This document shows, piece by piece, positions 1-64,000 of a stretch of DNA of 64,000 nt. Each line of letters starts with the position of its first letter. Within the stretch, counting starts at the first letter, position 1. Position numbers and translations under genes: made by a program. Source of the stretch: an uncultured Mycoplasmataceae bacterium (lineage in GTDB: Bacteria; Bacillota_I; Bacilli_A; Mycoplasmatales; Mycoplasmoidaceae); assembly GCA_947429165.1 (NCBI GenBank), contig CANEON010000003.1, forward strand, positions 1 to 64,000, in the 5' to 3' direction. The notes below the pieces were generated by a model that worked only from the letters and a program-made list of their open reading frames with translations, had not been told where the DNA came from and made no database searches.

Positions 1-2052
1 ACAATTGGATATACATTTAATATGTGTTTGGGCCAACCGATCCTATTTGCATTATTTGAACAAATTCAAAAGGGATTAGCTGGTAATAAAAACTTAAATG
101 ACTCTTACGGATTAATCTGTATTTATACACTAATGGAAGGTGGCTTCTGATTCTTAGGTGTTCACCCAGAACCAGTTCATGCAATTATGCGTGCTACTTT
201 CTGATTTGATAATATTGCTGCTAATGCTTCTGAAAACGCTGGACACATTTTCATTGAACCATTAATGTATGGTTATGGTGCATTGGGGGGATCTGGTGCT
301 ACATTAATGCTTCCAGCATTATGTTTGTTATGCTGCCGTTCATCTCAAATGAAGGTTACTGGTAAAACTGCTGTATTACCAATCTTATTCCAAGTTAACG
401 AACCTGCATTATTTGGTGTTCCAACAATCTTAAACCCAATCTTTGCTTTACCAATGATTTTTACAGGTATGATCAATGACGTATTATTTAAAGCATTTGC
501 TGATGGATTTGCAAATTCATTCCATGCAGGTTCTTTATATCTACCATGATCAACACCTTACTTCTTACAAGCTGCATTACCAACTCCAACCAGTTGAGTT
601 CCTTGGGTATTCAATATTATTGCACTAGCTGTATGTACATTAACTTATTTACCTGCAGTATTAATTCAAGATAAACAATACTTAAAAGATGAAAAAGCTA
701 AATTAGGTGTTAACTCAGCTAGATTCAACCCTGTATCAGGATTTGATATTCTTAAACGTGCAATATTTGTATATGACCCAGCTGCTAAAAAAGCATTAAA
801 GTTATTCAAGAAAGAACAAAAGAAACAATTAAACAAAAAACTTGAAAACACTCAAAGTGAAAATGTTAAAAAACAATTAACAAACAAATACAACGAATTA
901 GTTTTAAAAGAAACTAAAGCTAACTTCTACTTAGAATTAAAGAACTTAACTAAGTTCTATGAAACTTTAGCTAAAACTAAAAAGGATAAACTTTTAGCTA
1001 AAAAGCAAGCTAATAGTGAAAAAGTTGATCAATTAATTGCTGATAAACAACAAAAAACTAAAAATAAACGTAATAAAGTTTTTGCAAAAATCGAAAAATG
1101 AAAAGAAAACTTAAAAATTTATAATGCTATTATTCTTTCTACAAAGATAAAAGGAAAAGAAAAACACATTCCTACTAAGAAGTTAAACCAATCTTTCAGT
1201 ATTAAACATGCTAACAACAAGATTGTAATGGCTAAAAAGAAGATTGCTAAATATGAACCTATGCTTCAAAAATACAGCAACAATAACGTTACAATTAAAA
1301 AACATATTAAGAACATTGAAGTTAAATTCCAAAAAGAATCTTTAAGCATTGAAAAAGATCTAATTAAATCTAATAACAAGGTTTATAAGAGATTTGAATC
1401 TAAGATGAAAAAATTCTTAGCTAAATGTAAAAAGAACGGAAATGGAATGGGTTCATTCCGTGTAGTTCCTAACTTATCTAAATATAAAAATTTAGATGCT
1501 CTAATGGAAAAACACAACAACAAAGTTCAAAATGCTCACAAACATTGAAAAGAAATTATTGAAGCTGATAAGAAACAATTGTTATTAGGTGTAAACCCAT
1601 GAGTTGAAAAAGAAGAAACTCCAGAACAAGCTGTTGCAAAAGTAACTCCTGAACAATCTAAAGAAGTTAACACTACTAAGAAAGAACAAAAAGAAGTTGC
1701 TAAAGTAAGTAAAGGATTAGATCCAAATAAAAAATATCAAGTATTAGTATTATGTTTGGGTGCTGGAAGCTCTGCAGTATTAGCAAATACTATCAATAAA
1801 GGATTAAAACAATCTAAAGTAACTAACATCAAAGCTGCTGCTCTTGCATGAGGTCAACACGAATCTGCTCTAGCTTCATCTGATTTAGTTGTTCTATCTC
1901 CTCAATTAGGTTCACATGCAAACAACTTATCTAAACAAGCTGAATCTATTGGATTCAAACTATTAGCTTGCAGAGGAAGAGACTACATTGAACTTTCTAA
2001 AAACCCAGCTGGTGCTGCTGAAATAGTTATTAAAAAACTTTCAGGAGAATAA
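1..2052 (+). CDS. PTS lactose/cellobiose-family EIICB permease (3' part)
   Basis: Membrane sugar transporter that phosphorylates its substrate during uptake. The gene starts before the window. Residues 1-220 of the visible part are the end of an EIIC domain, with the family motif N-E-P-A-L-F-G-V-P near residue 137 and hydrophobic helices. Residues about 575-683 are an EIIB domain of the lactose (LacE) type: V-L-C-L-G-A-G-S-S carries the phospho-accepting Cys, and A-C-R-G-R-D-Y-I closely follows the LacE ending. Between them lies a highly charged, Lys-rich, helical linker of about 350 residues, much longer than the few tens of residues usual in LacE. Sugar specificity cannot be read from this. 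A class II aldolase gene follows after 2 bases, so the two are probably co-transcribed. Confidence 0.88.
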
Positions 2053-2054
2053 TC

Positions 2055-2939
2055 ATGAATAATTACAAACAACACAATTTAGTTAATATGAATGAAATGT
2101 TGCGTAAGGCTCAAGAAGGCCATTATGCAGTACTTCATATTAACGCAATCAATTTTGATTGAATGAAAACTACAATTCTTGCTGCGCAAGAAACAAATTC
2201 GCCAATCATTATTGCTCTAACCGGCAAATCAATGGCTGGTATGTGTAATCCAGAAACAGTTGCTCACATGGTTTATGATTTAATGGATCATTACGAAGTA
2301 ACTGTTCCGGTTGCTCTTCATTTAGACCACGGTTCATATGAAGATGCACTTGCATGTATTAAAGCAGGATTTAGTTCAGTAATGTATGACGGTTCACATG
2401 TTCCTTTTGAAGAAAACATTAAGAAAACAAATGAAGTTTTAGCTCTAGCTAAACAATACGATGTTTCTGTTGAAGGTGAAGTTGGTGCAATTGGTGGTAA
2501 AGAAGATGGTGTTACTGGTAATGGTGAACAAGCTAACCCAGAAGAATGCTCTAAATTAGCCGCAACTGGTATTAGCTGTTTAGCTGCAGGTATTGGAAAC
2601 ATTCATGGTTTATATCCAGCAAACTGAAAAGGTTTAAATTTTGATTTACTAGAACAAATTAAAAATAAAACAAACCACATTCCATTAGTTTTACACGGCG
2701 GAACTGGAATTCCAGCTGAACAAGTTCAAAAAGCAATTAACTTAGGTGTATGTAAAGTTAATGTCGGTACTGAAACTTTAGTTGCTTTCACAAACCAGGT
2801 TAGTGCTTACTTTGAAGCAGGCAAACATAAAGAAGGCAAAGGATTTGATCCTAGAAAATACTTACCAATCGCTTATGATGGTGTAAAAGCCAAGATCATA
2901 GAAAAATTAAAAATCACTGGTTCATTAGGCAAAGCCTAA
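2055..2939 (+). CDS. fba: Class II fructose-bisphosphate aldolase
   Basis: Zinc-dependent aldolase that splits fructose-1,6-bisphosphate into dihydroxyacetone phosphate and glyceraldehyde-3-phosphate in glycolysis. The 294-residue product has the class II signature H-L-D-H-G at residues 89-93, a Gly-rich metal/phosphate segment (V-L-H-G-G-T-G-I-P) and the N-V-G-T phosphate-binding motif near residue 236. Length is normal for the family. The start ATG lies 2 bases after the PTS permease stop, which ties expression to sugar import. Ketose-bisphosphate aldolases of the tagatose (GatY/KbaY) type share these motifs and cannot be fully excluded, particularly next to a LacE-like permease, but there are no tagatose-6-phosphate genes nearby and this looks like the glycolytic enzyme. 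Confidence 0.9.
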
Positions 2940-2942
2940 GCA

Positions 2943-2966
2943 AAATCCCCAAGCGGGATTTTTTTA
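2943..2966 (+). terminator. Rho-independent terminator after fba
   Basis: Seven-base stem AAATCCC / GGGATTT (2943-2949 with 2955-2961) around a 5-base loop, running into a T tract. It closes the PTS-aldolase unit. Confidence 0.85.
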
Positions 2967-3014
2967 TTTCTATTAAAAAAAGATATATAAGAATAGTATT
3001 AGGAGTAAACAACT

Positions 3015-3473
3015 ATGAATAAAAAATTAATTAAAACTATTGCAAGCATTACATGTGGATTAGGGATAGCTACCTCTGTTCCGTTTATTGTATCAAGCTG
3101 TAACAAGAATGAAGATTCTATTGAACTTTCTATCACTTATAATGGTCAAGATAAAGCTTATGGTAAATTAACAAAGCAACATTCAGGAGAAAAAGTTTGA
3201 GATTATTCAAAAGCGACTTTATCATCTGCTGGAGCTACATTAGGATCTTTAGAATGAATTTTTGATGTTAAATGCATAAATTATCCTACAGAAAGATGAA
3301 CGGATTGAATCGAAATAAAATTTGACACTGCCTCTAGCAAAATAGCTATTCACCAAATTAAACCAGTACCATCATCAGATGAAGCAAGAAACTTTGAATT
3401 TAGTATTCAAGCAAAAAAAGGATCAAACTATTCAAACGTTATAGATGGATTTACTTGCACAGTTTATTGCTAA
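3015..3473 (+). CDS. Small surface lipoprotein
   Basis: Predicted membrane-anchored lipoprotein of 152 residues, function unknown. The N-terminus (M-N-K-K-L-I-K, a hydrophobic segment, then lipobox V-S-S-C at residues 26-29) is a lipoprotein signal peptide; LspA is encoded in this window. The mature part is Ser/Lys-rich without a domain I recognise and contains four tryptophans, all encoded by TGA. The start is preceded by AGGAG at a good distance. The signal peptide is almost identical to that of the LRR lipoprotein at 9526, although the exposed parts are unrelated. The gene is convergent with mnmA, with only 10 bases between the two stop codons. Confidence 0.8.
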
Positions 3474-3483
3474 AACAATCAAC

Positions 3484-4608
<1,125 letters not shown>

Positions 4609-4665
4609 TTATATTATAAACTTATCTAAATATATAATTAACATATAGAAATATTGGAGTTAAAC

Positions 4666-5382
4666 ATGTCGACACCACACAATCAAGCAAAAAAAGAAGA
4701 TATTGCAAAAGTAGTTTTAATGCCTGGAGATCCATTAAGAGCAAAGTTCGTTGCAGAAAACTATTTACAAAATGCTAAATTAGTTAACTCTGTAAGAAAT
4801 ATGTATGCTTATACAGGAGAATATAAAGGCAAAAGAGTAACAGTGATGGCTCATGGTATGGGTATACCATCAGTTGGTATTTACTCATATGAATTATTTA
4901 AATTCTATGATGTAGACTACATCATAAGATTTGGAACCGCTGGCGGATACAAAGAAAATATTAAGGTTGGTGATGTAATTATTGCTAAATCTTCATTTAG
5001 TGAATCTAGATATGCAATTGATTTAGGAATTAAAGATGCTCCTAAAATTTTATATCCTTCAAAACTTTTATTAGATAAAGCAATTGAATCAGCTACTTCA
5101 TTAAATATGAAGTATCACTTAAGCCAAGTAGCAAGTGAAGATGTATTTTATAACTGCTATACATTAGAACAAAATATTGCAAGAACCCAAAACTCAGACG
5201 CTGTTGAAATGGAAGCATATGCATTATATGCAAATGCTCAATTATTAAATAAACATGCTTTAACAATTTTAACTTGTTCAGACTCAATGATTACAGGTGA
5301 AGAAATGAGTCCAGAACAAAGACAAACATCAACTAAAAATATGATTGAATTAGCGTTAGACATTGCAACAAGATTGGAGTAG
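4666..5382 (+). CDS. deoD: Purine-nucleoside phosphorylase DeoD
   Basis: Cleaves purine (deoxy)nucleosides with phosphate to base and (deoxy)ribose-1-phosphate. The 238-residue product has the usual bacterial DeoD length and motifs: M-S-T-P-H-N start, V-L-M-P-G-D-P-L-R-A phosphate loop, R-F-G-T-A-G-G, and V-E-M-E-A-Y-A near residue 182, with C-S-D-S-M-I holding the purine-binding Asp. The ATG at 4666 is chosen over an in-frame TTG at 4654, because TTGGAG at 4654-4659 serves as the ribosome binding site. It is the first gene of a five-gene nucleoside salvage operon; deoC begins 3 bases after its stop. Confidence 0.95.
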   Translation: MSTPHNQAKKEDIAKVVLMPGDPLRAKFVAENYLQNAKLVNSVRNMYAYTGEYKGKRVTVMAHGMGIPSVGIYSYELFKFYDVDYIIRFGTAGGYKENIKVGDVIIAKSSFSESRYAIDLGIKDAPKILYPSKLLLDKAIESATSLNMKYHLSQVASEDVFYNCYTLEQNIARTQNSDAVEMEAYALYANAQLLNKHALTILTCSDSMITGEEMSPEQRQTSTKNMIELALDIATRLE

Positions 5383-5385
5383 ATT

Positions 5386-6024
5386 ATGAATTACAACAGA
5401 TATATTGACCACACATTATTAAAACAAGATGCTTCTATTGAACAAATAGAAAAACTTTGTAAAGAAGCAATCGAACACGATTTCTTTTCAGTATGTATCA
5501 ATCCTTGATACATACCTGCTTGTAAAAAATTCTTAACAGGTTCAAATGTTAAAGTTTGTACTGTTATTGGTTTCCCTTTAGGATCAATGACTACTGAAGC
5601 AAAAGTTTTTGAAACTAAAGATGCAATAGCAAAAGGCGCTGATGAAATAGATATGGTTTTAAATATTAGCCAATTAAAAGCTAAAAACCTTGACTATGTT
5701 GTTGATGAAATCAACAAAATTAAAGCTGAATGTCCAAATAACGTTTTAAAAGTTATTATTGAAACTTGTTTATTATCTGAAGAAGATAAAATCAATGCAT
5801 GTAAATGTGTAAGTCAATCTAATGCTGATTTTATTAAAACCTCAACAGGTTTTAGTACTAGTGGAGCAACGGTTGCTGATGTTAAATTATTAAGACAACA
5901 CACAAGTTCTAATAAAAAAGTAAAAGCTGCTGGCGGTGTTAGAACTCATCAAGATTTAGTAGATATGGTAAATGCTGGTGCAGAACGTATTGGAACATCT
6001 AGAGGAGTAGATTTAATTAAATAA
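5386..6024 (+). CDS. deoC: Deoxyribose-phosphate aldolase DeoC
   Basis: Splits 2-deoxyribose-5-phosphate into acetaldehyde and glyceraldehyde-3-phosphate, linking deoxynucleoside breakdown to glycolysis. The 212-residue product has Y-I-D-H-T-L-L-K at the N-terminus, [10 protein letters not shown], the Asp of E-I-D-M-V-L-N, the Schiff-base Lys in D-F-I-K-T-S-T-G-F and the second active-site Lys in V-K-A-A-G-G-V-R. All catalytic residues are present and length is standard. The ribosome binding site lies inside the end of deoD; the stop codon overlaps the start of the next gene as TAATG. Confidence 0.96.
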
Positions 6025-7322
6025 TGAATTTCTTAGATATCATTGAAGCTAAAAGAACTAAAAAAGAATTGAATCAAGAACAAATTCAATTCTTTATTGA
6101 TTCTTATGTAAATAATAAAATTCCTGATTATCAATCAGCTGCATTTTTAATGGCAATAAATCTAAACGATTTAAATTTAGAAGAAACATACTATTTGACA
6201 AAGAGTATGTTATATTCTGGTAACACAGTTGATTTATCAACTGTTAAAGGAATTAAGATTGATAAACATTCAACTGGTGGAGTTGGAGATAAAGTCTCAG
6301 TTATTATTGGACCAATTTGTGCTGCATTTGGTTTAAAGGTTGCTAAGATGTCTGGTAAAGGATTAGGACACACCGGAGGGACAATTGATAAATTAAACTC
6401 AATTGGAGTAAATACAGACCTATCGTTAAACCAATGTAGACAATTATTAAATAAAAATGGAATTTTTATTACTGCTCAAACTGAGGACATTGTTCCAGCA
6501 GACAAAAAAATCTATGATTTAAGAAATGCAACAAGCACAGTTGATTCAATTCCTTTAATTGCTTCTTCGATTGCTTCTAAGAAAATCGCTATGGGAACCG
6601 ACTATGTATTTATTGATGTAAAAGTTGGTGATGGCGGTTACTGTGAAACAATTGAAAAAGCAACTAAACTTTCAAAGATCTTGGTTTACCTATTAAAGAA
6701 ATTTAATAGAAAATGTATTGTTCATATTACAAATATGAACCAACCGCTTGGTAGAGCAATTGGTAACATGATTGAAATGAAAACATCAATCGAATTTCTA
6801 CAAGGTAACTATGAATCAGATGATATTAAAGAATTAATATATGAATTTGTTTCTGATATCTTAGTATCTACTAAGATATGTAAGAACAAACAAGTTGCTC
6901 TTAAAGAAGTTGATAATGTTATCAAATCTGGTAAAGCATTAGATAAATTTTACGAATGAATTAAATCTCAAGGCGCTGATGTTAAAAAGATTAGTAAGAA
7001 CAACTTCTTTAAGCCTAAATATAAATTTGAAGTCAAAGCAACAAAGAGTGGATTTATTAAATACAAATCAACTCGTGAAGTAGGAATGGTATCATTCCTA
7101 CTTGGTGCTGGAAGAGTTGTAAAATCTGCTCCAATTGATTTCCAAGCAGGAATTTACCTTAACAAGATAATTAATGAAAAAGTTAAGGTTGGAGAGACAA
7201 TCGCTACACTTTATTCATCAAACAAAATCTCAAAAGAACTAATTAAGAGATTTTCTAACAACGTTGAGTACTCTTCAAAGAAGTTTAAACAAACCCCAAA
7301 TATTGTTAAAATTATTAAGTAA
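6024..7322 (+). CDS. deoA: Thymidine/pyrimidine-nucleoside phosphorylase
   Basis: Phosphorolyses thymidine, deoxyuridine and possibly uridine to base and pentose-1-phosphate. The 432-residue product shows the family layout: N-terminal helical domain, K-H-S-T-G-G-V-G-D-K phosphate-binding signature at about residues 75-84, K-M-S-G-K-G-L-G-H-T-G-G-T-I-D-K-L, and Y-D-L-R-N-A-T-S-T-V-D-S-I-P. The C-terminal domain contains the G-A-G-R segment. Its start overlaps the deoC stop by one base. Whether it accepts both uridine and thymidine (Pdp) or only thymidine (DeoA) cannot be told from sequence. Confidence 0.94.
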
Positions 7323-7330
7323 TAGTAAAT

Positions 7331-7735
7331 ATGAAAGATCAAATATATTCACAACTTAAAAAAGAGTTAAAAAACTCTTATAGTCCATATTCAAAATTTA
7401 GAACAGCTGCATTAGTAGTTACCGATAAAGGTAACTATCTAGGATGCAACATTGAAAACGCTTCTTATTCATTAACTAATTGTGCAGAAAGAAGCGCTAT
7501 TTTCAATGCTATTAGTAATGGGGCAAAACAATTTAAGAAATTATATTTAATTTCTTCATCTAATAAATTAGATGTGATTCCATGTGGAAGTTGTTTACAA
7601 GTAATGGCAGAATTTTTTAAACCAACAACTCCAATAGTTGTTTATTCAAATTCTGGCAAAATTGTTAACTACCAATTAAAAGATTTATTACCTAAATCTT
7701 TTACTAAGAAGGAGCTAAATAATGCCAAAAAATAA
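7331..7735 (+). CDS. cdd: Cytidine deaminase
   Basis: Zinc-dependent deamination of cytidine and deoxycytidine to uridine and deoxyuridine, which DeoA can then use. The 134-residue product is the homotetrameric short form. The zinc site is visible as N-C-A-E-R-S-A (Cys ligand and catalytic Glu) and P-C-G-S-C (two Cys ligands); the substrate loop is G-C-N-I-E-N-A-S-Y. Fourth gene of the deo operon; its last 14 bases overlap the start of the phosphohexomutase gene, indicating translational coupling. Confidence 0.95.
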   Translation: MKDQIYSQLKKELKNSYSPYSKFRTAALVVTDKGNYLGCNIENASYSLTNCAERSAIFNAISNGAKQFKKLYLISSSNKLDVIPCGSCLQVMAEFFKPTTPIVVYSNSGKIVNYQLKDLLPKSFTKKELNNAKK

Positions 7736-9353
7736 TTTAGTTGATCTTTGATTAAAATCAAAAAAAGTTTCAAAACAAGACAAACAAGCAATTAAAAAAA
7801 TGTCAAAAGAACAAATCAAAGTTAACTTTGATAATTCTTTAATGGCTTTTGGTACTGCAGGAATCCGTGCTAAGATGGGTCCTGGTACAAAACAACTAAA
7901 TGAATTTACATATCCTCAAATCACTATTGCTTATGCAAAATACATTGTAAAGCATTTTAAAAATCCATCTATTGTCATCGGACATGACAATAGATTAAAC
8001 TCTATTGAATACTCTAATTTATGTGCAAGAGTTTTATCTTCTTTTGGAATTAAAGTTTATTTGTTTAATAAAAACAAATTAATGCCTACACCAATCATTT
8101 CCTATGTAATAAGAGAACTTAAGTCTTCTGGAGGAATTATTGTTACTGCAAGTCATAATCCAAAAGAATATAACGGATTCAAAGCATACAACCCAGATGG
8201 TGGACAAATCTTACCTGATGTAGCAAACGAAATTGCTTCATACATGCCTAAACCAAAAGATGTTTTAAATATTACATTTAAACCAAATGCTAAAAACATC
8301 TTAACTATTGATGATAAATATATTGAGAAATATTTATCAGAAGCTAAGCAAGCCTTAGTTGATCAAAAAATAATTTCAGAAAAAAAGAAGTTCCCAATTA
8401 TTTTTACAGGACACCACGGAACATCTTGTGAATTATTGCCTAAATTTTTAAATTCTTTAGGTTTCAACATTATTCCTGTTAAGGAACAATGTTATGAAGA
8501 TCCTAACTTTACTAATTCACCATCTTCTAACCCGGAAGCTGCTGATTCATTTAATTTAGCAATTCAATATGCTAAAAGAAATAAATCAAAAATCATTATT
8601 GGTATTGATCCTGATGCTGATAGAATGGCCATCATGATCAATAAAAATAACAAATGAAGATTGATGACTGGTAATGAAATGGGAATCATTTATACATGAT
8701 ATGTATTAAATAATAAGAAGTTTAAAAAGACTCCGTACGTTGCTTCTTCGTGAGTATCAAATAATTTAATTGATCGAATTTGTAAAAAGTTTAAAGCTAA
8801 AGTTTATCGTACAGGAACAGGTTTTAAATGAATGGGTGCTTTAGTTTCTCAAAAACTAAACAAAGAAGATTTTGTAGTAGCATTTGAAGAAGCAATCGGT
8901 GCATTAAACACTACTCTCAACAGAGATAAAGATTCATTTACTGCAAGTGCTTTAGCACTTGAGATATATACAAAATACCAAAAACAAAATATGGATTTTG
9001 TAGATATCCTAAACAAATTTATTTATCCTGAATACGGATATTGATATGGTGAAACTGTTGCATATAGTTATGCAAACATTTTAGATTGAAAACCAGTTGT
9101 TCAATCTAAACTTGACATGCTAAAGAAATTTAAAGCTAAGAAGATTGGTAAATACCAATTAAAGAGAGTTGTTTGAAACAAACAAGGCGATTGTTTAGAT
9201 TGAATTCTAAATGGAGATTCTTGAATCAGATTTAGAGTTTCAGGAACTGAACCTAAATTTAAAGCTTATTACAACTTGTATGCAAAAGATCAAGATACTC
9301 TTGATAAACAAGTAAAAGAAGTTAAAGAGTTTATTTCAAAAATTTTATCTTAA
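7722..9353 (+). CDS. Phosphohexomutase (phosphomannomutase/phosphoglucomutase), likely also phosphopentomutase
   Basis: Alpha-D-phosphohexomutase family enzyme of 543 residues. Visible signatures: T-A-S-H-N-P-K-E-Y-N-G with the phosphoserine near residue 144, the metal-binding loop I-D-P-D-A-D-R, the sugar-binding G-N-E-M-G / E-E-A-I-G region and a C-terminal phosphate-binding R-V-S-G-T-E-P-K. The family interconverts 1- and 6-phosphates of hexoses, and some members handle pentoses. It ends the deoD-deoC-deoA-cdd operon. No DeoB is visible here, so I infer it may supply phosphopentomutase activity between the phosphorylases and DeoC. The start ATG overlaps the end of cdd and is preceded by AAGGAG. 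Confidence 0.9.
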
Positions 9354-9525
9354 TTTTTTTGAATACAACAATATTGAAAAGAAAAAGCAGTTGTCTAAAG
9401 AATGAAATTTAGCTACTTAATTAACTATTTTAACCACAAAAACGCATACTCAAAGATGGTATTTTATGGGCTTTTCAACTTTTGTTGCAAAAACGAGTAT
9501 AAATATAATATTGGAGATTAAAAAA

Positions 9526-11217
9526 ATGAATAAAAAATTGATAAAAACTATTGCAAGTATTACTTTCGGATTAGGAATTGCTGCATCAATTCCATTTATA
9601 TCAACTAGTTGTAAACAGAAAAGCACTGCATTGCCAAAAGAAGTTTATCATATTACATCAGAAGGTGTTTTAACAGGTTTTGAAACAGAATTTTTAAACA
9701 ATATGGACAAATATTCAAATTGCAATACTATGCTTATACCTGATGAAGTTACAGCAATTAGTGATGGTGCTTTTTTAAGTGAAGATAACCAATTTCCAAC
9801 ATATATTACCAATTTAGCTTTTAGTGAATCTTCAAAAATAACTTCAATTGGAGAATCTGCTTTTTGTTACTGCTTTTCTCTAGTTTCTGTTGATTTGTCT
9901 CAATGTGCTCATTTAAAAACGTTGGGTGATTATGCGTTTGATGAATGTGAATCTATTACTTTTGTGTCTTTGCCATCTTCATTAACCTCTATTAGTTTTG
10001 GTGCATTCGCATATTGTAGTAAATTAACAAGCATTAACTTTCCTGCTTCAATTACAGAAATTGGTGAACGAGCATTTGAAGATTGTTATTCTTTAGAGTC
10101 AGTTGATTTATCTAAATGTACTCAATTAGGATTAATCAATGATGATGCTTTTAAAAGCAATTCTTCATTGAAATTTCTTAAATTTCCGTCTTCCCTTACT
10201 GCTATAGGTGAGGAAGCTTTTGAAAATTGTTCAGCATTAACTACTATTCATTTCCCAAGTTCTTTACAATCAATTGGTTCTTCCGCTTTTCGTTCTTGTA
10301 CTTCAGTTGCTTCTATTTTTTTTCCATCTTCACTAACTGAAATTGGTTCTAGCGCATTCTCCCTATGTTCTTCATTAAACACAATAACATTTCCTGAAGA
10401 CAATAATGGAGCGTTTGGTTTAGCAACAAATTTAGGAACCAAAGCTTTTGTTGTTGTTAAAAAACTTACCGATGGCTATATATGATCAAGCGAAAACGGT
10501 GTCGTTGGATCTTTGTCTTGTGGAAAAATTTCACTACCTAACGATCTTACACAAATTGCAGAATGAGCGTTTTCGGGTTGCTCTGGTATAACAAATATTT
10601 CTTTTCCGTCAACATTAACATTTATTGGTAAACATGCATTTTCTAATTGTAATGATTTAAAAACAGTTGATCTTTCAAAATGTACTAATTTAGAAACATT
10701 ATCTGAAAGTAGCTTCGGTTTTATTTCCTCATTAACTTCTATATCTTTACCTGAAAGCATAAAAACTATTCAAAAAAGTGTGTTTTATGGTTGTAGTTCA
10801 TTGAAAACAATTAACCTATCTATTTGTAAAAATTTAGAAACAATTGGTGATGTTGTTTTTAGTGACTGTAGTAGTCTTGAATCAATCTCATTACCAAATT
10901 CATTAAAAACCTTTGAATACGGTGTTTTTCGCTCTTGCGCTTCGCTTTTGACAATATCATTTCCATCTTCATTAACTACTATCAATGATGCCACTTTTGC
11001 TGGATGTCGTTCATTACAAATGATTACTTGAGATGCACCAAATTTAGAAAATGTATCTATTTTAGGTAGTGCATTTTATGATATTTCAAAAACTGGTAAA
11101 GTAAAATCGACTTCAACAAGCATTAGTTCAATCGATCTTTTAAACTGGTTACAAGGAAAAGACGGGACTGGCATAAAGGGTTCTTTCCCTAATCAAGGCT
11201 GAGACCCAATCAATTAG
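9526..11217 (+). CDS. BspA-type leucine-rich-repeat surface lipoprotein
   Basis: Predicted surface lipoprotein of 563 residues. The signal peptide M-N-K-K-L-I-K-T-I-A-S-I ends in lipobox S-T-S-C near residue 30. Nearly all of the rest consists of about 23-residue Treponema/BspA-type repeats of the form I-G-x-x-A-F-x-x-C-x-x-L-x-x-I-x-x-P-x-S-L-T, two of them wrapped as S-V-D-L-S-K-C-x-x-L units. In other organisms such repeats mediate adhesion to host proteins or cells; the ligand here is unknown. The ATG at 9526 is chosen over an in-frame ATG at 9466, because TTGGAG at 9511-9516 precedes it and the earlier start would bury the signal peptide. Flanked by phosphohexomutase and tpiA; a terminator follows. 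Confidence 0.88.
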
Positions 11218-11259
11218 TTTATTAATTGTAAATTTATAATTTATCCGTCTTCATAAATA

Positions 11260-11284
11260 ACGTCAGCAATTAGCTGGCGTTTTT
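11260..11284 (+). terminator. Rho-independent terminator after LRR lipoprotein
   Basis: Stem ACGTCAGC / GCTGGCGT (11260-11267 with 11273-11280, one G-T pair), 5-base loop, then TTTT. The following 150 bases up to tpiA hold only a likely -10 box (TATAAT at 11401-11406). Confidence 0.8.
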
Positions 11285-11433
11285 CCTTATATTTTGTTTT
11301 GCTTAGAATTTATTGTGCAAAATTTAATACATAAGTTGGATTATGAAATTATTATTTTTGGTTTTTTAACAATACTCTCAATAACATTTAATATTAAATA
11401 TATAATTAAGATATATTTTATTGAGGTATTAAC

Positions 11434-12231
11434 ATGGCAAATTTAAACAAATTCATCTTTGGAAACTGAAAGATGAATATGACATACAATCAAACAGAAT
11501 CTTTCTGTAAGGAATTTAACAAATTAGTTAAAAAAGACAAAGTATTAAAATCCACTAACATTCAATTTGGTGTTGCACCAACATTTTTAGGTTTATTACC
11601 TACAAGAAGTTTATTAAAACTTCCTGCTATTATTGGTGCTCAAAACGCATCTGCGATTGAAAAAGGTGCATACACTTCTCAAATTTCATATTCACAATTG
11701 AAAGAATATAACATTAACTATGTTATATTAGGTCACTCAGAAGTAAGACAATACTTAGGTGAAACAGATAAAGATATTAACACTAAAGCTGTTAAATTAA
11801 TTTCTGAAAACATGGTTCCAATTATTTGTGTTGGTGAATCATTAAAAGAATATGAAGCAAAGAAAACTATTAAAGTTTTAGAAAAACAAATTATTGAAGA
11901 CACTAAGAACATTCCAATTAACAACGCTGCAAGCGTTATTATTGCTTATGAACCATTATGAGCAATCGGTACAGGTAAAACACCTACAACAAAAGAAATT
12001 CAAACTGTATGTACAGAAATTAGAAGAATTCTAAAATCTGTGTTTAAAAAGAACGCTGACAAAATCCATATTTTATATGGAGGTTCATTAAAACCTGAAA
12101 ACGCTAAACAAATCTTAGCTCTTAAAAATGTAGATGGCGGATTAATTGGTGGTGCTTCAATGATTGCAAGTTCTCTTTACAACATTATTAAATCTTGTCC
12201 TGAATATATAAAAGCAAGCTCAAAAAAATAA
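11434..12231 (+). CDS. tpiA: Triosephosphate isomerase
   Basis: Interconverts dihydroxyacetone phosphate and glyceraldehyde-3-phosphate. The 265-residue product has the catalytic Lys in G-N-W-K-M-N near residue 13 (Trp encoded by TGA), His 101 in L-G-H-S-E-V-R and Glu 173 in A-Y-E-P-L-W-A-I-G, plus the phosphate loops Y-G-G-S-L and D-G-G-L-I-G-G-A-S. Slightly longer than the usual 250 residues because of a C-terminal tail. TTGAGG precedes the start. gpmI follows after 2 bases, so the two glycolytic genes form an operon. Confidence 0.96.
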
Positions 12232-12233
12232 TT

Positions 12234-13748
12234 ATGAATAAAAAAGCAATATTAATCATTATGGACGGAGTTGGTCTTAACTCAGAGAAAAAAGACAATG
12301 CCGTAGCGATGGCAAAAACTCCAAACTTAGATAACTTAATTAAGAAATATCCATACACAACATTAAATGCTAGTGGTGAATTTGTTGGTTTACCAAAAGG
12401 CCAAATGGGTAACTCAGAAGTAGGCCATTTAAATATTGGTGCAGGAAGAGTTGTTTACACAGGTTTATCTTTAATAAACAATGATCTTGAAAAAGGTAAA
12501 TTTTATGAAAATAAAGGTTTCTTAGCAGCAATTAAACACGCTAAAAAACACAATTCAAAATTACACATCTTAGGATTATGTTCAGATGGCGGAGTTCATT
12601 CTACACTTTCTCACATTCTTGCTTTAATTGATTTAGCTGCAAGAAACAATGTAACACCTATTCTTCACTGCTTTACAGATGGAAGAGATGTTGCTCCTAA
12701 AACATTTATCAATGATTTACCAGCAATCATTAGCAAGTTAAATGCATGTAATGGTAAACTCGCTACAATCTCTGGTCGTTATTATGCTATGGACCGTGAC
12801 AAACGTTGAGAAAGAATCGATTTAGCTTACAAAGCTATTATCGGTAAATCTGAACATAGTTTTATGGATCCATACAAATATGTTAATGATTCATATACTA
12901 GTGATAAAACAGATGAATTTATTCTTCCGGCAATGAATAAAGCATACACAGCTGAAGAAATTGCTTTAGAAGATAATGATGCTGTTATTTTTGCTAACTT
13001 TCGTCCAGACCGTGCAAGACAATTGTCTCATGTAATCTTTGGATCAGATTATTATGAATACAAACCAGAATTAAGAAGAAAGAACATTTATTTTGTAACT
13101 ATGATGAACTATGAAGGAATTAGTCCTTCATGTGTGGCATATCCTCCAGTAAATCTTAAAAACACTTTAGGTCAAGTAATTGCTGACCATAAATTAAGTC
13201 AATTAAGAATTGCTGAAACAGAAAAATATGCTCACGTTACTTTCTTCTTTGATGGTGGAAAAGAAATTGATTTCCCTTATGAAAAGAAAATCTTAGTTAA
13301 CTCACCAAAAGTTGCTACATATGATTTAAAACCAGAAATGTCAGCAATTGAAGTAACTAATAAGTTACTTCCACAAATTGGAAAAACAGATATTATCATT
13401 GTTAACTATGCAAATGGCGACATGGTAGGTCATACAGGAAATTTAAAAGCAGCAATTAAAGCTGTTGAAACAGTAGATGAACAAATTGGAAAGATCTACG
13501 AAAAAGCAAAAGAAACAGAAACTACATTATTCATTACAGCAGACCACGGTAACGCTGATGTAATGAAAGATGAAAACGGGAACCCAGTTACAAAACACAC
13601 TACAAATCCAGTTCCTTTCATTGTTACAGATGTAGAACTAATTATGTCTTCTGAACGTGGTGCATTATGTGATATTGCCCCTACAATGTTAGATTACTTA
13701 GGAATTAAAGTTCCAAGTGAAATGACAGGAAAAGTATTAATTAAATAG
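12234..13748 (+). CDS. gpmI: 2,3-bisphosphoglycerate-independent phosphoglycerate mutase
   Basis: Converts 3-phosphoglycerate to 2-phosphoglycerate with two metal ions and a phosphoserine intermediate. The 504-residue product is of normal length: I-I-M-D-G-V-G near the N-terminus gives the first metal-binding Asp, the nucleophile is Ser 61 in M-G-N-S-E-V-G-H, D-G-R-D-V-A and F-R-P-D-R-A-R-Q bind substrate, and T-A-D-H-G-N-A-D plus H-T-T-N-P-V-P-F complete the metal sites. Second gene of the tpiA-gpmI operon, 2 bases after tpiA. Confidence 0.97.
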
Positions 13749-13808
13749 TTTTTAGCCAATATTTTTCTTTTTATTTGATAAGAATTAATATATAATTTTT
13801 ATCAATAT

Positions 13809-13884
13809 GCCGACTTAGCTCAACAGGCAGAGCAACTGACTTGTAATCAGTAGGTTGTTGGTTCGATTCCGATAGTCGGCACCA
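13809..13884 (+). tRNA. tRNA-Thr (anticodon TGT)
   Basis: Full cloverleaf of 76 bases with encoded CCA: acceptor GCCGACT / AGTCGGC, D arm with AGCTCAACAGGCAGAGCA, anticodon stem ACTGA / TCAGT with loop CTTGTAA (TGT at 13842-13844), and T loop TTCGATT. A TATAAT box at 13791-13796 lies 12 bases upstream of the mature 5' end and is the likely -10 element. It is followed by its own terminator. Confidence 0.95.
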
Positions 13885-13892
13885 TTTAAAAT

Positions 13893-13922
13893 AAAGCCGT
13901 AGCATTGCTACGGCTTTTTTTT
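13893..13922 (+). terminator. Rho-independent terminator after tRNA-Thr
   Basis: Eleven-base stem (13893-13903 with 13907-13917; core AGCCGTAGC / GCTACGGCT) around the loop ATT, then a T tract. The stem begins nine bases after the tRNA CCA end, giving a monocistronic tRNA transcript. Confidence 0.88.
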
Positions 13923-13924
13923 AT

Positions 13925-14227
13925 TTATTCTTTAAGATTATTCTTTTTAACGACGTTGTCTAGACGTCTAATAATTAGTTTATTAAATTCCTGTTGTTGG
14001 TTAATGAAATCTAAAACACGATTGTTAAATTGATCTTGTTTTTGTCAATGCTCATTGTTTTTCTTTTCAAAATATTTAAATCACTCTGGCTTTTTCACGA
14101 TTCCACCAATTCCCTTAATACTCATTATATCAACAACATATTTCTTATTATTTACACACTTGATGATCTCTATAAGAGATCTTCTTGGTTTACCTAATTT
14201 ATACTTTTCATTACACTTATTATTCAT
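13925..14227 (-). CDS. Small hypothetical protein with C-terminal coiled coil
   Basis: 100-residue protein not recognised by function. The N-terminal half is basic (K-L-G-K-P-R-R-S); the C-terminal 40 residues (from Q-K-Q-D-Q-F-N-N-R to N-N-L-K) form heptad-like helix, suggesting self-association. Its end resembles the 72-residue protein at 39444, sharing N-R-x-L/I, Q-x-x-F-x-x-L-I and N-N-L-K, and the DNA just upstream of both genes carries an identical 19-base segment. Two TGA codons are read as Trp. No ribosome binding site is obvious. Possibly related to small coiled-coil families of mycoplasmas such as UPF0134, but this is a guess. Confidence 0.65.
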
Positions 14228-14234
14228 AGTGAAA

Positions 14235-14253
14235 TAATCTTACTACCAAAGTG
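14235..14253 (-). repeat. 19-base repeat, copy 1 (upstream of small coiled-coil gene)
   Basis: Read on the minus strand this is CACTTTGGTAGTAAGATTA, identical to 39392-39410 on the plus strand. Each copy lies just upstream of one of two similar small coiled-coil genes. It may be a conserved leader or a duplication remnant. Confidence 0.75.
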
Positions 14254-14325
14254 GGTAAATAAAGGTACTTAAATAGTTAAAAAATTTATCGATTAATTTT
14301 CAAAATAAGTTTATTTTTATCAAGA

Positions 14326-14331
14326 TATAAT
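14326..14331 (+). promoter_or_regulatory. -10 box for trmL, leaderless layout
   Basis: Perfect TATAAT followed by exactly 6 bases and then the ATG of trmL at 14338. With normal sigma-70 spacing the A of ATG would be the transcription start. No ribosome binding site can fit. Confidence 0.65.
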
Positions 14332-14337
14332 TTTGAT

Positions 14338-14847
14338 ATGTTATCTAATCTAAATATCGTATTATTTGAACCAGAAATTCCAGAAAACACAGGTAATATA
14401 GCAAGAACGTGTGTAGGCTTTAATGCTACACTTCATTTAATTAGACCATATGGATTCTTTTTAGATAATAAAAAATTTATTAGAAGTGGTTTAGATTATT
14501 GGAAAGACGTTCAATTAATTGAACATGATTCTTTTGATGAGTTTCTTAAAACCGTTAATAAAGAATCAAAAATGTATTTTATTACAAGATACGGTAAACA
14601 AACAACAGGGCAAATAAGTTTTCAATATGATAAACCAACATATTTAATTTTTGGGAAAGAATCTTCAGGAATTGATAAAGAAATTTTAAAAAAATATGTT
14701 GATCACACTTATAGAATTCCTACAAGTGAAAATGTACGAAGTTTAAATTTATCGAATTGCGCTGCAATGTTAGCATATGATTATGTAAAACATAATCAAT
14801 TTGATCATTTATCAAAAATTGAACCACATAAGAAGGATGTTTTATAG
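14338..14847 (+). CDS. trmL: tRNA (cytidine(34)-2'-O)-methyltransferase TrmL
   Basis: SPOUT-family enzyme that 2'-O-methylates the wobble nucleotide of leucine tRNAs. The 169-residue product has the TrmL/YibK pattern: L-F-E-P-E-I-P-E-N-T-G-N-I-A-R-T at the N-terminus, the SAM-binding knot parts L-I-F-G-K-E-S-S-G-I and I-P-T-S-E-N-V-R-S-L-N-L-S-N near the C-terminus. It is the first gene of a cluster with an FAD protein, miaA and hemW, all overlapping or spaced by a few bases. MiaA modifies position 37, next to the anticodon, so two tRNA modifiers sit in one operon. Confidence 0.92.
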   Translation: MLSNLNIVLFEPEIPENTGNIARTCVGFNATLHLIRPYGFFLDNKKFIRSGLDYWKDVQLIEHDSFDEFLKTVNKESKMYFITRYGKQTTGQISFQYDKPTYLIFGKESSGIDKEILKKYVDHTYRIPTSENVRSLNLSNCAAMLAYDYVKHNQFDHLSKIEPHKKDVL

Positions 14848-14849
14848 AT

Positions 14850-15401
14850 ATGGATAAGTTAATATATGATGCATTAATAATTGGTGGTGGACCAGCAGGA
14901 ATGTTTGCTGGCATTTATGGTTATCAAAAGAAACTAAAGCTTGTCTTAATTGAACAAAATAGTTTTCTTGGTGGTCAACCACTAACTTATCCTAATAAAC
15001 CTGTGAATGATTTTCCATTGGTACCAAATATTACTGGAAAAGAATTAATTGATAAATTATCAAACCAACTTCAATTCGAAACAGATGTAAAAGTTTTCTT
15101 TGACTCAAAAATTGTTTCATATACAAACAACAATAATGTTTTTGAAATTCAATTATCTAATGGTCAACAAATAACTTGCAAAAACATTATTATTGCCACT
15201 GGAAATATTTCTAATGAAATATCAGGGTTAGAAATGAATGAAAAAAATAGAATTAATGTCAAACAAAACCAATTAACAAACTTGCCTCATATATATGCAA
15301 TTGGCAATGTATGTTATTATTTGGACAAACCAAGTAGTATGGTTACTGCTTGCGGAGAAGCATCGGTTGCTATAAGAAGTATCATCAATAATCATGAATA
15401 A
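14850..15401 (+). CDS. Thioredoxin-reductase-like FAD protein lacking the NADPH domain
   Basis: 183-residue flavoprotein. Residues 7-20 contain the FAD-binding G-G-G-P-A-G; G-G-Q-P follows near residue 42 and the second FAD half (I-Y-A-I-G-N-V and G-E-A-S-V-A-I-R) sits near residues 149-177. In thioredoxin reductases and type 2 ferredoxin-NADP reductases, the A-T-G motif near residue 115 is followed by about 120 residues of NADPH-binding domain; here the chain passes from A-T-G almost directly into the C-terminal FAD half. The C-x-x-C active site is also absent. The reading frame is intact, so it looks like a compact derived protein rather than decay. It starts 2 bases after trmL and overlaps miaA by 8 bases. 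Partner and reaction are unknown. Confidence 0.8.
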   Translation: MDKLIYDALIIGGGPAGMFAGIYGYQKKLKLVLIEQNSFLGGQPLTYPNKPVNDFPLVPNITGKELIDKLSNQLQFETDVKVFFDSKIVSYTNNNNVFEIQLSNGQQITCKNIIIATGNISNEISGLEMNEKNRINVKQNQLTNLPHIYAIGNVCYYLDKPSSMVTACGEASVAIRSIINNHE

Positions 15402-16275
15402 ACCAAAAGTACTTGCAATATTAGGACCAACAGCAACATCAAAAACAGCTTTAGCAATTAAACTTGCTAAAGATTTTAATGGTGAGATTATTAATGCTGA
15501 TGCCTTTCAAACTTATAAAGAAATGAATATAGGTGTTAACAAACCAACAAAAAAAGAATTATCACAAGCTAAATTTCATTTAGTTGGAGAAATTTCTGTT
15601 TTTGATGAATGAAGTATTAAAGAGTTTCAAGATAAAGCTAATTCACTAATTGAACAAATATTAAAAAGGAAGCATCTACCAATAATTTGTGGTGGTTCTT
15701 CTTTATATGTAGATGCTTTAATTCAAAATTATGATTTACTTACTCAAAAAAGGACAAACGAGTTTGATCACTTGTCTGTTGATGAACTATACAAAAGATT
15801 AAGTAAATATTCATTAGAAATAGCAAACAAAAATAAAAATAATCACAAAAGACTTGCTAGAGCTCTTGAGATTTATTCTTGTGCGAAAATAGATAACCCT
15901 ATGAAGCAAAAGACTAATCCAAAATATAACTTTAAAGTTATATTAACCAATTGTGATTCTAGAGAAAAACTATATGACAAAATAAACAAAAGAGTTGATC
16001 AGATGATTAAAGAAGGTTGAGAAAAAGAAGTTCAACAATTATTAAAACTTAAAAACATTGAATCAACAAATGCTTTTAAAGCAATTGGTTATAAAGAAAT
16101 AGCTCTAGCCGTTAAAAATAAAACAAATATCGATACAGATAAAATCAAACAAAATACAAGACGTTATGCAAAACGTCAAATTACTTGAATAAAAAATCAT
16201 TACAATGATTTTGTTTTGTTTGATCAACACAACTATTGTAATGTTTCAAAGCAAATTAAATTATGAATAAAGTAG
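15394..16275 (+). CDS. miaA: tRNA dimethylallyltransferase MiaA
   Basis: Adds a dimethylallyl group to A37 of tRNAs that read codons starting with U. The 293-residue product has the N-terminal P-loop-like L-G-P-T-A-T-S-K-T, I-N-A-D-A-F-Q (substrate Asp), I-I-C-G-G-S-S-L-Y and the C-terminal A-I-G-Y-K-E-I plus R-R-Y-A-K-R-Q-I-T-W. Standard MiaA has S-K-T/G-K-T and D-S-x-Q; here the latter is D-A-F-Q. It overlaps the FAD protein by 8 bases and the following hemW-like gene by 13 bases, pointing to translational coupling. Confidence 0.92.
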
Positions 16276-17312
16276 AACATCTATATATACATATTCCATT
16301 TTGTAATCACATTTGTTGATATTGTGATTTCAAAAGATCAATTGAAAATAATAATATAAAGAAACAATACGTTAATTTACTAATTAGTAAATTACAAAAC
16401 GAATATAAAGATAATAAGTTTAAAACTGTATATATCGGTGGTGGAACACCAAATTCATTAAAAGAAGATCTATACCCTTTATTAGAAGAACTATCAAAAC
16501 ATTTACAAAAAGATTGTGAATATACAATTGAATGCAATCCAGAATCAGTTAATTCCAATCAAGTTAAAGTCTTTCTTAAATATGGTGTTAACCGAATTTC
16601 TCTTGGGGTTCAATCAACTAATGATGAAGTACTTAAGAAAATCGGAAGAAGACATACAATATCTGATGTTGTAAATTCAATCGATTGTTTTAGAAAAAAC
16701 AATCTTGAAAACTTTAGTATTGATTTAATATATGGTTTTAATGAACAATCAATTCAAGATATTAAAAGTGATTTAGATTTTGTTTCTAAATATAAAATTC
16801 CTCATGTTTCTTTTTATAGTTTAGAAGTTAAGAATAATTCTGTGTTTGGTAAATGCAACTATAAGTTGAACGAAGAAAGAGTAGAAGAGATGTTAAAAGT
16901 TATTGAAGAATCATTTGAAGCATTAAATTATGAAAGATATGAGATTAGTAACTGAGCAAAAGAACCAAAGTTTGAATCAAAGCATAATTTAGCTTATTGG
17001 AATTCAAGAGATTGGATTGGTTTAGGATATGGAGCATTTGGGTTTGAAAACAAAGTTTATTATGAAATATGCGGATCAAATCTAAAGTGACAAAAAAAAG
17101 AACATCATTTATCTAATGAAGAGTATTATCAACAAATTTGAATAATGGGTTTAAGAACAAAATATGGTTTAGATTTAAATGACACTAATCATAAATTGGC
17201 CTTTGAATATTATTCAAATAAGGTAAATAAAAAAGAATTGAATATTAAAAAAGATAAAGTTACAATAAAAAACATGAATACATTAGATAATGTTTTAATT
17301 CAAATAATATAA
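16263..17312 (+). CDS. hemW: HemW-like radical SAM protein
   Basis: 349-residue member of the oxygen-independent coproporphyrinogen oxidase-like family (HemW/YggW). The radical SAM cluster motif C-N-H-I-C-W-Y-C follows the family start H-I-P-F-C; Y-I-G-G-G-T-P, E-C-N-P-E-S and R-I-S-L-G-V-Q-S are typical, and E-R-Y-E-I-S-N-W-A occurs later. HemW proteins are heme chaperones, not oxidases, in the studied cases. Mycoplasmas generally lack heme pathways, so the role here is open. Its start lies inside the end of miaA, and its stop region contains the -10 box of the next gene. Confidence 0.85.
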
Positions 17313-17313
17313 T
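17308..17313 (+). promoter_or_regulatory. -10 box for the 17320 lipoprotein, leaderless layout
   Basis: TATAAT followed by 6 bases and then the ATG at 17320. The hexamer overlaps the TAA stop codon of the preceding gene (17310-17312), so the promoter is embedded in coding sequence. Confidence 0.6.
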
Positions 17314-17319
17314 TAAGAT

Positions 17320-18135
17320 ATGAATGTTTTTAAAAAACTATTTTTAACTTTTGGTTTACTGGGTTGTTCTATATCTCCGTTATTTTCTGCTTCTTGTGGA
17401 AATAAACAACAATATAGTGTTAGTGATTTAATAAATTTATATACACAACCAGTACCCGAAAAAAAAGGTGTATGGAAATCTGATCTTGGAGCATCACTAG
17501 CAGCTAGATTCAATAAATTTCTTACTGCCGTAAAAAGTACATGTTTTTCTGCTAATTTAGATAATTTAGTTAATGAAATGTTATACGACACCTTTCATTT
17601 CATTAATCTTCCGTCTTATACATTCAACAATTTCCAATTTACTTGCGAAAACGAAACTTTAATCCAACTATATGAAAAAAACGTAGTCGATTTTTCATTT
17701 GTATATTCTTCATTAACTGATGTTAAACCATTGACAAAAGATGGTTTTAATTCTTACAGTATTGTTTTTTCTTCTATGCTTCAAGTTTCTTTCAGACAAT
17801 CACACAAAATATCTGATATACACACCGTTCCTGCTGGAACAACAATAACATATATTGGAGAGTTTCAAGAAGAAAATTTTTTATCTGTAAATAAAGATAA
17901 TCAAACTGAGAGTAAGATGTTGCCAGAAAACCCATCCGAATACTACAAATATGGTACAGCATCAAACCAATATAAATGAAGACCAAACTTTCCTTCATTT
18001 CAAAATTCCGACAAAATTTTCGGAATAATTAAAACATCTATTGCTCCGATGACTGTGTTTCCAATCACTTTAGATTACATGACAGAATCTACATGAACAA
18101 ATTACGTTTGAACCGACGAGGTTCCACCTAAATAA
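17320..18135 (+). CDS. Lipoprotein of unknown function
   Basis: 271-residue predicted lipoprotein. The signal peptide M-N-V-F-K-K-L-F, then a hydrophobic stretch, ends at the lipobox S-A-S-C near residue 26. The mature part has no recognised domain and no obvious repeats; four Trp near the C-terminus are TGA-encoded. The signal peptide differs from the M-N-K-K-L-I-K type of the lipoproteins at 3015 and 9526. A strong hairpin terminator follows, and a gene on the other strand converges on it. Confidence 0.8.
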
Positions 18136-18137
18136 AA

Positions 18138-18164
18138 AAAGTGGCCGCTTGGACCACTTTTTTA
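18138..18164 (+). terminator. Terminator between convergent genes
   Basis: Stem AAAGTGG / CCACTTT (18138-18144 with 18154-18160) followed by a T run on the plus strand; the A run before the stem lets it also act on the minus strand, for the gene ending at 18178. Confidence 0.82.
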
Positions 18165-18177
18165 TTTACTAAAGAAA

Positions 18178-18405
18178 CTATCTTTTTTTAGAAGTTTTCT
18201 TTGTTGCCTTTTTAGCACCACATTTGCATTTAGAACCACATTTGCATGTAGATTTCTTAGCAGCAGCTTTTTTAGCACCACATTTGCATTTAGCACCACA
18301 TTTACATGTAGCTTTCTTTGCAGGAGCTTTTTTAGCAGCTTTCTTAGGAGCTACTTTTTTAGCTGGAGCTTTCTTTGCAGATTTCTTAGCTATTTTCTTA
18401 GCCAT
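18178..18405 (-). CDS. Small Lys/Ala-rich protein with CKCG repeats
   Basis: 75-residue, very basic protein. Residues 1-32 are built from K-K-A-P-A-K-K and A-A-K-K units like histone H1-type tails of bacteria. It then carries two near-identical copies of C-K-C-G-(A/S)-K-C-K-C-G-A-K-K, giving eight cysteines in four C-K-C-G units, and ends in a basic tail. The tail suggests DNA or RNA binding; the paired C-x-C units could bind zinc. A clean AAGGAGAG ribosome binding site lies 5 bases before the ATG, and TATACT (minus strand, 18436-18441) could be its -10 box, so it is a real gene. Function is not known to me. Confidence 0.82.
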   Translation of the reverse strand: MAKKIAKKSAKKAPAKKVAPKKAAKKAPAKKATCKCGAKCKCGAKKAAAKKSTCKCGSKCKCGAKKATKKTSKKR

Positions 18406-18534
18406 TTTTCTCTCCTTATTTTTATATATAAAAATAGTATAAGTTATATTTTTACATTTTTATTAAGAAATTGTTGTTTTTTTTAACTAAAAATTAAATA
18501 AAAATTTGTTTTATCTAAAAACTAAAAAACTTTT

Positions 18535-20353
<1,819 letters not shown>

Positions 20354-20359
20354 GAAAAG

Positions 20360-20384
20360 ATACACTTAAATGTGTATTTTTTTA
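20360..20384 (+). terminator. Terminator after dnaK
   Basis: Stem ATACAC / GTGTAT (20360-20365 with 20372-20377), 6-base loop, then a T tract. Makes dnaK monocistronic. Confidence 0.78.
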
Positions 20385-20422
20385 ATACCCCAACACATTT
20401 AATATGTTATTATTAATTAAAT

Positions 20423-21661
20423 ATGCAACAAGCGGCTTATATTTTTGCATTTATATTAATAGTATCAGCAATTGTTTTTGTTTCAATAACACTTGCTTAT
20501 TTAATTGATTACTTTGAAAAGAATACAAAATTATCTGCAGCTTTCTTATCTGGAATTGTTTTTTCTACTATAAACTCTTTCCCTGAAGCTATCACCAGTG
20601 TTCTTTCTTCATATAACGTTGGATCAAAATGTGACTCAATATTTAGCAACCTTTTAGGCGGAAATTTATTCATTCTTTTTTCACTTGCATTAGTAACAAT
20701 TATTTTTATTAAAAATTTTAATAAAAACAAAGTTCTTCTTTCTAATGTTATTAATATAGCTGCATTGGCTCTTTGCTATATCCTAATAGGATATGCAACT
20801 ATTACTCCTTGAGACTTCCAAATATATTTAACATCGCATGGAATTTGTCATGGTTCTGAAGCTGAACATTCAGGCTTTAACTTAATGTCATTATTTGTTA
20901 TGATAATTTATGTTTTCATGTTTATCTATTCTACTTTTATTGAAAAGAAGAATAATACCGAAAACAAGACTACATCTTTACCAAAATGATTAAGCAAGAT
21001 TAACATGCAATTTGCAGTTGTTATTTTCTGCTCATTATCAGTTAGCATTATTGGTATAAGTGTTGGTCTATCTTTTGTAGATGAAAAACTAATAGATATT
21101 TGATTTGGGTCTGAAAAAGGAAGCTTTGGAGCAACACTATTACTTGGTATACCTACTTCAATACCAGAATTAATTTCAATTATTTTACTATGTAAAATTA
21201 AAAATTATGATGCTGCATTCCAAACAATTATTGGAAGTTGTCTTTTCTCATTATTCGCTTTAACAATTTGTGATGCCCTTACAACACATATTGGCAACAA
21301 CTGAACAATTTATGATTTTAACTTTAGTGATTACACAAAGAAAAACATTTGAACATGCGACGAATTTAATTTAATTATCTTCTCATTAGGAATGACATTT
21401 ATTTTTGCATTGTATCTTGTTGCATGTAAATTCAAGAAATGTTCAAAAACATTTGTCGGAGTTTTTTCAGGAATTAATATTTTAATATTCGCTGTTTATT
21501 TAATTTTAGGGTTCTATGTAATGAGTTTCCCTGAAAATAATATATTTACTCTTTATCCTCTTGGTGATTCTTATATGCCAAATTTATCGCATTCTCATTA
21601 TTTGCATAATAAGATTTTCTTAAACCGATTCGTTCAAAACCTAGTTTTTTATAAAAAGTAA
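20423..21661 (+). CDS. CaCA-family cation exchanger (sodium/calcium exchanger-like)
   Basis: 412-residue membrane protein with about ten hydrophobic helices. Two inverted alpha-repeat-like motifs are visible: S-F-P-E-A-I-T-S-V-L-S near residue 53 followed by G-G-N-L-F-I, and T-S-I-P-E-L-I-S-I near residue 246 followed by I-I-G-S-C-L-F-S. These match the S/T-x-P-E plus G-x-N/S pattern of calcium:cation antiporters, so it probably moves calcium or a similar cation against sodium or protons. The last 38 residues, after the final helix, are read antisense to rimI: the two convergent coding regions overlap by 116 bases. No ribosome binding site is obvious; TGTTATTAT at 20405-20413 may be an extended -10 close to the start. 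Confidence 0.72.
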
Positions 21662-21977
21662 GAGCATTTGAATTATTTTCGTTAACTTCTAAAAAAATTT
21701 CTTCAAAATCTTTAGCGATATATTTAAATAATTTAGAAGCAAAACCTTTATTTTGAAATTTTTTTCTTGTAGCTATTTTTAATAATTCATACTGTTTTGA
21801 CATTTTGATTCCAATTATGTAGCTAATTAAATTGTCACTTTCAAAATTACCTACTATTAAATAATTTTTATTTAATAAGAGACGGTCTACATCTTTATAT
21901 TGTTCAGAAATTATGAAATTTTCTTTTTCTATTTCATAAAGCTGATTTAAATCGTTTGAATTAATTTTTCTTATCAT
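21546..21977 (-). CDS. rimI: GNAT N-acetyltransferase, RimI-like
   Basis: 143-residue acetyltransferase. The acetyl-CoA motif is recognisable as A-T-R-K-K-F-Q-N-K-G-F-A-S-K-L (R/Q-x-x-G-x-A-like), and the ending E-N-N-S-N-A-L-T-F-Y-K-K-L-G-F and R-K-S-Y-Y is the RimI signature. RimI acetylates ribosomal protein S18 in E. coli; rimI next to tsaB is a common arrangement. It overlaps the end of tsaB by 17 bases and its own 3' end overlaps the exchanger gene on the opposite strand. Confidence 0.85.
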   Translation of the reverse strand: MIRKINSNDLNQLYEIEKENFIISEQYKDVDRLLLNKNYLIVGNFESDNLISYIIGIKMSKQYELLKIATRKKFQNKGFASKLFKYIAKDFEEIFLEVNENNSNALTFYKKLGFERIGLRKSYYANNENAINLAYKNHQEDKE

Positions 21978-22536
21978 AAATTGCAGCTTTTAAATAAGTA
22001 GGAGTAATATCGGAAATTTTACTTGCTTTTTTAAATACATTTAATAATGACATTAAATTATCAAATACATTTATCTTGTTATAGTTTTCGTATATCTTTA
22101 GATTTCTGTATTTGGTTTTAATTTTAGATAACTCACTATTTAAAACAATTTTTGGGTTTACAAGACATTTTGTGTTTTTATAAACACATACATATGTTCT
22201 ATTCGACTTTGCATCAATGATGGAAATTCCATTTAAATCTTTTAATTGGAACGTTAAAGAATCAATAAGATAAATATTTGTTTTACGAATGATCATTCAG
22301 CTCTTCGCGATTAAACAAGAAACTCTTTCACCAGTAAAACTACCAGGACCAGTGGTAATATAAACATTTTTAATTTTAAAACCTTTTATAAGCTTCGCTA
22401 TTTTTTCAACAACAATATCAGTTAAATTATTGTTAGTTAAACAAGAAACTTTTTTAATAACTTTTAAATTATTAAAAATTGCTAAGTTACAACTATCTTG
22501 TGATGTATCGATAAATAAATTTACTTGTTTATTCAT
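21961..22536 (-). CDS. tsaB: tRNA threonylcarbamoyladenosine biosynthesis protein TsaB
   Basis: 191-residue inactive kinase-like partner of TsaD in making t6A37 in tRNAs that read ANN codons. Seen: N-terminal L-F-I-D-T-S-Q-D-S-C-N-L-A and the family motif T-G-P-G-S-F-T-G-E-R-V. A TGA Trp codon at 22297-22299 joins two parts that look separate under the standard code. The ATG at 22536 is preferred over a GTG at 22548, since the protein then starts right at the conserved strand. The C-terminal part is shorter than in E. coli. Part of the lspA-rlu-tsaB-rimI operon, overlapping the synthase gene by 8 bases. Confidence 0.88.
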
Positions 22537-23224
22537 ATTTAATAACACTATTGAACACTTTGTCAGGTATTGATTTAAATTCTAATAATTCATTTGTTAA
22601 TGGATGATTGAAAGACAAGAAATGAGAATGAAGGAATTGATCGTATCCTTTAACCCCATCATCATGACCATATAGAGGGTCATTATATACATAATGATGA
22701 ATGTAATTCATATGAACTCTTATCTGGTGTGTTCTGCCAGTGACAAGAGTACATTCGATTAGCGATAAATCATTTATCTGTTTTAATACCGAAACTAATG
22801 TTGTTGATTCTTTTGCCTTCGGATCATCGCTAACAACCATTTTTGTAGTATTTTTTTTGCTTCTAATAATTGGACACTTAATAACCAATGAATCGTGTTT
22901 AAAAGATCCGTGAACAATTACTAAATATTTTTTAACTAATGATTTGTCTGTAATTTGACCTATTAATGAATCATAAGCTTGCTTTGTTTTTGCAACAACC
23001 ATTAAACCGGTTGTGTTTCTATCAAGTCTTTGAACAATTCCAGGGCGAGACTTGTCTTCGAATTCGTCAACATTAATTTTATTAATCAAAGAATCAACAA
23101 CAATATTAGATTCATCATATTTTGTATGATGAGTTAACATGTTTTTAGGTTTATTGACTACAATTAATGATTCGTCTTCATAAACAATCATTAATTCATC
23201 TTTCGAACTATTTATTACTTTCAT
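22529..23224 (-). CDS. RluA/RluD-family pseudouridine synthase without S4 domain
   Basis: 231-residue pseudouridine synthase. The catalytic motif is I-V-Q-R-L-D-R-N-T-T-G-L near residue 68, preceded by V-V-N-K-P and followed by G-R-T-H-Q-I-R-V-H and N-D-P-L-Y-G, as in the RluA family acting on 23S rRNA or tRNA. The N-terminal S4 RNA-binding domain found in RluD (which makes it about 300 residues) is missing: the chain starts directly at the catalytic fold. An upstream extension is not possible because the reading frame begins inside the lspA 3' end with no earlier start that keeps the fold. Overlaps lspA by 17 bases. Confidence 0.88.
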   Translation of the reverse strand: MKVINSSKDELMIVYEDESLIVVNKPKNMLTHHTKYDESNIVVDSLINKINVDEFEDKSRPGIVQRLDRNTTGLMVVAKTKQAYDSLIGQITDKSLVKKYLVIVHGSFKHDSLVIKCPIIRSKKNTTKMVVSDDPKAKESTTLVSVLKQINDLSLIECTLVTGRTHQIRVHMNYIHHYVYNDPLYGHDDGVKGYDQFLHSHFLSFNHPLTNELLEFKSIPDKVFNSVIKYE

Positions 23225-23792
23225 CTTTTTTAAATAAAGAAATCAGTGATTCGATCAAATATATAACGATACCGCCAATTGAACCCACACAAACAAATAT
23301 ATCAGGAACATTGAAGATACCCCATTTGAAATTAAATTTAAAATAATCTACAACGCAGTTGTATTGGATTTGACTTGTACCCATAGAAACAATTGTCTTA
23401 GCGCAAGCACGATCAATAACATTAAATAGTCCGCCTAAAAAAGCACAAGATCATAATGCTACATAATATCATTTTCTACAGAAAAGCACAATTCCTAAAA
23501 TAACAATGGTTACTAACCATTGAATCATATAAACAGCTCATTCTGGCGAATTAGCCATAAATGAAAATGCCATACCAGAGTTAGTAACTATTGAAATTGA
23601 TATAAAACCACTACCATAATTTTGATATGGAGCATGTTGTGCTCATATATTCATAGAAATGGCTGCAGGTAAAAATATAACTGTAACAATTGAAAAAACA
23701 ATTAATCTTATAAGATTATTCTTTTTTGAGAAGTTTTCTTTTAAATATTTAATCGCATTTTGCTTTCAAATTTGGATATTTGTTTGCTCCAT
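23208..23792 (-). CDS. lspA: Lipoprotein signal peptidase LspA
   Basis: Membrane aspartyl protease that removes signal peptides from prolipoproteins after lipidation. The 194-residue product has four hydrophobic helices. The catalytic Asp residues are in G-G-L-F-N-V-I-D-R and W-G-I-F-N-V-P-D, with N-S-G-M-A-F-S (the N-x-G-x-A-F motif) earlier. The N-terminus is about 30 residues longer than in E. coli and highly basic. It is the first gene of an lspA-rlu-tsaB-rimI operon, divergent from pyrG. Its substrates include at least five lipoproteins encoded in this window. Confidence 0.93.
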
Positions 23793-23866
23793 AAAACTTT
23801 TTTCAATCAATTTAGTATATTTTGATTATATGTATATAATTTAATAATTATATAAAGCAAACAATT

Positions 23867-25456
23867 ATGAATACAAAAGTTATTGTAATATTCGGTGGTG
23901 TATATAGTTCCCTTGGTAAAGGAATTATCTCTTCTAGTATTGGAAGAATCTTGACTGAAATGAAATATAAAGTATCAATGTTAAAGTGTGACCCATACTT
24001 AAATGTTGACCCAGGAACCCTTTCTCCTTACCAACACGGTGAAGTATTTGTAACTTATGATGGTGCAGAAACTGACCTTGACTTAGGTAACTATGAAAGA
24101 TTTACAGGAAAGAAAATGAGCAGAATGTCAACTCTTACTTCAGGAAGAGTTTACAGTGACATTATCAGTAAAGAACGTGCTGGTGGTTTTGAAGGAAAAA
24201 CTGTTCAAGTAATTCCGCACGTTACTGACTATATTAAAAATAGAATTTATAAATTAATTCAAAAAGAACACCCTGATTTCTTATTAATTGAAATTGGTGG
24301 TACAGTTGGTGACATTGAATCGATTCCATTCGTTGAATCAATCTCTCAATTTACAAGTGAATATGGTGCAAACAATGTAATGTCAATATTATGTGCTCCA
24401 TTAATTTACATTCCAACTTCTGAAGAAATTAAAACTAAACCAACTCAACACTCTTTTAAAGAATTATGTAGTTTAGGAATTAATCCTTCATTATTAATCT
24501 TGAGATATATCTCTCAAGTTGATCAAGCTATAATTGATAAAATTGCTTTAAACTGTCACATTTCAAACAAAAATATTTTTGTTTCACCAAACTTACCTTC
24601 AACTTATTTCTTACCAGTTGAACTATACAATCAAGGTATCCATACAGCAATTTTAAAATACTTCGGTATTAGAAAGAATCCTAAAGCCAACATTGATCAT
24701 TGAGTTGAATATACTAACAACATCAAAGCAATTAATGATGAAATTAAAATTGCTATTGTTGGTAAATATATTGAATTACATGATTCATATGCTTCATTAG
24801 TTGAATCATTAAAACTTGCAGGATACGAATATAAACGTAATGTTAAAATTGGATGAATTTATTCAGACGATTTAACTGAAGAAAACATGCCAGAAAAATT
24901 CAAAGAATACCATGGTATTCTTATTCCTGGTGGATTCGGTAATCGTGGATTTGAAGGAAAAATTCTTGCAGCTAAATATGCAAGAGAAAACAATGTTCCA
25001 TATATGGGAATCTGTTTAGGTATGCAAGTTGCAACAATTGAATTTGCTAGAAACGTATTAGGATGAAAAGATGCAACAAGTGAAGAATTTAATCCTAAGG
25101 CAACTCACAAAATTTTCCATTATATTGACGGTAGAATGCGTTTAGGTGAACAAACATGTCATGTTGTAGATAAAAAATCAAAAACTTATTCTTTATATAA
25201 GAATGAGTTCTTCCCAGAAAGACACCGTCACCGTTATGAATTCAATAATAAATATATTGAAGATTTTGAAAAGGCTGGATACTCATTTACTTCATTTAGT
25301 AATGACTCTGAACAAACAGTGGAAATTATTGAAATTAAAAACCACCCTTTCTTTATGGGAGGACAATTCCATCCAGAATTAGGTTCAGTGCCTGGAGCTG
25401 TTGACCCAATGTTCATTGGATTCATTGGTGCTGCAATCGATCACTCTAAAAAATAA
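23867..25456 (+). CDS. pyrG: CTP synthase
   Basis: Converts UTP to CTP with glutamine as nitrogen donor. The 529-residue product has the amidoligase domain first ([12 protein letters not shown] at residues 9-20, [23 protein letters not shown]) and the class I glutamine amidotransferase domain from about residue 290, with nucleophile Cys 383 in G-I-C-L-G-M-Q and the His-x-Glu of F-H-P-E-L near residue 505. Complete and normal in length. A TATAAT at 23835-23840 is the likely -10 box; a terminator follows. Confidence 0.97.
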
Positions 25457-25465
25457 CAAATTAAA

Positions 25466-25494
25466 AACCTACACAATTGTGTAGGTTATTTTTT
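25466..25494 (+). terminator. Terminator after pyrG
   Basis: Nine-base stem AACCTACAC / GTGTAGGTT (25466-25474 with 25479-25487), loop AATT, then a T-rich run. It may also stop the two minus-strand tRNAs, although the minus-side T tract is short. Confidence 0.85.
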
Positions 25495-25501
25495 TATTGT
25501 T

Positions 25502-25576
25502 TGGCTGGGTTGGTTGGATTCGAACCAACGAATTACCGGTTCAGAGCCGGAGGCCTTACCGCTTGGCGACAACCCA
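25502..25576 (-). tRNA. tRNA-Gln (anticodon CTG)
   Basis: 75-base cloverleaf with encoded CCA. Acceptor TGGGTTG / CAACCCA, D arm GCC-AAGCGGTAA-GGC as in glutamine tRNAs, anticodon arm TCCGG-CTCTGAA-CCGGT giving anticodon CTG, T loop TTCGAAT. The first anticodon-stem pair (27:43) is T-T. Discriminator G. A C at the wobble position limits it to CAG, so another tRNA-Gln (TTG) should exist elsewhere. It lies 1 base downstream of the tRNA-Glu gene in the same transcript. Confidence 0.88.
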
Positions 25577-25577
25577 A

Positions 25578-25654
25578 TGGTAACCCGTGCGGGATTCAAA
25601 CCCAGCGAATGCATGCTTGAGAGGCATGTGTGTTAATCACTTCACCAACGGGCT
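25578..25654 (-). tRNA. tRNA-Glu (anticodon CTC), unusual T arm
   Basis: 77-base tRNA with encoded CCA. Acceptor AGCCCGT / ACGGGTT (one G-T pair), D arm GTG-AAGTGATTAA-CAC, anticodon arm CATGC-CTCTCAA-GCATG giving CTC. The T arm is irregular: GCTGGG-TTTGAAT-CCCGC needs either a bulged T or a C-C mismatch, and the normally invariant C56 is T. A TATAAT box on the minus strand at 25669-25674 lies 14 bases upstream. Either a GAG-specific extra tRNA or one in decay. Confidence 0.78.
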
Positions 25655-25698
25655 AAGTTGATAAAAATATTATAGTATTCTATTTTTTGTATTAGTTA

Positions 25699-25704
25699 TA
25701 TAAT
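25699..25704 (+). promoter_or_regulatory. -10 box for the 25725 membrane protein gene
   Basis: TATAAT 20 bases before the ATG at 25725, followed by an AGGAGA ribosome binding site at 25715-25720. It is divergent from the tRNA promoter at 25669-25674. Confidence 0.6.
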
Positions 25705-25724
25705 GTATGATATTAGGAGAAAAT

Positions 25725-26186
25725 ATGGCTTACATTACAAATAAAGAACGTGAAAAAACAATAAAGAAAATTAACAAAGGTAACGGTGGAAGAAAAATAT
25801 TTGTTATCGTTAATCTATTCTTATGATTAGCTTTTGTTACAACCTTCGTTGTTTGTGCATTTTTGTATGAAAAAGCAAGTGCTGGTGGTGTTGCTGACAA
25901 CCAATATTGATATTTAAGTTGAAACAACATTATCCATGATAATGGTGATGGTACATCTACTTGATTAATGCCAGAAGGATCACAAATCAGTTTATACGGA
26001 TTATTAATGGTTATCTTCTTATGTGTATTAGTTGCAAGTAACATTATTTCAACAATCATTATCATTTCTTTTGAATCTGCTAGAAAAGTTACTGGTAAAG
26101 TAAACAAACTTGCAAGTTCTGCATTATCTGGAAAAAGAAGAACATCTTCTTCTTCAGCTGATGTAAAAAACAGAATTGGTAGATAA
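25725..26186 (+). CDS. Small two-helix membrane protein, unknown function
   Basis: 153-residue protein not recognised. A basic N-terminus (K-E-R-E-K-T-I-K-K) precedes a first hydrophobic helix at about residues 24-46, a 35-residue outside loop with several TGA-encoded Trp, a second helix at about residues 92-115, and a basic Ser-rich tail (S-G-K-R-R-T-S-S-S-S). A good AGGAGA ribosome binding site and its own promoter and terminator show that it is a monocistronic gene. Nothing indicates enzymatic activity. Confidence 0.75.
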
Positions 26187-26203
26187 AACTAATTTCTAAT
26201 AAG

Positions 26204-26231
26204 AATCTTACCCAAGCGGTAAGATTTTTTA
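26204..26231 (+). terminator. Terminator after the 25725 membrane protein gene
   Basis: Stem AATCTTACC / GGTAAGATT (26204-26212 with 26218-26226), 5-base loop CAAGC, then a T tract. Confidence 0.85.
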
Positions 26232-26286
26232 TATTTATATATATAAATATAAGAAAAGGCAATATTTTTTGTCTTGTTTTCCTATA

Positions 26287-26292
26287 TATAAT
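26287..26292 (+). promoter_or_regulatory. -10 box for topA, very short leader
   Basis: TATAAT followed by 10 bases and the topA ATG at 26303; transcription would start within a few bases of the start codon, leaving no room for a ribosome binding site. Confidence 0.55.
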
Positions 26293-26302
26293 ATGTAAAG
26301 TT

Positions 26303-28408
26303 ATGGCTAAAAACTTACTTATTATTGAGTCTCCAAACAAGATTGAGACTATTAAGAAATACTTGAAAGACGAAGATTTCGAAATTATTGCGACTATTGG
26401 TCACATTCGTGATTTATCAACAAGAGGTATGGGTTTTAATGAGAGAACTCTTGAACCTAAATGGATAGTTCCAACTAAAAAACCTAAAAAAGGTCAAAAA
26501 ACAAAACAAGAAATTATCGCTGAAATAAAAGAAAAAGCAAAAAATGCTGAAAAAATTTATCTAGCATCCGACCCTGATCGTGAAGGTGAAGCCATTGCAT
26601 GACACGTTTATGAAATTTTAAATAAACCTGAACAAGAAAAATGTTTCAGAATTACATTTAACGAAATTACTAAAGATGCCATTCTTGAAGCTCTTGAACA
26701 TCCAAGAAAAATTGATATGCTTTGAGTTCAATCTCAATTCGCAAGAAGAATTCTTGATAGATTAGTAGGTTATAGCTTATCTAGATTAGTAAGACAAAAA
26801 TTACGTGCAAAATCAGCAGGACGTGTTCAAACTGTTGCTCTTAAGTTCATTTACGACCGTGAAAAAGAAATTATGAAATTTAAATCAACTAAGTGATGAA
26901 CTTTAGATGTTGCTCTTAAAGGCAACATGAAATTAATCTTACGTTCAGTTAACCCTAACATTAAAGATTTGAATTACAAAAAGATTAATGACGACGTTCA
27001 TGGTACTGGTATTGACTTCAAAGATGCACCTTCAGCTGAAATAGTAAAGAAAAATCTTAAAGACGAATTTAAGATTTATGCAATTGATGATCCTAAGATC
27101 TACACTTCTAATCCAAGAGATCCTTATAAGACATCAACAATGCAACAAGATGCTATTAACAAATTAGGTTGAAACGTAAGTAAATCTACAAGTGTAGCTC
27201 AAAAACTATACGAAGGTATTAAGATTAAAAATGAACACACAGCTTTAATTTCTTACCCAAGAACTGATAGCGTTCGTATCTCTGATAATTTTGCTAAAAA
27301 AATCAAAGATTTTATTCTTAAAAAATACGGTGAAGAATATTACCAAGAAAGAAAATTTGCAAATAAAGGTAATGCTCAAAACACTCAAGATGCTCACGAA
27401 GCCATCAGAGTAATTGATCCAACAATTACTCCTGATTCGTTAAAGAAACTTATTACTCGTGATGAATATAAGTTATACAAGATGATTTGAGTACGTACAT
27501 TAGCTGCGTTCATGACTCCAAGTAAGTTTGAAAATGTTATTGTCCGTGTAGAAAGTAATAAAAATAAATTCTATACATACAACCGTAGAATGATTTTTGA
27601 TGGATTTAGAAAAATCTATAATCCATACGAAGACATTAACGTTCCACATGATATCGGATTAAAGAATTTAAAAATAGGTAAGTTGTTAAAAATGGATTCA
27701 GCAGAAGTTACTGAACACGAATCTACTCCACCACCAAGATTCAATCAAGCAAGCTTGATTAAAGCTTTAGATGAAGCGGGTGTAGGAAGACCTTCAACTT
27801 ATAAATCAATGGCAAACATGGCTGTAGAACGTGGATATGCTCGTTTGGAAAACCGTGCATATGTAATGCAACCAATCGGTGATTTAGTAATTGATGAATT
27901 ACAAGAATACTTCCCTTACATAGTTGATAAAAACTTTACAAAAGAAATGGAAGGACACTTAGATGAAATTGCTTCTAAAGAAGAAAACTGAAAAGAATGA
28001 ATTCTTGAATTCAAGCCTAAATTTAAAAAAGATATGAAAACTGCAGTTAAAGAAATGAAACAAGCTAAATTAGAAAAAGTAGGACGTAAGTGTCCTAAGT
28101 GCGGTAGTGAATTAGTTTACCGTTATGCTAGAAAATCTGGTGCTAAATTTATTGGATGTAGTAATTACCCAAACTGTAAATATGCAGAATTCCCAGAAAC
28201 TCCAAGAAAAATTCTTGAAGAAAAATGTCCACAATGTGGAAAGAATCTAATTGAACGTTACAACCGTAGAGGTCAAAAATTTATTGGATGTACTGGTTAT
28301 CCAAAATGTCATTATGTTCGTTCAATTCCAAAAGAACCAAAACCAGAAGATGCAAACAAAGAACAAGCAGTAGTTTCTAAAGAAACTAAAAAAGCTAAAA
28401 AGAATTAA
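26303..28408 (+). CDS. topA: DNA topoisomerase I
   Basis: Type IA topoisomerase that relaxes negative supercoils. The 701-residue product has the N-terminal Toprim domain (L-I-I-E-S-P-N-K, A-S-D-P-D-R-E-G-E-A-I-A), active-site Tyr 318 in S-Y-P-R-T-D-S, and N-A-Q-N-T-Q-D-A-H-E-A-I-R. Two C-terminal four-Cys zinc fingers are intact: C-P-K-C...C-x(5)-C and C-P-Q-C...C-x(5)-C, followed by a Lys/Glu-rich tail. The promoter leaves almost no leader. trxA begins 1 base after the stop, so both are co-transcribed. Confidence 0.97.
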
Positions 28409-28409
28409 C

Positions 28410-28721
28410 ATGATTAAAGAAATTAATGAATCAAATTTTGAATCTGAAATTATTAATGCAGGATATGTATTAGTTGATTTCTACGCTACATGATGTGGTC
28501 CATGTAAAATGATGTCTTTAGTAATAGATGAACTAGAAAAAGAAGCAACAGTTAAGATTTGCAAATGTGATGTTGACAAAGCTCAATCTATTGCTATGAG
28601 ATACCAAGTAAGTAGTATCCCAACATTAATTCTTTTTAAGAACGGTGAAGACATAGCTACAATTCAAGGCTATATGCCAAAGGAAAAAGTAATCAAGTTT
28701 ATTGAAGAAAACAAAAAATAA
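28410..28721 (+). CDS. trxA: Thioredoxin
   Basis: 103-residue thioredoxin, general disulfide reductant. The active site W-C-G-P-C is at residues 28-32 (Trp encoded by TGA) and the cis-Pro motif S-S-I-P-T is near residue 72. Length and fold are standard. It is placed behind topA. Its expected partner, a full thioredoxin reductase, is not in this window; the reductase-like protein at 14850 lacks both the C-x-x-C and the NADPH domain. Confidence 0.96.
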
Positions 28722-28742
28722 ACTATGTAGTAGGCAATACAT

Positions 28743-31388
28743 ATGTCATTTAAGAAAGTATTTAAATTATTATCACTTTTAACCGCTGGTTGTCTAACAA
28801 CCGCTTTTGTTTCTTCGTGCTCTTGTTCTGCTATTTCTCCTTGAGTGCATGCAGATCTTCAGATTAAATGAACGGGTGATAAAACTATAGATTGTCATAT
28901 TAAAGAACAACGAACAATTAGCGCTTCTTAAAAAGTTTCTGGCGAAAAATTTTCTAACATTATTTTTAAGAAAGTTTCTGACACACAATGTATTGATGTT
29001 AATGAAGATGGTTCATTGATGATTCTTAATGAAGTTGAAACTCCGAGAGAAGTTGAGTTACAAGTACAAGCATCTTTAAAAAAAGATGAAACAAAAGTTT
29101 CGAACATAGTAACATTGAAATTTAATTTTACATATGCACCCATTGAAAATATAGCAATAAACTATCAAGGTGGTTATACATTTAATGGCCTTGTTGGTGA
29201 TATTGGTTCAGATTTAAGCACCAGTGTTACTGCAAGTGTTCAACCATTTAATGCGTGTCCTGATGTCAGATATTCAATAGTTTCAAATGATAGAGAAATT
29301 CAAAACGATAATGTAGTAATTGATGGAACACACATTTCTTGATCAAATAAAATTCCACATGGTACTTATCATTTTAGAATTATAGCAACATCTGTATATG
29401 ACGATTCAGTATCTGCAGAATTAGATAAAGACTTCACTATCAATATAAATTGATATCCTGTAGAAAAAGTTGACATTCTTTATGATGGATCAAAAAATCT
29501 AGAATGTTTTATGCATGAAAATGGTAATACAAATACTATTACTACTCAAGTCGCACCATTAGGTAAAACATCTCAAGATGTTAATATACAAATTGCATGT
29601 CAACCAGCCGCACCTAATGTTCAATGGAATAATGAAATAAAACAAATTACTTGAACATCTTTTGATACAGCTGTTCCAACCCCAATAAAAATTACTTTAA
29701 CAGTAACTAGTGCAATAGATGATGAACAAACAGCTTCTATTGAATTTAACTTAACAGTTAAAGAACCTAATCCTGAAAGAATGGAAATAAAATTCTTGAC
29801 TGATTCTGGTGTTGATGCAAGTACAGATATTCAACCAATAATTAATCAAGATACACAAGTAGAAGGCACTTTTTCTATTACAACTACACCAGAAGATGCA
29901 TGTAAGGATGTAACATGAAGTGTTGAAGATGATTCTGGAATTGGACACAATATTAGAGTTGAAAATAATAAACTTAAATGAGATGCATTTACTGAAGTGA
30001 TGAGTTCCCCAACTACTATTAAAGTAGTTGCTACAAGCACAAGAGTTTCTGGTTTACAAGCTTTTAAAACATTTACATTTAAACCTATTTATGCACCAGT
30101 ACAAAGTGTTGATATAACTCACCCAGAAGCCGCTTCTTTCACCACATATTCAAATACTGCTAGATTTATTACAAAAAGTGATGGTAATCCATTTACATTT
30201 CAGTCTACAGTAAATCCGGTTGACAAAACAAACCAACAAGTTACTTGATCTTTACAAGGAGATACTGCAAGTGGTAAGATTTCTTTTGACCAAACCACTC
30301 ATCAAATTTCATGACAAGCACTTCCTAACTCTTCAAAACAATATTCATTTTCATTGGTAGCAACCTCTGTTCAGGATACTTTAAAGAGTGCTAAATTTGA
30401 TTTAGTTTTAAATGTAAATGTACCAACTGTTCAAATTAATTGAAGTGGTTCAACAGACTTACCTACATATTACAATATTCCCGCATCAACTACTGATACA
30501 TTATCTGCTTCAGTAGGTGGTGCTGATGCAGACCAAACAGTTAGATGAGAAGTTATTAATGAAACTAAAAAAGGTTTAGTTACTCTCGATCCTAATACAT
30601 TAAAATTCAGTTGAGGTAATTTGACTACTATTGGTAATTATTCATTTGATGTTAAGGCAACAAGTACAAAATATGGTAGTAGCGCAACAAAACACTTTAC
30701 TTTCACTGTAGATAATGCATTACCAACCAAACTTCTTAATATTGATGCAAATGGTGTAGTAAAAGGTTTTGTTGTTGGTTTTAATAGAGATGACTGAGCA
30801 AACAAAGGATATGATAGAATAAAATTTCCTTCTACAGTTACTGGTGTCGCTAGAAGCTTTGATTATGGAAATGTACCATCGGTAGTTAACTACCCAACTT
30901 ACATAAAAACCCTTGATTTTTCAGGATGTAGCAATCTCGAATATTTAACAATGGCTTGTTTCAGAAACTTTGGTTCAATTGAAAATATTAATTTTTCTGG
31001 ATGTACAAAACTTAATAAAAATAATGGTGGTGCTGGGTATGATTTTAAATTAACTGCAATTAAAACATTGGACCTTAGTCAAACAGGTTATACATCATTT
31101 AATAATCCAGATTTTAGTAACTTTTTATATGGAATGACTGAATTAGAGAGTCTTACTCTCCCTGGAAAATTACAATCAATAACATCAAGTATTTTTTCTG
31201 GGAGTACCAAATTAAAGGAAATAATTTGAAATAATTTAACCTCCTTACCAACAATATCTGCAAATGTTTTTGCGGGCTTACCGGAAACCGGAACAGTTAA
31301 AGTTACTGGTTCTTCTACAATATCTAAAGAACAATTACTTGCATGTTTAAAGGCAGCTGGTTTACCTTCTAAATGAACAGCTCCTTAA
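28743..31388 (+). pseudogene. Large surface lipoprotein gene interrupted by one in-frame TAA
   Basis: Reading from the ATG at 28743, a lipoprotein signal peptide (M-S-F-K-K-V-F-K, lipobox V-S-S-C near residue 26) leads into 62 codons, then TAA at 28929-28931, then 819 further codons in the same frame to TAA at 31386. No frameshift is needed: one base change would restore an 881-residue protein. The mature part holds several roughly 95-residue bacterial Ig/cadherin-like beta repeats (each ending in forms like V-x-A-T-S and L-x-F-x-F-x-V), then a region of degenerate leucine-rich repeats (L-D-F-S-G-C-S-N-L). As written, the product is a 62-residue stub unless the stop is read through or the downstream part is started internally. 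Confidence 0.8.
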
Positions 31389-32048
31389 TTATTTTAAAGT
31401 TTTAAAATAATTAATAATATCTTGTTTGTTTCCGCTGTACTTCATTAAGAACGAACCAGAAACAAATCAATCTGCAAGATGATAAGTTTGTTTTAACACT
31501 TCAAAATTAACTCCACCATCCAATTGAATAATTAGTCTCGGATTTAATTCATTTTTAATTTCATTAAACTTCTTTAAGTTATCGATAGTTATTGGCATAA
31601 ATTTTTGTCCACCAAATCCAGGTTGAACACCCATAACTGTAATTAAATCTGATTGTCTTAAAATATCTTGATATTTAGAAATGTTTGTGTCTGGTTTAAG
31701 AGCAATACCAGCTAGAACATTATGATTTCTAATAAATCTAAAAAGATCAAGAGTTTCTTTTTCATCTATTGGTTCAGCGTGAAAAGTAATTGCTTTTATT
31801 CCTTTAAAAGAAATAAATTTTTCAATTCATTCTCTTGGTTTTTCAACCATGAAATGAACTGTAATATTAAATCCATTTTCATGCAATAAATTTAACCATT
31901 CAGTACCAAAAGCTGTGTTAGGAACAAACTTGTCATCCATTACATCGTAATGGATTTGTTTTATTCCAAGCTTTTTCATTTCGTCTAATTGCTCTTGCAT
32001 ATTTGCAAGACTAAACGAAAGTAAAGATGGTTCAAGAATTTTGTACAT
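31389..32048 (-). CDS. rpe: Ribulose-phosphate 3-epimerase
   Basis: Interconverts ribulose-5-phosphate and xylulose-5-phosphate. The 219-residue TIM-barrel protein has E-P-S-L-L-S-F-S at the N-terminus (with P-S-L/I-L-S), H-Y-D-V-M-D with the catalytic Asp and metal ligands, V-H-F-M-V, I-T-F-H-A-E, V-M-G-V-Q-P-G-F-G-G-Q-K-F and D-G-G-V-N. It lies 2 bases from ktrA in the same direction, and its stop codon directly abuts the stop of the lipoprotein gene on the other strand. Confidence 0.95.
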
Positions 32049-32050
32049 GA

Positions 32051-32734
32051 TTATTTTTCTTCAATGTCTTCAACGTTAAGGATATTAACGATTGACTTAA
32101 TTTTTTCGTTACGACACATGATTGTAACAACGTCACCTAATAAGAATACAGAATCTTTAGCAGGCGGGAAGATAATCTTACCTTGACGTTGAATCATAAT
32201 GACAGTAGCATCATATTTAATTTTGAAATCAAGTTTTTCAAGAGGCTTGTTAATAATATCTTCATTATTAACAACACCTTTAATTCATGAGAATCCTTCA
32301 CTAACAGCATAAATGTCAATACCGATATTGAATAATGCTTGAATAGCAACACGGTTTGCAACTTCAATGTCTGGAATAACAATTCTTGCAATACCCATGG
32401 TTTTAAGAACTCTTTTGTGAATTGGGTTGTTTGCTTTAGCAATAATGTCTTTAATACCAATTTCACGTAAGTTTGCACAAACCATGATTGATTCTTCAAT
32501 ACTTGTAACACCTACTATTACAGTTCTTGAATTTTGCACACCAACTTCAACTAAAGAGTTAATGTCAGTTGCATCACATTTAAATGCAACATCAAATATC
32601 TTTGATGCTTTTTCAATCTTTTCGTTATCTTTATCGATAACCATTACATTTTTACCAGCATCATTAAGTTTAGAGGCTACTTCGTAACCAAATCTTCCTA
32701 AACCAATGACACAATAATCATTTTTTTCTCTCAT
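32051..32734 (-). CDS. ktrA: Potassium uptake regulatory subunit KtrA/TrkA
   Basis: Cytosolic RCK protein that gates the KtrB channel in response to nucleotides. The 227-residue product has an N-terminal Rossmann RCK domain (V-I-G-L-G-R-F-G at residues 9-16, D-K-D with the nucleotide-binding Asp, C-D-A-T-D) and a C-terminal RCK_C domain (G-D-V-V-T-I-M-C near the end). Length is typical of KtrA. It is divergent from ktrB, sharing the 77-base spacer, and has a GGAGA ribosome binding site. rpe follows it. Confidence 0.93.
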
Positions 32735-32811
32735 ATTTTCTCCAAATAGATAACTTTATTATATGTAAGAAATTATTATTGATATATATAATTAATTAAT
32801 ATTAAGAGTTT

Positions 32812-34455
32812 ATGTTGACTAAAGATACAGAAAAAAATTCTCATAATATTGAAAACATTAGTAAGAGAAAACATAAAACTCTTTCTAAAGTTTTAGGAAT
32901 CATTTTTGGACGTACAGTTCCTCAAAAAATGTTCCGTCTATATTTCTTATTTATTTTGTTAGGAGCAATACTATTGTATTGTCCTTTTTCTCTTCAAAAT
33001 GGATACCAAATTCAAATTGATCCATTAAAACCAATGGAAGGTACTAATGTAAGAACATATAAGTTCTGGGATGCTTTATTCATTGCGTGTAGTGGTTTTA
33101 GTGATACAGGATTAACACCAGCAGTTATATCAACTTCATTTACAATTTTTGGTCAAGTAGTTTTAATGTTATTAATTGAAATTGGTGGTATTGGATTAAT
33201 CTCAATTTTCTTTTTAATTTGAAACTTATTTAAAAAATGAAATAAAGTTGATCTTAACCAAATGGTTATGCTTCAAGCAGAAAGAGGAAACGAAAAACTT
33301 GGTAACTCTTTTAAAATGGTTAGAAAGGCAGTAGTTTTCATTCTTCTTTGAGAATTGGCATTTGGTTTAATTTACTCAATTTGAATGTATGCTGTACCAG
33401 CATATCAACAAGCTAGCTTTTTAGGTGGAAGTGATATGAGACCAACTCATGACACAGATCAATTGTTAAGTTGTTACCACAACTATGGACAATGTTTATG
33501 AATTGGTATATTCACTTCTATTTCTGCAATTAATAACGCAGGATTTGACATCTTTGAAGGTACTTCATCATTAGCTTCATATAGAAATGACTGAAACACA
33601 ATTTTCCAGTTATTCATTATTATTGAAATCGTTGTAGGTGGTATTGGTTATCCGGTTATCTTTGATCGAATGGAAAAAAGAAAGAATGCTAGAAAAGGAA
33701 TAAAGACTAGAACGTCTTTATTCACTAAAGTTGCTTTGTCTTCATATTTTATTATTGCTGTTATTGGTCTAATCTTAGCTTTTGGTTTTGAAGGAATTGA
33801 TGCTAAATTTAATACAGATGAATATTCTATATTCACAGATCCAAATACTTATGGTGAATTTGGTAAAGCAGAAGGATGAAACAAAATGTTCTGTGTTTTG
33901 TTTAATGTAATGACTACAAGATCTGCCGGATTCTCTACATTAGATCACAACTTATTGTGTGCTGGAACAAAATGAACAAACTGTTTGTTAATGTTTATTG
34001 GTGGTTCACCTTCTTCAACTGCTGGTGGTATCCGTACAACAACATTTGTAATTATTGCTATAGCAATATTTAACAAGATGATTGGTAAAAATAGGGTTTC
34101 AATGTATAAACGTACAATTCCAACAAGCAAAGTTAAAGACTCGTTAATTGTTTTTAGTTCATCAATTATCTTAGTAACATTAGTTACTTTGTTAATTACA
34201 TATACTCAATATGGACAAGATAATTTACCACAATTCCAATTATTGAGTGTATTGTATGAAGCAACAAGTGCGTTTGGTACTGTTGGTTTATCAGTCGGTA
34301 TTACTTCCCAAATTACTCCTCTTGGTCAAATACTGTTGATCGTTTTAATGTTCGTTGGCCAATTAGGTGTGTCTTCTACACTTCTTTCTTGAACAAGAAG
34401 AAATCCTAAAGGTAACCTTGCAGTATATCCCGAAGAAGATATCAGAATTGGATAA
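32812..34455 (+). CDS. ktrB: Potassium uptake channel subunit KtrB
   Basis: Membrane subunit of the Ktr potassium uptake system, 547 residues. The four pore-loop repeats are visible through their Gly-containing selectivity segments: A-C-S-G-F-S-D-T-G-L, S-I-S-A-I-N-N-A-G-F, M-T-T-R-S-A-G-F-S-T and T-S-A-F-G-T-V-G-L-S. The G-G-S-P-S-S-T-A-G-G-I intramembrane loop is also present. A cytosolic N-terminal extension is Lys-rich. It is divergent from ktrA, and both genes are expected to be controlled from their shared intergenic region. Confidence 0.94.
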
Positions 34456-34461
34456 TATAAT
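34456..34461 (+). promoter_or_regulatory. -10 box for gmk, leaderless layout
   Basis: TATAAT followed by exactly 6 bases and the gmk ATG at 34468. The hexamer begins right after the ktrB stop codon. Confidence 0.65.
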
Positions 34462-34467
34462 AAAGTT

Positions 34468-35067
34468 ATGGCTAATAAAAAAGGTTTATTAATTGTTATT
34501 AGTGGTCCAAGCGGTGTTGGTAAAAGGACTGTTTTAACTCCGTTAATGAACGATAAGTCTTTAAACTTAGCATATTCTATTTCCATGACAACTCGGCCAA
34601 AAAGATTTGATGAAGTTCATGGTAAAGATTATTTCTTTTTAACAAAGCAAGAATTTGAGCAACAAATTAAAGATGGTAATCTTCTTGAATGAGCAACATA
34701 TGTTGATAACTATTATGGAACACCAAAAGATTATGTAAATAATTTACGTAAAGAAGGCAAAAATGTTCTTTTAGAAATTGAACCTCAAGGTGCTTTATTA
34801 ATTATGGATTATGCTAAAAAGCATAATGATCACAGATTCTTAACAGTCTTTGTTGCTCCTCAATCCCTTGAACATTTAAAATCTAGATTATTAAAACGTG
34901 CAACCGAAAGTGAAGAAAAAATTCTGAAGAGAATCAAGCAAGCAGAGTGAGAATTAACTTTAACTGATAAATATGATTACACAGTAATCAATGGTGATAA
35001 TCCTTCTGACGCAACAAAGAAGTTAAAAGACATCTTGCAGAAAAAAATAAACGAAAATGTCGACTAA
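34468..35067 (+). CDS. gmk: Guanylate kinase
   Basis: Phosphorylates GMP to GDP. The 199-residue product has the P-loop S-G-P-S-G-V-G-K at residues 12-19, the GMP-binding S-M-T-T-R-P-K-R and H-G-K-D-Y-F-F, and L-E-I-E-P-Q-G-A. The typical I-D-V-Q-G reads I-E-P-Q-G here. First gene of a gmk-rlmN-PP2C-kinase operon in which each start overlaps the preceding end; gmk and rlmN overlap by 11 bases. Confidence 0.95.
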
Positions 35068-36109
35068 TAAAACATCAATTTATAGTTACGATTTAAAAAG
35101 TCTTGAAGAAAAATTTATTAGTTTAGGATTAAAGAAATTTAACGCTAAACAAGTTTTTCAATGAATCTACCAAAAAGGTGTTGTTGATTTTGACAAGATG
35201 TCTAACATTGCAAAATCATCTATTGAGATTCTTAAAAATAATTTTATTTTTAATCAATTTAAAATCATTAACACTCTTATTGATCCAAGAGACGAAACAA
35301 CTAAATTTTTATTTGAGTTATCTGATAAAAGGGTAATTGAAACTGTGTTAATGAAATTTGATTACGGATACAGTATTTGTGTTTCGAGCCAAGTTGGTTG
35401 CAACATGGGTTGCAAGTTCTGTGCTTCAGGATTGTTAAAGAAAATACGAAGTTTAAATGTTGATGAACTTGTTTTACAAGTTGTTACAGTAAATAACTAT
35501 TTGAGACAGAACAATAAGAGTCCTATTTCAAATTTAGTTTGTATGGGAATTGGTGAACCATTTGATAACTATGACAACATCAAAAAATTCTTAAGCATTT
35601 TAAATGATCCATTTGCTATCGGATTAGGTGCTAGACACATTACTGTGTCTACTTGTGGTCTAATAAATAAGATAGTAGAGTTTGGAAAAGATTTCCCTCA
35701 AATGAATTTAGCTATTTCCCTTCATGCTCCAAATGATGAGTTAAGAGATAAACTTATGCCAGTGAACCACGCTTATCCCTTATCAATGTTAATTGATTCG
35801 TTAATTAAATACCAAAAGATTACTAAGAATAGAATTGGTATCGAATACATATTGTTAAAAGGAATTAACGATACTGCTGAATGTGCAAAACAATTAGTTA
35901 AAATCCTTAAACCAATTTATTGCTATATCAACTTAATTCGTTATAACGAAGTTGCAGAAAATGAGTTTAAAACAAGCGATAAAGTTAATGATTTTTCTAA
36001 AATATTAAACTCTAATAATATAATTTGTACTATACGTCTTGAAAGAGGAAGTAAGATTGCTGCGGCGTGTGGACAACTAAGAGCGAACTATGAAAAAGAC
36101 AAGTTTTAA
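35057..36109 (+). CDS. rlmN: 23S rRNA (adenine(2503)-C(2))-methyltransferase RlmN
   Basis: Radical SAM enzyme that methylates C2 of A2503 in 23S rRNA and A37 in some tRNAs. The 350-residue product has the cluster motif C-N-M-G-C-K-F-C (Cys 115, 119, 122), S-S-Q-V-G-C before it, L-V-C-M-G-I-G-E-P, S-T-C-G-L and S-L-H-A-P-N-D, and the C-terminal R-x-x-R/G-x-x-I-x-A-A-C-G-Q with the second catalytic Cys. Complete and of standard length. Overlaps both neighbours. Confidence 0.95.
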
Positions 36110-36857
36110 ATTTAATTATTCATTTGCAACCGCAAAAGGTTTAAGAGATCACAACGAAGATGCTGGATGAGTTGGAGAAAACAAATCTAAGCAATGCTTA
36201 GCAATCGTTTGTGATGGTATTGGTTCACAAACTGACAGTCAGATCGCTTCTAACATGATTGTTGATTATTTCAAGACCCAATTTAACAAGAAAAGAATAA
36301 TTCTAAATCCTGATTTATGAGTTAAAAAAACTCTTGCAACAGCTAGAAAAAAATTAACAAATCATTGTAAGAAGAATTTACAAGGTAAAAAAATTACAAC
36401 TACATTCTGTATGTGTTTAATTGAAAGAAACGGAATGATGCATTGTTACAGTCTTGGCGATTCAAGACTTTACCACTTTATTTCTAATAAATTTAAATGG
36501 GTTCAAATAACAAAAGACCACAATTTATACAACTATTTAGTTGATTCAAATGCTTCTCAAGAAACTTTTGTAAAGTTTAAAGACAAATTCTTAGCTTTAA
36601 CAAAATTCGTTGATTCCGACCCCGCTTATCCTTTATCTTTTGATAAATTCAATATTCAACTAGAAAATGGTGATCTTGTTTTCATAGGTTCAGATGGAGT
36701 TTATAACTTCATTAATATGTTTTTTATTGATGAATACATCAAGAAAAACAGAAACATTCCTTTTTCAGAAACTTCAAAAGCGTTAATTAAAGAAGCTTTA
36801 AAGAACCATAGTAATGATAACTTAACAGCAATTGTTATTGAAGGATTTAATAGATAA
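36090..36857 (+). CDS. PP2C-family protein phosphatase
   Basis: Metal-dependent Ser/Thr phosphatase of 255 residues, expected to reverse the action of the kinase encoded next. Motifs: G-L-R-D-H-N-E-D at residues 17-24 with the first metal Asp, V-C-D-G-I-G-S (D-G-x-G), G-D-S-R-L-Y in the middle, S-D-G-V-Y-N and D-N-L-T-A-I near the end. All metal-binding Asp positions of the PrpC/Stp group appear present. It overlaps rlmN by 20 bases and shares a single A with the kinase start (TAATG). Confidence 0.92.
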
Positions 36858-38029
36858 TGGCTGAACAAGAAAAAAAAGAAGAACTAACCCCTAAAAAAGA
36901 AGATCCTCTTTTTTCAAAAGGAAGTCTTGTTCTTGGACAATATGAAATAATCAGAGAAATAGGTAGAGGCGGAATGAACTCTATCATTTATTTAGCTGAA
37001 GATACAACTATTGATCTTAATAAATATCCTTTACAAAGTAAAAATGTTGCTGTTAAAGTTGTTACTAAAAACAACACGATCACAGAAGCTGAATGAATAA
37101 AATTCATGGATGAATGCGTTACTTGCAATCGTGTCGGAAATTTACCAAACATTGTAAAGACATATCAAGTAGCAAAAATCAACAATGATAATACTATCGT
37201 TATTGTAATGGAATATATTGATGGTATTTCGTTACGTGATTACTTAAATACCCATGGGTATTTAAGTATTCAAGAATCAATTTATTTATTTCAAAAAATT
37301 CTTTTAGGTATAAAAGAACTACATAGTTTTAAACAAAAGATTATTCACCGTGATTTAAAGCCTGAAAACATCTTATTAACTCACGACTTAAGACAAGTTA
37401 AAATTATTGATTTTGGTATTTCATCAGTTGTTGAAATCAAACAAGATAGTGAGAACTCAGTCCTTACAAATGAAAATGCTTTATATGGAACATATCCATA
37501 TATTTCACCAGATATTTTCCAATTAAAACAAAGTTCTGAATCAAAAATTAATTCGAGCTTTATTTCTGAACAATTTGATTTTTATTCCTTAGGAATAATC
37601 TTTTACGAAATGTTAATTGGTAAAAAGCCTTTCTATGCTGATAACTATAACAATGCCCAAGTTATTAAATTACCTTTAACATACGATATGCCAATAATGA
37701 GTGATATTAATCCAAATATCACTCCTGCGATTGAAAATATTATTTTTAGATGTATTGCATCTAAACCAAGTGATATTAGATATCGTTATCACTCTGTTCA
37801 AGAAATCATTAATGATTTAGATGCGGTTGAAAAACAAAAAGTTAACTTAGTTGATCAAAAACTTATTAAGTCAAGAAAAGAAAGAACATTCCAAACAAAA
37901 AATGTTTTTGATGTAACTAAGCAAAAAGAAAGAGAACGTTTCTATGAAAAATGATGATTCTTCTGATCAATAACATTATTTGCTTTAGCAATCGTCATAA
38001 TTACACTTACTCTTAGATATATAGAATAA
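36857..38029 (+). CDS. Membrane-anchored Ser/Thr protein kinase
   Basis: 390-residue eukaryotic-like kinase. Order of motifs: G-R-G-G-M-N nucleotide loop near residue 38, V-A-V-K-V with the ATP-binding Lys, I-H-R-D-L-K-P-E-N catalytic loop, I-D-F-G metal motif, G-T-Y-P-Y-I-S-P-D instead of the usual A-P-E, and F-D-F-Y-S-L-G. The C-terminus is basic and ends with one hydrophobic helix (about residues 367-385), so the kinase is probably tethered with its catalytic domain inside. There are no PASTA repeats outside, unlike in walled Gram-positives. Paired with the upstream PP2C phosphatase. Confidence 0.93.
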
Positions 38030-38049
38030 AATAATATACGGAGGACACA

Positions 38050-39339
38050 ATGCTTAAATTTAATACTTCAAATACCTTAAGATTAAAAGATAAACACATC
38101 CAAAGAAAATACCAAAAGGAAATCGATAAAATTCATAAAGGATTCTTAACTAATTCTTTACCTGGAATGGAGATGTTAGGATGGGTTAATATTATTGATT
38201 TCTATAGAAATCAAGATCTTCTTGCAATGAAGAAAAAAGCAACTCAATGAAAAAAAGAAGATTTGAAGTATGTTTTAGTTATTGGTATTGGTGGTTCTTA
38301 TTTAGGCGTTAAAGCAGCTATTGATATGTGTAACGGATCAATTGGTTTCACCAAAACAAAATTTATTTACATTCACAATATGTGTAGTTCATATATTGCT
38401 GATGTAATTAAAAAAGTTGGTAAGAATAAATTTGGTATTGTTGTTATTTCAAAATCTGGAACTACTATTGAACCTGCAATTGCTTTCAGATTGTTCAAAG
38501 AAATAATGATTAAAAACTTTGGCAAAGAATATGCTCAAAAAATGATAGTAGCAGTTACAGACAAAGAAAAAGGAACTTTACATAATTTAGCTAAAGCTAA
38601 TAAGTGAACAATGTTCGTTATTCCTGATGACGTTGGAGGAAGATATTCTACTTTAACTCCTGTTGGTATGTTCCCAATGATCTTAGCAGGATTAGATCCA
38701 TTAGAAATCCTTAAAGGTGCTAAACAAGCATTAAGTGATACAAAGAGTTTTAACTTAAAAAACAATTCGGCTTTTTTATATGCATGTTATAGACATTATT
38801 TGCATGTTTATCAAAAATACCAAGTTGAAAACTTCATAGTTTATGATCCATCATTAACTATGGTTGGAGAACAATGAAAACAATTGTTTGGTGAATCTGA
38901 AGGAAAATCACACAAAGCGATGTATCCAACAATTAGTTTGTTTACTACAGACTTACACGCTCTTGGACAATACTTACAAGAAGGAACAAGAAATTTCATT
39001 GAAACAACTCTTTGAGTTGAACAACCTAGAAAAGATATTAAACTATCAATTGGTGATAATGATGATGGTTTAAAATATTTAAATTCTAAAACACTTCATT
39101 ACATTAATGAAAAAGCGTTCCAAGGAACAGTTGCAGCTCATACAAAAAATGGTAAAGTTAATAATCTAATTATTAATATCACAAAAGCTGATGAATATCA
39201 TTATGGATATTTATACATTTGATTATGTCGTGCAGCAATGATGAGCGGATACTTATTAAAAATTAATCCATTTAATCAACCTGGAGTCGAAGCATATAAA
39301 ACAAACATGTTCTCTTTATTAAAGAGAAAAACGAAATAA
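38050..39339 (+). CDS. pgi: Glucose-6-phosphate isomerase
   Basis: Interconverts glucose-6-phosphate and fructose-6-phosphate. The 429-residue product is of the short Gram-positive type: [20 protein letters not shown], the [16 protein letters not shown] signature (P-R-D/D-x-G-G-R-F-S-V), Q-Y-L-Q-E-G with the catalytic Glu and a C-terminal [14 protein letters not shown] precedes the ATG. It sits directly after the kinase gene but has its own ribosome binding site and ends at a terminator. Confidence 0.96.
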
Positions 39340-39358
39340 TCTTAAACTTATTTTGAAC

Positions 39359-39393
39359 AAAATAGAGACACTTTTTGTGCCTCTATTTTTTCA
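39359..39393 (+). terminator. Terminator after pgi
   Basis: Nine-base outer stem AAAATAGAG / CTCTATTTT (39359-39367 with 39381-39389), an inner CAC / GTG pairing, then T bases. Immediately followed by the 19-base repeat. Confidence 0.82.
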
Positions 39394-39410
39394 CTTTGGT
39401 AGTAAGATTA
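39392..39410 (+). repeat. 19-base repeat, copy 2
   Basis: CACTTTGGTAGTAAGATTA, identical to 14235-14253 read on the minus strand. Resemblance continues past the repeat (CACTATGAATAAT at copy 1, TACTGTGAAAAAT here), so the position matching the other gene's ATG is a GTG here, but that frame closes after six codons. Confidence 0.75.
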
Positions 39411-39443
39411 ATCTACTGTGAAAAATGGGAGTTTATAATATAT

Positions 39444-39662
39444 ATGAGAAAAGAGTATAAATATTCAAATCTTAAACAAGAAACAAATACATCAGGAATA
39501 GTTATGTTAGAACCTTCTAAGAAAATAAAGAAAAGAAAACCAGGAGTGAAACCACCAAGAATTTCTAATCGTCAAATATTAGAACAGATTCTTAAACGTC
39601 TGGATGAACACGATCAACTATTTAAAACACTTATTAAAGCTAATAACCTTAAGACAAAATAA
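39444..39662 (+). CDS. Small hypothetical protein with C-terminal coiled coil
   Basis: 72-residue basic protein, function unknown. It has a Lys/Pro-rich middle (K-K-I-K-K-R-K-P-G-V-K-P-P) and a helical C-terminus (R-Q-I-L-E-Q-I-L-K-R-L, then D-Q-L-F-K-T-L-I-K-A-N-N-L-K), resembling the end of the protein encoded at 13925-14227. TATAAT at 39434-39439 lies just 4 bases before this ATG, so a very short leader or an alternative start is possible. An in-frame ATG at 39375 would add a hydrophobic stretch reading through the repeat and terminator and is rejected. Confidence 0.6.
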   Translation: MRKEYKYSNLKQETNTSGIVMLEPSKKIKKRKPGVKPPRISNRQILEQILKRLDEHDQLFKTLIKANNLKTK

Positions 39663-39663
39663 A

Positions 39664-39690
39664 AAAAAGATTATTTAGATAATCTTTTTA
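39664..39690 (+). terminator. Bidirectional hairpin between convergent genes
   Basis: Ten-base stem AAAAAGATTA / TAATCTTTTT (39664-39673 with 39680-39689) with A and T tracts on both sides. It ends the 39444 gene and overlaps the last codons of ackA on the other strand. Confidence 0.72.
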
Positions 39691-40864
39691 CGTCTTCGGC
39701 AATCATTAATTCTTCATCAGTTCTTACCATATAAGCTTGGTATTTTGATTTTGGTGTAGTAATCTTTTTGTAATCGCCATATTTAGCATTTAATTGTTTT
39801 GTATCAATTACTATGTTAAACAATTTGATACGTTTTAATACTTCAGAAACAACGTTTGTTTGGTTTTCACCAACACCAGCAGTAAACACAATTGCGTCAA
39901 TTTTTCCTTCAAGTTGGTTTGCATATCTAACAATATAATCAGTGATTCTATTGATGTATAAATCAATAGCAAATTTAGCTGTCTTGTTACCTTCAAGTTT
40001 CATCTTGAATGCATCTCTTAGATCACCGCTTCCAACAAATCCCATTAATCCAGATTGTTTGTTGAACAAGTTATCAACTTGTTCACCTTTCATACCACAT
40101 CTTAATAAATATGTAGCAATTGATGGATCAACACTTCCACATCTTGTTCCCATCATTAGACCTTCTAATGGTGTTAAACCCATTGAAGTGTTGAATGATT
40201 TTGAGTTTTTAATTGCACAAATAGATGCACCATTACCAATATGACAAACAATTAAATTAACTGTTTTTTTATTAAGAATCTTTTGCATTCTTTGCGTAAT
40301 GAATTTATATGACACACCATGGTAACCATATCTTCTGATTTCATATTTATCAGAAATCTTTTTGTTAATTGGATAAATATGATTAATTTCAGGGATAGTT
40401 GTGTGGAATGAAGTATCAAATGCAGCAACATTAGTTACCTTCGGTAACTTTTTCTTAAAAATGTTAATTACTTTTAATTCACTTGGGTTGTGTAATGGAG
40501 CGAGTTTTGTATATTTTTCAATTGTTTTAATACATTTTTGATCAATAACTGTCGAATCACTATAAACAGTTCCGGCTTGAACTACTCTGTGACCAATTCC
40601 TGTGAATTCTTTAATATCATTAATAACTTTATATTTCTTTAAATTCTTAAGAATAACGTTAACAGCGGTTTCGTGGTTTGGAAGGCTAATCTTTTGTTCA
40701 ACTTCTTTTAGTTTTGGACCATCATAATATTTAATCTTGAAATTACCATCAATATATATTCTTTCACATAAACCTGAAGAAATAACTTTGTTATTACTTT
40801 GTAAAAATACTTTGAACTTTACTGAACTACTTCCAGCATTGATTATTAATATTTTCTTTTCCAT
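39671..40864 (-). CDS. ackA: Acetate kinase
   Basis: Makes ATP from acetyl phosphate and ADP, the usual last step of sugar energy metabolism in fermenting mycoplasmas. The 397-residue product has N-A-G-S-S-S-V-K-F at residues 7-15, G-H-R-V-V-Q-A-G, A-F-D-T-S-F-H, R-R-Y-G-Y-H-G-V-S, V-C-H-I-G-N-G-A-S, G-T-R-C-G-S-V-D-P and F-T-A-G-V-G-E-N. All expected catalytic positions (Arg, Asp, Glu) are present. CGGAGA precedes the start. Divergent from plsC; no pta is adjacent. Confidence 0.97.
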   Translation of the reverse strand: MEKKILIINAGSSSVKFKVFLQSNNKVISSGLCERIYIDGNFKIKYYDGPKLKEVEQKISLPNHETAVNVILKNLKKYKVINDIKEFTGIGHRVVQAGTVYSDSTVIDQKCIKTIEKYTKLAPLHNPSELKVINIFKKKLPKVTNVAAFDTSFHTTIPEINHIYPINKKISDKYEIRRYGYHGVSYKFITQRMQKILNKKTVNLIVCHIGNGASICAIKNSKSFNTSMGLTPLEGLMMGTRCGSVDPSIATYLLRCGMKGEQVDNLFNKQSGLMGFVGSGDLRDAFKMKLEGNKTAKFAIDLYINRITDYIVRYANQLEGKIDAIVFTAGVGENQTNVVSEVLKRIKLFNIVIDTKQLNAKYGDYKKITTPKSKYQAYMVRTDEELMIAEDVKRLSK

Positions 40865-40916
40865 TACAATCTCCGTTTTAATATTACTAAAATTATAATA
40901 GACTAAACATAATTAA

Positions 40917-40922
40917 TATAAT
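40917..40922 (+). promoter_or_regulatory. -10 box for plsC, very short leader
   Basis: TATAAT followed by 10 bases and the ATG at 40933, with no ribosome binding site between. Confidence 0.55.
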
Positions 40923-40932
40923 ATTAATAATT

Positions 40933-41715
40933 ATGAAAAAATTCTTTCTAGGCTTTTTACATTATTTAGGATTACCTTTTGTTTGCATTGCTTTATTTTG
41001 ATCTTTATTTAGGGCAAAATCAAAAGCAAAAAAATATCGTAAAGATCCTAAATCAATCTTTGTTCAAGACAGATTTAAAATTGTTTACAAACTATGTAAA
41101 AAAGCTCTTTACATTAAAAATGTAAGAGTTAATGCTATTGATTTTGATTCTCTTCCAACCAATTCTAAATTATTTGTAGGAAACCATAAATCAAACATTG
41201 ACCCAATTGTCATGATTAAAGTTTTATATGAAAACTTATCTGGTCAATATTTTACTTTTATTTGTAAAAAAGAATTAGCAAAAAACAGTTTCATAAAAGC
41301 GGCAATCGATTTAATTGATGGAATTTTCATTAATAGAGAAGACCCAAGACAAGTCTTTGAAATTGTTAAGAAACAAAAAGAATTAATCAAGAACAACTAT
41401 TCAATAGTTGTTTTCCCAGAAGGAACAAGAACCTTCTCAGATGACATTGGAGAATTTAAATCTGGTGCATTTAGAATAGCTTATGATTGTTTCTTACCAA
41501 TTGTGTGCTTCACAATCTATGGTTCTTCCGGAAGAATGGATAAAGATAAATCAAACAAGATTAAAGGTGAAGTTAAAGTTAAAGTAAATAAATGTTATCG
41601 TCCTAAAGACTTCATAACGACAAATGTAATTAATTTAGCCACTAAATTAAGAGACGCAGTAATTAAAACATATGACCAATTAAAAACAAAAGCAAACAAA
41701 AAGGAGAAAAAATAA
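40933..41715 (+). CDS. plsC: 1-acyl-sn-glycerol-3-phosphate acyltransferase
   Basis: Membrane-bound enzyme that makes phosphatidic acid. The 260-residue product has a hydrophobic N-terminal anchor (residues 4-26), the catalytic H-x4-D motif in [16 protein letters not shown], and F-P-E-G-T-R-T substrate motif. The C-terminus is Lys-rich. It heads an operon with thyA, folA, scpA and scpB. Its stop shares one base with the thyA start. Confidence 0.93.
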
Positions 41716-42584
41716 TGAAACAATATTTAGATTTATTACAACACATATTAAAAAATGGTAAAAAAAGACACAACCGTACAGGAATAGATACAATTTCTAC
41801 TTTTGGATACCAAACAAGATATGACATTTCTGAAACTTTTCCTTTGTTAACAACAAAAAAAGTATTTTATAAATCAATGATTCATGAATTACTTTGATTT
41901 ATAAAAGGGGACACAAACATCAAATATTTAGTTGATAACAACTGTAACATTTGAAATGAATGACCATATGAGACTTTCAAGAAGTCTCCAGATTTTAAAG
42001 GTGAAACTTTAAAAGAATTTGTAGAAAAAATTAGAAATGATGCTGAATTTGCTAAAAAGCACGGCAACTTAGGTCCAGTTTATGGTAAACAATGAAGAGA
42101 CTCTTATGGTTTTGACCAATTACAAAATGTAATTGACCAAATTAAAAATAATCCAGATTCTAGAAGAATGATTGTTTGTGCTTGAAACCCATCACAAGTT
42201 TCTAACATGGCATTACCTCCTTGTCATGCTTTATTCCAATTCTATGTTGAAGATGGAAAATATTTATCTTGTCAGCTTTATCAAAGATCAGCTGATGCAT
42301 TCTTGGGTGTTCCTTTTAACATCCCAAGTTATTCATTATTAACTTACATCATTGCTGATATGACAGGTTTAAAACCAAAGGAATTTATTCATTCATTTGG
42401 AGACTTACATATATATGTAAATCATTTAGATCAAGTTAATGAGCAATTATCTCGTACTCCTAAAAAACAACCAAGATTGATTATTAAGAATCACCACGAC
42501 AGAATCGAAGACTATGTAATTGATGATTTTGAAATTGTTGATTATGATCCAGCTCCAGCAATCAGAGGTGCAGTAGCAGTTTAA
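41715..42584 (+). CDS. thyA: Thymidylate synthase
   Basis: Methylates dUMP to dTMP using methylene-tetrahydrofolate. The 289-residue product has R-T-G-I-D-T at the N-terminus, the nucleophile Cys in [20 protein letters not shown] and D-L-H-I-Y-V-N-H. The adjacent folA regenerates the folate cofactor. It is preceded by AAGGAG. A thymidine phosphorylase is also encoded in the window, so both salvage and synthesis routes touch thymidine here. Confidence 0.97.
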
Positions 42585-42586
42585 TT

Positions 42587-43042
42587 ATGTTAAAGATGAT
42601 TTGATGTGAAGATGCTAATCATGGCATCGGCATAAATAATAAAATGCCTTGAAACATAAAAGAAGAAATGCAACATTTCATTTCTTCTACTAAAGGTCAC
42701 ACTGTAGTAATGGGCAGAAAAACATATGAATCAATAGGTAGACCATTACCAAAAAGAACTAATATTGTTTTAACAAACAATAAAGATTTGAAAATTGAAG
42801 GTGTAGAAATTTGCCATGATTTTAATAAAATCATTGACATGGCAAAAACCCAAGACATTTTTATTATTGGTGGTGCTTCTATATATAGACAGTTCTTGCC
42901 ATATGCAGATCAATTAATCATTTCAAAATTACCAGATTCATACAAATGTGAAGAATTTTTAAATTTTGATTTATCAAATTTTAAACTTGATCATACTGAT
43001 GACCATAATTTATTTAAAGTAAATTATTATGTTAAAAAATAA
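42587..43042 (+). CDS. folA: Dihydrofolate reductase
   Basis: Reduces dihydrofolate made by ThyA. The 151-residue product shows the DHFR pattern: I-W-C-E-D-A-N-H-G-I-G (usually A-x-x-x-x-x-x-I-G), M-P-W-N-I near residue 20 (Trp from TGA), V-V-M-G-R-K-T-Y-E-S-I-G-R-P-L-P, and I-I-G-G-A-S-I-Y. It starts 2 bases after thyA and overlaps scpA by 14 bases. Expected to be the target of trimethoprim-type inhibitors, but this was not assessed. Confidence 0.95.
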
Positions 43043-43847
43043 AGGTATTGATGAATTAAATATTGATATTGAAGGTTTTAGTGGACCTTTAGATTTATTA
43101 GATACTCTAATTAGAGAAAAGAAATTAGATATTCTTAATCTTGATATCGCAATATTAGCTAATCAATATTTTGAATATATTAAGAAGAACATTAATACTT
43201 TAGATATAGATAAACTAAGTTCTTATTTATTAATGTCTACTTATTTATTAGAGTTAAAAGCAAAAAAGATCTTACTTGCAACTGAATTAAGTAATCAGTC
43301 AAAAGAAGATTTTGAATACGAAAGAGACAAGCTGGTTAGTCGAATCATTGAGTACCGTAAGTATAAAGATGCCTCTAAAAAACTAGATAACAAGCGTTTA
43401 AAGCGTGAAATGCTACATGCTAAGGTATCTGACCTGTCAACTGTAAGCGAGGCCTCAGAACGCATTTATATTGAAAAAATGCCAGATTACATTAATCCTG
43501 AAAAATTGCTTTCCTCATTAATGAAAGCTTATGAAAAATATCATTTTTCATTATTTAGTAAGAATAGAATTATTGTCCAAGAACTATCTGTTGATGAAGT
43601 TAAAAAAGAGATTGTTGAGTTTTTCAAGCAAAACGCTGATTGCAAAATTTCTTTTGCAGAATATCTTGCTAATGTTGACGAACTTAAAATTTCTGAACAA
43701 TATATTGTTACAGCTTTTCTTGCTCTATTAGAATTAGTAAAATATCATTTTGTAGATCTTACTCAAAATGATAAGACAAACGAATTACTAATTTCAGTTA
43801 ACGATTTAAATAATGAATCAATTGCACTAGGTAAAGGAGATAATTAA
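43029..43847 (+). CDS. scpA: Segregation and condensation protein A
   Basis: Kleisin subunit that joins SMC dimers in chromosome condensation. The 272-residue product has the ScpA start F-S-G-P-L-D-L-L near residue 18, the helical L-L-M-S-T-Y-L-L-E-L-K-A-K-K-I-L segment, and the C-terminal winged helix with F-L-A-L-L-E-L-V-K. A normal ScpA length. It overlaps folA by 14 bases and is followed after 3 bases by scpB, the classical ScpA-ScpB pairing. Confidence 0.93.
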   Translation: MLKNKGIDELNIDIEGFSGPLDLLDTLIREKKLDILNLDIAILANQYFEYIKKNINTLDIDKLSSYLLMSTYLLELKAKKILLATELSNQSKEDFEYERDKLVSRIIEYRKYKDASKKLDNKRLKREMLHAKVSDLSTVSEASERIYIEKMPDYINPEKLLSSLMKAYEKYHFSLFSKNRIIVQELSVDEVKKEIVEFFKQNADCKISFAEYLANVDELKISEQYIVTAFLALLELVKYHFVDLTQNDKTNELLISVNDLNNESIALGKGDN

Positions 43848-43850
43848 TAT

Positions 43851-44426
43851 ATGAATAACACATCGATAGTTGAAAGCATTCTTTATACTTCAGGAAATGA
43901 CGGTACAGACATTAATACTTTTAAAAAAGTATTAAATTTACCTGCTGAAGAAATTATTAAAATAATTGATTCATTAAAAGAAAAATATGAAAAAGATGAA
44001 TCATCAGGTTTTCAAATTAAAAAGTATGGTAATGCTTTTTACCTTCTTTCTAAAGAAGCGAACACCGAATATATTTCTAAAGCAATGAATTATGCTACAA
44101 AGAATCCAATGACTCCTGCAATGATGGAAACTCTTGCGATTATTGCTTACAACAATCCATGTACAGGTGCAATGGTTGAAAAGATTAGAGGGGTTGACTC
44201 TAAGAATGCTATTAATAAATTAATATCATTAAACCTTATTAAAGAAGCAGGTAGAGATACCACACCAGGATGTCCTTATTTATATAAGACAACCCAAGAA
44301 TTCTTAAACTTATTTGGTATTAAAAACTTATCTTCTCTTCCAAAATTAAAAGAAGGTAGCGAAAATTTAATTGAAGAAATGGATGTTGATTTCTTCGATT
44401 CAAACAGAATAGATGACGAAGAATAA
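43851..44426 (+). CDS. scpB: Segregation and condensation protein B
   Basis: Winged-helix partner of ScpA in the SMC complex. The 191-residue product has V-E-S-I-L-Y-T-S-G at the N-terminus, M-M-E-T-L-A-I-I-A-Y-N-N-P (family L-A-I-I-A-Y-x-Q-P), I-R-G-V-D-S and G-R-x-x-x-P-G-x-P-x-L-Y-x-T-T. The C-terminus is an acidic tail. Last gene of the plsC-thyA-folA-scpA-scpB operon, followed by a terminator. Confidence 0.93.
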   Translation: MNNTSIVESILYTSGNDGTDINTFKKVLNLPAEEIIKIIDSLKEKYEKDESSGFQIKKYGNAFYLLSKEANTEYISKAMNYATKNPMTPAMMETLAIIAYNNPCTGAMVEKIRGVDSKNAINKLISLNLIKEAGRDTTPGCPYLYKTTQEFLNLFGIKNLSSLPKLKEGSENLIEEMDVDFFDSNRIDDEE

Positions 44427-44428
44427 AA

Positions 44429-44460
44429 AAATGCACATTATTGTGCATTTTATTTTTTTT
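44429..44460 (+). terminator. Terminator after scpB
   Basis: Nine-base stem AAATGCACA / TGTGCATTT (44429-44437 with 44442-44450), loop TTAT, then a T tract ending at the stop of degV on the other strand. Confidence 0.85.
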
Positions 44461-45316
44461 AATCCACTAACAATATTATTGCAGCGTAATCAACACCAGT
44501 ATGAGCGGTAATTACTGAAGGGAATTTACCTGCTTTAACATTTTCTAACTTAAACTCTTTACGAAGTAGTTTTAAGATCTCATCAATATGATATTTTTCA
44601 TTCATAGAGTTTTCTAATAAAACACTATGAACTATTTTGTGTTTAGATAATTGGATTCGTTTTTCAAATGCTTCTTTAATTTTTTCTACACAGCCTTCAT
44701 ATTTAGGAGACTTATCCATAAAAATTAAACCATTATGGTCATAAGAAATAATTAATTTAAGATTCAACATCTTAATTAATACAGATTTAAACGAAGATAC
44801 TCTACCACCTTTAACTAATTGGGTAATGTTAGGAACAATTAAGAATCCTGTTCATTTGTTCTTTGTAGATTCAATATAATCTGTAACTTTTTGTTCGGTT
44901 AATTCTTCTTTTTTAGCAAGATTTAAAAAATATTCAACATAATATTTTGTTAAAGTACTTAAAGAATAAGAAGTAATGACGTGTAGTTTGTCATAGTCTT
45001 CTTTTACCATTCTTCAAGAATTTATAGCACCTGATAATTTAGGGTGAATAGGTAATACAAATATTTGATCATATTTGTCATATATAGAATTAACTAATTG
45101 CATCATTTCACCAGGTGAAGGCTGACTAGTTCCGATGTCAGCACCGCTATTAACTAGTTCACATAGTGTTTTGTCATCAATATCTACTTGATCTTTTAAG
45201 GAAATAGTTTTTCCGTTTTCGTTCTTTGTTATTATTAAAGGAATAACAAAGACATTTTCAATTTCTCCATTTTTAATTCCAGAAGAGGAATCAACAATAA
45301 AAGCAACTTTACTCAT
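44459..45316 (-). CDS. DegV family fatty-acid-binding protein
   Basis: 285-residue DegV protein (FakB-like), which in Firmicutes hands exogenous fatty acids to a kinase for use in phospholipids. The N-terminal A-F-I-V-D-S-S-S-G, the G-T-S-Q-P-S-P-G-E motif with the lipid-contacting Thr/Ser, the L-P-I-H-P-K-L-S-G segment and the C-terminal A-H-T-G-V-D-Y-A-A (A-H-x-G-P) are visible. Fatty-acid import would suit an organism relying on host lipids. TATAAT (minus strand, 45326-45331) is 9 bases before the ATG, again a near-leaderless layout. Divergent from ytpR. Confidence 0.88.
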
Positions 45317-45359
45317 AATAAGTAAATTATAATCATTAAATAAATATTTAAAAAAATAT

Positions 45360-45953
45360 ATGATTGGTGTTTTTTACAATAAAAATTCATTAAAAGATAC
45401 ATTATTAATTAATGTATCTGGGTCTGATGCTGTTAGTACAAAGGAAGAACTTAAATATTCTATAGGTTTTGATGATAAAAACAATATTTGTTTTATCAAC
45501 ATCTTTAATTTCTCTAATTATTTAGGAGTTAATGAAGGATTCATTAAATATTCTTCAGAAATTATTTCAATTGTTAATAAAGTATGTAACGTTGATTTAT
45601 CTGAACATATTGATAATAATGATTTTGTAGTAGCAGAAGTTGTTGAATGTGAAGACATTCAAGGCACACACCTTCATAAATGTAAAGTATTTAACGGAGT
45701 AAATACTTTAGATATAGTTTGTGGAGCAAAAAATGTAAGAAGACAACTAAAAGTTGTCTTAGCTCAAGTTGGATCAATTCTTCCAAATGGAACAAGAATT
45801 AATAAAGGGAAATTATTAAACCACGATTCTTTTGGAATGTTGTGTTCAAAGAAAGAATTAAATATTAATTCTGATGAATTTAATGAATCAGGAATTATTG
45901 AACTTGGTAGTAATTATCAAGTTGGCCAAAAATTTGATAAGGTTTTTGCCTAA
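45360..45953 (+). CDS. ytpR: YtpR-like protein with tRNA-binding (EMAP II/OB) domain
   Basis: 197-residue protein. The C-terminal half (about residues 90-195) is the OB-fold tRNA-binding domain also found at the start of the PheRS beta chain: V-V-A-E-V-V-E-C, H-L-H-K-C-K-V, I-V-C-G-A-K-N-V, V-V-L-A-Q-V-G and S-F-G-M-L-C-S. The N-terminal half matches the YtpR extension. Its role is unclear; related free-standing domains have been linked to translation quality control. Its stop codon overlaps by 4 bases the end of the convergent gene at 45950. No ribosome binding site is seen. Confidence 0.85.
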   Translation: MIGVFYNKNSLKDTLLINVSGSDAVSTKEELKYSIGFDDKNNICFINIFNFSNYLGVNEGFIKYSSEIISIVNKVCNVDLSEHIDNNDFVVAEVVECEDIQGTHLHKCKVFNGVNTLDIVCGAKNVRRQLKVVLAQVGSILPNGTRINKGKLLNHDSFGMLCSKKELNINSDEFNESGIIELGSNYQVGQKFDKVFA

Positions 45954-46834
45954 ATTTTATAATATCCAAACCAAATAGGTTCCTTACTTTTACTATTATT
46001 GATAGTAAAAAACTTTACTTTCTTTTGAATAATGTAATGTAAATACATGAATAGGGATATTACACCATAACAGACAAGTAACGGAATAAAGATTAATCAA
46101 GGGAAACTCAAGAATGAAAAGATTTTACCTATTGGATAAAAAGATGCATTTGTACCGTACGGTTGAGTGTTTGGCAATCAATCTTCTGGCCTAATACCAC
46201 AAACATTTGTATGGACATCATAACCATAAGCAATTATGGTTATGTATATAAAAAATATTAAACATGCAACGTTTGTCCACAAGAATGTTCATCATTTATT
46301 ACTAGGAGTATTTAATAATACTCCTACCCCAAGCACTAAACCTAAAAAATGCATAAAGAATTTTAGTCTGTAAGGATCAGAACCTAAGAAGATGTATTGA
46401 CCAGACATTTCCGCTCTACCACCATCACCTAACATTATTGATGTAAATAATGTTAGAAGTGATCCAAAGATCATTGGTGTCGCAAGAACAACGGCAACTT
46501 TTCTAGACGGTTGAGCAATTAGAAAAATGCAAGAACAAACAAAAAAGAATGGGCAAAGATCAGTTAAGAACACTTTAGCTTTTAAGAAACTAGAAGTGTA
46601 ATCTATATCTGTATATCCATAATCTTTTCTTATTCCGTGATTGTAATCATTTAATGCACTACAATCTCATGCATATCTTGCTGCAATAAAATAAATCAAC
46701 ATGATTGAAGCAAGAATTATTCAAAACAAATAACTATTAGTTATTTTCTTAACAAATGGGTGTACACCTATTTGAATACCACAAAAAACAAATGTTAATA
46801 CTACTAATGTTATTCCAGAAGCTAATGCACTCAT
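45950..46834 (-). CDS. Multi-pass membrane protein, unknown function
   Basis: 294-residue protein with seven or so hydrophobic helices, starting M-S-A-L-A-S-G-I-T-L and ending in a basic tail (K-K-V-K-F-F, F-G-Y-Y-K-I). The middle carries A-R-Y-A-W-D-C-S-A-L-N, F-L-T-D-L-C-P-F-F-F and Y-R-L-K-F-F-M-H-F-L-G-L. The spacing of the L-C-P-F and F-x-x-H-x-L pieces recalls the YwaF/TIGR02206 type of integral membrane protein, which I offer only as a suggestion. It is divergent from the putative nuclease at 46890 and its stop overlaps that of ytpR by 3 bases. Confidence 0.72.
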
Positions 46835-46877
46835 ATTTTTATTCTATAAGAAAAAAATACTTTTGACCATTCTTAAA

Positions 46878-46883
46878 TATAAT
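46878..46883 (+). promoter_or_regulatory. -10 box for the 46890 gene, leaderless layout
   Basis: TATAAT followed by exactly 6 bases and the ATG at 46890. This supports the ATG at 46890 over an upstream in-frame TTG at 46863. Confidence 0.62.
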
Positions 46884-46889
46884 TTAAGT

Positions 46890-47741
46890 ATGCCTTTTGT
46901 TAAGAAAAATAATGAAGATTTTGTTGTTGAAAATGACCAAATCTTTTTAAAAAAAGAATATTTAGAAAAAAACCGTAAGTTATTTAAAAAAATAACAGGG
47001 ACAAGATTTAGTTCGATACTAAATCTAAGTAATTATGTTACTCCTTTTAAGACATGGACTATTATGGTCAACATTTTTAAAGATGTAATGGATCCGACTT
47101 TAGCAAAAGTTGGTAATGCTGTTGAACCAAAGGTAAGAGAATATGTTGAAAAACAACTAGGATGTAAATATTTGTGTTATGATCCGTTCGCCATTAAATG
47201 AGATGTTTTCAAAGAAAACAAATATTTTGGTGGAATTCCTGATGGTGAACCTTTAAACGATCATCAAAGAGTTGATTATTCAACATTTCCGATGTTAGAA
47301 ATTAAGACTTCTTCAATTGATTCTTTTGTTTACAAAAAAGTTGATAATGCATTGCAAATGCAAAAAGACAATAGAGGTTACCCTTTAATAAAAGAAAAAG
47401 GACAAAAAATGAGATCTTGATTTAATTCGAATAATGAAATTCAAATTCCTGTTGAATATCAATATCAACTTGGCTTGTATTTATATTTAAGAAATATAAA
47501 TAAAGGATTATTTGCCATCACTTTTTTAACCCCAGAAGATTATGTTCATCCAGAAAACTACGATGCTTCTGAACATGAAATTTTTATGGTTAATGCTGAT
47601 GTTATTGATAAAAATGAAATTGCAAGACAAGTTAAATTTGCAGAAGAATGATATAAAAAATATATTGAGACAGGTGTTTCACCTAAAATGACAGCAAGTG
47701 ATAAGTTGTGATTATCATCAGAGTTAGGTATTAAGTTTTAA
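46890..47741 (+). CDS. Putative PD-(D/E)XK nuclease (YqaJ/lambda-exonuclease-like)
   Basis: 283-residue protein. The middle has the nuclease pattern: G-N-A-V-E-P-K-V-R-E-Y near residue 75, then G-I-P-D-G-E-P with Asp 118, L-E-I-K-T-S-S with Glu 137 and Lys 139, and a later Y-Q-Y-Q-L-G-L-Y-L-Y helix. Asp, E-x-K and the Q-x-Q-L-x-x-Y-L helix in this order are typical of YqaJ/RecB-type DNA nucleases. Mycoplasma proteins of this kind are annotated as putative nucleases. It precedes thiI, overlapping its start by one base (TAATG). Biological role unknown; DNA repair, recombination or nucleotide scavenging are possible. Confidence 0.68.
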
Positions 47742-48910
47742 TGAAAATAATTTATCTAAAATACGGAGAACTTACCTTAAAAGGTAAAAATAAAAAAAAC
47801 TTTATTAATCAACTTTTTTCTAATATCAAAGTTGCATTAAAAGATTTTTCTGTAAAAATAATTAAAAAATATGATTCTTGTACTATTGAAGTTGAACAAA
47901 ATGATATTTTCGACAAAGTATTAAATATTTTAACTACTATACCGGGAATAGCACTAGTTATTCCCGGATATCAAATCGAACGTGATTTCGAAAAGCTTGT
48001 TGTTGAATTAACAGAAAAAATAAATATTAAAAATAATCAAGCTACTTTTAAAGTTGAAACAAAAAGACATGATAAAAAATATGAACTAAACTCAATGGAG
48101 TTTTCAAGAAAACTTGGACACTTTTTATTATTAAATAATAAAAACTTAAAAGTAAATGTTAAAGACCCTCAAATAAAAATTACAGTTGAAATACACAAAG
48201 ATTATTTCATATATTATTTTGAAAGAATTAAAGGTCTTGGTGGATTCCCAATTGGATGTGGTGGTAAAGTTTTAATGTTGATTTCTGGCGGAATTGATTC
48301 ACCCGTTGCGGCTCATTTATTATTAAAAAAAGGTTATAAGGTTGACTTTGTAACTTTTGTGTCTCCGCCACACACAAAACCTGAAGCTCTTGATAAAGTT
48401 AGAACTTTAATCAAGAAACTTACTTTTAGCTGCCCATACACTCCAAAGCTATATATTGTAAATTTTACAAAATTACAACACGAAATTTCTCACATCTTTG
48501 ATCACAGTTATCAAATAACAATCATGAGACGTTATTTTTTTAGAATAGCTGAACATCTAAAAGAAGCAAATGAATATGATGCAATTGCTACAGGAGAATC
48601 TTTAGGACAAGTAGCGAGCCAAACAATCCAAAGCATGAATACAATTGAGTCAGTCTTAAAAGATACAGTTGTATTAAGACCATTGCTTACTTTTGACAAA
48701 TTAGAAATTATTAACATTGCTACTAAAGTAGGTACATATGAAACTTCTATTCTTCCGTTTGCTGATTCATGTAGTTTGTTTGTACCTACAAATCCGGTCA
48801 CTAAACCAACAATTCATAAAGCTACTAAACTGGAAAATGATTTAGAACTAATTTCTGGCATTTATAATATAACTATTGAGAAACATATAGAATTAGAAAG
48901 AATTAAATAA
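47741..48910 (+). CDS. thiI: tRNA 4-thiouridine synthase ThiI
   Basis: Makes 4-thiouridine at position 8 of tRNAs. The 389-residue product begins with the family pattern Y-G-E-L-T-L-K-G-K-N, has an NFLD/THUMP RNA-binding region, and the PP-loop L-I-S-G-G-I-D-S-P-V-A near residue 183, followed by the C-terminal ATP pyrophosphatase part (A-T-G-E-S-L-G-Q-V-A-S-Q-T and P-F-A-D-S-C-S-L-F-V-P). There is no rhodanese domain, as in Bacillus ThiI. In an organism without thiamine synthesis the tRNA role is the likely one. It overlaps the next gene by one base. Confidence 0.94.
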   Translation: MKIIYLKYGELTLKGKNKKNFINQLFSNIKVALKDFSVKIIKKYDSCTIEVEQNDIFDKVLNILTTIPGIALVIPGYQIERDFEKLVVELTEKINIKNNQATFKVETKRHDKKYELNSMEFSRKLGHFLLLNNKNLKVNVKDPQIKITVEIHKDYFIYYFERIKGLGGFPIGCGGKVLMLISGGIDSPVAAHLLLKKGYKVDFVTFVSPPHTKPEALDKVRTLIKKLTFSCPYTPKLYIVNFTKLQHEISHIFDHSYQITIMRRYFFRIAEHLKEANEYDAIATGESLGQVASQTIQSMNTIESVLKDTVVLRPLLTFDKLEIINIATKVGTYETSILPFADSCSLFVPTNPVTKPTIHKATKLENDLELISGIYNITIEKHIELERIK

Positions 48911-49881
48911 TGAATTTTATTAAGAAGACAATTATTGAAAAAATTAATCAATATAACAAAATATCATTATTTTTTCATGAAGTTCCGGACTTTGATGCTT
49001 TAGGCTCATGTTATGCTTTAAAGCATTTTATTAAAGACATTGCTCCCGAAAAAGAAGTAAGAATTATTGGTTTAGATATTTTGGATGATAGTTTTTCCAA
49101 AAAACTATTTGAGTTTGACCACACTCATGTTAGCAATACTTTTGTGTCTCAATCTCTAGGAATCATCTTAGATACAGCAAACGAACAAAGAATTTGAACT
49201 AATAGGCACAGATATTGCAAAGAAACTATAAGAATCGATCACCATCCACAAGTTGAATCAATTTGCAATGTAGAATGAATTGATCCAAACTATCCTGCGA
49301 CATGTGAAATGATTGCTGAATTATTATTTGATTGAAACTCAAAATATGTTTTGAGTCCTACTGCAATGTATTTGTATGCAGGAATAGTTACAGATACAGG
49401 AAGATTTCTTCATTTAAATACAAGACCTTCAACTTTTGCTATTGCAAGTAAATTGTTATCGACAGGATTTAATCGTCAAAGAATTAATGATGTTCTTTAT
49501 ATACATAAATTTAAAGAAATTAAATTTAATTCTTATGTTATTTCAAAAACTACATTACTTAAAAGACACAAATTTGCTTATGCTGTTTTAGGAAAAAAGT
49601 CATTTGACAGATTTGGTATTGACGTAAGAATGTCAATGGTTCAAATGTTAAACAACATTGAAGGTGTGGAAGTTTGAATGTCTTGTTACTATGATGAAAC
49701 CAAGAGAGCTTGAAGGGGATCGCTACGTAGTAGATCTCTACCAATTAACCAAATTGCTGAAAAACATAATGGTGGCGGTCATAAATTAGCTGCAGGATTT
49801 ACCCTAAAAAGCAAACACGAAATTAAAGTAATTAAAAAGGAAATAATAAATTACTTAAAACAATTTAAACAGGATTATTAA
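48910..49881 (+). CDS. DHH-family phosphoesterase, NrnA-like (oligoribonuclease/pAp phosphatase)
   Basis: 323-residue DHH/DHHA1 protein. Motifs: E-V-P-D-F-D-A-L-G-S near residue 24 (usually H-x-D-x-D-x-x-G-S, with Val-Pro here), L-D-T-A-N, I-R-I-D-H-H-P with the DHH triad, D-T-G-R-F, and the C-terminal H-N-G-G-G-H-K-L-A-A-G of DHHA1. NrnA relatives degrade short RNA fragments and dephosphorylate pAp; mycoplasma homologues have been shown to do both. Placed directly behind thiI. Confidence 0.9.
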
Positions 49882-49929
49882 TTTTTAATTTATAATCTTA
49901 ATTAACAATTTTGATAAAGGACGTACATT

Positions 49930-50163
49930 ATGAGTAAAACAAAAACATTAAAAGTGGCTGCAATTGATCCAGAAAATTTTGAAAGAATTAAAGTTGAAGA
50001 AACTAAAGTTGTTGATATTAACAGCTTAGGCGATATCAACTCTTCATCTATAGATGAAGAATTATCAAAATTATCTAAAAAAGAACTTAAGTATCGTCTT
50101 AAATACGAAGAAACTAACCCAGTTATTATTGAAAAAATCAAGAAACTTCTTGAAAGCATGTAA
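49930..50163 (+). CDS. Small hypothetical protein upstream of dnaE
   Basis: 77-residue acidic and basic mixed protein, not recognised. The C-terminal half (L-S-K-L-S-K-K-E-L-K-Y-R-L-K-Y-E-E) is predicted helical. AAAGGACG lies 11 bases before the start, and TATAAT at about 49889-49894 may be the promoter of the block that continues through dnaE. The stop is 5 bases before the dnaE ATG, so they are presumably co-expressed. A function connected with the replicase can only be guessed at. Confidence 0.7.
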   Translation: MSKTKTLKVAAIDPENFERIKVEETKVVDINSLGDINSSSIDEELSKLSKKELKYRLKYEETNPVIIEKIKKLLESM

Positions 50164-50168
50164 TCTCA

Positions 50169-53099
50169 ATGTTCATTAATTTAAATGTTCATTCTTATTA
50201 TTCTTTATTAATGTCATCAATTAGTATTGATGACATTATTAATTTTGCTGTTAAAAATAATCAGAAATATGTTTCATTAATAGACATTAATACAATGTAT
50301 GGAACGGTTGAGTTCTATCACAAAGCAATTAAAAACAATTTAATACCAATCATCGGTTTGCAAGTTAAATACAAAAACGAAAAAGTAGTTTTAATAGCTA
50401 AGAACAACAATGGGTACAAGAAGTTAATAAAAATTTCGTCGCTTATTATGACTCAACAAGAACTTGTTCTTAAGAATCATATAGATGATTTATTTGTAAT
50501 TGTTGAAGACATTAACAATTCATCTTGATTAACTCCAAATGAAAATTGCTTTAGTTTTAACCAGCAAAAACAAAGACCAATTGCAATGAGAGAATCTTTC
50601 TATGAAAATAAAGAAGATGTCGAATATGTAAAAGTCCTAAAGGCAATATCAAATGGATTAACTTTTGATCAAGTAAAAGATGATGATTCATTTAATGATA
50701 AATGAATGTTTTCTAATCAAGAAGCTAAACAAACATTTAATAAAGAATCTCTTGATAATTTAGACAAGTTAATTACTTCATGTCAATGAACACTTGATTT
50801 TTATAAAGAAAGACATTTAGTAAAATTTGATAAAAATCATAATTCAAAAGTGCTTCTTGAATCAATGTGTGCAGAGGGATTAAAGAAACGTTTAAATTCT
50901 AACGAAGCACCAGTTAAATACATCGAAAGATTAACTAAAGAATTACAAATAATAGATCAAATGGGGTTCAATGATTATTTTTTAGTAGTTCAGGATTATG
51001 TTGGCTTTGCTAAATCAAACGGAATATTGGTTGGTCCAGGAAGAGGATCTGCTGCTGGTTCTTTAGTTGCATACACATTAGGAATTACTGAGATAGATCC
51101 AATTCAAAATGATTTAATCTTTGAACGTTTCTTAAATCCTGAACGTCAAACAATGCCAGATATCGATATTGATTTCGTGGATGACCGTAGAAACGAAGTT
51201 ATTGAATATATTTACAATAAATATTCATCAAATAATGTTGCTCATATTTTAACTTTCCAAAGAATGAAAAGTAAAATGGCATTAAGAGATGTTTGCCGTG
51301 TATTTGAATTTGATCTTAAACTTGTAAGTCTAATCACCAAAGAATTTACAATGGATTTTGATTTAGATATTGACGCAGCAATTGCTAAAAACAAAAAGAT
51401 TGCTGAATATTCAAATAAATATCCACAATTATTTAAAATAGCTAAAAAATTATTAAATTTTCCTAGACAAATTGGTCAACATGCTGCTGGTGTGATTATT
51501 TCTGATAAACCATTAGACGAAATTATTCCAATCCAATTAAGTACTGATAACATTTTCTCTACCCAATACTCTATGGAGTATTTAGAATCATTTGGATTAA
51601 TCAAAATGGATATTTTAGGATTGGTTAACCTATCAACAATCAACCAATGTCTAAATCTAATTGAAAAAACTAAAGGAATAAAAATTAATCTTGAAAAGAT
51701 TCCGCTTGATGATCAAAAAGTATTTCATGAATTGTCAATCGGCAATACTTCAGGAATCTTTCAATTAGAATCTCCTGGAATGAGAAATCTAATCATAAAG
51801 ATTAAACCAAAAAATATCGAAGATATTTCTATTACATCCGCATTATTTAGACCCGGTCCTCAAAAAAATATTCCGACATATTTAAAAAATAAAGCAGAGC
51901 CTGACAAGATTAAATACTTAAATGACGACTTTAAAAAAGCTTTGTCATCTACATACAACATCATTATTTATCAAGAACAAGTAATTGATATAGTTTGTCG
52001 TGTTGCTAAGTTTAGCTTAGCTGAAGCAGATTTATTTAGAAGAGCAATATCTAAGAAAGACTCTCATAAATTACACGATTTAAGAGAACAATTTATTGCT
52101 GGCGGACTTAAAAACAACTATACAAAAGAAAAACTTGAACAAATATTTGATTACATTTATGAATTTGCTAATTATGGTTTTAACCATTCGCATTCTTTGG
52201 CATATTCATATGTAAGTTATTGAATGGCATATTTAAAAATTCATTATCCTATTCAATACTTCACTACTTTATTGTCATCAAATGACAATAGTGTAGACAA
52301 AATATCGGCTTATGTAAATGAAGCAAGAAAAAACGGAATAGAAGTTTGTCAACCTTCAATTCAGTATTCACACTTTAATTTTTCAATTAAGAAGTCAAAA
52401 ATTATTTTTGGATTTAACGCTATTAAAGGAATAGGAAGAGAAACTATTCATAAAATATTAACAATTAGAAAATCTCAAGAAAATTACGAATTTAAAAATC
52501 TTTTTGATGCAATTGGTAAACTTGCTAATAATTCTATAGGTCAAAAAACAATTGAAATTTTAGTAAAAGCTGGTTGCTTTGATTGCTTCTTAGAAAAAAA
52601 TCAAACAAGAATGTATATTCTTGAGAACCTAACAGAGTTATTTAAAGCAAGCAGATTAATGAAACCAAATGGTGAATTTATTATTTCACCAAATATTAAA
52701 AATGTAAAAACAACTCTAGAACAATTAATTGAATTAGAAGATGATCAATTCTCACTTCTCGGCGTAAGTTTTAGCGAACATCCAATTATTAAAATTAAAA
52801 ATGAATTCAACGGAAATGAAACCATTGTTTCATTAGCTGATGCGTTTGTTAACGAATCCGGATATTCATACTGCATAGTTTTTGTAAACTCTTTTAGAGA
52901 AATTACAACAAAAACTGGGCTACCTATGGCTTTTGTTAAACTTGAAGATGAATCAAAAGTATCTGATGCTGTTATTTTTCCTAATGTTTACACAAAGTGT
53001 AAACCTATAATTAAAAAAGGTGAAGTTTATCTTGTAAATTTAAAATTATCACCAAGAGGACTTCAGCTATTATCAATTAAACCAATTAATCATGAGTAA
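50169..53099 (+). CDS. dnaE: DNA polymerase III alpha subunit (DnaE type)
   Basis: Replicative or lagging-strand DNA polymerase, 976 residues, somewhat shorter than the E. coli protein. The N-terminal PHP domain is recognisable (V-H-S-Y-Y-S-L-L, Y-G-T-V-E-F-Y, I-P-I-I-G) but its metal ligands are changed. The palm has G-P-G-R-G-S-A-A-G-S-L-V-A-Y and the catalytic P-D-I-D-I-D-F with Asp 331, 333 and 335; K-M-D-I-L-G-L-V-N-L supplies the third Asp. Then H-A-A-G, F-Q-L-E-S, L-F-R-P-G, F-N-H-S-H-S-L-A-Y and a C-terminal OB region. PolC should be encoded elsewhere. Overlaps the next gene by 8 bases. Confidence 0.95.
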
Positions 53100-53955
53100 A
53101 AAAGCAATCATTATCGATGGTAATTCACTAATTTATCGTTCGTTCTATGCAACGCTTAATCAATTAGAGTATTACAAACAACATAACTTTCCACCTGCTA
53201 ATGCAATTAAATTAGTTACTTTAACAGTTTTAAAACTGTTAAATGAGCAACAATATGACTATGCCCTTTTTGCGTTAGATCATCACAAGAAAACTTTCAG
53301 AACAGAAGAATTTGCAGATTATAAAGCAGGAAGAAAACCAATGCCTGATGATTTGGTTGTCCAATTACCAGAAATTTCAAGAGCAGTAAACGCCTTAGGA
53401 ATTAAAACTATGTCAATTCCTAATATTGAAGCTGATGACATCATTGGTAGCTATTGTAGATTAATGAATCAAAATGATGTTCATGTAACTGTTTTTACAT
53501 CTGATAAAGATATGTTGCAATTAGTAAATGAAAAAACTAATGTTTCTTTATTCAAAACAGGTATCTCTGAAAGAGATATTTTCACTCATTTAAATTTTTC
53601 AGATAAGTTCTTCGGTTTAAAACCAAATCAAATTCCTGATTACAAAGGAATTGCTGGTGACTCTTCTGATAATTTATGTGGAGTTAAAGGGGTCGGACCT
53701 AAAACTGCAATTAATTTATTAATTAAATATGGAAGTTTTGATGAAATATATAACCATTTAGAAGAACTAAATGAAGGTCAAAAAAATAAGTTTAGTCAAT
53801 CAAAAGATCATGCAAAACTTTGTAAAACCTTAGCAACAATTAGATTAGACGTTTTAGATAAAAATTCAATTAATGAATTTATTAAAGAATCTATTAACAA
53901 AGATGAAATGAACAAAATAATAGAAAAATATCATTTTAAGAATATAGTATTTTAA
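53092..53955 (+). CDS. 5'-3' exonuclease (flap/RNase H-like domain of DNA polymerase I)
   Basis: 287-residue stand-alone 5' nuclease, equal to the N-terminal domain of Pol I, for removing RNA primers and flaps. Motifs: I-I-D-G-N-S-L-I-Y-R near residue 7, F-A-L-D-H, Y-K-A-G-R, I-P-N-I-E-A-D-D-I-I-G, V-F-T-S-D-K-D-M-L-Q, and D-Y-K-G-I-A-G-D-S-S-D-N with the helix-hairpin-helix G-V-K-G-V-G-P-K-T-A. All acidic metal ligands are visible. No polymerase domain follows, as is common in mycoplasmas. It overlaps dnaE and so is probably coexpressed with it. Confidence 0.94.
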   Translation: MSKKAIIIDGNSLIYRSFYATLNQLEYYKQHNFPPANAIKLVTLTVLKLLNEQQYDYALFALDHHKKTFRTEEFADYKAGRKPMPDDLVVQLPEISRAVNALGIKTMSIPNIEADDIIGSYCRLMNQNDVHVTVFTSDKDMLQLVNEKTNVSLFKTGISERDIFTHLNFSDKFFGLKPNQIPDYKGIAGDSSDNLCGVKGVGPKTAINLLIKYGSFDEIYNHLEELNEGQKNKFSQSKDHAKLCKTLATIRLDVLDKNSINEFIKESINKDEMNKIIEKYHFKNIVF

Positions 53956-53963
53956 TTAATATT

Positions 53964-53969
53964 TATAAT
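53964..53969 (+). promoter_or_regulatory. -10 box for lysS, very short leader
   Basis: TATAAT followed by 10 bases and the lysS ATG at 53980, without a ribosome binding site. Confidence 0.55.
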
Positions 53970-53979
53970 ATATAAAATT

Positions 53980-55458
53980 ATGGAAAACAATTTTACAGAC
54001 CAAGAACAAAGTAGAAGAGCTAAATTAGCTAAACTAATTGAAGAAGGTAATGATCCGTTCAAAATCGAAAGATTTGAACGTAACTTTAACTCTTTAACAT
54101 TTAAAGATAAATATAAAGACCGTTCTAAAGAAGAATTACATGAATGTACAGACGAAATTAAGATTGCTGGTAGAGTTATGGCTATCAGACAAACTTTTGC
54201 TGTTATTAAAGACTTTTACGGTCCTGTTCAACTTTATATTAATAAAAAAACTTGCAAACCAGAAATCTGACAATTGTTTAGTAAGACTTTAGATATCGGA
54301 GATATCGTTGGTGTTGTAGGAACTCCAATGAAAACAAATACCGGAGAATGTACTGTAAAAATTGTTGATTTAGTTATTTTATCTAAATCATTAAAACCAC
54401 TTCCAGAAAAATTCCATGGTTTACAAGATGAAGAAGTAAGAGCAAGAAAACGTTATTTAGATCTTATTATGAATTCTGAGTCTATGGAAACATTTGTTTT
54501 ACGTAGTAAAATTGTTTCATTAATTAGAGAATATCTAAATGGTTTGGGATATTTAGAAGTTGAAACTCCCATCCTTCAATCAATTTTAGGTGGAGCGGCA
54601 GCAAGACCATTTGTTACTCACCACAATACATTAGATAGAGAATATTATTTGAGAATTGCTACAGAATTAGCTCTTAAAAAACTAATAGTAGGTGGCTTTG
54701 AAAAAGTATATGAAATCGGAAGAAACTTTAGAAACGAAGGAATGGATGCAACTCACAATCCTGAATTTACTTCAATCGAAGGCTATACAGCGTATACTTC
54801 AATGGAAGATGTAATGGATCTACTTGAAAACATTTTTAAATACGTTACAAAAAATATTAATAAAGAAAAATTCGAATATAAAGGTGTTAACCTAGATTTT
54901 ACTCAAAAGTTTAAAAGAGTAAACATGGTAGATATGGTAAAAGAAACTACTGGTGTTGACTTTAGTCAAATTAACTCAACTGAAGAAGCAATTAAAGTTG
55001 CAAAAGAAAAAAATATTGAATTATTACCTCACGAAAAAAATCGTGGTCATATTATCAATAAATTTTTTGAAACTTTCTGCGAAGAACTTTGTGTTCAACC
55101 GACTTTTGTTTATGGACACCCAATTGAGGTTTCTCCTTTAGCTAAGAAAAATCCTAAAGACCCTAGATATACAAACAGATTTGAACTATTTATTTGTGGT
55201 AAAGAATATGCTAATGCATTTAGTGAACTAAATGATCCAATTGATCAAAAACAAAGATTCTTAGATCAATTAAAAGAAAAGGATTTAGGAAATGATGAAG
55301 CTAATGAAATGGATAATGATTTCATTGAAGCGCTTGAATACGGTTTGCCGCCTACTGGTGGTTTTGGATTAGGTATTGACCGTTTGGTTATGCTTTTAAC
55401 TGGTAACACTACTATTAGAAATGTTTTATTATTCCCACACATGCGTGACGAAAAATAA
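53980..55458 (+). CDS. lysS: Lysyl-tRNA synthetase (class II)
   Basis: Charges tRNA-Lys. The 492-residue product has the N-terminal OB anticodon-binding domain (I-A-G-R-V-M-A-I-R) and the class II catalytic core: motif 1 with V-E-T-P-I-L, motif 2 [17 protein letters not shown] and H-N-P-E-F-T, and motif 3 [11 protein letters not shown]. Residues [10 protein letters not shown] are typical for LysRS. Length is normal. The gene is followed after 3 bases by a hypothetical gene and then the dual nuclease gene, all on the same strand. Confidence 0.97.
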
Positions 55459-55461
55459 TTT

Positions 55462-56373
55462 ATGTCTAAACATTTCTTTCAATCAAACTACAAACCAAAA
55501 TTTGACTTTAAACAAACAATAAATTTTATTCAATCTTTTGATAAAATTTTAATTGATAAAATTTGTGAGAAATATTCGTCACAGCTTGTTAATTTTCCTT
55601 TGACTAGGAGCATTAAAACATTCGAAGTAACTAATTTATTTCCAAGAAATGTTATTTTTGATAATGCCAACACCGATTATCTATTTTCGTTAAATGAAAA
55701 TCCGATTGATTTTTTTATTCAAAAGTCAAATGACTTTCACTCAATAAAGTCATTTGTATCAAAAACATCTATTTTTAATAGAGATTCCGAATTAACAAAT
55801 ACTGATTCAATAAACAAAGATGTTTTGTTTTTATATATGTTTTATTCAAATATTTCGGTCTTGGATACATCATTTAAAAGAATTGCAAATTCATGTATTT
55901 CGTTAATTAATGAAGCTCTTATTGGTTGTTTTGAAAAGCTAGAAAGCAAAAAAATAAACAAGATTAATGTTAAAAATGCATGAGATGTTTTTAATAAAAA
56001 AAGCGTAGATAAAGAAAAATTTATCAATGAATATATTTATAAAAACAATCCAACTTTATTTATAGGAACACCATTAGAATTTTCAAATGAATCTAATGAA
56101 CTTCAAATGTCAAATGTGGAACATAAAAAATATTGTGCCTCATTTTATGTTTATGTACCAAGATTAAATAATAAACTTCGTTTATTTAAAATTTTTCCTG
56201 TTGAATTTGACGAAATACAAGAAAAAGACGGACAAAACTTTTTGATTCAATTTGATTTATCAAACATTTATCTTTATGCGTTAGATAAAGTTCATATAGC
56301 TGAAGTGGTTGCTTCTTCTTGGCCAGAAGATTTTATTGATTTTGTTAAAACAAATAATATCAAAATAATGTAA
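55462..56373 (+). CDS. Hypothetical protein paired with the dual-nuclease gene
   Basis: 303-residue protein without a motif I recognise. It is rich in Phe, Asn, Ser and Lys, has no signal peptide or clear membrane helix, and contains a short ordered-looking part near the end (A-S-F-Y-V-Y-V-P-R, F-L-I-Q-F-D-L-S-N-I-Y-L). Only one Trp-TGA codon occurs before residue 200. It starts 3 bases after lysS and ends 2 bases before the nuclease gene, suggesting that the two proteins act together. It could be a partner or substrate adaptor; this is inference from position alone. Confidence 0.7.
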
Positions 56374-56375
56374 AA

Positions 56376-58424
56376 ATGAAAAGTAATTACGTTAGAAAAT
56401 ATGATTATTTACAGTATTTTTATCGTCCTAAATCAGAATGATTTATAGATGATGAAGTAATTACTGATATTCTTCACGAAAGAGTTAAAAACTTATCAAT
56501 TAAAAACAAATTAGACATTGACATAGATGAAGAAGATTTAGACGAAAATGAATTCGAATCAAAAGAAATTGATTCCTACGAATACTATCAACAACTTAAA
56601 GATACAACCGATGTACACAAAAAGTTAGATTTAACAAATCCGAAAGTTTGTGAGGGACAAATTATTGACGAAAAATCAAGAGAGTATATTAAAAAACAAT
56701 TTCCAAATTGTAAAGCTTTTGATTTATCAAAAGACAATCTAACAAATGAACAAGCATTTGCGCAAACATTAGAATTGATTAAAGAAAACAACAACGTTAT
56801 TTTATTTCAATCTGTGTTTATCTATACTGATCCAAAAGATAAAACACAAAAAGCAATTGCAAAACCAGATGCTATTGTAAAAAATGATGGTAAATTAGTT
56901 TTAATTGAAACAAAAGGAACAACATCTACAAAATTTATTCATCTTTTAGATATTTATTATCAAAAAAACATTATTAATGAAGCACTTAAAATTCTCGAAA
57001 ACGAGCCAAAGATTGATCAATACAAACTTTGTATTGTTAAATACGAAAAGTGCCTTGTTCATGATGTAACTTTTGTATTAGTTGATAGGTGTAATTTTGG
57101 TAAAAATTCAATAAAACCTACAGATAAACAATTAGAAGAAGCTACTTCAGATTTACAAAAAGAACAACTAAAACAATATGTAAAAGAATTAATTAATGAT
57201 CAAGAAGATTTTGATATTTATTCTTTATTGAATAAGGGTGAAAATATATATTTTCAAACAAAGAAAAGATTTAATGGTTACATAGAAAAATTTAATAATT
57301 TTTTATCAGATGAAAATAAATTTTGAGAAATAATTAATGAATTATTTGAATATCAACCAATTGACCCAAAAGAATTAACATTTCAACCGTGCAAGGAATA
57401 TAAATCAGAAATTAAAGATACAGATTATTGAACGTCAATAAGAGACTACTACTATATAAGTAATAATCCTGATTTATTTCCTTTTCAATTTTCTGGAAAC
57501 TTGATTGATTATAAAAAGGCACTTTTACTTTATAGTAAAATTAAAGGTTCTAACATTTCTTTTGAAAGTTTTTTGAATGAGGCTTGTAAAAAAACAGAGA
57601 CTTATTCTCCTAAAAATTTATTGCTTATATACAATGGATACTTAAAGCAAAATTCTTTAATAATTTCCAACGGTTATTGTTCTTGAAAAGAACAAGCTCA
57701 TGATTATGTTAAAAAATTAAGAAACAAAAAAGTTTATTTTGATTTTGAATCGCTAAACTCGGCTATTAGAGTTGTTGACGGATATTATCCATTTATGCAA
57801 ACCGTTAACCAGGTGTCTGTAATTTTTGATCACGGAGATTCAAAACTTTCAGAGCCTGTTGCTATTGTTATTGATCCGAAAGACGGAATTAACAAACAAC
57901 ATTTTAAACAAATTATTGACGCAATATTGCCTTCTAAAAATTTAGAAGAATGCAAAGATTATCATTATGTTGTATTTAATGATGGTTTTGAAGTTCCTCG
58001 TTTAAATGAGATGGCTAATTATATAGATGAAAAAGAATACTACGATAAAGTTAATGTTATTACAAGTAATATTTTTGATATTGCAGAATGATTTACTATC
58101 TCAGCAAAAAGAAATGATTTCGTCGTATTTAAAGAACTAAAAGGATTCTATTCAATAAAAAAAGTTTTACCACTTGTTGAAAAATATAAACCAGAAATTT
58201 TTAAACAAACCGGATGTAAAAACTACAAAACAGAATTAACTAAAATTCAAAACGGTTCTGATGCACAGAATGCTTCAACAAGAAGATTTTTTAATAAATT
58301 AACAGAACAAGAATGAGAAGACAACGTTAGCCATTTGAAAGAATATTGCAACAATGATGTTCGCGCAATGATTGCTGTTGAATATCTTGTAAAAGAAATA
58401 ATGAGCGAGCATTATGGCCGATAG
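56376..58424 (+). CDS. DUF2779-type protein with PD-(D/E)XK and DEDDy nuclease motifs
   Basis: 682-residue protein that appears to carry two nuclease folds. First, residues about 160-185 have A-K-P-D-A-I-V (Asp 165) and L-I-E-T-K-G (Glu 178, Lys 180), a RecB-like PD-(D/E)XK core. Second, residues 453-675 fit DUF2779: Y-F-D-F-E-S (Asp 456, Glu 458), V-F-N-D-G-F-E (Asp 536), and Y-C-N-N-D-V-R-A-M (Tyr 657, Asp 661), the three motifs of a DEDDy 3'-5' exonuclease. Similar mycoplasma proteins exist (I recall a Ureaplasma UU173 family). Function is unknown. It follows the 55462 gene after 2 bases, and the ald-like gene after it has its own promoter. Confidence 0.75.
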
Positions 58425-58430
58425 GTAATA

Positions 58431-58436
58431 TATAAT
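58431..58436 (+). promoter_or_regulatory. -10 box for the ald-like gene, very short leader
   Basis: TATAAT followed by 10 bases and the ATG at 58447, without a ribosome binding site. Confidence 0.55.
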
Positions 58437-58446
58437 ATTTATTATT

Positions 58447-59580
58447 ATGAAATTATTACTTTTAAAAGAATCTAAGAAAGATAATCGTGCATTATTAATT
58501 CCTAACGACGTTAAAGAATTAACTTCTAAAAAACTTGAAATATATTTTGAATCAGGAATCGGTTCATCATGTGGTTTTACTGACACTGATTACATCTCAG
58601 CTGGTGCTAACCTTGTAAAAAATTACAAAGAAAAAATCGATACTTACCACATCATTTGTACTTCTGGTGTTATTAGTAAATCTTTGCTAAAGAAACTAAA
58701 ACCAGAACAAATAATTTGAAGTTATTCAAATCCAATTAATCAAGTTAAATTTTTATACAATTTATTAAATTGTAAAAACACACTTATTTCTTTAAAAACA
58801 ATTTCATGAGATTCAGAATCTTCTATTTTTACAAACACAGAACAATTAAAAGGTAAATTTGCTGTTTCACTTGCTGGATTATATTTATCAAAATACGATA
58901 AAAGAGGTTTAGGGAAAGTATTAGGTAAAGTTAATGAGGTTAATTCTACGGTATTTGTTGTTGGTGGAGCAAGGTTTGCTGGCGAAGCAATTATTAAATC
59001 GAGTTTATCTTTAGGTAGTGACGTTGTTGTATTTGACCACAGTCAAGAAGCTGTTGACGCTATTAAAAACAACCACCAATTCCAAACTTTGTGTTCTTTA
59101 AATAAATGTTCTATTTCAGTATTTAAGTATGACTTTGAAAAATTATTTTCAATGTTAAGACAAGCAGATGTTGTTTTCTGCTGCTCTGACAATCCAAATA
59201 CTAAAGCTCATGAAATATTCAACGAAAAGATGATCAGTACAATGAAAAAAGGTACTGTATTTGTAAATTTAGCATCTGATTATGGATTTGCTAGCGAGAC
59301 AGAGAGATATTCTACAAAAGTAAAAAAATCAATATTTACAACAGCTGGTATTATTCACTTTAATGTAGCTGATATAGAAAAGTATTATCCTGAAACATTC
59401 TCAACACTTATCTCTCATCTAAATATGTTATATTTAGAAATCTTAATGGAAAATACTTTTAATTTAGAGTCTTCTCCTCAAATTGCTCCTGCAGTAATTA
59501 CCCATAAAGGTAATTTAACTAATGAAACTATTGCTAAATCATTAAGTTTAAAATATACAAAATTAAAAGACATTAAATAA
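58447..59580 (+). CDS. Alanine dehydrogenase/transhydrogenase-family protein, divergent
   Basis: 377-residue protein with the Ald/PntA fold: N-terminal E-S-K-K-D-N-R-A-L-L-I-P (family K-E-x-K-x-x-E-x-R-V-A-L-T-P), V-F-V-V-G-G-A-R-F-A-G-E-A in place of the NAD-binding G-G-G-V-V-G, V-V-V-F-D-H-S as the ribose-binding Asp strand, and the C-terminal I-A-P-A-V-I-T-H-K-G-N-L-T. The pyruvate-binding Lys (V-K-V-K-E-P) and catalytic His (Y-L-H-L) of alanine dehydrogenase have no clear counterparts: the region reads I-I-W-S-Y-S-N-P and L-I-S-L-K-T. So alanine dehydrogenase activity is doubtful. It has its own promoter and precedes rpsU. Confidence 0.75.
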
Positions 59581-59630
59581 TTTTTATATATAATTAGTTG
59601 AAATTAATAAAAGGTGGTGAATAAAACTAG

Positions 59631-59804
59631 ATGCCTAAAGTAGTAGTTAAAGACGGTGAATTAAATGACGCGCTAAAGAAATTTAGCCGTATTACTAGTG
59701 AAACTAGAAGAGCCGCTCGTAAACACGAATATTACTTACGTCCAGGTCTAAGAGCTAAAGAAAAATCTAAAGAAGCTCGTAGATACAACAAACGTAAATA
59801 TTAA
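59631..59804 (+). CDS. rpsU: Small ribosomal subunit protein bS21
   Basis: 57-residue basic ribosomal protein. The start M-P-K-V-V-V-K-D-G-E, the middle F-S-R-I-T-S-E-T-R-R-A-A-R-K-H-E-Y-Y and the end R-R-Y-N-K-R-K-Y are those of S21, with F-x-K-R converted to K-K-F-S-R. A strong AAGGTGGTGA ribosome binding site at 59611-59620 precedes it. A terminator follows, so it is probably a small monocistronic gene or the end of the ald-like transcript. Confidence 0.95.
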   Translation: MPKVVVKDGELNDALKKFSRITSETRRAARKHEYYLRPGLRAKEKSKEARRYNKRKY

Positions 59805-59808
59805 TCAC

Positions 59809-59836
59809 AATCCTGCAACTTGCAGGATTTTTTTAT
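59809..59836 (+). terminator. Terminator after rpsU
   Basis: Nine-base stem AATCCTGCA / TGCAGGATT (59809-59817 with 59821-59829), loop ACT, then a T tract. Confidence 0.88.
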
Positions 59837-59841
59837 ATTTT

Positions 59842-59869
59842 TTAACATTTTTTCTTATTTATATATAAT
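59842..59869 (+). promoter_or_regulatory. Promoter of the rpsF operon
   Basis: TTAACA (59842-59847) as -35 and TATAAT (59864-59869) as -10 with 16 bases between. The start of transcription would fall near 59876, giving an 80-base leader before rpsF. Confidence 0.65.
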
Positions 59870-59878
59870 AGATATACA

Positions 59879-59930
59879 TTTAACTGGACTTTAATATTAG
59901 TTAAATGAATTCTTTGCCTATTAATAGGCA
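59879..59930 (+). promoter_or_regulatory. Structured leader of rpsF, possible autoregulatory site
   Basis: Two hairpins can form in the leader: TTTAACT / AGTTAAA (59879-59885 with 59899-59905) around a 13-base loop, and TGCCTA / TAGGCA (59915-59920 with 59925-59930) around TTAA. A strong AAGGAGG ribosome binding site follows at 59939-59945. In many bacteria the S6:S18 complex binds an rpsF leader hairpin to repress the operon; I see the hairpins but not the conserved CCG of that motif, so this is tentative. Confidence 0.4.
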
Positions 59931-59955
59931 TTTCCCATAAAGGAGGATTATAACT

Positions 59956-60408
59956 ATGGCGAAATATGAAATTATGCTATTAGTTGACGGTAATCTTGAC
60001 GAAGCAAAATCAAAAGAAGCTATCAAGAACTTAACTGAACTATTTAGCAAACAAAAAGACTATAAAGAAACATCTTTAGGTCTTAGAGATCTTGCATACA
60101 AGATCAATGGCTTATCTAAAGCTTGATATACTCAATTAAACTTTTCTTTCGAAGATGTAACAAAAATTGCTGAATTCAGAAGATTAGCTTTAATTGATAA
60201 AGCGGTTATTAGACATTTAGTAATTAATCTTGATAAAGATTATGGTGCTAGCGCTCTTAAAAACCCTAAGAAAGTTAAACGTAGCAAAGCTAAAATGACT
60301 AAATATAAAGAAAGAATGGCTAAGATTGCTGCTGATAGAGAAGCTAAAGAAAAACAAATGCAAGAACTTAAAGAGATTAACTCTTTAGCTAAAAAAGAAG
60401 AAAAGTAA
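59956..60408 (+). CDS. rpsF: Small ribosomal subunit protein bS6
   Basis: 150-residue ribosomal protein, with the S6 fold in residues 1-95: M-A-K-Y-E-I-M-L-L-V-D, L-G-L-R-D-L-A-Y-K-I and R-L-A-L-I-D-K-A-V-I-R-H-L-V-I. The remaining residues form a long, highly charged Lys/Glu helix beyond the usual 95-residue S6. It binds S18, encoded two genes downstream. First gene of rpsF-ssb-rpsR; ssb begins 1 base after the stop. Confidence 0.95.
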
Positions 60409-60409
60409 T

Positions 60410-60901
60410 ATGAACAAAGTATTCTTAGTGGGTAGACTTGTTGCTGACCCATTAGCTACAGTTACAGCAAAAGGTACAAATCAATCTCGTATCACTATTG
60501 CTGTAAGCAACAACAAGCAAAAAGATGAAACTTACTTCTTCCCTTGCATTGCTTGATCAAACCCAGCTAACTTTATTAACACTTTCTTAAAGAAAGGTGA
60601 TTTAGTTGCTATTGATGGTCAATTAAGAAGAACAAGTTATGTCTCAAAACAATCTGGTCAAACAGTATTTAGTACTGATATTGTAATTGATACAATCAAT
60701 TCAATTGGTTCAAGAAAACAAAACAACGAATTTGCAAACGCATCAGTTGTTAACGAACCTAAAAAATCTATTGATGAAGCATTTTCTACAAATGTTGTAA
60801 CAAACAAAGAAATGTCTAATCAAAAGATTAATACACCAAAATACGAAAACAATAATGACGAAATCGAATGATTCGATGAGTTGAATGAAGGAGATAAATA
60901 A
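60410..60901 (+). CDS. ssb: Single-stranded DNA-binding protein
   Basis: 163-residue SSB. The OB fold (residues 1-105) includes [10 protein letters not shown], the DNA-stacking Trp in C-I-A-W-S-N-P-A (Trp encoded by TGA), and [11 protein letters not shown]. After a disordered Asn/Lys-rich linker it ends in an acidic [12 protein letters not shown], not the D-D-D-I-P-F tip of E. coli, though it is acidic and aromatic in the same way. Shares one base with rpsR (TAATG). Confidence 0.94.
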
Positions 60902-61155
60902 TGGAAACTAAAAATTCAAAACCTGCACCACGTAAATTCAAAACATTCTTACGTAAAAAACCATGTGTTTTATGTCAACAAGGTGTTAACTTTGTAGATT
61001 ACAAAGACACAGAATTACTTTCTAAGTACATTTCTTACAATGGTAAGATTTTACCTAGAAGAATTACTGGTTGCTGTGCAAAACACCAAAGAATGATTGC
61101 TAATGCAATCAAACGTGCAAGAATTGTTGCTTTACTACCATTCATTAAAGAATAG
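60901..61155 (+). CDS. rpsR: Small ribosomal subunit protein bS18
   Basis: 84-residue ribosomal protein. The core [23 protein letters not shown] and [13 protein letters not shown] is the S18 signature. The C-x-x-C plus C-C-x-x-H arrangement indicates the zinc-binding version. Its N-terminal region is short. The next gene, a transporter, is separated by only 21 bases. Confidence 0.96.
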
Positions 61156-61176
61156 TTGCAACAAAAAGAAGGTTTT

Positions 61177-61956
61177 ATGCCAAACAAGAATTGGATAAAA
61201 ATAGAGCAACATGCTTTTGAAAAAGCTCAATGACATTGAATCACTAAACTTATTTATGGATTCTTAGCCGGTTTTTTTGTTGGAATCGGTTACACTGCAA
61301 TGTTGGCTATCGAGAAGAAACTAACAGGTGGTGCTGATGATGCTCTTACTAAATTCTTTGGCTCACTTATATTCTGCACTGGTATTGTAATGTGTATGTT
61401 TGTAGGTGCAAACTTATTTACTGGAAATTGTGCAGTATATGCACCAGTAATCACAAAAAGAATTAGTCGTAAACGCTTTTATCTAGACCTATTACTTACT
61501 TTTGTAGGTAATTACATAGGATCAATTACAATTGTTTTATTTATTTGAGCAACTGGAATACTAGATAAAGAAGCGCAAGCTAAAGCTATGGAAATAGCTG
61601 TTGCTAAAATTCAATTAGATTGATATAAAACATTCCTTTCAGGAATTATTACAAATGTATTAGTTGTTGGAACTGTAATCTGCATTAATGTATTTGATAA
61701 TAAACTAATCGGATTCTTTGCAACGCTATTAATGATTACTGCGTTTGCAATATGTGGATTCCAACACGTTGTTGCAAACATGTACATAACAACTATGGGT
61801 GGATTATTAGGAATATTCAACGGTAATTATCAATTGGTTGGACAATTGTTCTACAATTGTTTATTAATGTCATTATTAGGTAATTTTGCAGGTGGAGTGT
61901 TATTAACGCTTTGCTATTACCTAAGCTGAAACAAGTTAAATAAGAATAAGGAGTAA
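61177..61956 (+). CDS. Formate/nitrite transporter (FNT) family channel
   Basis: 259-residue channel with six or so helices. The FNT motifs are visible: G-A-N-L-F-T-G-N-C near residue 85 and the central G-F-Q-H-V-V-A-N-M-Y (family G-F-E-H-S-x-A-N-M) near residue 197 with the conserved His. Here Gln replaces the Glu before that His. FNT proteins move small acids such as formate, nitrite, lactate or acetate, which would fit export of fermentation acids. AGAAGG before the start is a weak ribosome binding site. It lies between rpsR and rplI inside the rpsF-dnaB operon and is followed after 2 bases by rplI. Confidence 0.88.
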
Positions 61957-61958
61957 AT

Positions 61959-62402
61959 ATGAGAGTAATATTAAAAAAAGATGTTAAAGGTTTAGGAAAA
62001 ATTAATGAAATCGTAACTGTTAAAGATGGTTATGCTAAAAACTATTTATTTAAAAATGGTTTAGCAGTAATGGTTAATGATAAATCATTAAATGATTTAA
62101 ATAACACTTTAACAAAACAAGCAGAATTTGAAGCCGAACAAGTTAAAAAGTTTACTGAAATTAAAAATAAGATTGAAAAAATCAATCTTGAATTTAAACT
62201 AAAAACTAATAAAGACAAAGCTTTTGGTGCTGTTTCTGTTACTCAAATTATTGATGAACTTAAATCTAAACACAAAATTACAATTGACAAGTTCATGATT
62301 AATAATCAAGACAAGAAGTTTGACCTAGGTGTTCATATTATCCAAATCGAACTATACAAAAACGTTGTTGCAAAACTTAACATTAATGTTAAACCCGAAT
62401 AA
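61959..62402 (+). CDS. rplI: Large ribosomal subunit protein bL9
   Basis: 147-residue ribosomal protein. N-terminal domain M-R-V-I-L-K-K-D-V-K-G-L-G-K, V-K-D-G-Y-A-K-N-Y-L-F-K-N-G-L-A, then the long connecting helix, and a C-terminal domain with K-A-F-G-A-V-S and I-N-V-K. Length normal. AAGGAG precedes the start. Between the FNT channel (2 bases) and dnaB (14 bases). Confidence 0.96.
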   Translation: MRVILKKDVKGLGKINEIVTVKDGYAKNYLFKNGLAVMVNDKSLNDLNNTLTKQAEFEAEQVKKFTEIKNKIEKINLEFKLKTNKDKAFGAVSVTQIIDELKSKHKITIDKFMINNQDKKFDLGVHIIQIELYKNVVAKLNINVKPE

Positions 62403-62416
62403 TTAAAGGAGGGATC

Positions 62417-63859
62417 ATGGCTAATTTTAATGAAAAATCAATCAGCTCTTTAGAAAGAAAAGTAATTAGTGATATTTTAAACGATCCAGAAGTTTTAGAT
62501 AACATCACTAATAAACTTGAACCACAAGATTTCCTAAACAAAGAATTAGGAATTATTTTTAGTGCCGCACAAGCATTAAATAAAGAAGCTAAAGCCGTTG
62601 ACCCTCACACTGTAATTAATTATTTAGATAGCCATGATGAACTTCAATTTGATGGATATAGTGAAATAATTATTTCACTTTATAACCAATTTACTACATC
62701 TATAGATGTAGATGACCATGTTGATTTAATTAAAAATGCATCTATTAAAAGAAAGATGGATGCTTTTGCTTCTAAAATAGTTGAAACAAAATTTGATCCA
62801 ACTATTTTTGCAGACCAAATGTCTAACATGCAACAAGAGTTCATGGCAATTGCTGGTTCTAAGAAAAACATCAAATTGAAAAGAATTGGTGATGTTACAG
62901 CTTCTTATCAAGATAAGCTTAATACAATATTAGATCAAGCTGATGGTGGATATTTTGGAACTACTTCTGGGTATGCTGATATTGATAAAATTACCAATGG
63001 TTTCCAACCTGGTGATTTAATTATCTTGGCCGCTCGTCCAGGTGTTGGTAAGACCGCATTAGCATTAAACTTCTTATTAAATGCTGCAGAAGATATTAAG
63101 AAAAAACAAGTAAGTGACCCAACAGCTAAAAAAGACGTTGTTGTAATGTTCTCGTTAGAAATGGGTGCTGAACAATTATGTCAAAGACTTGTATCAATGC
63201 ACAGCTTAATTGATTTATCATACAGAAATATTAAAAATATTTCTACAAGTGAATGACATGCATTTACAGATTCAATTACACAAATAAATGAGTTACCAAT
63301 TTTAATTGACGATTCAAGCGACATTTCAATTCTTGATATTCAATCACAATTAAAACAAATTAGTAACAATTACAACATTAAATTAGTTGTTGTTGATTAT
63401 CTACAATTACTTCGTGGTCCTAAATCGACCAACCAAATGAATCGTCAACAAGAAGTTGCTTTCATTTCTAGAACTCTTAAAGCAATTGCTCGTGATCCTA
63501 AAATCAATACACCAATTATTGCTATTGCACAATTATCTCGTGCGATTGAACAAAGACGTGGTGATCGTCCAATGCTTTCAGATTTAAGAGAATCTGGAGC
63601 AATCGAACAAGACGCTGACTTGGTTACTTTTATTAGTTATAAAAACAATAACCAAGATGATTTTAGTGATAATCAAGAAAATAAAGACGAAGTCGTTAAA
63701 AACAACGATTACCAAATTGGTAATATGAACCCTATTGTTGAATATTCAATCAGCAAACACCGTAACGGTCCAACTGGTATAGTTGAATTAACATTTAACA
63801 AACAATTCGGTAAATATCTAGAAATCGAAAAAGCTGAGGAAAATAAATATAATAATTAA
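62417..63859 (+). CDS. dnaB: Replicative DNA helicase DnaB
   Basis: Hexameric replication-fork helicase. The 480-residue product has the N-terminal domain (E-R-K-V-I-S-D-I-L) and RecA-like core with Walker A A-R-P-G-V-G-K-T-A near residue 214, F-S-L-E-M-G-A, Walker B V-V-V-D-Y-L-Q-L-L, and S-D-L-R-E-S-G-A-I-E-Q-D-A-D (family D-L-R-x-S-G-x-I-E-Q-D-A-D). The C-terminus has H-R-N-G-P-T-G. A 28-residue Asp/Asn-rich insertion lies after S-Y-K. GGAGGG precedes the start. It ends the rpsF-rplI-dnaB unit. Confidence 0.96.
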
Positions 63860-63861
63860 AT

Positions 63862-64000
63862 ATGAAAAGAAACTTCAAGATTAAACTATTAAGTTTATTA
63901 GGAATGTCTGCAATGTTAGTTGTTCCTATGGTTTCACTAACTTCTTGTGGTAAAGTATCTCAATACTTTATGCCAGTTATTATTGGTGGTGAAAAGATTG
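63862..64000 (+). CDS. Lipoprotein, 5' part only
   Basis: The window ends 46 codons into this gene. The N-terminus M-K-R-N-F-K-I-K-L-L, then a hydrophobic stretch, and the lipobox L-T-S-C at about residues 26-29 form a lipoprotein signal peptide. The mature part begins G-K-V-S-Q-Y-F-M-P-V. It starts 2 bases after dnaB. Its function cannot be judged from this piece. Confidence 0.78.
   Translation, partial: MKRNFKIKLLSLLGMSAMLVVPMVSLTSCGKVSQYFMPVIIGGEKI

Follow-up and report, generated by a model that had tools for sequence, protein, structure and literature searches.

The segment described here is a co-oriented, almost gapless run of three genes encoding lysyl-tRNA synthetase (lysS), a pseudoenzyme derived from asparagine synthetase A (AsnA) and a double nuclease of the UU173/DUF2779 family. 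Of greater interest is the middle gene, which represents a conserved, uncharacterised family of lysS-linked pseudo-AsnA proteins; the nuclease motifs encoded next to it are ordinary for a known family. The AsnA-like identity of the 303-residue product and the linkage of its gene to lysS are firmly established. As a combined interpretation, we lean towards a lysS-linked, AsnA-derived pseudoenzyme that would act as an accessory of lysyl-tRNA synthetase (LysRS), accompanied by a separate nuclease.

The window, i.e. the whole stretch of 64,000 nucleotides that was analysed, comes from a mollicute genome (G000; 709,615 bases in 7 contigs) read with TGA as Trp. With this code, the two plus-strand open reading frames of an earlier, sequence-only reading, encoding proteins of 303 (P0001) and 682 residues (P0002) and lying 2 bp apart, are exact (Table 1). 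The P0001 gene starts 3 bp past the lysS stop codon. The P0002 gene is followed after 22 bp by an alanine-dehydrogenase-like gene of the same orientation, which adjoins only in the nearest relatives and stands outside the conserved unit. A profile built from the lysS of the window and three relatives detects lysS upstream of the AsnA-like gene in lysS-linked loci.

Table 1. Features of the lysS region and the basis of their assignment.
Feature	Position	Strand	Basis
lysS, lysyl-tRNA synthetase, 492 aa	53980..55458	+	ORF; lysS profile
lysS-linked AsnA-like pseudoenzyme P0001, 303 aa	55462..56373	+	ORF, AsnA homology, fold, lost canonical residues
P0001 codons R62..F66-D67	55645..55662	+	Residue comparison of lysS-linked and canonical proteins
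P0001 codons R107-D108	55780..55785	+	Residue comparison of lysS-linked and canonical proteins
P0001 codon E281	56302..56304	+	In the C-terminal L-x-K-x-H-I-x-E-V stretch common to canonical AsnA
DUF2779/UU173-family protein P0002, 682 aa, two nuclease domains	56376..58424	+	NF045869, PF11074, model
P0002 PD-(D/E)XK core, aa 89-206: E93-G94, P164-D165, E178-x-K180, Q196	56640..56993	+	Conserved residues, model, Foldseek matches MGME1 and RecE
P0002 DEDD-type exonuclease domain, aa 449-682: D456, E458, E539, Y657, D661	57720..58421	+	Conserved residues, fold match
Next gene, alanine-dehydrogenase-like by reading of sequence	58447..59580	+	

Ancestry and residues of the 303-residue protein

As a single sequence, P0001 matched no Pfam, NCBIfam or PADLOC entry, and to this extent its earlier description as unrecognised was correct. 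The family profile, however, identifies it as AsnA-like. A profile of 15 members from the window genus matched the solved AsnA structures 9v83 (1.9e-15), 4lns (1.7e-13) and 11as (0.001). PF03590 was matched singly by 8 of the 15 genus members (best 1.8e-11) and by 17 of 29 proteins of the wider family (best 1.4e-33), and hhalign gave 98.7% against one canonical mollicute AsnA. The best match of the predicted model (pLDDT 80) was E. coli AsnA 11as (Z 21.5, rmsd 3.8, 258 aligned residues), followed by T. brucei AsnA 4lns (Z 21.2) and then by class II synthetases, every one of which ranked below AsnA. P0001 is a divergent AsnA homologue, recognised by its family profile rather than by its single sequence.

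By descent, the pseudoenzyme is an ancient paralogue of AsnA; its fold is that of class II aminoacyl-tRNA synthetases, minus the anticodon-binding domain. Lysyl- and aspartyl-tRNA synthetases combine the class II core with an OB-fold anticodon-binding domain; the 303 residues of P0001 do not hold this combination, and alignments to LysRS, AsnRS and AspRS chains span the catalytic core only, beginning at about synthetase residue 110-230 (295 in one). A decaying lysS paralogue was rejected since AsnA ranks above LysRS and AspRS in both sequence and structure. A toxin, defence protein or nuclease subunit was likewise discarded, as single-sequence searches of Pfam, NCBIfam and PADLOC gave no match and the profile led to AsnA.

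The residue comparison covered 41 lysS-linked proteins, 22 canonical AsnA of mollicutes and 11 AsnA of bacteria or others outside the order; its reference was the 68 columns invariant across the canonical mollicute set. The counts are bimodal: lysS-linked proteins keep 9-28 of these residues, P0001 having the lowest count (9), and canonical proteins inside and outside the order keep 55-68. Of 12 AsnA-like matches fetched from outside the order, the 11 readable ones retain 63-68, and lysS is absent from the flanking sequence retrieved with them. Only 4 of the 68 columns are kept in at least 80% of the lysS-linked proteins. In AsnA, an Asp-Gln pair anchors the substrate carboxylate (PMC3532385); matched by position, the Gln occurs in none of the 41 lysS-linked proteins, and the conserved AKWKR stretch has lost its second Lys in all of them. 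Most members have also lost motif 3, which is Gly-rich with an Arg; 15% retain this Arg, and half have Asn in its place.

The lysS-linked proteins nevertheless resemble AsnA (PF03590/TIGR00669; E. coli 11AS, T. brucei 4LNS) in fold, length, order of secondary structure, significant profile similarity and the C-terminal L-x-K-x-H-I-x-E-V stretch. What sets them apart, besides the missing canonical invariants and their fixed place behind lysS, is a new set of residues: R62, F66, D67, R107 and E281 are present in all 41 proteins and D108 in 40. Canonical AsnA shares the conservation of F66 but not that of R62, D67 and R107. R107-D108 stand at about the position of class II motif 2, next to a column that is invariably Arg in canonical AsnA and mostly Asn in the lysS-linked set.

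Purifying selection acts on the AsnA-like gene (dN/dS 0.07-0.25 in seven pairs), which excludes a decaying pseudogene despite one broken copy (L183, see below). The protein evolves much faster than LysRS, with 60% identity against 97% in the same genome pair. A maximum-likelihood tree, which has several long branches and an unsure inner order, places lysS-linked proteins and canonical AsnA on opposite sides of a single branch supported at 100/100, and judged from these sequences the set may have one origin. Non-canonical and canonical proteins were first separated partly via lysS; residue counts and tree, which are independent of lysS, gave the same split. The lysS-linked family is a pseudo-AsnA in which most canonical active-site residues have been lost and a new invariant set has become fixed.

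The position of R107-D108 at motif 2 makes a changed catalytic function possible. The protein might be a repurposed, active class II adenylate-forming ligase, or a ligand-binding enzyme, which acts on a new substrate (e.g. lysine- or tRNA-related) through R62, D67, R107, D108, K276 and E281. Purifying selection and the occurrence of the new invariants in 41 of 41 proteins from several mollicute families are in line with such an enzyme, but the loss of canonical motif 3 in most members and of the second AKWKR lysine in all of them makes it rather unlikely.

Linkage to lysS and a proposed role beside LysRS

In a sample composed of the best non-canonical and canonical matches by rank rather than at random, so that fractions describe the sample, lysS is the gene immediately upstream, in the same orientation, of 41 of the 42 non-canonical AsnA relatives, mostly with a gap of -1 to +8 bp. 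None of 33 canonical AsnA genes (0 of 22 from mollicutes, 0 of 11 from outside the order) adjoins lysS. The AsnA-like gene stands behind lysS in Spiroplasma, Malacoplasma, M. penetrans, a Ureaplasma species, Hepatoplasmataceae (Hepatoplasma among them) and other mollicutes. Here, two genera of family f5 (g13 and g32) were taken as Spiroplasma as they carry spiralin genes, and G209, placed in the genus of G111, was taken as a Ureaplasma species. A literature search found no paper linking lysS with an asnA-like gene.

The AsnA-like gene has been lost in many genomes of the window genus. Twelve of them keep DUF2779 without the AsnA-like gene, and nine genomes with DUF2779 lack any AsnA-family match. 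In family f7, only canonical AsnA was present in the sample. LysRS therefore works without the AsnA-like protein in these organisms. No genome sampled from the window genus has both canonical AsnA (G007, G010, G011, G015, G019, G030) and the lysS-linked gene; mutual exclusion as a rule was rejected since M. penetrans and relatives carry both.

Three loci depart from the common arrangement. A non-canonical AsnA-like gene with 24 of 68 canonical residues (L134:3862-4779, G045) lies away from lysS beside transporter-permease-like genes; it keeps the F66/D67/R107/D108 pattern and has Lys at the R62 position. In G217 (L183:3190-4202), the copy behind lysS is fragmented into short pieces, and loss is probably under way. 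At L136:4688-6193 (G049), the lysS upstream of the AsnA-like gene is apparently split into two ORFs, which reflects either a genuine interruption or an artefact of assembly.

The AsnA-like gene is probably translationally coupled to lysS, and this suggests a role related to LysRS, the simplest being that of a non-catalytic accessory or regulator. The AsnA-like protein would be translated directly behind LysRS and would bind LysRS, tRNA-Lys or a small ligand in the former synthetase pocket. In this way it might modulate LysRS, much as HisZ does for HisG or the B subunit for Pol gamma. To our knowledge, no such accessory is known for any bacterial LysRS. Both HisZ, which resembles HisRS and regulates HisG, and Pol gamma B are non-catalytic proteins with a class II synthetase fold. 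By analogy, the AsnA-like protein may share with them this fold without synthetase activity; it differs in that they descend from other parent enzymes and that the partner proposed here is LysRS, to which binding is likewise proposed (for HisZ, see PMC9437257). We put forward the accessory mechanism tentatively. The broader idea that many mollicutes have a heteromeric or regulated LysRS, with an ancient AsnA-derived pseudo-synthetase as dedicated subunit or regulator, is more doubtful still.

Against the accessory role, synteny in compact genomes can last without interaction; the much faster evolution of the AsnA-like protein and its absence from several genomes also weigh against it. The AsnA-like gene could be a passenger whose function has nothing to do with LysRS and whose place near lysS is a matter of chance where genomes rearrange slowly, and its loss in several lineages, the non-canonical copy away from lysS (L134) and the broken copy behind lysS (L183) would suit such a gene. 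Yet the linkage to lysS persists even though the genes further downstream differ between mollicute families, and at most loci the start codon lies a few bases from the lysS stop. We thus regard a chance association as improbable, though worth keeping in mind beside the LysRS accessory.

The neighbouring UU173/DUF2779 nuclease

P0002 is an ordinary member, by sequence, of the known UU173 family, which occurs throughout the mollicutes and whose two-nuclease architecture was already published in 2014. It matches NCBIfam NF045869 (E 4.5e-92; 310 bits, cut-off 225) and Pfam PF11074 (DUF2779; E 9.6e-17; 61.9, cut-off 23.3). Majorek et al. placed DUF2779 (clade F.17) among the RNase-H-like 3'-5' exonucleases, with a DUF83 (PD-(D/E)XK-like) region (PMC3985635). 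P0002 is alike in both the RNase-H-like exonuclease domain and the DUF83-type PD-(D/E)XK region and differs from the family in nothing essential; it is special only in its position downstream of lysS. It has the two-nuclease architecture in common with COG2251/YprB-type nucleases (PF13482; PMC3985635), but lacks their AAA/helicase part and belongs to a different sequence family.

The presence of two different nuclease folds in one protein, proposed in the sequence-only reading, is supported by conserved residues and by matches of the predicted model (pLDDT 92). All three exonuclease motifs named there, DFE (456-458), NDGFE (535-539) and YCNND (657-661), are present and conserved; in motif II, a Glu (E539) takes the place of the Asp of the classical DEDD set. 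D456, E458, N535, E539, D568, Y657 and D661 are identical in 50 of 50 family members, and residues 449-682 of the model match polymerase-B exonuclease domains, ExoI and epsilon (Z about 10-11). The RecB-like site D165/E178/K180, which with Q196 lies in the N-terminal half, was also correctly read; its three residues are kept in 42, 41 and 45 of the 50 members, respectively. Foldseek matched the PD-(D/E)XK nucleases MGME1 and RecE at weak E-values, and over most of its length the model resembles a giant-virus YprB protein (E 5.7e-9). When the 50 DUF2779 proteins were searched against Pfam, no PDDEXK family passed the threshold, and NERD matched weakly in 6; the N-terminal assignment therefore rests on the residues, the predicted fold and the 2014 paper (PMC3985635). 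P0002 is probably a nucleic-acid-processing enzyme, predicted to combine a 3'-5' exonuclease with a RecB-like nuclease.

In Mycoplasmopsis-type DUF2779 members, the PD-(D/E)XK residues are gone or unalignable. In the proteins of L104, L108, L109, L111, L114, L116 and L117, they are lost or cannot be aligned and the DEDD residues are fully kept. Part of the family can thus do without the second nuclease site. In M. bovis, transposon insertion into the DUF2779 gene Mbov_0804 led to poor growth only in the presence of host cells (PMC7373297).

A position of DUF2779 downstream of lysS was seen in three settings only: the window genus, a single related genome (L096), and contig L075 of a Malacoplasma sp. 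The 73 named DUF2779 loci comprise 14 with lysS, the AsnA-like gene and DUF2779 in a row, 7 with lysS directly before DUF2779 and 52 with neither. Adjacency of the AsnA-like gene and DUF2779 is confined to the window genus and the related genome, where 13 of the 14 named loci have a gap of -1 to 5 bp and the two genes are probably co-transcribed. This close spacing speaks for the earlier proposal that the 303-residue protein is a dedicated nuclease partner in a repair, processing or defence system. The proposal has become very unlikely, for the partner accompanies DUF2779 at only 14 of the 73 loci and 12 genomes of the window genus keep DUF2779 without it. Outside the window genus and its one relative, the AsnA-like gene was never beside DUF2779 and followed lysS; in Spiroplasma-type genomes (L133, L137), it comes directly after lysS and DUF2779 is hundreds of kb away. 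The sequence-only reading had itself named unlinked genes in other genomes as the finding that would speak against such a system. For defence, neither protein had a PADLOC match at E 1, which leaves room for an undescribed system. Next to an AsnA-like accessory of LysRS, the nuclease would be a separate nucleic-acid-processing enzyme that came to stand downstream in the window genus.

Asparagine annotation and translation in mollicutes

That the AsnA-like protein still makes asparagine, as a divergent but active AsnA, is the least probable reading by our estimate and a most improbable one: its fold is the same and AsnA models still recognise distant members, but most of the canonical residues for substrate and ATP are gone, M. 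penetrans and others also carry a separate canonical AsnA, and in the 16 genomes searched no lysS-linked protein reaches the TIGR00669 cut-off of 292.8 bits (best 98.1 bits; no match for P0001). Asparagine synthesis has been credited to the Hepatoplasmataceae, where a study assigns conversion of aspartate to asparagine to an aspartate-ammonia ligase (PMC10928387), a point in favour of activity. In four Hepatoplasmataceae (L154, L156, L157, L158), the only AsnA-family genes found are lysS-linked and keep 13-17 of 68 canonical residues, and TIGR00669 had no match in the six Hepatoplasmataceae genomes searched.

Weak matches to AsnA models may be annotated as aspartate-ammonia ligase, and claims of asparagine synthesis for such genomes, e.g. 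Hepatoplasmataceae, may be wrong. In a 2014 survey of mollicute translation genes, the words AsnA and asparagine are absent from the main text (PMC4014445). A synthetase-like pseudoenzyme attached to lysS in several near-minimal bacterial families points to an unstudied part, or neighbour, of the translation machinery.
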